The notes beneath the pieces are model-generated. The model made no database searches. It worked only from the letters and a program-made list of their open reading frames with translations, and was not told the origin of the DNA. Of a stretch of DNA of 34,919 nucleotides, positions 1 through 34,919 are shown piece by piece; the first letter of the stretch is position 1, and every line of letters starts with the position of its first letter. The stretch is from Burkholderiaceae bacterium. Its GTDB lineage: Bacteria > Pseudomonadota > Gammaproteobacteria > Burkholderiales > Burkholderiaceae_D. Location of the stretch: positions 1-34,919 of the forward strand of contig JAOASL010000001.1 in NCBI GenBank assembly GCA_030158675.1, read 5' to 3'. The position numbers and the translations under genes were made by a program.

Positions 1-255
1 GAGGCCAAGCTGTTCACCGCCGCGGACCTGATGAGTTCGCCCGTCACTACCGTGCAGGAAAACGTCAGCCTTGCCGAAGCGTTGGCGATCATGCGGGGGA
101 AAAGAGTCAGGCGGCTGCCGGTGGTGAATCAGGCCGGCAGCCTGTTTGGCATCATCACCACCGACGATGTACTCAATCTGATCACGGCCGAACTGTCAAT
201 GGTTGCGGGGCTGATTGTGGAGCAGCCTGAAAGAGAAAGGCGGTTGAGAAAGTGA
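1..255 (+). CDS. CBS-domain protein, 3' part only
   Basis: The reading frame is open from base 1, so the true start lies outside the window; an ATG at 31 is internal. The 84 visible residues form most of one CBS motif: an M-S-S-P-V-x-T-V start, a helix with A-L-A-I-M-R, R-R-L-P-V-V, then G-I-I-T-T-D-D-V-L-N-L. CBS domains usually come in pairs that bind adenine nucleotides and tune the activity or oligomerisation of a partner, so an earlier CBS half is expected upstream. The protein ends with a short charged tail (E-R-E-R-R-L-R-K). It could be a stand-alone CBS-pair protein or the end of a larger enzyme; the window cannot decide. The family call is safe, the role unknown. Confidence 0.8.
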   Translation, partial: EAKLFTAADLMSSPVTTVQENVSLAEALAIMRGKRVRRLPVVNQAGSLFGIITTDDVLNLITAELSMVAGLIVEQPERERRLRK

Positions 256-566
256 GGGGCGCGCAGATTTGGCCTGGCAGAGAAACACCTGCGCAGCGAC
301 GATGTGGTGCGTGCGGCATAGGTCAGCTGGGTTTCGCAAATAGAAGCTTGGCGGTGCTTCAATAACCGTCATTATTTTACATAATATAAATTATGCGTTT
401 TTTGAGTAATGGCAAATGTGGTCTAAATCATGGGCTTTATGTCGGTTGTGAAACAGAAAATTTGCCGATCATCAAACCACCATCTTCCCAATCCTGAAAC
501 ACTGCATGAGCTCTCGGAAGCTTGAATTTCGGCACATTTTTCCTGTAATGCATTCGGAGAATTAAG
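256..566. other. Intergenic region with an AT-rich inverted repeat
   Basis: No credible gene is seen in these 311 bases; the reverse-strand reading frame over 129-362 has no recognisable features. The stretch from about 365 to 415 is strikingly AT-rich compared with its surroundings and holds a perfect inverted repeat at 380-395 (CATAAT, 4-base loop, ATTATG). This is a plausible promoter or operator for the 567-1956 gene pair. GGAGA at 556-560 is a possible ribosome binding site for the gene at 567. Confidence 0.45.
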
Positions 567-956
567 ATGAAATATTTAAGGCAACTTATTGTTTGTACGT
601 TGATTTTTTCTTTCAATCTCGTATCAATGCTTGCCCCGGCGCAGGCTGCGCTGATCGGTGCAAACGCTGTCCTTGCCGCTCAGTCCCGACAATCAGCCGA
701 ACAGAATATCCGTGCAGCGCTGGCACGCGAGGACGTAGGCAGCACCTTGCAACGGCTCGGTGTGCGTGCCGAGGATGTCCGGGAGCGGCTCGCGGCCCTG
801 AGCGACGATGACGTGGCTGCGTTGTCCGAGCGTGTCGATCGGCTGCCGGCCGGCGGCGACTTCTTTGGCACAGTGGGTGTCATTTTTGTGATCTTGCTGA
901 TTACCGACATCCTCGGCTTTACCAAGATCTTCCCTTTTACCCGCTCACAGCGCTGA
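567..956 (+). CDS. PA2779-like small membrane protein
   Basis: A 129-residue protein with an N-terminal hydrophobic segment or signal sequence (about 8-27, ending in A-Q-A), a charged helical middle (about 40-95, rich in E-D-V and R-E-R-L), and a second hydrophobic segment (about 99-117) followed by a short basic tail. This matches the small proteins known in Pseudomonas as PA2779, which sit directly before a PA2778-type cysteine peptidase, exactly as here: the next start is 1 base after this stop. The middle helices are probably extracytoplasmic. The function of the family is not established; a partner or substrate role for the neighbouring peptidase is an inference from their constant pairing. 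GGAGA lies just upstream of the ATG. Confidence 0.8.
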   Translation: MKYLRQLIVCTLIFSFNLVSMLAPAQAALIGANAVLAAQSRQSAEQNIRAALAREDVGSTLQRLGVRAEDVRERLAALSDDDVAALSERVDRLPAGGDFFGTVGVIFVILLITDILGFTKIFPFTRSQR

Positions 957-957
957 T

Positions 958-1956
958 ATGTCCTTGGGGTGCGGCGACCTGCTGTTGCGCCTGGCGGCTT
1001 TGGCACTGTCCCTGCTGCTGGTGTCGGGATGTGCAACGCAAACTCGCAATCTCAGTACTACCGCTCCCGAATTGCCGGTTCGTGCAGAGCTGCCCGACAC
1101 GCCGTTTTTCCCCCAGGATCGGCACCAGTGTGGGCCGGCGTCACTAGCTATCGCGTTGGCGGCTGCGGGCTATCCGGCTGATCCGGCCGATCTCGAATCC
1201 AGAGTTTATCTGGCAGCGCGTGAAGGTTCGCTTCAGATGGAAATGCAGGCAGCCGCCCGGCGACATGGCGCATTGGCGGTACAGTCGCCGCCAACACTTG
1301 CCGGGTTGTTTGCCGAGATCGTGGCTGGTACGCCGGTCATCATCTTGCAGAATTTGGGGCTCGAATTTGCGCCTCGCTGGCACTACGCAGTGGTAATCGG
1401 CTATGACCGGGCGACCAATGAAGTCATGCTCCGGTCCGGCACAAACCGGCATGAAGTGATGGCCATGAGTACCTTCGAGCATACTTGGGCACGTTCCGGC
1501 TATTGGGGGATGGTCGTGTTCCGGCCCGGCAAGCTACCGCAGGCGGTTGATCGAGCGGCGCTTGAAAAAATACTCACTCAGCTGGAAAAATATGCCGATC
1601 CGGCGGCACTGCTGAGCTGGTATGAACAAGCAGTCTCACGCTGGCAGGACAACCTGGTTTTCCTGATAGGGCTTGGCAATGCGGCGCATGCGATGGGTCA
1701 GATCGAGCGCGCCGAGCAAGCATTTCGCGCAGCCTCTGACAGGCATCCGCAAAGCGTGATTGCACTCAATAATCTGGCCACCGTGCTGCATCAGCGTGGG
1801 AAGCTTGCCGAAGCGTTGGCCGTAACGGAACATGCGGTAGCGCTGGGCGGCGAATGGCAATCTGAGGCGCAGGCAACGCGCGCTGCGATCCAAGGCGCAA
1901 TCCATACTACTTCCTCCCCCGTGGCGACCGGTGCCGACGCTACGCCGGTTCATTAG
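958..1956 (+). CDS. PA2778-like lipoprotein C39-type cysteine peptidase with TPRs
   Basis: A 332-residue predicted lipoprotein. A hydrophobic stretch (8-23) ends in a lipobox L-V-S-G-C with Cys25 as the lipidation site. The peptidase C39-like fold follows: the nucleophile is probably Cys58 in Q-C-G-P-A-S-L-A, and the catalytic His is His142 in W-H-Y-A-V-V-I-G-Y. The C-terminal third (about 225-310) reads as two TPR-like helical repeats (L-G-N-A-A-H-A-M-G-Q, then L-N-N-L-A-T-V-L-H-Q-R-G-K). It starts one base after the stop of the small membrane protein, so the two are co-translated. C39-type domains cleave after double-glycine leaders in bacteriocin exporters, but this stand-alone periplasmic form has no transporter domain and no known substrate. 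Family assignment is good, role unknown. Confidence 0.85.
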   Translation: MSLGCGDLLLRLAALALSLLLVSGCATQTRNLSTTAPELPVRAELPDTPFFPQDRHQCGPASLAIALAAAGYPADPADLESRVYLAAREGSLQMEMQAAARRHGALAVQSPPTLAGLFAEIVAGTPVIILQNLGLEFAPRWHYAVVIGYDRATNEVMLRSGTNRHEVMAMSTFEHTWARSGYWGMVVFRPGKLPQAVDRAALEKILTQLEKYADPAALLSWYEQAVSRWQDNLVFLIGLGNAAHAMGQIERAEQAFRAASDRHPQSVIALNNLATVLHQRGKLAEALAVTEHAVALGGEWQSEAQATRAAIQGAIHTTSSPVATGADATPVH

Positions 1957-2053
1957 TGGGGAACCAAAGGTTGGCGGCTAGGCGCACTGTCGCAGGCAGA
2001 CCGAGCTGTACGACAAGACATTGCAATGGCGTCAGCGGCGTTTGTTAAAGGGA

Positions 2054-2224
2054 CTAACCGCCGCCGATTCCTTCAATGATCTTACCGGTTCCGCCGCAAT
2101 CCGGACACGCGCGCAAATCTTCGATCTTGCCAGTGCCACGACAACGCGGACATACATCTTCGCCGGTACCGGGTGTTCCTTCAGGCGCATCATCGCCAGG
2201 ATTGATTGGTGGTGTCTGCTGCAT
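2054..2224 (-). CDS. Small DnaJ-type zinc-finger protein (56 aa)
   Basis: A short gene read on the reverse strand: ATG at 2224, TAG at 2054, 56 residues. It carries two exact C-x-x-C-x-G-x-G motifs, C-P-R-C-R-G-T-G (25-32) and C-P-D-C-G-G-T-G (40-47), separated by seven residues. Four such motifs form the DnaJ zinc domain; two are enough for one zinc site. The N-terminus is Pro/Gly/acid-rich and the end is a glycine tail. An in-frame TGA four codons upstream of the ATG rules out a longer start, and a GTGAGG-like ribosome binding site precedes it. No J-domain is present, so it is not a co-chaperone in the usual sense. It lies 51 bases after the halohydrin-dehalogenase-like gene on the same strand. 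Function unknown. Confidence 0.75.
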   Translation of the reverse strand: MQQTPPINPGDDAPEGTPGTGEDVCPRCRGTGKIEDLRACPDCGGTGKIIEGIGGG

Positions 2225-2275
2225 TTGCCGGCCTCACTTTGAATACTCATAAGCTCAGCCAAGCAAATCCCGCGC

Positions 2276-2959
2276 TCACCGTCCGACCCAGCCGCCGCAG
2301 ACAGGAAACACCTGTCCTACAAAGCAATCCGCGTGGGTACTGGCCAGGTAAGCGGCAAACATCGCATCCTCGCGCGCGCTCACCAAGCGTCCCAACGGCA
2401 CTTCGCGCCTTAGCCGATCCTGGAATACCGGGTTGGCCTGCACCTCTGCTGGAAAATACGTGGGGTTGTCGACGAAATTCTGCGCGATCGCATTGACCTG
2501 TATGCCCTTCCCTGCCATCTCCACACCAACCGACTGCACATACGCCAACTGTGCGCCACGCGCGGCACTGTAGGTCGATGCGCGTCGTATTCCGCGCAAT
2601 GCCGATGCGCTGCCGATCACAATCAGCTTGCCAGAGCCACGCGCGATCATCTGCGGCAGCAATGCCCGGGCCAGACGCGGAAGCGGATCAACCATGTGAG
2701 CGAATGCATGCCGCCATTCATCGTCACTGGCCTCATGTGCGGCCGTAGTGGGTGCCGGAATGCCCAGATTGGCCAGCAGCACATCGACTTGACCGACCTG
2801 CGCGACCATGCGCGCCGGATACTCCGGGTCCGCGATCGACCCCGTATCGGCGATGACTTCCGCGCCCATTTCGCGAAACACGTCGGCCAGTACCGGTCCC
2901 ATAAAATCTTCCGCCTGCGTTAGCAGCACGCGCCGCCCGTCCAGATTCAGCCCCTGCAT
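2276..2959 (-). CDS. Halohydrin dehalogenase-like SDR-fold protein
   Basis: A 227-residue protein of the short-chain dehydrogenase fold that lacks the SDR oxidoreductase hallmarks. The N-terminal loop reads T14-Q-A-E-D-F19-M-G21 in place of the glycine-rich cofactor motif, A-N-L-G replaces N-N-A-G, and the catalytic triad is Ser117, Tyr130 and Arg134 (Arg instead of Lys). These are the two published signatures of halohydrin dehalogenases: T-x4-F-x-G and S-x12-Y-x3-R. The C-terminal half (N-F-V-D-N-P-T-Y-F-P, P-L-G-R-L-V-S-A-R-E-D-A, G-Q-V-F, C-G-G-W) also resembles remembered HheB/HheC sequences. Such enzymes convert vicinal haloalcohols to epoxides plus halide and run in reverse with azide or cyanide, without NAD(P). 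Start: ATG at 2959 with AAGGAGA upstream. Automatic annotation would say SDR oxidoreductase; the substrate is unknown. Confidence 0.8.
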   Translation of the reverse strand: MQGLNLDGRRVLLTQAEDFMGPVLADVFREMGAEVIADTGSIADPEYPARMVAQVGQVDVLLANLGIPAPTTAAHEASDDEWRHAFAHMVDPLPRLARALLPQMIARGSGKLIVIGSASALRGIRRASTYSAARGAQLAYVQSVGVEMAGKGIQVNAIAQNFVDNPTYFPAEVQANPVFQDRLRREVPLGRLVSAREDAMFAAYLASTHADCFVGQVFPVCGGWVGR

Positions 2960-3051
2960 ACTCGTCTCCTTTTTGTTTACTGGCGCCGATCATAGCGAAT
3001 GTTGCGCCTTCTCATTCCGTACTTTGGCTCGATGCCTAGCATCGGCGGACG
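2960..3051. promoter_or_regulatory. Divergent promoter region with hairpin before the glycosyltransferase
   Basis: The 92 bases between the two divergent genes must hold both promoters, but I could not place -35/-10 boxes with confidence. A perfect inverted repeat, CGATGC-CTA-GCATCG at 3030-3044, ends 7 bases before the ATG at 3052. In mRNA it would form a short hairpin where the ribosome binds, and could also be an operator on DNA. Confidence 0.35.
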
Positions 3052-4218
3052 ATGAAGATACTGGTCGCGCATAACGCCTACCACTACCGCGGTGGCGAGG
3101 ACACGCTGGTCGATGCCGAGCTTACGATGCTGGCCGGGCAGGGTCATCAGGTTTACCTTTACCGGCGCGACAATGCCGAGCTTGCCCATATTCACCCGGC
3201 GCGGGCCGCGATCGACACAATCTGGTCCTTGCGTACCGTCGACGAGCTGCGTACCGTCGCACGGCGCTTCATGCCCGATATCATCCACGCACACAACACG
3301 TTTCCTCTGATCTCGCCATCGTTGTACGGTATTGCCCGGAGTTTGCATATTCCAGTCGTGCAGACGCTGCACAATTTTCGCCTGCTATGTCCGCAGGCGA
3401 TGCTGGTGCGTGACGGTCAGGTCTGCACCGACTGTGTCGGACGCGGGCCGTGGCGCGCTGTGCTGCATCGCTGCTACCGCGGATCCTTCGCGCAGACGGC
3501 AGTTACTGCAACCATGTTGGCGCTGCACCGGATACGAGGCAGCTGGAACCATGATGTCAGCCGCTACATCGTGCTCAACCGCACCTGTCGCGACCTGTTC
3601 GTCGCTGGGGGACTGCCACCTCGAAAACTCTGTATCAAGCCAAATTTCGTGGAGTCCAGTGGTACGCCGCAATGGGTGTGCCGTGCCGGTGGTGTCTTTA
3701 TCGGCAGACTCTCTCACGAAAAAGGGCTGGCTGTCCTGGCACGCGCACTGCACTCGCTGCCGGGAAAAACCATCGACGTGTATGGTACAGGTCCATTGCA
3801 GTCCCTGGTGGAGCGAAGCCCTGGCTTGCGCTACTGTGGTTTCCTCGCGAGTACGGCGCTGCGGCAGCGCATGCAGCAAGCCTCGTATCTGGTTATGCCG
3901 AGCACGGGCATGGAGAGCTTCGGACTGGCAGCCATCGAAGCTTTCGCTTGCGGCGTACCCGTGATCGCCAGCCAGCAGGGCGGACTGGGCGAACTCGTCA
4001 CACATAAAAAAAATGGCCTATTGGTTACTCCCGGTGACCCGACCGCGCTGGCAAGGGCAATCGCCTATGCCGACGCACACCCGCACGAGATGCGACGCAT
4101 GGGCATCGACGCATATCAGACCTGGCTCGCGCACTACACGCCCGAGCGCAATTACGAATTGCTGATGCACATCTACGATGAAGCGCTGTCCACCCTGCCC
4201 TCGACCACTTCTGCGTAA
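3052..4218 (+). CDS. Glycosyltransferase family 4 protein (first of pair)
   Basis: A 388-residue GT-B fold glycosyltransferase. The N-terminus has the usual strand and glycine loop (M-K-I-L-V-A-H-N-A-Y-H-Y-R-G-G-E-D), seen in GT4 enzymes that build exopolysaccharide or O-antigen. The C-terminal nucleotide-sugar domain shows G-V-F-I-G-R-L-S-H-E-K-G (about 218-229), then E-S-F-G-L-A-A-I-E, the E-x7-E motif of retaining GT4 enzymes, then G-V-P-V-I-A-S. Length is normal. A Cys cluster (about 117-143: C-P, C-T-D-C-V-G, R-C-Y-R) is common in this subgroup and may bind metal. It is transferred to the inner face of the membrane in known relatives, but no membrane segment is seen here. It lies 7 bases ahead of a second GT4 gene; the two probably act on the same glycan. 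Sugar and acceptor are unknown. Confidence 0.88.
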   Translation: MKILVAHNAYHYRGGEDTLVDAELTMLAGQGHQVYLYRRDNAELAHIHPARAAIDTIWSLRTVDELRTVARRFMPDIIHAHNTFPLISPSLYGIARSLHIPVVQTLHNFRLLCPQAMLVRDGQVCTDCVGRGPWRAVLHRCYRGSFAQTAVTATMLALHRIRGSWNHDVSRYIVLNRTCRDLFVAGGLPPRKLCIKPNFVESSGTPQWVCRAGGVFIGRLSHEKGLAVLARALHSLPGKTIDVYGTGPLQSLVERSPGLRYCGFLASTALRQRMQQASYLVMPSTGMESFGLAAIEAFACGVPVIASQQGGLGELVTHKKNGLLVTPGDPTALARAIAYADAHPHEMRRMGIDAYQTWLAHYTPERNYELLMHIYDEALSTLPSTTSA

Positions 4219-4225
4219 TGATGTC

Positions 4226-5398
4226 ATGCTGAAAATTGCCCTGGTTGTCAACGAGCCGCCGCCATACCGTATCCCAGTATTCAATAGAATTGCCGCGCAA
4301 TCAGGCATCGACCTGCATGTAGTCTTTTGCTGCCAGCGCGAACCGAATCGCCAATGGGACCTGCCGCCGTTCGCGTTCTCGCACAGCTTCCTGCGCGAGC
4401 GCATCACCACCGTCGATGGTCGCTATATCCATAACAATCCCGATGTGCTGCCTGCGCTGTCGCGCTTTGGGCCCGATGTCGTGGTTGGCAACGGCTTCAA
4501 TCCCACGCACCTGTATGCCATGGCCTGGTGTGCGCTACGCCGTCGCCCATATGTTCCGATGACGGATGGCACCCTTCGCTCCGAAGCGGCGTTGAGCCGG
4601 TTTCATCTCGCTGTGAGGCACCTCGTGTACCGGCGTGCCAAGACATTCATTGCAGCCAGCGGCGGCGGCATTGCGCTGTACCGGGACTATGGCGTGCCAG
4701 CCGAGCGCTGTCATTTGTCCTGCCTTTGCATTGACAACGACCGTTACCGGCCCGCGGAGTCCGGCGTAGCCAAAGCGCATGACTTCATCTTCTGCGCACG
4801 CCTGGAAGCCGGCAAAAATCCGGTCTTTGCAATCGAGGTTGCTGTGCGCTGCGCTCAGGCCATGGGACGTCGTACCCGCTTGCTGTTCGCCGGTGCCGGC
4901 AGCCAGGAGGCCGAATTGCGAAGAATTGCTGCCGAAGTTATTGCGCAGGTCGACGTGACGTTTCACGGCTTTGCCACGCAGGCAGAATTGCCCGGCCTGT
5001 ACCAGTCTGCACGGATTTTTCTTTTCCCGACGCGGGCCGATGTGTGGGGTGTGGTCGCGAATGAAGCCTGCGCCGCCGGCTTGCCAGTCATTGTCTCGCC
5101 GCACGCCGGCGTGGCAGGTGAACTCATCGTGGATGGACACAATGGGTTCGTGCGAGCACTTGATCTGGACGAATGGAGTACGGCGGCCGCACTGCTGCTG
5201 GCCAACGATACTCGCTGTGCGTCTTTCGGGCAGCGTGCGATGCTGAAAGTGGCGCCCTATAGCTTTGATCAAGCGGCGCAGGGCATCGTGGATGCATGCG
5301 TTGCCGCGCGGGCGCCATGTCAGCGCACGCCGGCTACGACAGGCATTACGCGCGCAAGATCATCCGCCAATCGTGGCCACCAGCGGCCGATGGTCTGA
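4226..5398 (+). CDS. Glycosyltransferase family 4 protein (second of pair)
   Basis: A 390-residue GT-B glycosyltransferase. The frame is open from an ATG at 4178 inside the previous gene, but I choose ATG 4226 because the family's first strand begins there (M-L-K-I-A-L-V-V-N-E-P-P-P-Y-R). The C-terminal domain shows F-C-A-R-L-E-A-G-K-N-P, then D-V-W-G-V-V-A-N-E (variant E-x7-E motif with Asp first) and G-L-P-V-I-V-S. The enzyme should move a sugar from a nucleotide donor to an unknown glycan or lipid acceptor in the cytoplasm. It sits 7 bases after the first GT4 gene, so the two are co-transcribed. The last 39 bases overlap the 3' end of the convergent gene at 5360-6067, and the C-terminal tail (about 25 residues) is Arg/Thr-rich and unlike the family, so it may have been extended by stop loss. 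Confidence 0.88.
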   Translation: MLKIALVVNEPPPYRIPVFNRIAAQSGIDLHVVFCCQREPNRQWDLPPFAFSHSFLRERITTVDGRYIHNNPDVLPALSRFGPDVVVGNGFNPTHLYAMAWCALRRRPYVPMTDGTLRSEAALSRFHLAVRHLVYRRAKTFIAASGGGIALYRDYGVPAERCHLSCLCIDNDRYRPAESGVAKAHDFIFCARLEAGKNPVFAIEVAVRCAQAMGRRTRLLFAGAGSQEAELRRIAAEVIAQVDVTFHGFATQAELPGLYQSARIFLFPTRADVWGVVANEACAAGLPVIVSPHAGVAGELIVDGHNGFVRALDLDEWSTAAALLLANDTRCASFGQRAMLKVAPYSFDQAAQGIVDACVAARAPCQRTPATTGITRARSSANRGHQRPMV

Positions 5399-6067
5399 GG
5401 CGATCCGGGCGGTCGCGCTGCTATGTACGCGTACACATACCAGCCGGTGGCGCGGCCGGATCCAGATGCGGTCCAGTGCCAGCATCGGCATGCACGACGG
5501 GAAAGTCGCGGGCGCGGGCACCCGCTGAAAATGTGAAACCAGCGTGCGCAGGGTGCGTCCCCAGACGAACCATTCGTTAACGTCGCCCATCAGCAGCACC
5601 GGCATGTCGCCCGTGTCAAAGACTTGCAGCAGCCGAGCCACCTGGGCGCGGCGCTCGGCCGCCCGCAAGCCCAGATGCGTGGCGATCACGCGCAACTGAT
5701 GACCATGGCAGTAAATATCTGCATCGAGCGCACCGCGCGGCTCACGACTGCCAAAAGAAATATCGATGCGGCGCGTGATCAGCGCCGGATAGCGCGACAG
5801 GATCGCATTGCCAAACCGGCGACCACCTACGCTGAACGTAAAGCCGTCGACACCCACCATGCGGGTCGCACGCGCCAGATGCGGCAGCAGGTTCGGCCAA
5901 TGCTCACCGCCGAGCGGCACCTCCTGTAGTGCGACAATATCGGCGCCGATCTCCTGCAGCACAGTCTCGATGCGTGCCGGTGCGAAATGGCGATCGATGC
6001 CCACGCCTGCATGAATGTTCCATGTCGCGACCGTCAGCGGCCATGGCGTCGGAGGTGCGCGGCTCAT
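5360..6067 (-). CDS. Endonuclease/exonuclease/phosphatase family protein
   Basis: A 235-residue protein of the EEP (DNase I-like) fold. All core motifs are visible in order: A-T-W-N-I-H-A-G (about 13-20), L-Q-E-V (metal-binding Glu), A-T-H-L-G-L, G-D-V-N-E-W (catalytic Asp and Asn), and S-D-H-R-P-L near the end (catalytic His). The frame is open to 6673, but the true start is ATG 6067, which overlaps the stop of the phospholipase D gene by 4 bases (ATGA), a sign of coupled translation. EEP enzymes cut nucleic acids, phosphoinositides or sphingomyelin; this short form has no export signal. Co-occurrence with a PLD/VTT membrane protein suggests a phospholipid or phosphodiester substrate, but this is inference. 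Confidence 0.88.
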   Translation of the reverse strand: MSRAPPTPWPLTVATWNIHAGVGIDRHFAPARIETVLQEIGADIVALQEVPLGGEHWPNLLPHLARATRMVGVDGFTFSVGGRRFGNAILSRYPALITRRIDISFGSREPRGALDADIYCHGHQLRVIATHLGLRAAERRAQVARLLQVFDTGDMPVLLMGDVNEWFVWGRTLRTLVSHFQRVPAPATFPSCMPMLALDRIWIRPRHRLVCVRVHSSATARIASDHRPLVATIGG

Positions 6068-8187
6068 TGCTCGCTCCGCTGCTTTTGCATCAGGCGGCGT
6101 ATGCCGATCGCAAAGCCAGCCAGCAACAACACGACGATCAGCAAGACGCCGAGTGTTTGCTGGCTGGGACGTCGCACGAGTTGTGCAAGGTTGTGCGCGA
6201 ATGCCGTCGTCAGCAGCACGCCGGGCAGCATGCCGACCAGTGTGCCCAACAGATAATCGCGCAAGCGTATATGCGATGCGCCACACAGAATGTTGATGAC
6301 GCCAAACGGTGCCAGCGGTAGCAAGCGAACCAGAATCATCGCCAGCACGCCCCGCCGTGCCACACGCCGTGACAGCCGGTTCAGGCGTGCACCTAGCAAG
6401 CTGCGCACTGCGTCGCGTCCGAGTGCAGACCCCAGCCCGTAACCTGCGGCAGCGGCACATAGCGTGCCCGCCATCGCGTAGGGCGCGCCTGGCCACAGTC
6501 CGAAAACAATACCGGTAACGGCGATCAGCAGCATGACTGGCAACATCAGCAGGCAACCAATCACATAGGCGGCAATGATCAGCAAAGGCGTCAAAGGCAG
6601 TCGCTCGATCTGTTCGGCCGTGCCGATCAGTACTGCAGGATTCAGATAATCCTGCATTGGCGTGTAGCGCCATGCGAGCGCAAGCCCGCTCAGCGTCAGT
6701 GCCAGCAGCATCAGTCCAGCCAATCGCCGCGGCAGCACGGCGCGCACTTCGCGCGGAACGGTATGGGTCACCAGCTTTTCCGGGTCGATCGGTCGCTCAG
6801 GATCAAACAGCGCCTGCTCGGGAATCAGCGCATCCAGCTCGGGTGGCAGCACCGGATCGAAGTCCTGCAAGCGGCGCGGAGAGCTTGCAAATGCATCGAT
6901 TGCGCGGGACACACTGCCCCTTTCACGCAAAGCCTGCAGTATGCATTCGGGTGTCGTGCCGAGATGTTCCGCTAGCAGGCGGGCTCGTAGGATGCCGATC
7001 TTTGCGGCGATACGGGGAGCGTCCGGTCCGCTGGCCTCGACGCTGAGATTGCATTCGGTATCACAGGCCATCGATCGGTTCGACAGGTTCGCCGATCCTA
7101 TCGTGCATAGCCGGTCATCCATGAAGAAAATCTTGCTGTGCAAATTCAGGCTTCCCCCTTGCTGCGTCGGCAGCACCGGATGCAACAGACGATAGCGGTG
7201 TCCGCCGTCGACCTTGCGCAAATGTGCTTGCAGACGCGCACGCCGCACGCCCATCGTTGCCTCCTCGAGCCAGCCGCTGTGCTTCTCTGAAGTGATCACC
7301 ACCACCTCGGGCCCCTCTTGCTGAGAGAGCCGAACGGCAAGCGCCTCTGCGATTAATCCTGATGTGAAATACTGGTTTTCGAATAACAGACTGCTCTTGG
7401 CAGCGGCGATCGCATCGAGATGCAACTGCAGCACCTCGCGCGCCGACACCTCCCCTGCGTAGGCCGGTATCGTGCGGGAGATGCCGACATTGATGTCGGC
7501 GATGTCGACCGGCAGCCATGTCGGCCACCGGTCCCCGCCGTGGCGGTTAAAGCCAACGGATTGCCTGGTGGCGCGTCGCCAACGCTCTCGGCATAACTCC
7601 CCAAGCGCCCGTGCAGCGTCGCCATCCACGGCGGCCTGAACATCATGGAAAGGCCCATATGGCTTACCGTCTCGCGCCATGCGGGAAGGATGGGAGGGAG
7701 GATGTTCGCTGGTGTCCCAGCGAGCGGTGGTCAGATCGATTCCACCGACGAAGGCAATCGCGTCGTCGATCACGAGGATTTTCTGGTGATGCGCTGCCCC
7801 GACAGGATGGCGGCCATCCATACAGAAATGCAGCCGTCGGTGACCCGTCCAGCCACGCCGGACCATTGCGGGCCATTCGCGTTCCATCGCATACAGCAGC
7901 ATGAAATCCCAGTTCAGCAACCAGACTTCAAGCTCATGCCGCTCGGACAGCAGGGCATGAAGAAAATTGGCCAGCGGTTCCGGGTAGCCGTCATTTGCGC
8001 CATACGGCACCAGGCGCATCTGACTATCGATATCCCATGAAAGGATGAAGATGCTGTGCTGAGCCGCGCGCATCGCCTCCCGAGCAGCGCGAAAATAGGT
8101 GTCGGCATCGACCAGCATTGCGAAGCGGCGCGCATGCGCGACGCGCCAGCAGTTGCGGCCCGCCTGCAGAACAGCGGGGAATTCCAC
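6064..8187 (-). CDS. Phospholipase D / VTT-domain membrane fusion protein
   Basis: A 707-residue two-part protein. The N-terminal 480 or so residues are a phospholipase D-family catalytic region with both HKD motifs: H-Q-K-I-L-V-I-D near 134-141 and H-S-K-I-F-F-M-D near 350, each followed by a G-G-I-D or G-S-A-N stretch. The C-terminus (about 490-700) is hydrophobic: one membrane segment (L-M-L-L-A-L-T-L-S-G-L), then the VTT/DedA-like (TVP38/TMEM64) domain with R-L-L-P-L-A-P-F and G-x-x-x-G-x-x-P-G-V. PLD enzymes of this kind are cardiolipin synthase-like or phospholipid-cleaving; VTT proteins are linked to lipid scrambling. The start is GTG at 8187; an in-frame stop lies directly upstream and the conserved G-R-N-C-W-R-V follows, so this is the earliest possible start. 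It is 9 bases after the GGDEF-EAL gene and overlaps the EEP gene. Confidence 0.88.
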   Translation of the reverse strand: MEFPAVLQAGRNCWRVAHARRFAMLVDADTYFRAAREAMRAAQHSIFILSWDIDSQMRLVPYGANDGYPEPLANFLHALLSERHELEVWLLNWDFMLLYAMEREWPAMVRRGWTGHRRLHFCMDGRHPVGAAHHQKILVIDDAIAFVGGIDLTTARWDTSEHPPSHPSRMARDGKPYGPFHDVQAAVDGDAARALGELCRERWRRATRQSVGFNRHGGDRWPTWLPVDIADINVGISRTIPAYAGEVSAREVLQLHLDAIAAAKSSLLFENQYFTSGLIAEALAVRLSQQEGPEVVVITSEKHSGWLEEATMGVRRARLQAHLRKVDGGHRYRLLHPVLPTQQGGSLNLHSKIFFMDDRLCTIGSANLSNRSMACDTECNLSVEASGPDAPRIAAKIGILRARLLAEHLGTTPECILQALRERGSVSRAIDAFASSPRRLQDFDPVLPPELDALIPEQALFDPERPIDPEKLVTHTVPREVRAVLPRRLAGLMLLALTLSGLALAWRYTPMQDYLNPAVLIGTAEQIERLPLTPLLIIAAYVIGCLLMLPVMLLIAVTGIVFGLWPGAPYAMAGTLCAAAAGYGLGSALGRDAVRSLLGARLNRLSRRVARRGVLAMILVRLLPLAPFGVINILCGASHIRLRDYLLGTLVGMLPGVLLTTAFAHNLAQLVRRPSQQTLGVLLIVVLLLAGFAIGIRRLMQKQRSEQ

Positions 8188-8196
8188 TCATCGAAT

Positions 8197-10746
8197 TTAA
8201 TGAAAAAACTGACCTTCCTGCTTGCGCTTCTGCAGAAACTGTTCAAATTTTTCAGGTCGCATCGGCTCGCTGAACAGGAAGCCCTGCGCGAAGTCGCAAG
8301 GTGTGCCCTGCAGGAAGCTCAGTTGCTCGAAGGATTCCACGCCCTCGGCAACCACACGGATTCGCAGGTCACAGGCCAGCTTGATCACCGCCGATACGAT
8401 CGCACCATCCTCGCGGTCGCGCGGCAGATTGCGGATCAGCGCCGGATCGAGTTTCAGGATGTCGATCGGAAACCGCTTCAAATACGACAAGGTCGACACG
8501 CCCGTGCCGAAGTCATCGACACTGATCATCACGCCGAGAGCCTTCAGCGCGTCCATCACTTCGCTCTCGGATTCACTGGCATTCACCAGCGCGGCCTCGG
8601 TAATTTCCAGTTCAACCTGCGACGGCGATAACTGATGCCTTTGGATGGCGTCTTGCAACATGTCGACAAAGCCTGACATCAGCAGATGCGATGGCGGCAC
8701 GTTAATGGATACCCGAAAATCCGTCAGGCCGTCTTTGCGCCAATTCGCCAGCTGCCTGCAGGCTGAATCAAACACCCACTCATCCAGCGCTGAGATCAGG
8801 CCACATTCTTCGGCCAGCTCGATCAGCTGACGCACCGGAATCTGCTGCAATATCGGATCGCGCGTGCGCAGCAAGGCCTCGGCGGCAATAACGTCCATCG
8901 TACGCAGGTCAATTTGCGGCTGGAACACCAGTTCGAAATCGCCATGTGACAGCGCAGCGCGCAGCCTTTCCTCCTGCTGCTGCCGTTCGTGCACTTCGTT
9001 CAGCATGCCGGGCGAAAACACGCGATAGCGATTGCGTCCGGTTGCCTTCGCGCGATACATCGCCAGATCGGCCTTTTGCAGCAAGTCGCCGACCTCACTG
9101 CCATCTGTCGGATAAAAAACGATTCCGATGCTCGCGCCGCTATTGATTGTGTGCGTCTCGATAACGCATGGCTTGCTGATTTCAATGAGGATGTTTTCCG
9201 CAATCAGCTCGACCGATTCATGCGACTTGACTCGCGTCAAAATGACGACGAATTCATCGCCGCCCAGCCGCGCCACCGTATCAGTCTCTCGCACACATTT
9301 GAGCAGACGCTGCGCAACGGTCTTCAGCAGCTGGTCACCCGAATGATGACCCAGCGAGTCGTTGACGGATTTGAAACGGTCCAGGTCCAGCAGTACCAGT
9401 GCGCAGCCGGTATTATCGCGATCCGCATTCAACAGCGCCTCATGCAGTTTTTCGAGGAAGCGTGCGCGGTTTGCCAATCCAGTCAGGGGGTCATGATTGG
9501 CGAGAAAAAATACATTTTGTTCGGCGATCCTGCGTTCCGTATTGTCGCGCATGATCTCGACGAAGCCCTTCACCTTGCCCGTCTCGTCATGTAGTGCGCC
9601 GAGCACACCCGTGCACCAGAAGCGCTGGCCGTCCTTGCGCACACGCCAGCTATCTTCTTCGGATCGGCCGTCCGTCATTGCCTGCCGCAGCTTACGCATC
9701 GGTTCGCCGCGAGCCTGATCCTCGCTGGTGAAAAAAATCGAGAAATTACGCCCGAGGATTTCATCCTTGCGGAATCCGAGAATGCGTTCCGCTCCGGGAT
9801 TCCAGCTGACGACCTGTCCGTCACGATCCAGCATGAAGATTGCATAATCGGTGGTGCCTTCGACGAGCAGCCGGAAGTGTTCTTCGGCACGCTGCAGTTC
9901 CTGTATCGCACGATGACTGTCGGTCACATCGCGAAATACGTCGACAGCGCCGATGATTTCCCCTGATACGTCCAGCAGTGGCGCTGACGAATGATTCAAG
10001 GTCACCGACAATCCGCGATTGCGGTCATAGAGCGACAACTCATAGTTTGACACACGCTGCCCACTCAGCGCGCGTGCCAGCGGATGCTGGTGCCAAACTC
10101 GCAAGCCTGAGCGAACACCGTGATCATGCGTATGTGCCGCCCTCACCTGCGCGAGCCGGGTCAACGGCTCGTTCAGCTTGAGCATGCGTTCAGCCGACGG
10201 GTTCACCAGCAACAGAGCACCATCTGCATCGCAGACAATCACGCCCTCGCTCATGCTATCGAGAATCAATTGCAGGATGCCGGTCTGCCGCTTTAGCGCA
10301 TCCTGCATCATCACCTGTTCCGTGGTGTCTGTCGCAGTGCCGATCAACTGCAAAGCATGGCCGTCCTCACCGCGATGGAACGCGGCTGCCCGGACTCGCA
10401 TCCAACGCCAGCTTCCATCTGCATGCCTGATCCGGTGCTGAGTCTGGAATACCTCTTCGCCGGTCGCTTCCAGTGCAGCCTTGATCCAGGCAGCGAACTC
10501 CGTGTGATCGTCCGGATGAATGAAATTCTGTTGGTCGCGCAGGTGCCATGACTTGAATTCCTCCACGGTCCAACCCAGCACTTCGGCGATGCGTTCGTTG
10601 CAATAGACCAGCCGGTCCGCCGCAGCATCCATGATGAAGATAATGTCGGGACTGGTCGCGGCAATACGTTCGAATTCGCCTGGATTGTTCTTCATCTGAT
10701 TGACCAGATGAAGCTGGGCATCGTTGCCCTTGCCCTGAATGGTCAA
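8197..10746 (-). CDS. PAS-PAS-PAS-GGDEF-EAL cyclic-di-GMP signalling protein
   Basis: An 849-residue soluble sensor. Three PAS domains lie at about 22-140, 145-280 and 285-410, each ending in a PAC-like D-T-T-E/D-V-T-D/D-N-T-E segment. The GGDEF domain (about 420-575) has L-T-G-L-A-N-R and an intact G-G-D-E-F, with an inhibitory-site R-E-T-D five residues before it. The EAL domain (about 590-840) has A-E-A-L-L-R, E-I-T-E, D-D-F-G-T-G, L-K-L-D and A-E-G-V-E, so both c-di-GMP synthesis and breakdown look possible. No membrane segment is seen, so the signal is cytoplasmic. The start is TTG at 10746: a good AAGGAAG ribosome site lies 6 bases upstream; ATG 10695 is the alternative. It heads the operon with the PLD/VTT and EEP genes. 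Confidence 0.92.
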   Translation of the reverse strand: MTIQGKGNDAQLHLVNQMKNNPGEFERIAATSPDIIFIMDAAADRLVYCNERIAEVLGWTVEEFKSWHLRDQQNFIHPDDHTEFAAWIKAALEATGEEVFQTQHRIRHADGSWRWMRVRAAAFHRGEDGHALQLIGTATDTTEQVMMQDALKRQTGILQLILDSMSEGVIVCDADGALLLVNPSAERMLKLNEPLTRLAQVRAAHTHDHGVRSGLRVWHQHPLARALSGQRVSNYELSLYDRNRGLSVTLNHSSAPLLDVSGEIIGAVDVFRDVTDSHRAIQELQRAEEHFRLLVEGTTDYAIFMLDRDGQVVSWNPGAERILGFRKDEILGRNFSIFFTSEDQARGEPMRKLRQAMTDGRSEEDSWRVRKDGQRFWCTGVLGALHDETGKVKGFVEIMRDNTERRIAEQNVFFLANHDPLTGLANRARFLEKLHEALLNADRDNTGCALVLLDLDRFKSVNDSLGHHSGDQLLKTVAQRLLKCVRETDTVARLGGDEFVVILTRVKSHESVELIAENILIEISKPCVIETHTINSGASIGIVFYPTDGSEVGDLLQKADLAMYRAKATGRNRYRVFSPGMLNEVHERQQQEERLRAALSHGDFELVFQPQIDLRTMDVIAAEALLRTRDPILQQIPVRQLIELAEECGLISALDEWVFDSACRQLANWRKDGLTDFRVSINVPPSHLLMSGFVDMLQDAIQRHQLSPSQVELEITEAALVNASESESEVMDALKALGVMISVDDFGTGVSTLSYLKRFPIDILKLDPALIRNLPRDREDGAIVSAVIKLACDLRIRVVAEGVESFEQLSFLQGTPCDFAQGFLFSEPMRPEKFEQFLQKRKQEGQFFH

Positions 10747-11043
10747 AATAATCTTCCTTACGAAAACTTAGTTAATCGACTTCCTGCAGATTGCCCCGTG
10801 CGCAATTACGCTCCGCGTACTCTCAAAAGAGGGTAGCCAATTGAGTGGGTTTTGACACGAGGCTAATGGATACTTTTTCTGAAAATATATTGATACGTAT
10901 CAATTTTCAAATTAAATCGATAACGCAAACAATGCATAATTCCTGAATGGAAATATTATTTTCAATCAGTTGCTTGGAGAGCCAATGGGGCCATTACGCC
11001 ATTGGATTAAGATGCAGCTCTATCCAACACACATCATGAATCA
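10747..11043. promoter_or_regulatory. Divergent promoter region between the c-di-GMP gene and ppnN
   Basis: These 297 bases separate two divergent genes and hold no credible gene. The middle (about 10865-10970) is much more AT-rich than its surroundings, as expected for promoters, but I could not assign -35/-10 pairs with confidence. The palindrome listed separately lies near the midpoint. No Shine-Dalgarno sequence is obvious before ppnN. Confidence 0.5.
10889..10904. promoter_or_regulatory. Perfect 16-bp palindrome ATTGATACGTATCAAT
   Basis: The sequence equals its own reverse complement over all 16 bases and lies 142 bp from the TTG of the c-di-GMP gene and 139 bp from the ATG of ppnN. Its size and symmetry fit the operator of a dimeric helix-turn-helix repressor. 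No regulator gene is adjacent, so the binding protein is unknown. Confidence 0.5.
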
Positions 11044-12414
11044 ATGAAATATCCAGTCATCGACAATGTGGTCGCCCCTGAAGGCGGACTCGAAGTGTTG
11101 TCCCGGCAGGAAATTGCCAAACTGCTCGACCGCAGTCAAAGTGGATTGCACGACGTATTTCGTAGTTGCGCCTTGGCGGTACTGTCTTCTGGTGACTATA
11201 TGGATGATGGCAAGGCGCTGATTGAGGCCTATCCCGACTTCGACGTTCGCGTCGTTCACCGCGAGCGTGGCATCAAACTTGAACTGATCAATGCCCCCGC
11301 CGTTGCCTTTGTCGATGGCGAGATGATCCTTGGCATTCGCGAGCACCTGTTCGCAGCTTTGCGGGACATCGTGTTCACCAGTGCCGAACTCGCGTCACGC
11401 GAACACTCGGGACAGCATGACTCGGTGGCGACCACCGATCTGGTATTTCAAATTCTGCGAAATGCCGGTGTCATGCAGCGCACGCTCGCACCTAACCTGG
11501 TGGTGTGCTGGGGCGGGCATTCGATTTCCCGTACCGAATATGAGTATACGAAACGAGTCGGTTATCAGATGGGCTTGCGTCAACTCGATATCTGTACCGG
11601 CTGCGGACCCGGCGCAATGAAGGGCCCAATGAAAGGCGCCGCCATCGGGCATGCGAAGCAGCGCATCACCTCCGGCCGCTATCTTGGATTCTCCGAACCC
11701 GGAATCATCGCGGCCGAAGCGCCCAATCCGATTGTGAACAATCTCGTGATCCTGCCGGACATCGAGAAGCGTCTTGAGGCGTTTGTACGAACCGGCCACG
11801 CCATCGTTGTGTTTCCGGGCGGCGTGGGCACGGCAGAAGAGATCTTGTATTTGCTGGGCATCCTGCTGCATCCGGATAACCGCGAGCTGCACTTGCCTGT
11901 CATCTTTACCGGTCCTGCGGAATCAGCGGCTTATTTTGTGCAGATCGATGAATTCATCGGCGCTACCCTCGGGCCAGCGGCAAAAGCGCTTTACAAGGTA
12001 GTGATCGATGACCCGGCACAGGTCGCACGGCTGGCGCGCGACGGTATACAGCGAGTGCGGAGCTATCGCAAATTACACAGCGATGCCTACTACTTCAACT
12101 GGCGACTGAAAATAGAACAGGAATTCCAGCAGCCCTTCTCTCCGACGCACGCAGCAATGCGCTCGCTTGATCTGCATCGCAGCCAGCCGGAACATCAGCT
12201 GGCAGCCAACCTGCGGCGCGCGTTTTCAGGCGTGGTTGCGGGCAATGTCAAGCTGCAGGGAATCTGCGAGATTGAAAAGCATGGCCTGTTCGAGCTGCAT
12301 GGCGAGCGTGAGCTGATGCGACGAATGGACGCGTTACTGAGTGCATTCGTCGAACAAGGCCGGATGAAATTGCCGGGAACACGCTATGAGCCCTGCTATC
12401 GGATCGTGCACTGA
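11044..12414 (+). CDS. ppnN: Nucleotide 5'-monophosphate nucleosidase PpnN
   Basis: A 456-residue protein, essentially the length of E. coli PpnN (YgdH). PpnN splits purine and pyrimidine nucleoside monophosphates to the base and ribose 5-phosphate; in E. coli it is activated by (p)ppGpp and helps balance growth against stress survival. The central LOG (lysine decarboxylase-like Rossmann) domain shows G-G-H-S-I-S-R near 157-163, the C-G-P-G-A-M-K-G-P loop, and the nucleotide motif P-G-G-V-G-T-A-E-E-I. The N-terminal (Y-P-D-F-D-V-R-V-V-H-R-E-R-G) and C-terminal extensions belong to the PpnN form and exclude the shorter cytokinin-type LOG enzymes. The ATG at 11044 is used because an overlapping ATG at 11036 stops after three codons. 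Transcribed alone, divergent from the c-di-GMP gene. Confidence 0.93.
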   Translation: MKYPVIDNVVAPEGGLEVLSRQEIAKLLDRSQSGLHDVFRSCALAVLSSGDYMDDGKALIEAYPDFDVRVVHRERGIKLELINAPAVAFVDGEMILGIREHLFAALRDIVFTSAELASREHSGQHDSVATTDLVFQILRNAGVMQRTLAPNLVVCWGGHSISRTEYEYTKRVGYQMGLRQLDICTGCGPGAMKGPMKGAAIGHAKQRITSGRYLGFSEPGIIAAEAPNPIVNNLVILPDIEKRLEAFVRTGHAIVVFPGGVGTAEEILYLLGILLHPDNRELHLPVIFTGPAESAAYFVQIDEFIGATLGPAAKALYKVVIDDPAQVARLARDGIQRVRSYRKLHSDAYYFNWRLKIEQEFQQPFSPTHAAMRSLDLHRSQPEHQLAANLRRAFSGVVAGNVKLQGICEIEKHGLFELHGERELMRRMDALLSAFVEQGRMKLPGTRYEPCYRIVH

Positions 12415-12438
12415 TGCAGCGATCTGAATGACAGACAC

Positions 12439-13149
12439 TTAACGCAGTAGCGCAAGCTGCGGTGGCGACAGATGGCACCACTCTCCCGGTCCGAGTTGCA
12501 GCGAGTCGAGAGCCAGTAGCCCGATCGACAGACGCTGCAGCGCAGCGCAATGGTTGCCAGCAGCGGCGAGCATGCGCTTGACCTGATGATATTTGCCTTG
12601 TTCCAGCACGATCTGGATCTGGTATTCGCCTACCTGCACGCATTCAGCCGCAGCCAGGGGAGCCGGCTCGTCGTGCAGCTGCACGCCGGCATGCAGCACA
12701 TCCAGCAGCGCCGCTGTCACCGGTTCGGCAGTCGTCGCGAGATAACGCTTGGGCACATGGCGCTTGGGTGACGACATCGCATGATTGAAAATGCCGTCAT
12801 CTGTTAGTAGCAGCAGGCCTGTCGTGTCGTGATCAAGCCGGCCGATTGCCTGCACGTCACGCCATCCGAACTCTTCCGGCAGCAGGGTCATGACACCCGG
12901 ATGGTGACTGGGCTTGCGCGAACATTCGATGTCAGACGGCTTGTTTATAGCGATATACAGATGCTCGCGATAGATCCATTCGTCTCCGAACAGGGTAAAT
13001 CGCAGTCTGTCAGTCTCGAAATTTGCGCGGTGATCCGTCACGGTACTGCCGTCGATTTTTACCTCACCTTCGGCGATCAACTGCCGGCACCATTTGCGCG
13101 TGCCAACGCCCTGCGATTGCAAGATACGGTCGAGTGAGAGTTTTGCCAT
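12439..13149 (-). CDS. rsuA: 16S rRNA pseudouridine(516) synthase RsuA
   Basis: A 236-residue pseudouridine synthase of the RsuA/RluB/E/F group, which isomerises a single uridine; the RsuA type modifies U516 of 16S rRNA. An N-terminal S4 RNA-binding domain (about 3-60) is followed by the catalytic domain with G-R-L-D-H-D-T-T-G-L-L-L-L-T-D-D-G, in which the Asp of G-R-L-D is the nucleophile. G-K-Y-H-Q-V-K-R-M-L in the C-terminal part is the RsuA-type signature. The frame extends to 13185, but M-A-K-L-S-L-D-R at 13149 is the natural family start; no strong ribosome site distinguishes the two. It faces ppnN convergently, 24 bases apart, without an obvious terminator. RsuA is the best call; RluE or RluF is less likely. 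Confidence 0.85.
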   Translation of the reverse strand: MAKLSLDRILQSQGVGTRKWCRQLIAEGEVKIDGSTVTDHRANFETDRLRFTLFGDEWIYREHLYIAINKPSDIECSRKPSHHPGVMTLLPEEFGWRDVQAIGRLDHDTTGLLLLTDDGIFNHAMSSPKRHVPKRYLATTAEPVTAALLDVLHAGVQLHDEPAPLAAAECVQVGEYQIQIVLEQGKYHQVKRMLAAAGNHCAALQRLSIGLLALDSLQLGPGEWCHLSPPQLALLR

Positions 13150-13190
13150 GGGCGGCACTGTAGCAGAAGCAGTGCCGCCACCCACCCCAG

Positions 13191-13808
13191 CTATCGAAGC
13201 GGCTGAGTTGGCTGAGCCGGCTGGGTTGGCTCGGTGAAGCGCTGATCCTGCGGGCGATGCAGTTGCTCGGTGCCGCCCATCTCGCCAGACTCCGGAGCGC
13301 CCTTCAGGTTGCCGCCACTGGATCTCCCGCTTGTGCCGGATGCCGGCTCCGATGTGCCGGAGGTACCTGAATTAGCACCGCTTTGACCGGAGGCACCCGG
13401 CATCGCACCGGAATTTGTCGTGCCGGCAGGTGCCTCCTGAGGGTCGCTGCTGCGCTCGCCGCCGCTTTCGCCTCCGCTTTGCGTTCGCGCGCCTTCGCCG
13501 GTCATTCCCCGTTCATTGCCACCGCCGCCGGTGCTTTCACTGCCTGGCTTGCCGGCTGCTGGTCCGGACATATCTTCCGTACCGGTCGGCCCTGACACCC
13601 CGCCACCCTCAGACGAACTGCCTGATTGCCCGGTCGACTGTCCGGCGGCATTGCCGGTATCGCCAAGTTCGCGCGCTTTCTGCTCCACTTCGGCCGCTCG
13701 CGCGGGATCGGTACTTTGCCTCACATCTCCTTTCGATGATGTCTGCGCCTGCGCCCATCCTGCGGTTAACACAAGCGAAAAAAACAAGGGTGTGACAAGG
13801 TGTTTCAT
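13191..13808 (-). CDS. Gly/Ser/Thr-rich secreted protein, function unknown
   Basis: A 205-residue protein I do not recognise. It starts with a clear Sec signal (M-K-H-L-V-T-P-L-F-F-S-L-V-L-T-A-G-W-A-Q-A, cleavage after about 21). A short charged stretch (S-T-D-P-A-R-A-A-E-V-E-Q-K-A-R-E-L) follows, and then about 130 residues of low complexity rich in Gly, Ser, Thr, Glu and Pro (G-Q-S-G-S-S-S-E-G-G-G, G-T-S-G-T-S-E-P). It ends in Q-P-T-Q-P-A-Q-P-T-Q-P. No cysteine remains after the signal. Such disordered sequences fit a periplasmic or extracellular linker-like protein. GGAGG precedes the ATG with good spacing, which supports expression. It sits 41 bases before rsuA on the same strand. Confidence 0.7.
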   Translation of the reverse strand: MKHLVTPLFFSLVLTAGWAQAQTSSKGDVRQSTDPARAAEVEQKARELGDTGNAAGQSTGQSGSSSEGGGVSGPTGTEDMSGPAAGKPGSESTGGGGNERGMTGEGARTQSGGESGGERSSDPQEAPAGTTNSGAMPGASGQSGANSGTSGTSEPASGTSGRSSGGNLKGAPESGEMGGTEQLHRPQDQRFTEPTQPAQPTQPLR

Positions 13809-14055
13809 CTGAACCTCCAGTCTTGATCTGAGTCAGTCATCGCGCGCGCGAACGCCCGCAAAATGCCGGCCGTTATCCATGTTGGCGCGACCGGTGTGCG
13901 AATCAGACTGGGCGAGCTCGTTGTAGTTTCATCAAGAAGAGGCATCACCTTGCAGCGACATCGTAGTTTCCATGGGCGGTAGGAGGCCGGCAACCGCCCT
14001 TCTGCATCGACGCGCAGGCAGTCAGATGCAGCAACACAGTACGTGTGGCGGGGGC

Positions 14056-14928
14056 CTATTGGTCTGTTGGCAGGACGGAAGGTGCGATTGGCTCGTCTGC
14101 CGAAGGCTGCTGTTCGATCACGCCAGCCGAAGGCTCAGCGGCTTCAGGCATCGAAACGACCGGCTCGCCTTCGGCTGGTACGACTATTTCTTCCGTCGAT
14201 GGAAACGGTTGCATTGCAGCAGGTGATTCCGAAGATGCCGAGGTCGCCTTGCCGGACACCGAAGCTCGCTCGTCAAGCAGGCTTGCCAGGTCGGCGAATC
14301 CTTTGGCGCGCGCGAAATCAGCGGCGGTCATGCCGCGCTCATTTTGGAGCAGCAGGTCAGCTCCTTCTTCAACCAACACCACCAATGCATTGCGCTGCCC
14401 GCTGCGCGCGGCCATCATCAGCGGCGTAGTACCGTTGGGCGATTCGGCATCGATATACGCCGACTCCTCAAGCAGACGCTGGATGATCGCGACATTGCCG
14501 GATGCGGCCGCATAATGCAGTGCGGTCCATCCAGGTCGATTGATCTCCGCTCCCTTATCGATCAGCTCCAGCGCGGTCGTTGTATCGGACAGCCAGGCAG
14601 CGATCATCAGCGCCGTATCGCCATTACGCGATTGTGCATCGAGGTCCAGATTGTCGAGCGATAGCAGCAGCTCTTTCGCCTTCGATGACTTGTGCCGAAT
14701 GGCGACAATCAGACTGGTGTCGAACAACTGCGGTTCGATTGAATTCGGATCGAAGCCTCGGGCGAGCAGCGCTTCCATCCGCCGCACATCGTCGTTCCTG
14801 AGAGCCGAAAACCATTCATCGTATGAACTCATCTTGGGCCGCAACGGACTCAGCAGACGGTCAAGCTCGGGGGCGACAGCCGCCGCCAACAAGCGACGAC
14901 GACCGGGATTGGCTACCTGCTCTTCCAT
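14056..14928 (-). CDS. Ankyrin repeat protein of the tatD operon
   Basis: A 290-residue protein with about five ankyrin repeats between residues 45 and 215. Typical pieces are L-L-A-R-G-F-D-P-N, G-D-T-A-L-M-I-A-A, G-W-T-A-L-H-Y-A-A-A-S-G-N, G-T-T-P-L-M-M-A-A-R-S-G and G-M-T-A-A-D-F-A-R-A-K-G. The last 75 residues are Pro/Glu/Ala-rich and look disordered. Related betaproteobacterial genes in this position usually begin with a signal peptide; here residues 1-32 (with R-R-R-L-L-A-A-A-V-A) are only a weak, perhaps decayed, signal. ATG 14928 is used because it is 3 bases after the tatD stop; Met33 at 14832 is an alternative. The role is protein binding; the partner is unknown. Confidence 0.85.
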   Translation of the reverse strand: MEEQVANPGRRRLLAAAVAPELDRLLSPLRPKMSSYDEWFSALRNDDVRRMEALLARGFDPNSIEPQLFDTSLIVAIRHKSSKAKELLLSLDNLDLDAQSRNGDTALMIAAWLSDTTTALELIDKGAEINRPGWTALHYAAASGNVAIIQRLLEESAYIDAESPNGTTPLMMAARSGQRNALVVLVEEGADLLLQNERGMTAADFARAKGFADLASLLDERASVSGKATSASSESPAAMQPFPSTEEIVVPAEGEPVVSMPEAAEPSAGVIEQQPSADEPIAPSVLPTDQ

Positions 14929-14931
14929 AGC

Positions 14932-15711
14932 TCAGTGCGGCACACCGAACAGCGTGCGGAAATTGTGCGTCGTCGCTTCGGCGACTGCTGACAGCGGCAC
15001 GCCTTTCAGATCGGCGAGAAATTCCGCCACATGGCGTACGAAGCCCGGCTCATTGGTCTTGCCGCGCATCGGCACAGGCGCGAGATAAGGCGCATCGGTC
15101 TCGATCAGCATGCGCTCCAGCGGCACCGCGCGTGCGACTGCCTGCAGGTCTTTCGCACTTTTGAACGTGACGATGCCGGAAAACGAGATGTAGAAGCCCA
15201 TCGACATGGCAGCTTGCGCCACCGGCAGCGACTCGGTAAAACAATGCATCACACCGGCGACGCCACCGTCGGCGGTGCCGGCTTTTTCCTCATGCAGAAT
15301 GCGCAAAGTATCTTCTGACGCTGATCGGGTATGAATGATCAACGGTTTACGGCTTTCGCGTGATGCACGAATATGGGTACGGAAGCGCTGCCGCTGCCAC
15401 TCGAGGTCGCCACTCAGCCGGTAATAATCGAGACCGGTCTCGCCGATCGCCACAATGCGCGGGTGGGCGGCAAGCCTGACCAGCGTGTCGACATCCGGCT
15501 CTTCCGTGTCTTCATAGTCGGGATGCACGCCAACCGACGCATAGATATTCGTATGCGACTGCGCCAAAGCCAGCACTTGCGGAAATTCCGGCATCGTGAC
15601 CGACACGCAGAGGGCGTGACTGACCTGGTTCTCTTCCATCTTGCGAAGAATTTCGGGCAGCCGTTCGGACAGTTCGGGGAAGTTGATGTGGCAGTGCGAA
15701 TCGATGAACAT
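14932..15711 (-). CDS. TatD family metal-dependent hydrolase
   Basis: A 259-residue TIM-barrel hydrolase of the TatD/YcfH family. Metal ligands are visible in order: H-C-H (residues 6-8), G-E-T-G-L-D-Y (Glu about 95), I-I-H-T-R, M-H-C-F-T-E, and E-T-D-A-P-Y-L near 205-211, followed by the family's K-T-N-E-P. TatD enzymes are 3'-5' exonucleases or deoxyribonucleases; YcfH-type members have been linked to DNA repair and to D-aminoacyl-tRNA turnover, so the substrate is not certain. In Burkholderiales this gene regularly follows holB and a PilZ gene, as here. It is 83 bases downstream of pilZ and 3 bases ahead of the ankyrin gene. Confidence 0.93.
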   Translation of the reverse strand: MFIDSHCHINFPELSERLPEILRKMEENQVSHALCVSVTMPEFPQVLALAQSHTNIYASVGVHPDYEDTEEPDVDTLVRLAAHPRIVAIGETGLDYYRLSGDLEWQRQRFRTHIRASRESRKPLIIHTRSASEDTLRILHEEKAGTADGGVAGVMHCFTESLPVAQAAMSMGFYISFSGIVTFKSAKDLQAVARAVPLERMLIETDAPYLAPVPMRGKTNEPGFVRHVAEFLADLKGVPLSAVAEATTHNFRTLFGVPH

Positions 15712-15794
15712 GAAAAGCAGGATGGCAGTAGCGCTTGAATCGCGTCATTTTACGCCGGCTCTGCACCAGGCCGCCGAAATCAGGCCGCAAGCGA

Positions 15795-16169
15795 TCAGAT
15801 GGTATGGGTCGGCCGGGCCATGCCCAGGGTCGTACCGAGTAGCGCTTCGATACGCTGTTTGACACGTATGCCGCTGTCATCGGCCGGAAATTGCACGCCG
15901 ATACCGGGCGTGTGATTGTGAGAGGCACCCTCATGGGTGATCCAGGCGATGCGCCCTGCCACCGGATAGCGAGTCTCGTCCTGCATCAGGGTTAACAGAA
16001 GGAACACCTCGTCACCAATCTGGCAGCTGCGCGCTCCCGGAACAAAGATGCCGCCATTCAGCAAAAATGGCATGTACGCCGCATACAGCCCGGCGCGGTC
16101 GCGAAACGACAGTGACACCACCGACGGCCTCAGCAACTGTGCATTCTGCGAAAAGGCCGAATCCGTCAT
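15795..16169 (-). CDS. PilZ-domain protein
   Basis: A 124-residue single-domain PilZ protein. The domain core is visible: L-S-F-R-D-R-A-G-L-Y-A-A-Y, G-G-I-F-V-P, the L-L-L-T-L-M stretch and G-I-G-V-Q-F. The canonical c-di-GMP signature R-x-x-x-R ... D/N-x-S-x-x-G is not seen in clear form; the N-terminal R-P-S-V-V-S-L-S-F-R-D and G-G-I-F-V-P are only partial matches. In this it resembles Pseudomonas PilZ, which does not bind c-di-GMP and is needed for type IV pilus assembly. Location directly after holB is the same as in Pseudomonas. Binding of c-di-GMP is therefore doubtful; a pilus function is the better guess. Confidence 0.85.
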   Translation of the reverse strand: MTDSAFSQNAQLLRPSVVSLSFRDRAGLYAAYMPFLLNGGIFVPGARSCQIGDEVFLLLTLMQDETRYPVAGRIAWITHEGASHNHTPGIGVQFPADDSGIRVKQRIEALLGTTLGMARPTHTI

Positions 16170-16182
16170 GTCTTGTGTTCCT

Positions 16183-17211
16183 CTATCTGAAAAGTCCCGC
16201 GTAGTCGATCAACATCTGCTCGATGAACAGACGCGCTGACAGCGGATGATCCGCCACCGCGCGCCGTGCGCCTGCGTCACGCAGCGCCTGCTGCAAGCGC
16301 TCGGCTGGCAAGCGTGCGGCAAGCTGTGTCAGCACCTGCTGCTGATGCGGGAAGTAGCGTACTTGCGCTCCAAGCTTCAGCGACAGCATGTCGTACAGCC
16401 AGCGCTGCTGCCATGCGACCAATTGCGCGAGAGGCACTTTCTGTAGCCGCTCCGCGACGACCAGCGCCGCGCCGGCAGTCGGCTTGGCCAGCAGTGCAAG
16501 CAGTTCATCGCGCTCGGCCGCGTCGGCACCATGCGCCGCCTCGCGCGCCGCCAGCGGTGCACCGCCATGCTCGGCAAGCCAGCGCGCCGCATGCGGAACG
16601 CCTTGCGATTCGAGCCACTGCAAGGCCGCTGCGGCACTTGGAGCCGACAAGGGAAATTTTCGACAACGTGACAGGATGGTCGGCAGCAGCCGGTCAATGC
16701 GGTCAGTGACAAGCAGGAATGCCGTGTCAGGCGGCGGTTCCTCCAGTGTCTTTAGCAGTGCGTTGGCCGAAGCTGCATTCAGTGCTTCGGCCGGATACAG
16801 CAGCACGACCCGTATTCCCGAGCGGTGGGTTGATACATTCATGAACGCCGACAACGACCGTACCTGCTCGATACGGATGTCCTTTGATGGCGCTTTGCCG
16901 GATTTTTTCGTGCCGCTGTCGTCGGAGTCGGCGTCGTCTGCCACTTCGCTTTCCAACGCATTGGGGCGCACGCGTCGATAGTCCGGATGCCCATATTGTG
17001 CGAACCAGCCGCACGATTCGCACTGGCCACACGGATGTGCATCGGGCGAAGGCCGTTCGCACAGCAGGGACTCGGCGAACCGCTCAACAAACGCAACCTT
17101 GCCGGTGCCTGCCGCGCCGTGAAATAGAATCGCATGCGGCAGGCGCTCACGCATCTGCTGCAGTCGCAGCCAGTCGTCCTGCTGCCATGGGTAGATGCCC
17201 TTATCGCTCAT
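16183..17211 (-). CDS. holB: DNA polymerase III subunit delta' (HolB)
   Basis: A 342-residue clamp-loader subunit. Near the start is the nucleotide-loop relic G-A-A-G-T-G-K (about 33-39), then the zinc module C-x8-C-x-x-C-x-x-C (C-E-R-P ... C-G-Q-C-E-S-C-G). Next come A-L-N-A-A-S-A-N-A-L-L-K-T-L-E-E-P-P and the S-R-C motif (L-P-T-I-L-S-R-C), the conserved delta/gamma signature. HolB joins gamma/tau and delta to load the beta clamp on DNA. Somewhat unusual is a hydrophilic D/S/K-rich insertion (about 90-110, D-D-A-D-S-D-D-S-G-T-K-K) after the zinc region, common in related Burkholderiales. It lies 12 bases behind tmk and 13 ahead of pilZ. Confidence 0.94.
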   Translation of the reverse strand: MSDKGIYPWQQDDWLRLQQMRERLPHAILFHGAAGTGKVAFVERFAESLLCERPSPDAHPCGQCESCGWFAQYGHPDYRRVRPNALESEVADDADSDDSGTKKSGKAPSKDIRIEQVRSLSAFMNVSTHRSGIRVVLLYPAEALNAASANALLKTLEEPPPDTAFLLVTDRIDRLLPTILSRCRKFPLSAPSAAAALQWLESQGVPHAARWLAEHGGAPLAAREAAHGADAAERDELLALLAKPTAGAALVVAERLQKVPLAQLVAWQQRWLYDMLSLKLGAQVRYFPHQQQVLTQLAARLPAERLQQALRDAGARRAVADHPLSARLFIEQMLIDYAGLFR

Positions 17212-17223
17212 CGCAGCTCCGGC

Positions 17224-17832
17224 TTACAGCGAAGCGGCCAGCGCGGCCAGTTCGCAGCGCACATCGTCGATCGCCTGAGTGGAGTCAATCACGCGTATGC
17301 GCTGCGGAAAGCGCGTCGCTCGCTGCAGATAGGCTTCACGTACCTGTGTAAAGAACGCATCCTTCTCGCGCTCGAACTTGTCCGGATCGCGACTGCGATT
17401 GAGGCGCTCACGGGCCACCGCCAGCGGCACATCGAACAGCAGCGTCAGATCAGGCTGCAAGTCTGCATGCACCCATTGTTCAAGCGCTTCCAGCTTGAAC
17501 AGCGGCAGCTTGCGACCGCCCCCCTGATAAGCGAAGCTCGCATCAGTGAAACGATCGGAAATGACCCAGTGGCCGCGTTCCAGCGCCGGCTGGATCACTT
17601 GATCGATATGTTCACGCCGTGACGCGAACATCAGCAGTGCCTCGGTCTCAAGATGCATGTTCTCGTGCAGCAGCAGTTCACGCAGCTTCTCTCCGAGCGG
17701 AGTGCCGCCCGGCTCGCGTGTGGTGACCACGTGCTCGCCGCGTGCACGCAAAGCGTCCGCAAAGGCGGCGATATGGGTGGATTTGCCGGCGCCATCGACG
17801 CCTTCGAAAGTGATGAATTTGCCTCTGGCCAT
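17224..17832 (-). CDS. tmk: Thymidylate kinase
   Basis: A 202-residue dTMP kinase, of normal length. It phosphorylates dTMP to dTDP with ATP for DNA synthesis. The P-loop [11 protein letters not shown] is at residues 8-18, the [10 protein letters not shown] substrate loop at about 42-51, and [16 protein letters not shown] at about 95-110. A lid region with R-S-R-D-P-D-K-F-E follows. The frame runs on to 18102, but that part is the shadow of mltG; ATG 17832 ([10 protein letters not shown]) is the true start and is 13 bases after the mltG stop. Confidence 0.95.
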
Positions 17833-17845
17833 GAGCTTTGCGCGC

Positions 17846-18838
17846 TTACATACCGCGCTGATATCGATTGACGGCGCGATTGTGGTCTTCAAGATTGCCG
17901 GAAAATTCGCTGCGGCCATCACCGCGCGCGACGAAATAAAGATCGCTGCCGGGCGCGGGATGCAATGCCGCGTCCAGTGAACGACGTCCCGGCAGGGAAA
18001 TCGGCGTTGGCGGCAGGCCGCGTCGCGAATAGGTATTGTAGGGTGTGTCGGCCAGCAGGTCGCGCTTGCGCAAGTTGCCGTCGAAAGCCGCCCCCATTCC
18101 ATAGATCACCGTCGGATCCGTCTGCAGCGGCATGCCCAGCTTCAGACGGTTGATGAAGACCGATGCCACACGGGTGCGATCCGCCTCATGCCCGGTTTCC
18201 TTCTCGATGATGGAGGCCATGATCAGCGCCTCATAAGGACTTGCATACGGCAGGTCGATCGCGCGTTTCCCCCACGCCTCCGCGAGCATTTTCAGCATCC
18301 GCTGATGCGCTTGCTGTAGCAGCACCAGGTCACTGGTGCCGCGTTCGTATACGTAGGTATCCGGGTAAAACAGACCTTCCGGATGCAGGTAGCCGGGTGC
18401 CACCCTCTGCAACAGCACGGAATCGTCCATGCCGGCACTGTCTTGTCGCAAATAGGTCTGTCGTGCCATGCCCGTACGCATCTGCGCGAAGCTCCATCCC
18501 TCAATGATGGTCAGTGAGTCCTTGATGGTGTCGCCGCGCGCCAATGCGTCGAGCAGGCCCATCGGCGTTATTTGCGAATCGATCTGGTAACTGCCCGCAA
18601 TCACGCGCGGCGTGCCGCGTACACGCGCCAGCGCTTCCATCGGCAACGGCGACGCAGGCACGCCCGCATGGTGCAATTGTCGTAGCGCGCTGCGCAGGCT
18701 GCTGCCGGGCGCAATACTGGCCTCTAGCGGCGCAACTGCCCGCGGCATCACGGGCTGCCGCGACCAGTAAGTAAAGCCGGCTGCTGCCGTCAGCGCCAGC
18801 ACGACCAGCAAAGAAACGAATTTTCGGATGACTGCCAT
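17846..18838 (-). CDS. mltG: Endolytic murein transglycosylase MltG
   Basis: A 330-residue membrane-anchored lytic transglycosylase. It cuts nascent glycan strands and so sets their length. An N-terminal membrane segment ([16 protein letters not shown]) is followed by a LysM-like part ([14 protein letters not shown]) and the YceG catalytic domain. That domain has [10 protein letters not shown], then [10 protein letters not shown] with the catalytic Glu, [10 protein letters not shown] and a terminal Y-F-V-A-R-G-D-G. The frame reaches 18967, but that would cross into the next gene; ATG 18838 is chosen because the membrane segment follows it and TCAGGA lies just upstream. It is the first gene of the mltG-tmk-holB-pilZ-tatD-ankyrin run and is divergent from ygfZ. 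Confidence 0.93.
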
Positions 18839-18856
18839 TCCTGACCCGTGAGCTAT

Positions 18857-18886
18857 CTGACGCGTTTTTTCTCGCGCCTCTATAAT
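18857..18886 (+). promoter_or_regulatory. Sigma70-type promoter for ygfZ
   Basis: A perfect -10 box TATAAT at 18881-18886 is preceded at an 18-base spacing by CTGACG at 18857-18862, a four-of-six match to the -35 consensus. Transcription would start near 18893, 37 bases before the ygfZ start. The boxes lie within 50 bases of the mltG start on the other strand. Confidence 0.6.
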
Positions 18887-18929
18887 TTGTCCATAATGAT
18901 AGTCGTGAAATCCCTTTCCTCTCGAATTC

Positions 18930-19961
18930 ATGTCTGAATCCGCTTTATCCTGGCCTGATTTCCTCATCAGTCACGGCGCTGTGCGGGCGCCCGTCGGCTC
19001 AGCCGATATGCTGGCCTTTGCCTTGCCCGCCAGCCCGATGTCCGGATTCCTCTGCCCATTGACTCACTTCGGCGTAATCAGCGCTACCGGCGACGATGCC
19101 GAAAATTTCCTGCACAACCAGCTGACCAACGATGTGCTCGGTCTCGACGAGGCACATGCTCACCTGGCCGGATATTGTTCGCCGAAAGGCCGACTGCTGG
19201 CGACGATGATGGTCTGGAAGTCCGGGGGCGACATCCTGCTGGCGCTGCCACGCGAACTGTTACCGGCGACCTTGAAACGGCTGCAGATGTTCGTGCTGCG
19301 TGCCAAAGTTAAACTGCAGGATGCGAGCGCGGGGCTGGCGCTGCTCGGGATGGCCGCACCAACAGGCAGATTCGCCTCGCTTCCCGGCGCCGCCTGGCAG
19401 CGCAAAGCCAGCGACGACGGCACACTGATACGGGTGCCGGATGCCGGCACACTGCAGCGCGCCATCTGGGTCGGTCCGGTCGAGCAGGCGATCCCGCTCT
19501 GGCAGCGGCAAGCGGAGTCGCTCGCGCCTGCGCCGGCCTCACTGTGGCGCTGGAGCGAGATCATCGCCGGACTGCCTCAGGTCACCGAGGCGACGCGCGA
19601 ACAATTTGTGCCGCAGATGATCAACTTCGAACTGGTCGGCGGCATAAATTTCCGCAAAGGCTGTTATCCCGGCCAGGAGATTGTCGCGCGCAGCCAGTAC
19701 CTCGGCAAGCTGAAGCGCCGATCACTGCTCGCTTTCTGCACCGATGAGCGTGCTGCTGCCGGCGCTGAAGTGTTTTCGTCTGCTGATCCCGGACAACCGT
19801 GCGGCATGATCGTCAATGCAGAGCGCGGGCCGGACGAGCGTATTGCCTGTCTGGTCGAACTGAAGATGGAGCTTGCGGATACGTCGATACGGCTGCTTTC
19901 GGCCGATGGTCCGTCACTGAGCTTCGGTGAGCTTCCTTACGCGCTGTCTGCCGCGGAATGA
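18930..19961 (+). CDS. ygfZ: Folate-binding protein YgfZ (GcvT-like)
   Basis: A 343-residue protein of the GcvT/YgfZ family. YgfZ uses folate and helps build or repair certain iron-sulfur enzymes such as MiaB. The signature K-G-C-Y-P-G-Q-E is present (about 245-252) with the essential Cys; F-L-H-N-Q-L-T-N-D near 54-62 and G-Y-C-S-P-K-G-R (about 76-83) are the other conserved blocks. Length fits. There is no strong ribosome site before ATG 18930. The stop overlaps the next gene's ATG by four bases (ATGA), so ygfZ, the DUF4936 gene and the NRDE gene form an operon. Confidence 0.93.
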   Translation: MSESALSWPDFLISHGAVRAPVGSADMLAFALPASPMSGFLCPLTHFGVISATGDDAENFLHNQLTNDVLGLDEAHAHLAGYCSPKGRLLATMMVWKSGGDILLALPRELLPATLKRLQMFVLRAKVKLQDASAGLALLGMAAPTGRFASLPGAAWQRKASDDGTLIRVPDAGTLQRAIWVGPVEQAIPLWQRQAESLAPAPASLWRWSEIIAGLPQVTEATREQFVPQMINFELVGGINFRKGCYPGQEIVARSQYLGKLKRRSLLAFCTDERAAAGAEVFSSADPGQPCGMIVNAERGPDERIACLVELKMELADTSIRLLSADGPSLSFGELPYALSAAE

Positions 19962-20242
19962 CCGATGTCTTCGTGTACTACCGCGTCCGTCGCGAGCATG
20001 CCGCGCAAATGAGGCCGCGTATCTCAGTGCTGCAGGCAGCGCTGGCACAAGACTTTGACATTCATGCAGCACTGAAACGCCGCCCCGATGAAATCGACGG
20101 AATGCAGACCTGGATGGAAATCTATGCGGATGTCCCGGACGATTTTTTGCCGGCGCTGCAGCAGGCTGTTGTCGATGCCAGGCTGCCTGCTGAAGGCGAA
20201 CGGCATCTTGAAATTTTTGTGGACTTGCCAGAATGTGCCTGA
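19958..20242 (+). CDS. DUF4936 family protein
   Basis: A 94-residue protein of the DUF4936 family, which is found next to ygfZ in many betaproteobacteria. Recognisable parts are V-F-V-Y-Y-R-V, the L-x-R-R-P-D-E-I-D-G-M-Q-T-W-M-E-I-Y core and a C-terminal R-H-L-E-I-F-V. It is predicted to be a small cytoplasmic alpha/beta protein; no function is known. It starts inside the ygfZ stop (4-base overlap) and its end overlaps the NRDE gene by 10 bases. Confidence 0.88.
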   Translation: MTDVFVYYRVRREHAAQMRPRISVLQAALAQDFDIHAALKRRPDEIDGMQTWMEIYADVPDDFLPALQQAVVDARLPAEGERHLEIFVDLPECA

Positions 20243-20949
20243 TCGTTTTCGCCTGGAAGCTGGTGCCTGGATGCCCGCTGATACTGGCTGCCAATCGCGA
20301 TGAATTTTTCATTCGCCCGACGCAGCCGGCCGACTGGTGGGAAGACCAGCCGACTGTCTATGCCGGGCGCGACCTGCAGGCCGGAGGCACATGGCTGGGT
20401 GTCAACCGCGCAGGCCGCTTCGCGGGACTGACCAATATTCGCAATGGCCATGCCGCCAAACTCGACAAGCGTTCGCGTGGCGAGCTGGTGGCGGACTTCC
20501 TCCGTGAAGGTGCTGACCCGCACAGCTATCTCGAACACGTGCGCGATACTGCGAACGCTTACAACGGCTTCAACCTGATTTTCGGTGACACCGATGCTTT
20601 GTACTGGATTTCGAACGGCGCTGAGCTTGCGTTCCGCTTACTTGAGCCCGGCATCTACGGCCTGTCAAATGGTTCGCTTGATACACCGTGGCCGAAGGTG
20701 GTGCGCGCCAAAGCGCAATTCGCCAGCCTGCTATGTCAGGGAGCCCCGGACGACGCCTATTTCGAGATGCTGACCGATACGGGGCGTCCAGCGGACTGCC
20801 GGCTGCCCGACACCGGTGTCAGCCTGGAGTGGGAAAGGCTGCTGTCACCAATCTGCATCGAATCACCGGATTACGGAACGCGCGCGTCGACACTGCTGCG
20901 CGTCGGCGGATCCGGCAGCACCAGCCTTGTTGAGCGCATTGTCAGGTAA
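20233..20949 (+). CDS. NRDE (TANGO2-like) family protein
   Basis: A 238-residue protein with the family-defining N-R-D-E motif (A-A-N-R-D-E-F-F, about 19-26) and the N-terminal M-C-L-I-V-F-A-W. Also present are G-R-D-L-Q-A-G-G-T-W-L-G-V-N and G-L-S-N-G-S-L-D-T-P-W-P-K-V. The fold is Ntn-hydrolase-like with Cys2 as the possible nucleophile. Eukaryotic TANGO2 has been linked to haem trafficking and to acyl-CoA/lipid metabolism; the bacterial role is not settled. It is the last gene of the ygfZ operon. The next gene is convergent at 20971, with only 21 bases between. Confidence 0.9.
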   Translation: MCLIVFAWKLVPGCPLILAANRDEFFIRPTQPADWWEDQPTVYAGRDLQAGGTWLGVNRAGRFAGLTNIRNGHAAKLDKRSRGELVADFLREGADPHSYLEHVRDTANAYNGFNLIFGDTDALYWISNGAELAFRLLEPGIYGLSNGSLDTPWPKVVRAKAQFASLLCQGAPDDAYFEMLTDTGRPADCRLPDTGVSLEWERLLSPICIESPDYGTRASTLLRVGGSGSTSLVERIVR

Positions 20950-20970
20950 ATAACCTGGGGCAACCGTTGT

Positions 20971-21492
20971 CTAGCGGGTCAAAGCCAGACATTGATTTTT
21001 CAGGTCCTGCGAGCCAATGCTGTAACAGTAGGATCGCTCGTCCTTTACGGCAGCGAGACAGTAGTTGCGCGCATCCATGTCCCTGACCGAGTAGCAATGC
21101 GATGCCTGTCCGCGATCGCGCGCCAGACAGGCATTTTTTGCATCATCGCCCCGGATCGAATAGCAGTTCGACGATTGTCCCCGGGTGAAGGCCAGACACT
21201 GGTTTTTGAGATCGCTCTCACGAATGCTGTAGCAATGGCTGCTCTCTGATTTCAGCGTTGCGAGGCAAAAATTGCGCAGGTCCATCCCCTGAATTGCATA
21301 ACAATGCGATGTCTCGCCTTGTGCCTGTGCCAGGCACAGATTGCGGCTGTCCTGGTTGCGGATCGCATAACAATCTGATGTGCCGGCGTGCAAAGTCAAG
21401 GGCACGAAGCACAGCGTAGCCAGCATAATGATCCTTGGCAGAGTGTGCTTCCGAACCTGCGACTGACCTGGATGTTCAATACCGAATGGCAT
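20971..21492 (-). CDS. Exported protein of six cysteine-pair repeats
   Basis: A 173-residue protein I do not recognise as a named family. A hydrophobic export signal (I-I-M-L-A-T-L-C-F-V-P-L-T-L-H-A, cleavage after about residue 36) is followed almost entirely by six tandem units of 23 residues (39-61, 62-84, 85-107, 108-130, 131-153, 154-173, the last cut at 20). Each unit has the pattern S-x-C-Y-[SA]-[IV], an Asp at position 10, [RK]-N, then x-C-L-A; cysteines are at 41/53, 64/76, 87/99, 110/122, 133/145 and 156/168, always C-x11-C. Twelve cysteines in a periplasmic or surface protein point to six disulfides or metal sites. Start: ATG 21492 with GGGAGG upstream, preferred over an earlier ATG at 21525. 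Function unknown. Confidence 0.82.
   Translation of the reverse strand: MPFGIEHPGQSQVRKHTLPRIIMLATLCFVPLTLHAGTSDCYAIRNQDSRNLCLAQAQGETSHCYAIQGMDLRNFCLATLKSESSHCYSIRESDLKNQCLAFTRGQSSNCYSIRGDDAKNACLARDRGQASHCYSVRDMDARNYCLAAVKDERSYCYSIGSQDLKNQCLALTR
20974..21378 (-). repeat. Tandem 69-bp coding repeat, six units
   Basis: Within the gene above, the 23-residue units correspond to 69-base DNA units: 21378-21310, 21309-21241, 21240-21172, 21171-21103, 21102-21034 and 21033-20974. At the base level they have drifted, but the protein pattern is strict, so selection has acted on the residues rather than recent copying. Confidence 0.8.
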
Positions 21493-21557
21493 TTGCGCCT
21501 CCCTCATGAAGCACAGCCCGCACATCGACGGCTGTCGTGGTGTACGGCATCGCAGAT

Positions 21558-21980
21558 TCAGGCCTGCCGCGTCATCATCCGGTGCCGAATGCCGGCTTCC
21601 ATAAATTCGTCGCCCTCTTCGATGAATCCATGGCGGCGGTAAAAGTCCACTGCATGCGTTTGTGCGTGCAGTACCAGTTTGCCGTAGCCGAGTCGCTTCG
21701 CTTCAGCCAGCAAGGCGTTCAGCACGAACGAACCGATACCTTGTCCGCGTGCGGATTTGCGCACGGCCATCCGTCCGATATGACCATCAGGCAGCAGGCG
21801 GCCAGTTGCAACCGGCTGCCCTTCAGCATCGTAGGCGACCGCGTGGGTGCTGACTTCATCGCCCTCATCCCATTCAAGTTCGATCGGCACGCCCTGCTCG
21901 ACCACAAACACCTCGACGCGCAAGTCCTGCGCATGCTCACGCAGTCTGTCCCAGTCTCCGATGACGACCTGCATGCTCAT
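21558..21980 (-). CDS. GNAT family N-acetyltransferase
   Basis: A 140-residue acetyltransferase of the GNAT fold, similar to the ElaA-like group. The acetyl-CoA loop is clear: I-G-R-M-A-V-R-K-S-A-R-G-Q-G-I-G (about 67-82), followed by F-Y-R-R-H-G-F near 113-119 and the E-E-G-D-E-F end. The substrate is unknown. The reading frame is open to 22028, but ATG 21980 is preferred since it overlaps the stop of the thioesterase gene by four bases; ATG 21974 is two codons further on. It is the last gene of the catabolic operon. Confidence 0.88.
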   Translation of the reverse strand: MSMQVVIGDWDRLREHAQDLRVEVFVVEQGVPIELEWDEGDEVSTHAVAYDAEGQPVATGRLLPDGHIGRMAVRKSARGQGIGSFVLNALLAEAKRLGYGKLVLHAQTHAVDFYRRHGFIEEGDEFMEAGIRHRMMTRQA

Positions 21981-22414
21981 TGACCGATCGCTTGCCTCTG
22001 TTCGAACATAACCAGCCGTTCGCGCCACAGCGCAGGCACCGGCTCGCTTTTGCGTATATGGCTGTCGGCGTATACATAGATCATTTCGCCGGACACCAGC
22101 AGGTCGTCACCCTTGAAGATTTCGAGCACGAAGCGCATCGAGCTGCGCCCCAGATAGGCACAACGCACACCAATGTCGAGCAGGTCGTCGAAACGCGCCG
22201 GCGCGTGATACTCGATGGTCGCCTTGCGCGCAAACATCTCGAGCCCAGCCTCGGACTGCGCGATCACGTCCGGCAGTCCGGTCGCACGCCAGTACTCTGT
22301 AAAAGCAACGTCGAAATAATTCAGGTAATTGCCGTTGAAGACGATCGCCTGCATGTCCACTTCGGACCAGCGCACACGCAAGGTATGAAAAAAAGAAAAA
22401 TCCTGTCGAGCCAT
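21977..22414 (-). CDS. Acyl-CoA thioesterase, 4HBT (YbgC/FadM) type
   Basis: A 145-residue hotdog-fold thioesterase. The N-terminal signature V-R-W-S-E-V-D-M-Q-A-I-V-F-N-G-N-Y-L-N-Y-F matches the YbgC/FadM family, with the catalytic Asp in S-E-V-D. Such enzymes hydrolyse acyl-CoA to free acid and CoA; in beta-oxidation operons FadM-like ones remove dead-end intermediates. The open frame begins at a TTG (22423), but ATG 22414 (M-A-R-Q-D-F) is the better start. It lies 5 bases after the hydrolase gene and overlaps the GNAT gene. Confidence 0.86.
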   Translation of the reverse strand: MARQDFSFFHTLRVRWSEVDMQAIVFNGNYLNYFDVAFTEYWRATGLPDVIAQSEAGLEMFARKATIEYHAPARFDDLLDIGVRCAYLGRSSMRFVLEIFKGDDLLVSGEMIYVYADSHIRKSEPVPALWRERLVMFEQRQAIGQ

Positions 22415-22419
22415 GATGT

Positions 22420-23310
22420 TCAATGATTCAGAGAATCGGCAATCCAGCGATTTACCCGTGCAGGCTGCTCATGCACGATCCAGTGACTCGCATCGGGAAC
22501 GCGGGTGACGACCAGATCGTCGACAAAACGGTCCAGCGTATCCAGCAGCCCAGGCAACAGCGCCCGGTCCTGCTCACCCCACAGCACACGCACCGGCCGC
22601 AGCACACGGAAGCTCGCCGGGTCCAGCGAAAGTCCGGCCGCTCCCGGTTCGCCTGCTGTTGACGGATGGACGCGCGATGCGCGGTAATAGTTGACGCCGC
22701 CACGCAATCCGCGCGACCAGCACGCATGATAGCGGGCGCGGGTATCGGCATCGAACCAGCCAGGATTCTCGCCCATACCCAGCATCAGCCGCTCTGCAAC
22801 CCGGAAGTCATCTTTCACCAGCGCTTCCTCCGAGCCGGCGGCGCGCAACCAGTTCATGTATTGGCTGGCCGCCTGCTGCGCCGGATCTTTTGCCAGTCCT
22901 TCGGCGAACGGTACCGGATGCGTCGCATTGATGACCAGCAGCCGCTCGACCCGCTGCGGGTATTGGATGGCGAACTGCCACGCCAGCGCGCCGCCCCAGT
23001 CATGCGCGACGATGATGCAGCGCTCGTAGCCCAGGCTTTGGATCAATTGCCCGATGTCTTGAAGCAGATATTTTGCGCGATAGGCCGCTACTTCCGCAGG
23101 CTGGTCTGACAGATTGTAGCCGCGCAGATCCGGCGCGACCGCGAAATGCGTGTCACCGAAATGCGCAAGCTGTGCATGCCATGCATACCAGAACTCGGGA
23201 AATCCATGCAGAAAAAGCAGCAAGGGCTGACCCGCTTTGCCGGCGCACGCATAGTGCAAGCGCGTACCGTTCGGTAGTGCGGCGAAATGCTGATCGCTGA
23301 TCTGTGCCAT
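22420..23310 (-). CDS. Alpha/beta hydrolase, epoxide hydrolase type
   Basis: A 296-residue alpha/beta hydrolase. Oxyanion motif H-G-F-P-E-F-W is at residues 35-41, then P-D-L-R-G-Y-N-L-S-D, the nucleophile motif V-A-H-D-W-G-G with Asp104, and a late A-S-H-W catalytic His with an acid in G-E-Q-D-R. An Asp nucleophile followed by Trp is typical of soluble epoxide hydrolases and haloalkane dehalogenases. The Tyr residues of the cap domain (Y-H-A-C-W, N-Y-Y-R-A-S-R) favour epoxide hydrolase; haloalkane or fluoroacetate dehalogenase cannot be excluded. In the operon it would open an epoxide or hydrolyse a C-halogen or ester group of an intermediate. Two bases separate it from the preceding SDR gene. 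Confidence 0.86.
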   Translation of the reverse strand: MAQISDQHFAALPNGTRLHYACAGKAGQPLLLFLHGFPEFWYAWHAQLAHFGDTHFAVAPDLRGYNLSDQPAEVAAYRAKYLLQDIGQLIQSLGYERCIIVAHDWGGALAWQFAIQYPQRVERLLVINATHPVPFAEGLAKDPAQQAASQYMNWLRAAGSEEALVKDDFRVAERLMLGMGENPGWFDADTRARYHACWSRGLRGGVNYYRASRVHPSTAGEPGAAGLSLDPASFRVLRPVRVLWGEQDRALLPGLLDTLDRFVDDLVVTRVPDASHWIVHEQPARVNRWIADSLNH

Positions 23311-23312
23311 GT

Positions 23313-24215
23313 TCAGTCGCCGCGCAGTCCGGCACGCAACTTGTCGCGCACATGCGGCGCAGTTTCGTACGGATCGGCGGGATTCTGGCCGCTGAGGATG
23401 TGCTCCATTCGACGCTGTACATTGCCGAGCGCCTGAGGATGCGAATAGATGTAAAACTGCCCGCCGCGGATCGCGTCGAACGTGCGCTCCGCAACCTCTG
23501 CCGCAGTCACTTTGCCAGACGAAACCGCTTTCTCCAGCACGGCCTGTGACACCTGCTGGCTACGGGTCGGCGTCGCCCCTTGCACGTCGTCCGGGCGCAC
23601 GCGTTCGGACTGGCTTATGCCCGTCTGCACAAAATACGGGCACAGTACAGAGGCGCCGATCGGCGCCTCGACCAGCATCAGGTCATGGTAAAGCGTCTCG
23701 GATAGCGCCACCACCGCATGCTTGGAAACGTTGTATACGCCCATGGTCGGGGGCGTCAGCAGCCCGGCCATCGATGCGGTATTCACAATGTGCCCTTCAT
23801 ACGCCGGATCTTTTTTCGCGCATTCGAGCATCAGTGGCGTGAATACACGCACGCCATGAATCACGCCCCACAGGTTCACGCCCAGCACCCATTCCCAGTC
23901 GGCCTGCGTGCTTTCCCAGACGAGGCCACCGGCACCGACGCCGGCATTATTGAATACCAGATGGATTGCACCAAAGCGTTGCATTGCCGCCTGCGCCAGC
24001 GCTTCGACCTGGTCGCCCTTGCGCACATCGCAGGCCTGCGCAAGCACCTCGGCCCCCAATGCCTGCATTGCGGCGGCGGTCGCCTCCAGCGCTTCCGTCT
24101 GCACATCGGCCAACACCAGCTTCATGCCCAGCTTCGCGCCCAGCACAGCAAATTCGCGACCGAAACCGCTGGCCGCGCCGGTGATCACGGCAACCTTGCC
24201 TGTGAATGCTTTCAT
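23313..24215 (-). CDS. SDR family oxidoreductase (300 aa)
   Basis: A 300-residue classical short-chain dehydrogenase. Cofactor loop T-G-A-A-S-G-F-G (13-20), the acidic D of V-L-A-D-V-Q (favours NAD), N-N-A-G near 90-93, and the triad S ... Y-N-V-S-K (about 144-163). The C-terminus is longer than the usual 250 residues and ends with a Y-I-Y-S-H-P segment and M-E-H-I-L-S-G, as in many SDRs of lipid and terpenoid catabolism. It should oxidise a hydroxy group of an acyl-CoA or alcohol intermediate. It starts at ATG 24215 with a GAGGAAA ribosome site and lies 10 bases after the CurA-like gene. Confidence 0.9.
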   Translation of the reverse strand: MKAFTGKVAVITGAASGFGREFAVLGAKLGMKLVLADVQTEALEATAAAMQALGAEVLAQACDVRKGDQVEALAQAAMQRFGAIHLVFNNAGVGAGGLVWESTQADWEWVLGVNLWGVIHGVRVFTPLMLECAKKDPAYEGHIVNTASMAGLLTPPTMGVYNVSKHAVVALSETLYHDLMLVEAPIGASVLCPYFVQTGISQSERVRPDDVQGATPTRSQQVSQAVLEKAVSSGKVTAAEVAERTFDAIRGGQFYIYSHPQALGNVQRRMEHILSGQNPADPYETAPHVRDKLRAGLRGD

Positions 24216-24225
24216 CTCGTTTTCC

Positions 24226-25221
24226 TCAGACCAGCTTCACCAGTTGCTTGCCGAAATTTTTACCGCGCAGCATGCCGATGAAGGCGGCCGGCGCTGCCGC
24301 CAGGCCATCGGCGATCGTCTCGCGGTACTTGAGCCTGCCATCGCCGACCAGCTGCGCCAGTTCGCCGAGTCCCTGCGGCCAGAATTCCAAGTGCTCCGAT
24401 ACGATGAAACCCTGCATCGACAAACGCATCGATAACACCATGTGCAGGTAATGCACCGGCATCAGCTGACCGTCATAACCAGCGATCATCCCGCACAGCG
24501 CAATGCGTCCGAACGGATTCATGCGCGCCAGCGTTGCATCCATCACGGCACCGCCGACGTTCTCGAACAGCCCGTCGATGCCGTTCGGCGCTGCTGCCTT
24601 GAGGTCCTTGAACAGATTGCCGGCCTTATAGTCCACACAGGCGTCAAAACCCAGCTCACTGACCACGTAGTCACATTTCTGCTTGCCGCCTGCAATACCG
24701 ACCACCCGGCAACCGGCCAGCTTGGCGAGCTGACCGACCACGCTGCCGACTGCGCCACTGGCAGCCGACACCGCAATCGTCTCGCCTGCCTTCGGCCGTA
24801 TGATCTGGTTCAGCCCGTACCATGCTGTCATGCCGGGCATGCCAACGACACCCAGCCAGGCCGACAGCGGCACGCGGCTGGTATCGATTTTCTTCAGCAG
24901 ATTGCCGTCGGACAGACCGATCTCGGACCAGCCGAACATGCCGACCACCTTATCGCCGACCTGGAACTTCGGATGCTTCGACGCGATCACTTCGCCTGCG
25001 GTACCGCCGATCATGACCTCGTCCAGCGGCTGCGGCGCTGCATAGCTCTTGACGTCCTCCATGCGCATGCGCATGTACGGATCGAGCGACAGATAATGAT
25101 TACGGACCAGCAGCTGGCCATCCGCGATGTCAGGCAGCGGCACGGTCTCGAGCCGGAAATTGTCGGGCGCGATGCCGCCCTGGGGACGCGATGCAAGTAC
25201 GATGCGCTGATAGGTTGTCAT
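24226..25221 (-). CDS. NADP-dependent MDR oxidoreductase, CurA-like
   Basis: A 331-residue zinc-free medium-chain reductase of the CurA/leukotriene B4 12-hydroxydehydrogenase group. Hallmarks are the N-terminal Y-Q-R-I-V-L-A-S-R-P-Q-G, S-L-D-P-Y-M-R-M-R-M, the Rossmann motif S-A-A-S-G-A-V-G-S-V-V-G-Q-L-A-K, and F-E-N-V-G-G. These enzymes reduce the double bond of alpha,beta-unsaturated ketones or aldehydes with NADPH. A TTG at 25239 opens the frame, but ATG 25221 (M-T-T-Y-Q-R) is the true start. It follows the PaaI thioesterase by 14 bases. Confidence 0.9.
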   Translation of the reverse strand: MTTYQRIVLASRPQGGIAPDNFRLETVPLPDIADGQLLVRNHYLSLDPYMRMRMEDVKSYAAPQPLDEVMIGGTAGEVIASKHPKFQVGDKVVGMFGWSEIGLSDGNLLKKIDTSRVPLSAWLGVVGMPGMTAWYGLNQIIRPKAGETIAVSAASGAVGSVVGQLAKLAGCRVVGIAGGKQKCDYVVSELGFDACVDYKAGNLFKDLKAAAPNGIDGLFENVGGAVMDATLARMNPFGRIALCGMIAGYDGQLMPVHYLHMVLSMRLSMQGFIVSEHLEFWPQGLGELAQLVGDGRLKYRETIADGLAAAPAAFIGMLRGKNFGKQLVKLV

Positions 25222-25235
25222 AGTGGTTCCGGATA

Positions 25236-25655
25236 TCAAAGCTTGTCGACGGCGTCTGGCCGCTTCAGGTATTTAAAGGTGCCCATCGCCTTGGCGACAA
25301 GGCGATTGCCGTCATGCAGCTCGGCTTCGCAGAAGCACATCGTAGTCGAGCGATGCAAGGCAAGGCCGCTCGCGACGATGCGCGATCCGGGCGTTCCGCC
25401 CGGCTGCAGGAAACTGGTCTTCATCTCGACCGTTACACCGGCACGTGACTTCGGGTCGAGCGAACGACCCGCGAGGGACATGGCGACGTCAAGCAGCGTC
25501 ATCGCGACTCCGCCATGTGTGACCCGCCAGCTGTTCATGTGGCGCGGCTCAAGGGTCAGCGCAATCTGCGCACGACCGTTGTCCATGCCGAGGAATTCGA
25601 CGCCAAGCTCGGCCAGGAAAGGTATCGCGGTCGGGAAAGGACGGGGTTGGTCCAT
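25236..25655 (-). CDS. PaaI family thioesterase
   Basis: A 139-residue hotdog thioesterase of the PaaI/YdiI group, with H-G-G-V-A-M-T-L-L-D-V-A-M and the T-x-E-M-K-T-S-F-L-Q-P core. It hydrolyses acyl- or aryl-CoA esters and is different in family from the FadM-like enzyme further down the operon. Its ATG overlaps the stop of the SDR gene by one base (TGATG), so translation is probably coupled. Confidence 0.88.
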   Translation of the reverse strand: MDQPRPFPTAIPFLAELGVEFLGMDNGRAQIALTLEPRHMNSWRVTHGGVAMTLLDVAMSLAGRSLDPKSRAGVTVEMKTSFLQPGGTPGSRIVASGLALHRSTTMCFCEAELHDGNRLVAKAMGTFKYLKRPDAVDKL

Positions 25656-26440
25656 CAGATCAGCACCGCCGAGACACCGCCGTCAACCGCCAGCGTCTGG
25701 CCAGTGATGTGCTTGCCTGCCATTGATGCAAACAGCAGCAGTGCTCCTTTAAGATCTTCGTCATCGCCCAACCGTCGCAACGGTGAGCGTTGCGCGGCTT
25801 CCTCCCCCATGCTGTCGAGCATGCCGCGCGTCATTTTCGAAGGAAAGAAGCCGGGCGCGAGCGCATTCACGGTGATGCCGTACTGCCCCCACTCGCCGGC
25901 CAGCGTGCGGGTGAAGTTGATCACGGCCGCCTTTGACGTGTTGTAGCCTATGGTCTGCATGTGCGCCGAGCCATTGCCGGCAAGACCCGCGATCGACGCG
26001 GTATTGATAATGCGGCCGTAGCGGCGCGGGATCATCGAACGCCTCCCTATCGCCTGACACATCAGAAAGATGCTGCGCACGTTCAGGTTCATGACCTTGT
26101 CCCAGGCCTCGACCGGATGGTCTTCGGCCGGCGCGCCCCACGTAGCGCCGGCATTGTTGACCAGAATATCCACGTGTCCCAACTCGGCCAATGCATGATT
26201 GGCCAGCGCATTTATGCCTTCCTGCTCGCCGAGGTTAGCGGCAAGCGCGGATACCCGGCAGCCTCGCTGCTCGAGATGCGCGACCGCTTCATCCAGTTCA
26301 GCCTGCTTGCGTGACGAGATCATCAGCCTTGCGCCCTGCTCGCCTAAGGCCTCTGCCATTTGCAGGCCAAGCCCACGCGAGCCGCCGGTTACAAGAGCGG
26401 TGCGGCCGGTCAGGTCAAACAATTCACGGATCGTATGCAT
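25655..26440 (-). CDS. SDR family oxidoreductase (261 aa)
   Basis: A 261-residue classical short-chain dehydrogenase. Cofactor loop T-G-G-S-R-G-L-G, N-N-A-G-A-T-W-G, N-T-A-S-I-A-G and the active-site Y-N-T-S-K. The C-terminal T-G-Q-T-L-A-V-D-G-G-V is the classic FabG-like end. An R after S-S (S-S-R-K) suggests NADP preference. It may act as 3-hydroxyacyl-CoA or alcohol dehydrogenase in the operon. A GTG at 26467 opens the frame, but ATG 26440 with GAGGT upstream is used; the gap to the Dabb gene is 2 bases. Confidence 0.9.
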   Translation of the reverse strand: MHTIRELFDLTGRTALVTGGSRGLGLQMAEALGEQGARLMISSRKQAELDEAVAHLEQRGCRVSALAANLGEQEGINALANHALAELGHVDILVNNAGATWGAPAEDHPVEAWDKVMNLNVRSIFLMCQAIGRRSMIPRRYGRIINTASIAGLAGNGSAHMQTIGYNTSKAAVINFTRTLAGEWGQYGITVNALAPGFFPSKMTRGMLDSMGEEAAQRSPLRRLGDDEDLKGALLLFASMAGKHITGQTLAVDGGVSAVLI

Positions 26441-26442
26441 GC

Positions 26443-26748
26443 TCAGATTACCTCGTAGTCCATGCACTGACGCGCCGACCGCACGGCGGCGACGAAGGGC
26501 TTCAGCGCGACATGCTGCGGATGATTCTGGTAAGCGTCGAGCGCCTCGCGCGACGCAAATTCGGTGTACATGACTACGTCATAAGTGCAGTCAAGGCCGG
26601 GCTGCGCGAGTGCGACCTCCAGCTTTAGCATGCCCGGCACAATGCCCGAACAAGCGGTCAGCAGTTCTTTCATGCGAGCTGCGTTGGCGCCTTTGTCATG
26701 GCCTTCGGCATGCTCTTTCAGCTGCCACATCACGATGTGCTTGATCAT
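26443..26748 (-). CDS. Dabb (stress-response A/B barrel) protein
   Basis: A 101-residue Dabb-domain protein. The family start M-I-K-H-I-V-M-W-Q-L-K is clear, with F-A-S-R-E-A-L-D-A-Y-Q-N-H-P-Q-H-V near 66-82. Dabb proteins are dimeric alpha/beta barrels; some, such as olivetolic acid cyclase, are enzymes acting on polyketide-like intermediates, others have no known activity. Placement inside a beta-oxidation-type operon suggests a catalytic or substrate-holding role for an intermediate, but this is inference. It starts 26 bases after the acyl-CoA dehydrogenase stop. Confidence 0.88.
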   Translation of the reverse strand: MIKHIVMWQLKEHAEGHDKGANAARMKELLTACSGIVPGMLKLEVALAQPGLDCTYDVVMYTEFASREALDAYQNHPQHVALKPFVAAVRSARQCMDYEVI

Positions 26749-26774
26749 TTGCGTGGGATTTTTTCTTGTAAGGC

Positions 26775-28586
26775 TCAGAACCAGCTGTCCTGCATGTCCA
26801 GCGCCGTCGTATCCAGAGAGGCGAGCAGACTGAGCTGCGCATCCACTTTCGGCAGTTCGAAATTGAAATAATATTTGAACGCCTGCAGCTTGCCGGTATA
26901 GAAGCCAGCGTCGCCATGCGCTTCGGCTTTTGATGCCTGTGCCACCAGCGCCTGCTCCAGCCAGATCCAGCCGATGACCAGATGGCCGAAGGCTTCGAGA
27001 TAGATCGAGGCGTTGGCCAGCGTGACGTTCAGGTCCCCGGCAGCATGCAGCGCGTGGGTGACTTCAACGAGTCTGTCCCAGCGCTCGCGCAGCGCGGCTG
27101 CCTGCGGCAGCACACTCGCGCGCGCGACTGTGTCGGCCACGCGCGCTGACAGCAGCCCGAACGCCAAGCCGTCGCGCATGACGACTTTGCGTCCAAGCAG
27201 ATCCAGTCCCTGGATGCCGTGGGTACCTTCGTGAATAGGGTTCAGCCGATTGTCGCGATAGAACTGCTCGACCGCATATTCGCGCGTGTAACCATAGCCA
27301 CCGTGTACCTGTATCGCCAGACTGTTCGCTTCCAGGCACCATTGCGATGGCCATGACTTCGCGATCGGCGTCAGGATATCCAGCAGCAGCGTGGCCTGCG
27401 CGCGCTCAGCCTCGCTGCCGGCGGTCTTCTCTTCATCCACCAGGCGGGCGCAATACAGGATCAGCGCCAGCCCACCTTCGGCATATGCCTTCTGGGCCAG
27501 CAGCATTCGTTTCACATCGGTGTGCGCAACGATAGCAATCTGAGGCTGCGCCGGATCTTTGTTCTGCGGATGCCGTCCCTGCGGGCGGCTGCGCGCATAT
27601 TCCAGTGCATGCAGGTAGCCGGTATAACCGAGCATCACTGCGCCGAGTCCGACGGCGATGCGCGCTTCGTTCATCATATTGAACATCGCTGCCAGTCCCT
27701 GGTGCAGCGAACCGACCAGCCAGCCGACTGCGCCCGGCTGACCCAGTGGGCGGAGCTTGCCTTCACCGAAATTCAGCAGGCAATTGGTGGTACCACGGTA
27801 GCCCATCTTGTGATTCAGGCCCGCCAGCACGACGTCATTGCGCTCACCGAGGCTGCCATCGTCGTTGACCAGAAATTTTGGCACGACGAATAATGAGATC
27901 CCCTTCACGCCCTGAATGATCTTGCCGTCCGGGCCAGGTACTTTCGCCAGCACCAGGTGCACGATGTTGTCGGACAGATCGTGTTCGCCGCCGGAGATCC
28001 ACATCTTGTTGCCACGCAGCCGGTAGCTACCATCTGACTGCGCTTCGGCCCGGGTGGTGATGTCGGACAGGCTCGAACCTGCCTGCGGCTCGGACAGGCA
28101 CATCGTGCCAAGAAAACGGCCCGACAGCAGTGGACGAACGTATTTGTCGATCTGCTCCGGGTTACCGCATTTCAGTAAAGTGTTTGCATTGCCGATGGTG
28201 AGCATCGGGTAGGCGGCAGTCGCAACGTTGGCGCCCTTGAACCAGGCAAAGCCGGCCTTCTCGATCAGACAGGGCAATTGCATGCCGCCGAGCTCTGCAT
28301 CATGCCCGGCCGCCATCAGCCCCGCGTCGCTGAATGCCTGCAGCGCTTCGCGAATTTCAGGTAGGACAGTCACGCGCTCGCCGTCAAACTGCGGCTCGTG
28401 TTCATCGGACTTGCGGTTGTGGTTTGCGAACTTCTCGGTGGCGATCTGCTCACACAGGTCGAGCACGGCATCGAAAGTCTCACGCCCGTGCTCGGCGAAG
28501 CGCGTACGGCTACAGAGTGACTCGGCGTCGAGCCACTCGTACAAAAGGAAGTCGAGGTCGCGCCGCGACAGGATCAGCGAAGCCAT
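26775..28586 (-). CDS. Acyl-CoA dehydrogenase, long (about 600 aa) type
   Basis: A 603-residue flavin acyl-CoA dehydrogenase of the long form with an additional C-terminal domain, related to those of Pseudomonas and Burkholderiales beta-oxidation. FAD region: M-C-L-S-E-P-Q-A-G-S-S-L-S-D, then K-M-W-I-S-G-G-E-H, Q-V-H-G-G-Y-G-Y-T, and the catalytic-Glu segment H-E-G-T-H-G-I-Q-G-L-D-L-L-G-R-K. It forms the 2,3-double bond of an acyl-CoA. The open frame continues to 28670 inside the thiolase; ATG 28586 (M-A-S-L-I-L-S-R-R-D-L-D-F-L) is chosen because family similarity starts there. It is 19 bases after the thiolase. Confidence 0.93.
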   Translation of the reverse strand: MASLILSRRDLDFLLYEWLDAESLCSRTRFAEHGRETFDAVLDLCEQIATEKFANHNRKSDEHEPQFDGERVTVLPEIREALQAFSDAGLMAAGHDAELGGMQLPCLIEKAGFAWFKGANVATAAYPMLTIGNANTLLKCGNPEQIDKYVRPLLSGRFLGTMCLSEPQAGSSLSDITTRAEAQSDGSYRLRGNKMWISGGEHDLSDNIVHLVLAKVPGPDGKIIQGVKGISLFVVPKFLVNDDGSLGERNDVVLAGLNHKMGYRGTTNCLLNFGEGKLRPLGQPGAVGWLVGSLHQGLAAMFNMMNEARIAVGLGAVMLGYTGYLHALEYARSRPQGRHPQNKDPAQPQIAIVAHTDVKRMLLAQKAYAEGGLALILYCARLVDEEKTAGSEAERAQATLLLDILTPIAKSWPSQWCLEANSLAIQVHGGYGYTREYAVEQFYRDNRLNPIHEGTHGIQGLDLLGRKVVMRDGLAFGLLSARVADTVARASVLPQAAALRERWDRLVEVTHALHAAGDLNVTLANASIYLEAFGHLVIGWIWLEQALVAQASKAEAHGDAGFYTGKLQAFKYYFNFELPKVDAQLSLLASLDTTALDMQDSWF

Positions 28587-28605
28587 CCGGTGCTGCCCGG
28601 CAGGA

Positions 28606-29784
28606 TCAAACGACTTCGAACAGACCCGCTGCGCCTTGCCCGCCGCCGATGCACATGGTGACGACGACATACTTGACGCCGCGACGCTTGCCTTCGATCA
28701 GCGCATGGCCCGTCAGGCGTGCGCCCGACATGCCATACGGGTGGCCGAGCGCGATCGCGCCGCCGTCCACATTGAGCCGGTCCATTGGTATGCCGAGCTT
28801 GTCGGCGCAATACAGTACCTGCACCGCAAACGCTTCATTCAGCTCCCATAGCCCGATGTCTTCTATCTTCACACCGGTCTGTTTCAGCAACTTCGGAATC
28901 GCGAACACCGGGCCGATGCCCATTTCGTCCGGCTCACAACCGGCGATCGCAAAGCCGCGGAAGATGCCGAGCGGCTTCTTGCCAGATGCGGCGGCTGCCT
29001 TGTCGCTCATCACGATAGCGACCGACGCACCATCGGAGAACTGACTCGCATTGCCAGCAGCGACCACGCCGCCAGGCATCGCGGTACGAATCTGCGACAC
29101 CGCCTCGTAGGTGGTGTCGGCGCGAATACCCTCATCGGCGGAGACCGTGACTTCGCGCGTGACGATTTGCGCCGTATCCTTGTCGGCGACGGCCATGGTG
29201 GTCGTTACCGCAACGATTTCGTCGGCAAATCTGCCTGCGTCCCGCGCTGCGGCGGCACGCAGCTGGCTCTGTACGCCATACTGGTCCTGCCGGTCACGCG
29301 GAATGTTGTAGCGCTTCGCGACGTTTTCAGCCGTCTGCAGCATCGGCCAGTAAATTTCGGGCTTGTTCTTCTCAAGCCAGGGATCCTTGAACATGTGCAT
29401 GTTCATTTCGTTTTGCACACAGGAGATCGACTCGACGCCGCCGGCTGCATAAATATCGCCCTCGCCGGCGATGATGCGTTGTGCAGCACTGGCAATGGTC
29501 TGCAGGCCGGAGGAGCAAAAACGGTTGATCGTGATGCCACCGGTGGATACAGGGCAGCCAGCCCGAAGCGCTACCTGACGCGCTATGTTCCAGCCTGTCG
29601 CGCCTTCCGGATTGGCGCAGCCCATCATCACATCTTCGACCTGTGAAGCATCAATGCCGGCTCGCTCTATCGCTGCCTTGAGCGCCGCCCCGCCCAGCGC
29701 AGCGCCGTGCGTCATGTTGAACGACCCCTTCCACGATTTGGCCAGCGGGGTTCGGGCTGTCGAAACAATGACGGCATCGGTCAT
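28606..29784 (-). CDS. Acetyl-CoA C-acyltransferase (thiolase)
   Basis: A 392-residue thiolase, first gene of the ten-gene operon. Nucleophilic Cys in N-R-F-C-S-S-G-L-Q (about 86-94), [10 protein letters not shown] with the base His, and [10 protein letters not shown] near the end with the second Cys. It cleaves 3-oxoacyl-CoA to acetyl-CoA plus the shortened acyl-CoA (FadA type), or works in reverse. The frame is open to 29841; ATG 29784 ([13 protein letters not shown]) is certain from the family start and AGGAGA upstream. Confidence 0.94.
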
Positions 29785-29998
29785 GTGAGGTCTCCTGTAA
29801 TTTTCATAGCGGTCTTGCCAGATTGCGAGCCGATGGAGCATAGCATATGCGTTCGCACGACCGTGCTATTTTGCCGACTCGCCGTAAGTTTTTGTAAGTT
29901 TTTAGCAAGGGATGCGTAAGTTTTCAAACCTACACTCGCGTCGATTGCGGCAATTCCACGCCCAATAATTAGAGTAAATAAATAACCAAGGAGACACC
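29785..29998. promoter_or_regulatory. Divergent control region with three GTAAGTTTT repeats
   Basis: These 214 bases separate the thiolase operon (reverse) from the MFS gene (forward). Three copies of GTAAGTTTT in the same direction begin at 29884, 29894 and 29916, that is, 10 and 22 bases apart, near one and two helical turns. Such phased direct repeats suggest cooperative binding of a regulator that acts on both promoters. I could not assign -35/-10 boxes. AAGGAG at 29989-29994 is the ribosome site of the MFS gene. Confidence 0.5.
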
Positions 29999-31657
29999 AT
30001 GGCCACAGCCCAAGCTTCGTCGCGAAGCATTACGGCGGAAGAGCGGAAAGTCATTTTCGCTTCATCGCTCGGTACCGTTTTCGAATGGTACGACTTCTAT
30101 TTGTACGGTTCGCTTGCCGCGATCATCGCAAAGCAGTTCTTTGCCGGCACCGACCCGAACACCGCTTTCATTTTCGCGCTGCTCGCGTTCGCGGCCGGCT
30201 TTCTGGTTCGTCCGTTCGGTGCGATCGTTTTCGGTCGCCTTGGCGACATGGTGGGCCGGAAATACACTTTCCTGGTCACCATCCTGTTGATGGGTCTGTC
30301 CACTTTTATCGTCGGTCTGTTGCCGAATTATGCAAGCATCGGCATCGTGGCGCCGATAACGCTGATCGCGCTGCGCATCCTGCAAGGTCTGGCGTTGGGT
30401 GGCGAGTATGGCGGCGCGGCCACCTATGTCGCTGAGCATGCGCCAGACGGCAAGCGCGGTGCATTCACTGCGTGGATTCAGACCACCGCAACGCTCGGCC
30501 TGTTCCTGTCGCTGATGGTCATCCTGGCGACTCGCACGGCAATCGGCGAAGAGGCGTTTGCCGAGTGGGGCTGGCGCATTCCGTTCCTGGTGTCGGTCTT
30601 CCTGCTGGGTATCTCGGTATGGATCCGTCTGTCAATGAACGAGTCGCCGGCGTTCAAGAAGATGAAAGAAGAAGGCAAGGTGTCCAAGGCACCTCTGTCT
30701 GAAGCCTTCGGCCAGTGGAAAAACCTCAAGGTGGTCATACTCGCGCTGATCGGCCTGACCGCCGGCCAGGCCGTAGTCTGGTACACCGGTCAGTTCTACG
30801 CATTGTTCTTCCTGACACAGACGTTGAAAGTCGATGGCCCAACCGCGAACATCCTGATCGCAGCCGCTCTGTTGATCGGTACACCTTTCTTCGTCGTCTT
30901 TGGCACGCTGTCGGACAGGATCGGCCGCAAGAACATCATCATGATCGGCTGTGTGCTGGCTGCACTGACCTACTTCCCGATCTTCAAGGCAATGACGCAT
31001 TACGCGAACCCGGCACTTGAAGCAGCGCAGCTGAACGCACCGGTAACTGTCATCGCTGATCCGGAAGAGTGCCAGTTCCAGTTCAACCCGACGGGCACGA
31101 AGAAATTCACCTCGTCATGCGACATCGCAAAAGCAAAACTGGCAGCGGCCTCGGTGAACTACCGAAACGAAGTTGCACCGGCCGGCACCAGCGCAGTCAT
31201 CAAGATCGGCGACAAAACGCTGGAGTCATACAACGCTTCGGTGCTGTCCAAAGAAGAATCGACGGCAAAGGACAAGGAATTCAGCGACAAGCTGAAGGAA
31301 ATGATCAAGGGCGCGGGCTATCCAGCCAAAGCAGATCCGGCGCAAATCAACAAGCCGATGGTGCTGGTGCTGCTGTTCATCCTGGTGCTCTACGTCACCA
31401 TGGTTTACGGCCCCATCGCCGCCATGCTGGTTGAAATGTTCCCGACTCGCATTCGCTACACTTCGATGTCACTGCCATACCATATTGGCAATGGCTGGTT
31501 CGGCGGGCTGCTGCCCACGACGGCCTTCGCTCTGGTGGCGTTCAAGGGGGACATCTATTACGGTCTCTGGTATCCGATCGTGATCGCTTTGATGACGGCC
31601 ATAATCGGTACGTTGTTCGTGCGTGAAACCAAGGATAACGACATCAACGCACATTGA
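29999..31657 (+). CDS. MFS transporter of the metabolite:H+ symporter (MHS) group
   Basis: A 552-residue inner-membrane transporter with about 12 membrane segments. The start A-S-S-L-G-T-V-F-E-W-Y-D-F-Y-L-Y-G, then G-R-L-G-D-M-V-G-R-K, R-I-L-Q-G-L-A-L-G-G-E-Y-G-G-A and D-R-I-G-R-K are typical of MHS (ProP/KgtP/ShiA-like) proton symporters for organic acids. At 552 residues it is longer than the usual 430-450. The excess is a hydrophilic insertion at about residues 345-450, between a membrane segment ending near F-K-A-M-T-H-Y and the next at K-P-M-V-L-V-L-L-F. It holds two Cys about 15 residues apart and is rich in Lys, Ala and Ser. It probably takes up the operon's substrate. AAGGAGA precedes the ATG, and a terminator follows. 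Confidence 0.92.
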   Translation: MATAQASSRSITAEERKVIFASSLGTVFEWYDFYLYGSLAAIIAKQFFAGTDPNTAFIFALLAFAAGFLVRPFGAIVFGRLGDMVGRKYTFLVTILLMGLSTFIVGLLPNYASIGIVAPITLIALRILQGLALGGEYGGAATYVAEHAPDGKRGAFTAWIQTTATLGLFLSLMVILATRTAIGEEAFAEWGWRIPFLVSVFLLGISVWIRLSMNESPAFKKMKEEGKVSKAPLSEAFGQWKNLKVVILALIGLTAGQAVVWYTGQFYALFFLTQTLKVDGPTANILIAAALLIGTPFFVVFGTLSDRIGRKNIIMIGCVLAALTYFPIFKAMTHYANPALEAAQLNAPVTVIADPEECQFQFNPTGTKKFTSSCDIAKAKLAAASVNYRNEVAPAGTSAVIKIGDKTLESYNASVLSKEESTAKDKEFSDKLKEMIKGAGYPAKADPAQINKPMVLVLLFILVLYVTMVYGPIAAMLVEMFPTRIRYTSMSLPYHIGNGWFGGLLPTTAFALVAFKGDIYYGLWYPIVIALMTAIIGTLFVRETKDNDINAH

Positions 31658-31674
31658 TTCAATTAAGCAACATT

Positions 31675-31705
31675 AAAACCGCCGGCCAGTCCGGCGGTTT
31701 TTTTT
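31675..31705 (+). terminator. Rho-independent terminator after the MFS gene
   Basis: Perfect 11-base arms AAAACCGCCGG (31675-31685) and CCGGCGGTTTT (31691-31701) with a 5-base loop, followed by a run of eight T (31698-31705). It sits 18 bases after the MFS stop. It should stop transcription before the LysR gene and can in part also act in reverse. Confidence 0.9.
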
Positions 31706-31998
31706 GCCACATTGTCGCCTGTCGATCCGGCTCATCATGGTTTGCTGGTGTATTACGAGCTGCCTGAAAATTCAATTAACAACCCGATAACACGCACAAT
31801 TTCGGTGCATTTTTTAAAAATCCGTTGCACTGTCGTTACAAATACTTAGAAATCCACGTACACCGAGCACTGCTCTCCGGCGGAGCTGGGCTTCCCCCCT
31901 ACCTCTGCGGAACCTTTTTGATTAAATTCAGCAGGTCCAGAGTTAAAAATTCGATAACAAATCGACCGCTAGGGCGGTCATCCACACCGGGGGGCATC
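31706..31998. promoter_or_regulatory. LysR upstream region with inverted repeat
   Basis: These 293 bases hold no convincing gene; the frame upstream of the LysR start is an extension without family similarity. An inverted repeat GACCGC-TAGG-GCGGTC lies at 31964-31979, 19 bases before the ATG, where it could be a repressor site for autoregulation or an mRNA hairpin. The stretch around 31795-31960 is AT-rich and probably carries the promoter. Confidence 0.45.
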
Positions 31999-32919
31999 AT
32001 GGACATCGAGTGGCTGGAAGATTTTCTTGTCCTTTCGGACTTGTCCAGTTTTACGCGAGCCGCCCAGGCCCGCAATATTACCCAGTCTGCATTCAGCCGC
32101 CGCATTCGCTCACTGGAAGACTGGATAGGCATCGCGCTGGTTGACCGTGACACCGTCCCGCCCCGTCTCACCATGGCCGGACACCTTTTCCGGGATGCGG
32201 CACGCGAAATGGTGCGTCAACTTCATGACACGCGCATCGCGCTTGGTCATCGCAGCAAAGTCTTTTCCGGCATCAAATTATTTGTCGCGCATTCATTGGT
32301 TCAACACATGCTGCCGAACTGGATGCGCAAAATAAATCACCAGATCAGCGGACTTAAATTCGAAATCATTGCTGGTGAAACCTACGAGGGGATGGTGTCC
32401 TTGTCGAGCGGCCGTTGTGATCTTCTGATGGCTTATCACAGTCCGGTTGTGCCTATGTCGATTGATGAACGTACCTGCCCGTCCGTGACACTCGGCACTG
32501 ACAGGCTCGTGCCCGTGTGCCGGCCGGATGAATCCGGTGGGCCGATGTACCGGCTAACCGAAGCCAAACTGCGCCACTTGCCGCTGTTGTCCTACCCGCC
32601 CGAAACCTTCTTTGGGCGAATCTGCAACGGACTGATCCGTTTTCGTCCGAGTGATCCCTGCTTTAATGTGGTCGCCCAAAGTCCACAGGCGCGCATCCTG
32701 CACGCACTGGCTCGGGAAGGTGCAGGTATTGCCTGGTTGCCAGAACATGGGGTCAAGCCAGAATTAATGGGCGGTCAACTGGCGTTGGCTGGCGATGACG
32801 AATGGATCATATCGGTGGACATTCGCCTCTATGCATCTCAGGAACGTTCACGACTTTTGCACGCGAACTTGTGGGAAAACATCCGCGAGTTACATGATCA
32901 AAAGCTGGTAATCAGTTAA
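31999..32919 (+). CDS. LysR family transcriptional regulator
   Basis: A 306-residue LysR-type regulator. The N-terminal helix-turn-helix shows W-L-E-D-F-L-V-L-S-D-L-S-S-F-T-R-A-A-Q-A and N-I-T-Q-S-A-F-S-R-R-I-R-S-L-E (about 4-40). The remainder is the co-inducer-binding domain with about 85-300 organised as two subdomains; the R-H-L-P-L-L-S-Y and A-G-I-A-W-L-P-E-H-G stretches are typical. The frame is open upstream to 31825 but the family starts at ATG 31999 (M-D-I-E-W-L-E-D). It follows the MFS terminator and stands alone. It may regulate the neighbouring MFS/catabolic operon, though LysR genes more often sit divergently next to their targets. Confidence 0.92.
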   Translation: MDIEWLEDFLVLSDLSSFTRAAQARNITQSAFSRRIRSLEDWIGIALVDRDTVPPRLTMAGHLFRDAAREMVRQLHDTRIALGHRSKVFSGIKLFVAHSLVQHMLPNWMRKINHQISGLKFEIIAGETYEGMVSLSSGRCDLLMAYHSPVVPMSIDERTCPSVTLGTDRLVPVCRPDESGGPMYRLTEAKLRHLPLLSYPPETFFGRICNGLIRFRPSDPCFNVVAQSPQARILHALAREGAGIAWLPEHGVKPELMGGQLALAGDDEWIISVDIRLYASQERSRLLHANLWENIRELHDQKLVIS

Positions 32920-33153
32920 GCATCTGTTTGAAACTACTGCACGCTCACACTCAGGCTCTACGATGCTTGTCATCTGCCGGGCACGTCTGCAACGGCAAAG
33001 TAAGTTCAGGCGAACAATCAGGTGCTGTTCTCCATGCGCGCCGCATGCACCGTGTTCTCTGGGCTTGGCTCCCCGGATTGTACTCACACCGCTGACCTTG
33101 CCTGCCCGGCAAACTGACCGGGTGCGAACATTCAAACCGACCAGGGATCTCGC

Positions 33154-33978
33154 GTGAAAATTTTCCTTCGAGTGATGGGAAACCGACTGCTCGAACGACT
33201 GGTCACTGAGCTGGCCGCCCTGGATTCTGCCTTTCCGAGGCAGATCGGATCCGGCAATCTGCTGCGCTGGCAAATCGAGCAAATTACCTCACCGTTTTGT
33301 GCCGCTTATTTCAGTAATACGCCAGCACGCGTTTCCGTTGTGCTGGTCGAGGTCAGCAATGCCGCGGCTATCGAGGAATTATGGACAGGCGGTCGCTACG
33401 GACACGCTGCGCTCTGTAACAGAAATCCGAATGACTGGACACCGGCGCCGGTTATCCTGGTTTTCGACCGTGAACATCCGACATCGGAGCTGATGGAGAT
33501 GCCGATGTTCGTCTCAGATTGGGTCAGCGGCGAAACAGCCATGCATGACCTGGCGCGGCGAGTCGTTGCCAGTCTGCGGCGCCAGAAACATTTGCAGGAA
33601 CATTTTGGCGGCGGAATGCTGGTGCTAAATTCCGAAACCCGCCGATTGTGCTTTAACGATACCGATGCCATCCTTCTATCGATTACCGAAGTACCACTGG
33701 CGGAGCTCTTTCTGACCCACATCGGGAGCGTCGTACCGATGGAAGAAATTTATTTATTGTTCAAGGTCGCCGGACGCTCGGTTTCGGGCAGCAATATCCG
33801 GGTGACCATCTTTCAGCTTCGCTTCAAGATCGAGCAACTGACACACAATTATTTCTCCGTCGTTTGCTCGTATGGCGAAGGCTACGCACTCCGTACGGCA
33901 AAAAGCAGAGGAGAACCATCGCGTTGGCCGCAGCTTGAAGCACACCAAGCCAGAAGCACTGACAACGTCTGGCTCTGA
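33154..33978 (+). CDS. OmpR-like DNA-binding protein with degenerate receiver
   Basis: A 274-residue protein with a C-terminal OmpR/PhoB-type winged helix (about 150-250). It shows L-V-L-N-S-E-T-R-R-L, a recognition helix region S-N-I-R-V-T-I-F-Q-L-R-F-K-I-E-Q-L and the wing end V-C-S-Y-G-E-G-Y-A-L-R, the match to V-x-G-x-G-Y. The first 145 residues resemble a receiver in outline (V-S-V-V-L-V-E-V, P-V-I-L-V-F-D, then a helix ending A-S-L-R-R-Q). The phospho-acceptor Asp, the acidic pair and the conserved Lys (the site reads D-W-V-S-G-E) are not seen. It is therefore probably not phosphorylated. The start is GTG at 33154 with AGGGA upstream; ATG 33175 is an alternative. No histidine kinase gene is near. 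Confidence 0.72.
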   Translation: MKIFLRVMGNRLLERLVTELAALDSAFPRQIGSGNLLRWQIEQITSPFCAAYFSNTPARVSVVLVEVSNAAAIEELWTGGRYGHAALCNRNPNDWTPAPVILVFDREHPTSELMEMPMFVSDWVSGETAMHDLARRVVASLRRQKHLQEHFGGGMLVLNSETRRLCFNDTDAILLSITEVPLAELFLTHIGSVVPMEEIYLLFKVAGRSVSGSNIRVTIFQLRFKIEQLTHNYFSVVCSYGEGYALRTAKSRGEPSRWPQLEAHQARSTDNVWL

Positions 33979-34024
33979 AGCCGATTACCGCAAGAATCCA
34001 GCGCCAGGTGCCTGCGCAACGCAT

Positions 34025-34044
34025 CGTTCAGGGCGCACTGAACG
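34025..34044. repeat. Perfect inverted repeat between regulator gene and ribA
   Basis: CGTTCAG at 34025-34031 and CTGAACG at 34038-34044 form perfect 7-base arms with a 6-base loop. No T-run follows, so it is not a terminator. It lies 46 bases beyond the regulator stop and 88 before ribA, and may be an operator or RNA hairpin. Confidence 0.4.
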
Positions 34045-34078
34045 CCGCGTAGTGGCATAATCCATGCTGACCTCAGGA

Positions 34079-34105
34079 AATGCGGCGTCCAGCGCCGCAT
34101 TTTTT
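34079..34105 (+). terminator. Rho-independent terminator before ribA
   Basis: Arms AATGCGGCG (34079-34087) and CGCCGCATT (34093-34101) enclose a 5-base loop and run into six T (34100-34105). It is 100 bases after the regulator stop and only 27 bases before the ribA ATG. Either it ends the upstream unit with ribA transcribed from a very close promoter, or it is an attenuator in the ribA leader. Confidence 0.85.
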
Positions 34106-34132
34106 CATTGACCGACGGTTTGACAATTCCAC

Positions 34133-34783
34133 ATGCAGCAAAGCTCCGTATCCCGGACCCCAACTCAACTCACCTTTATGGCCAGCTGTGCGCTGCCCAC
34201 ACCTTGGGCTACGTTTCAATTGCATGCTTTCGTCGAAGACAGCACTGGTAAGGAACACCTGGCGCTGACGCTCGGCGACGTCGGCAATGGCGAGCCCGTG
34301 CTGGCTCGCTTGCATTCCGAGTGCCTGACAGGTGATGCCCTGTTCAGCCAACGCTGCGACTGCGGTGCCCAACTCGAGGGCGCACTGCGTCGTATCGCCG
34401 CAGAAGATCGCGGCATCCTGCTGTATCTGCGGCAGGAAGGACGCGGCATTGGCCTCATCAACAAGATTCGCGCGTACAAGCTGCAGGAACAAGGTGCCGA
34501 TACGGTCGAAGCCAATCACCAGCTCGGCTTCGCCGACGATTTACGTGACTACGAAATCTGTGCCCCGATCTTTCAGCATTTCGGCATCAAATCACTGCGA
34601 TTGATGACCAACAACCCGCGCAAAATTGACGCACTGAAAAGTCTCGATATCCGCATCGAGCGGGTCGAGCATATTGCCTCCAGCACCCGGCACAATGCGC
34701 GCTACCTGGCCACCAAAGCAAAAAAACTCGGCCATCTGCTGCCACCGCTGGCACCCGCGCACAAGCCAGACGAAAATAATTGA
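34133..34783 (+). CDS. ribA: GTP cyclohydrolase II (RibA)
   Basis: A 216-residue stand-alone GTP cyclohydrolase II, the first enzyme of riboflavin synthesis. It converts GTP to diaminohydroxyribosylaminopyrimidine phosphate, formate and pyrophosphate. Zinc ligands are Cys64, Cys75 and Cys77 (H-S-E-C-L-T-G-D ... R-C-D-C-G), followed by [11 protein letters not shown] (about 103-113), D-L-R-D-Y near 144-148 and T-N-N-P-R-K-I near 162-168. Length fits RibA without the DHBP synthase domain of RibBA. No strong ribosome site is seen before ATG 34133, and the only leader hairpin is the terminator listed above, not an FMN riboswitch. Confidence 0.95.
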
Positions 34784-34919
34784 CCGTTCATAAAAAACGC
34801 TTGCATCAGGCGCGCCGCTGCAGACCTTAGACCGGTACGGCAAGACAGAGCTACCAGCTGCCTGACGTTACAGCGATGGGAACAGGTTTCCGCTGGTGGC
34901 GGATTGCAATGTCATATAG
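34784..34919. other. Sequence after ribA with no recognised feature
   Basis: The last 136 bases hold no convincing gene, hairpin or terminator. Short frames on both strands lack family features. The next gene lies outside the window. Confidence 0.4.

Follow-up and report, generated by a model that had tools for sequence, protein, structure and literature searches.

A predicted D-type halohydrin dehalogenase gene in a Burkholderiaceae bacterium and its possible pairing with an epoxide hydrolase

The dehalogenase gene and its motifs

The window analyzed here, a stretch of 34,919 nucleotides from contig JAOASL010000001.1 of a Burkholderiaceae bacterium (GCA_030158675.1), contains on its minus strand a gene (2276..2959) predicted to encode a D-type halohydrin dehalogenase (HheD). 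The gene shows an ATG start and a stop codon within these coordinates and encodes a protein of 227 amino acid residues. The initial annotation was silent on the strand; the frame is open on the minus strand, and stops interrupt the same frame on the plus strand. The dehalogenase gene stands alone. It is divergent from a glycosyltransferase gene (3052-4218) and convergent with a C39-peptidase/TPR gene (958-1956), and a small ORF of 56 amino acid residues with two CxxCxGxG motifs (2054-2224) is found just downstream, also on the minus strand.

According to passages of PMC4989007 and PMC11976700, halohydrin dehalogenases are diagnosed by the pair of motifs T-x4-F/Y-x-G and S-x12-Y-x3-R. Translation of the ORF and comparison with the published motifs locates both of them where the initial annotation had placed them: T14-x4-F19-x-G21, related to the halide/nucleophile pocket, in codons 14-21 (2897..2920, minus), and S117-x12-Y130-x3-R134, which contains the catalytic triad, in codons 117-134 (2558..2611, minus). 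The glycine-rich cofactor loop, the NNAG motif and the catalytic Lys of SDRs are missing from the protein, as had also been claimed: a pattern search found neither [TS][GA]xxx[GA]x[GA] within its first 60 residues nor N[NG]AG or S-x10-14-Y-x3-K. The same patterns were applied to nine classical SDRs of the same genome (seven from 20 SDR-like matches and two located in the window), and the glycine loop was found in 9/9, N[NG]AG in 7/9 and the S-Y-K pattern in 8/9. None of the nine shows S-x12-Y-x3-R or has motif 1 within the first 60 residues; in one of them (L006) the motif 1 pattern is present elsewhere in the chain.

When the window protein was shuffled 200,000 times, 94 of the shuffled sequences had both motifs; among 81 homologues, counting the window and 80 loci, 79 keep the pair. 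Furthermore, S117, Y130 and R134 are invariant across 30 aligned rows, the window row included. The two exceptions, L018 (2938-3618) and L026 (8001-8672), are D-type homologues in which the Thr of motif 1 is replaced by Ile and Leu, respectively; PMC11976700, in the portion consulted, mentions natural variants at this position.

Assignment to subtype D

A search against proteins of solved structure gave as best matches 7b73 (E 1.2e-97), 8xxb (E 1.6e-84) and HheB (4zd6, E 1.8e-48). Further dehalogenases are found from E 2.5e-26 on, interspersed with classical SDRs, the first of which is 1x7g (E 8e-21). The 7b73 chain is HheD2 (PMC9629495, in part), 8xxb is, according to its title in the PDB fold search, a triple mutant of HheD8, and the HheD12 enzyme of Pseudomonas (Halopseudomonas) pelagia CL-AP6, described in passages of PMC6922532, corresponds to our locus L078. 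Sequence identities of the window protein were 67.9% to HheD12 (152/224), 66.7% to HheD2 (146/219) and 58.5% to the HheD8 mutant (131/224), and both motifs are shared with HheD12 and HheD2. Identity to HheB was 43.4% (95/219), also with both motifs, although motif 1 of HheB has Tyr where the window protein has Phe. With 6a41 (59/169) and the HheC variant 3zn2 (54/168, about 32%), the alignments are limited to the C-terminal three quarters.

The tertiary structure was modeled with AlphaFold from 30 aligned sequences, with a mean pLDDT of 84.1 and a pTM of 0.82; the model is weak at residues 162-168, 188-191 and 221-227. In the PDB fold search, ranks 1-9 are chains of HheD2, HheD8 and HheB, and FabG-type SDRs come next. 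The first rank corresponds to HheD2 (Foldseek, TM 0.91), which shows a similar fold, although it has another source, the window model is uncertain in the loops 162-168 and 188-191, and the activity of the window protein is predicted.

A phylogenetic tree was built with 44 rows: 29 of the 80 loci, the window protein, five references and the nine SDRs of the same genome. Its bootstrap is not fully settled, the HheC variant and 6a41 are partial, and the references do not include HheA, HheE, HheF and HheG. The tree splits the dehalogenases from the nine SDRs with a support of 100/98, whereas the initial annotation had named placement among classical SDRs as the result that would speak against its reading. 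The window protein is located amid the D type, in a cluster of seven rows (100/99) together with rows of Oxalobacteraceae and Burkholderiaceae. HheB is placed next to L087 within the D rows, its branch being long, and the tree therefore leaves the border between types D and B undrawn near HheB. According to passages of PMC4989007 identity between subtypes is below 30%, a figure that the 43.4% between the window protein and HheB exceeds.

Motifs, solved-structure matches, fold search and tree thus agree with the halohydrin dehalogenase reading of the initial annotation, and the sequence comparisons indicate that the product is very probably a cofactor-independent HheD, an ordinary member of a known subtype. 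That it is instead a classical SDR oxidoreductase, with two short motifs misread, is hardly credible. The family names do point that way: Pfam gives SDR-type families only (PF13561, FabG-like), the 25 NCBIfam matches listed of 192 carry reductase or dehydrogenase names, and 19 further SDR-like matches, 25-30% identical, are found in the genome. However, those 25 matches lie far under their cut-offs (the best one scores 94 against 222 bits), the nearest solved chains are dehalogenases, and the window protein is split from the SDRs of its own genome, 9/9 of which have the TGxxxGxG-type loop that it lacks along with NNAG and the Lys of Y-x3-K; the classical SDR reading was rejected on these grounds. 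The same family names bear out the expectation that database annotation would hide this gene as an SDR oxidoreductase, and the depositors of 7b73 and 8xxb also called their molecules SDRs.

The suggestion that the protein may be a new subtype did not hold, and we consider it highly improbable. The lineage of the window forms a supported cluster of its own inside D, and the positions lining the substrate vary, the window protein having I124 and A127 at positions 124 and 127, which are changed in the HheD8 mutant. Nevertheless, the protein is 59-68% identical to named D members, within the range of 57-95% that PMC4989007, in the part consulted, gives for HheD19-HheD38 against verified D enzymes, and identity and tree together led us to reject a new subtype. 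Subtype D has solved structures (7b73, 8xxb), and passages of PMC4989007 describe HheD through HheD6 as experimentally verified. The earlier statement that few enzymes of the family are characterized is out of date, since the same source credits a 2014 study with 37 halohydrin dehalogenase genes found and 19 enzymes confirmed.

As an HheD, the protein combines a predicted SDR fold with the Ser117-Tyr130-Arg134 triad and, where SDRs have the NAD(P) loop, a halide-pocket motif. By analogy with the mechanism known for the family (passages of PMC4989007), Tyr130, activated by Arg134, would deprotonate the hydroxyl of a vicinal haloalcohol, with Ser117 assisting by orienting the substrate. The freed oxygen would then displace the halide to give an epoxide, and the leaving halide would be accommodated in a pocket that residues 14-21 line, at the place where SDRs bind nicotinamide. 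The reaction is expected to be reversible, and other small anions could open epoxides.

Gene neighbourhood and distribution

Of 380 pattern matches in the GTDB species set, 340 code for a relative (E <= 1e-3). The loci studied are the best 80 of these 340, 66-80% identical to the window protein, and describe that set rather than the D-type share among the other 260. Neighbouring genes of the 80 loci and the window were called with a home-made gene caller and clustered; the caller found the dehalogenase in 80/81 regions and missed it in L029. Apart from the dehalogenase, no listed gene cluster spans more than 11 of the 81 regions, and a conserved operon partner was thus not found among them. 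The divergent glycosyltransferase is common to the window and 10/80 loci. The CxxCxGxG ORF was rejected as a partner because, by its pattern, it stands beside the dehalogenase in 2/81 regions (the window and L016). Same-strand neighbours of at least 100 amino acid residues within 200 bp were present upstream in 41/78 and downstream in 35/78 regions, with scattered Pfam families. Abhydrolase_1 was found in 10/76 of these neighbours, seven of which are, by gene clustering, hydrolases of a Halopseudomonas type described below. In L034, the upstream neighbour of a D-type dehalogenase (175-561) matches Pfam FlK, fluoroacetyl-CoA thioesterase (E 6.9e-26).

The seven Halopseudomonas-type loci are L053 (named Pseudomonas neustonica), L061, L069, L072, L078, L079 and L085. 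All of them (7/7) show a homologous alpha/beta hydrolase gene on the same strand directly upstream of the dehalogenase, at a distance of -3 to 70 bp. In L078 the nearest solved structure of this hydrolase is EphA (5cw2, E 5.9e-80), followed by mammalian soluble epoxide hydrolases; the EphA/sEH-like character of the upstream hydrolases rests on this one of the seven loci. HheD12 therefore differs from the window, which has the divergent glycosyltransferase where L078 has the epoxide-hydrolase-like gene. A further homologous same-strand gene lies directly after the dehalogenase in 4/7 loci (L053 8705-9421, L069 8615-9409, L079 8603-9415 and L085 8615-9409), and a fifth copy is found in L061 (9645-10352), about 1 kb from the dehalogenase; with the limits applied, neither Pfam nor NCBIfam matched the L085 copy. 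According to passages of PMC4989007, only two known dehalogenase genes share an operon with one for an epoxide hydrolase, and these may include the Halopseudomonas pair. One such operon, with genes for HheC and an epoxide hydrolase, is that of Agrobacterium radiobacter (PMC11976700, in part).

Dehalogenase genes were counted at E <= 1e-60 in genomes of the genus, family and order. In the genus of the window the gene is near-core, with 18/21 genomes and 13/14 of those of good quality, while its distribution is patchy in the family sample (16/116) and in the order sample (26/399). A search of 72,556 plasmid records (E <= 1e-20) gave a single match, of 43% identity, and a plasmid-borne xenobiotic gene was rejected on the basis of this one distant match. 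Because the gene is near-core in the genus, has one plasmid match and shares its divergent glycosyltransferase neighbour, it looks chromosomal and inherited in place in this lineage, unlike a recently acquired pollutant-degradation gene.

Epoxide hydrolase and a putative two-enzyme route

The window contains a second gene of interest, which encodes an alpha/beta hydrolase of 296 amino acid residues on the minus strand (22420..23310). It is epoxide-hydrolase-like according to Abhydrolase_1 and to its nearest solved structures, 4o08 and 4nzz, both entitled 'soluble epoxide hydrolase' (4o08 E 2.1e-59). NCBIfam gave it no epoxide hydrolase model; the models that it matched, haloalkane dehalogenase among them, scored weakly and far under their cut-offs. 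The two genes lie about 19 kb apart and do not form an operon. The hydrolase belongs to a same-strand, beta-oxidation-like gene row (21558-29841) with the following order: a 156-aa gene, which we take to be acetyltransferase-like, a hotdog thioesterase, the epoxide-hydrolase-like gene, an SDR (PRK06194), a CurA-like reductase, another hotdog thioesterase, an SDR, an acyl-CoA dehydrogenase with a C-terminal domain and a thiolase (PRK07108).

Conservation of this row was studied in 20 epoxide hydrolase regions of other genomes, hand-picked among the hydrolase matches. Most of the row is kept in 9/20 (L133-L140 and L152, with L139 cut by the contig end) and is not kept in 11/20 (L141-L151, two of which show weak SDR matches and two are cut short). 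The patterns HGxP[ED] and [GA]HD[WH]G are present in 20/20 of the hydrolases, and [GAS]H[WF], tried for the catalytic His, in 12/20. For L144 and L149, two of the more distant hydrolases, all matches with E below 1e-30 (six chains each) are named epoxide hydrolase.

The window-type hydrolase accompanies the dehalogenase across genomes, in counts where matches at E <= 1e-50 may include paralogues. In the family sample, own genome included, it was found in 16/16 dehalogenase-positive against 25/100 negative genomes, and in the order sample in 19/26 against 29/373 (odds ratio 32), or 18/25 against 29/373 when the own genome is left out. Counted by genus, the order gave 10/12 against 14/147 (p 5e-8). 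The order searches scored the best few first-look candidates per genome (five for the hydrolase and the SDR, seven for the dehalogenase, two for PLD-VTT), so the order-sample negatives are soft. Fisher p values overstate the link, since the genomes are related and kinship is ignored. No association is seen within the own genus, where 12 genomes have both genes, six the dehalogenase only, two the hydrolase only and one neither; in 5/12 of the genomes with both, the two genes are on one contig, 12-20 kb apart.

Three controls were included. An unrelated gene of the window, PLD-VTT, was found in 2/26 against 24/373 genomes, and in 1/25 of the positives without the own genome. The SDR beside the hydrolase was almost as strong as the hydrolase itself (21/26 against 65/373). 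The hydrolase link persists among SDR-positive genomes (18/21 against 22/65) and is not significant among SDR-negative ones (1/5 against 7/308, p 0.12). Another alpha/beta hydrolase encoded in the genome (L090 1006-1959, contig C40), which presumably resembles haloacetate dehalogenases, showed a weak link in the family sample (9/16 against 25/100, p 0.015). Since this second hydrolase and the neighbouring SDR co-occur with the dehalogenase too, general catabolic breadth explains part of the link. The pairing of an epoxide hydrolase with the dehalogenase is a correlation between gene contents, and we regard it as possible, at somewhat less than even likelihood.

Our best guess at the physiology, much less sure than the D-type identity, is a route from haloalcohol to epoxide to diol, in which the epoxide product or substrate of the dehalogenase would be handled jointly with an epoxide hydrolase whose gene lies at another place in the genome; the window hydrolase (22420..23310) is the candidate second enzyme. 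HheC of A. radiobacter, for which equal chemistry is expected, offers a precedent for the route in its epoxide hydrolase operon (passages of PMC11976700), although over the part aligned it is about 32% identical (variant 3zn2) and the two window genes are 19 kb apart. Alternatively, a true HheD might in the cell serve not to dehalogenate but to open or form epoxides with another anion in ordinary metabolism, unlinked to epoxide hydrolase. We consider this rather unlikely: family members accept a range of anions (PMC4989007, in part), the gene has no widely conserved neighbour and the association is absent within the own genus, but co-occurrence across the order and the family, together with the Halopseudomonas gene pair, speaks against it. 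Among the titles and abstract beginnings searched, we found no open-licence paper treating co-occurrence of D-type enzymes with epoxide hydrolase.

Returning to the haloalcohol-epoxide-diol route, a broader proposal, speculative and in our judgment doubtful, is that D-type enzymes do not serve xenobiotic degradation but supply one of the two enzymes of a natural route, the other being an epoxide hydrolase, and that this route is widespread with its genes mostly unlinked. Such a route might process a natural halohydrin or epoxide, perhaps one derived from lipids or terpenoids, and be tied, in part of the window's family, to a beta-oxidation-like row. The initial annotation had called the natural substrate unknown, and our literature search likewise found no assignment; PMC4989007, in the part consulted, leaves the natural role of halohydrin dehalogenases open. 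Taken alone, the enzyme is one more sequence in a subtype already known. Its possible import lies in that natural role, for which the order-wide co-occurrence, the near-core status in the genus and the adjacent Halopseudomonas pair offer a concrete, testable pairing.
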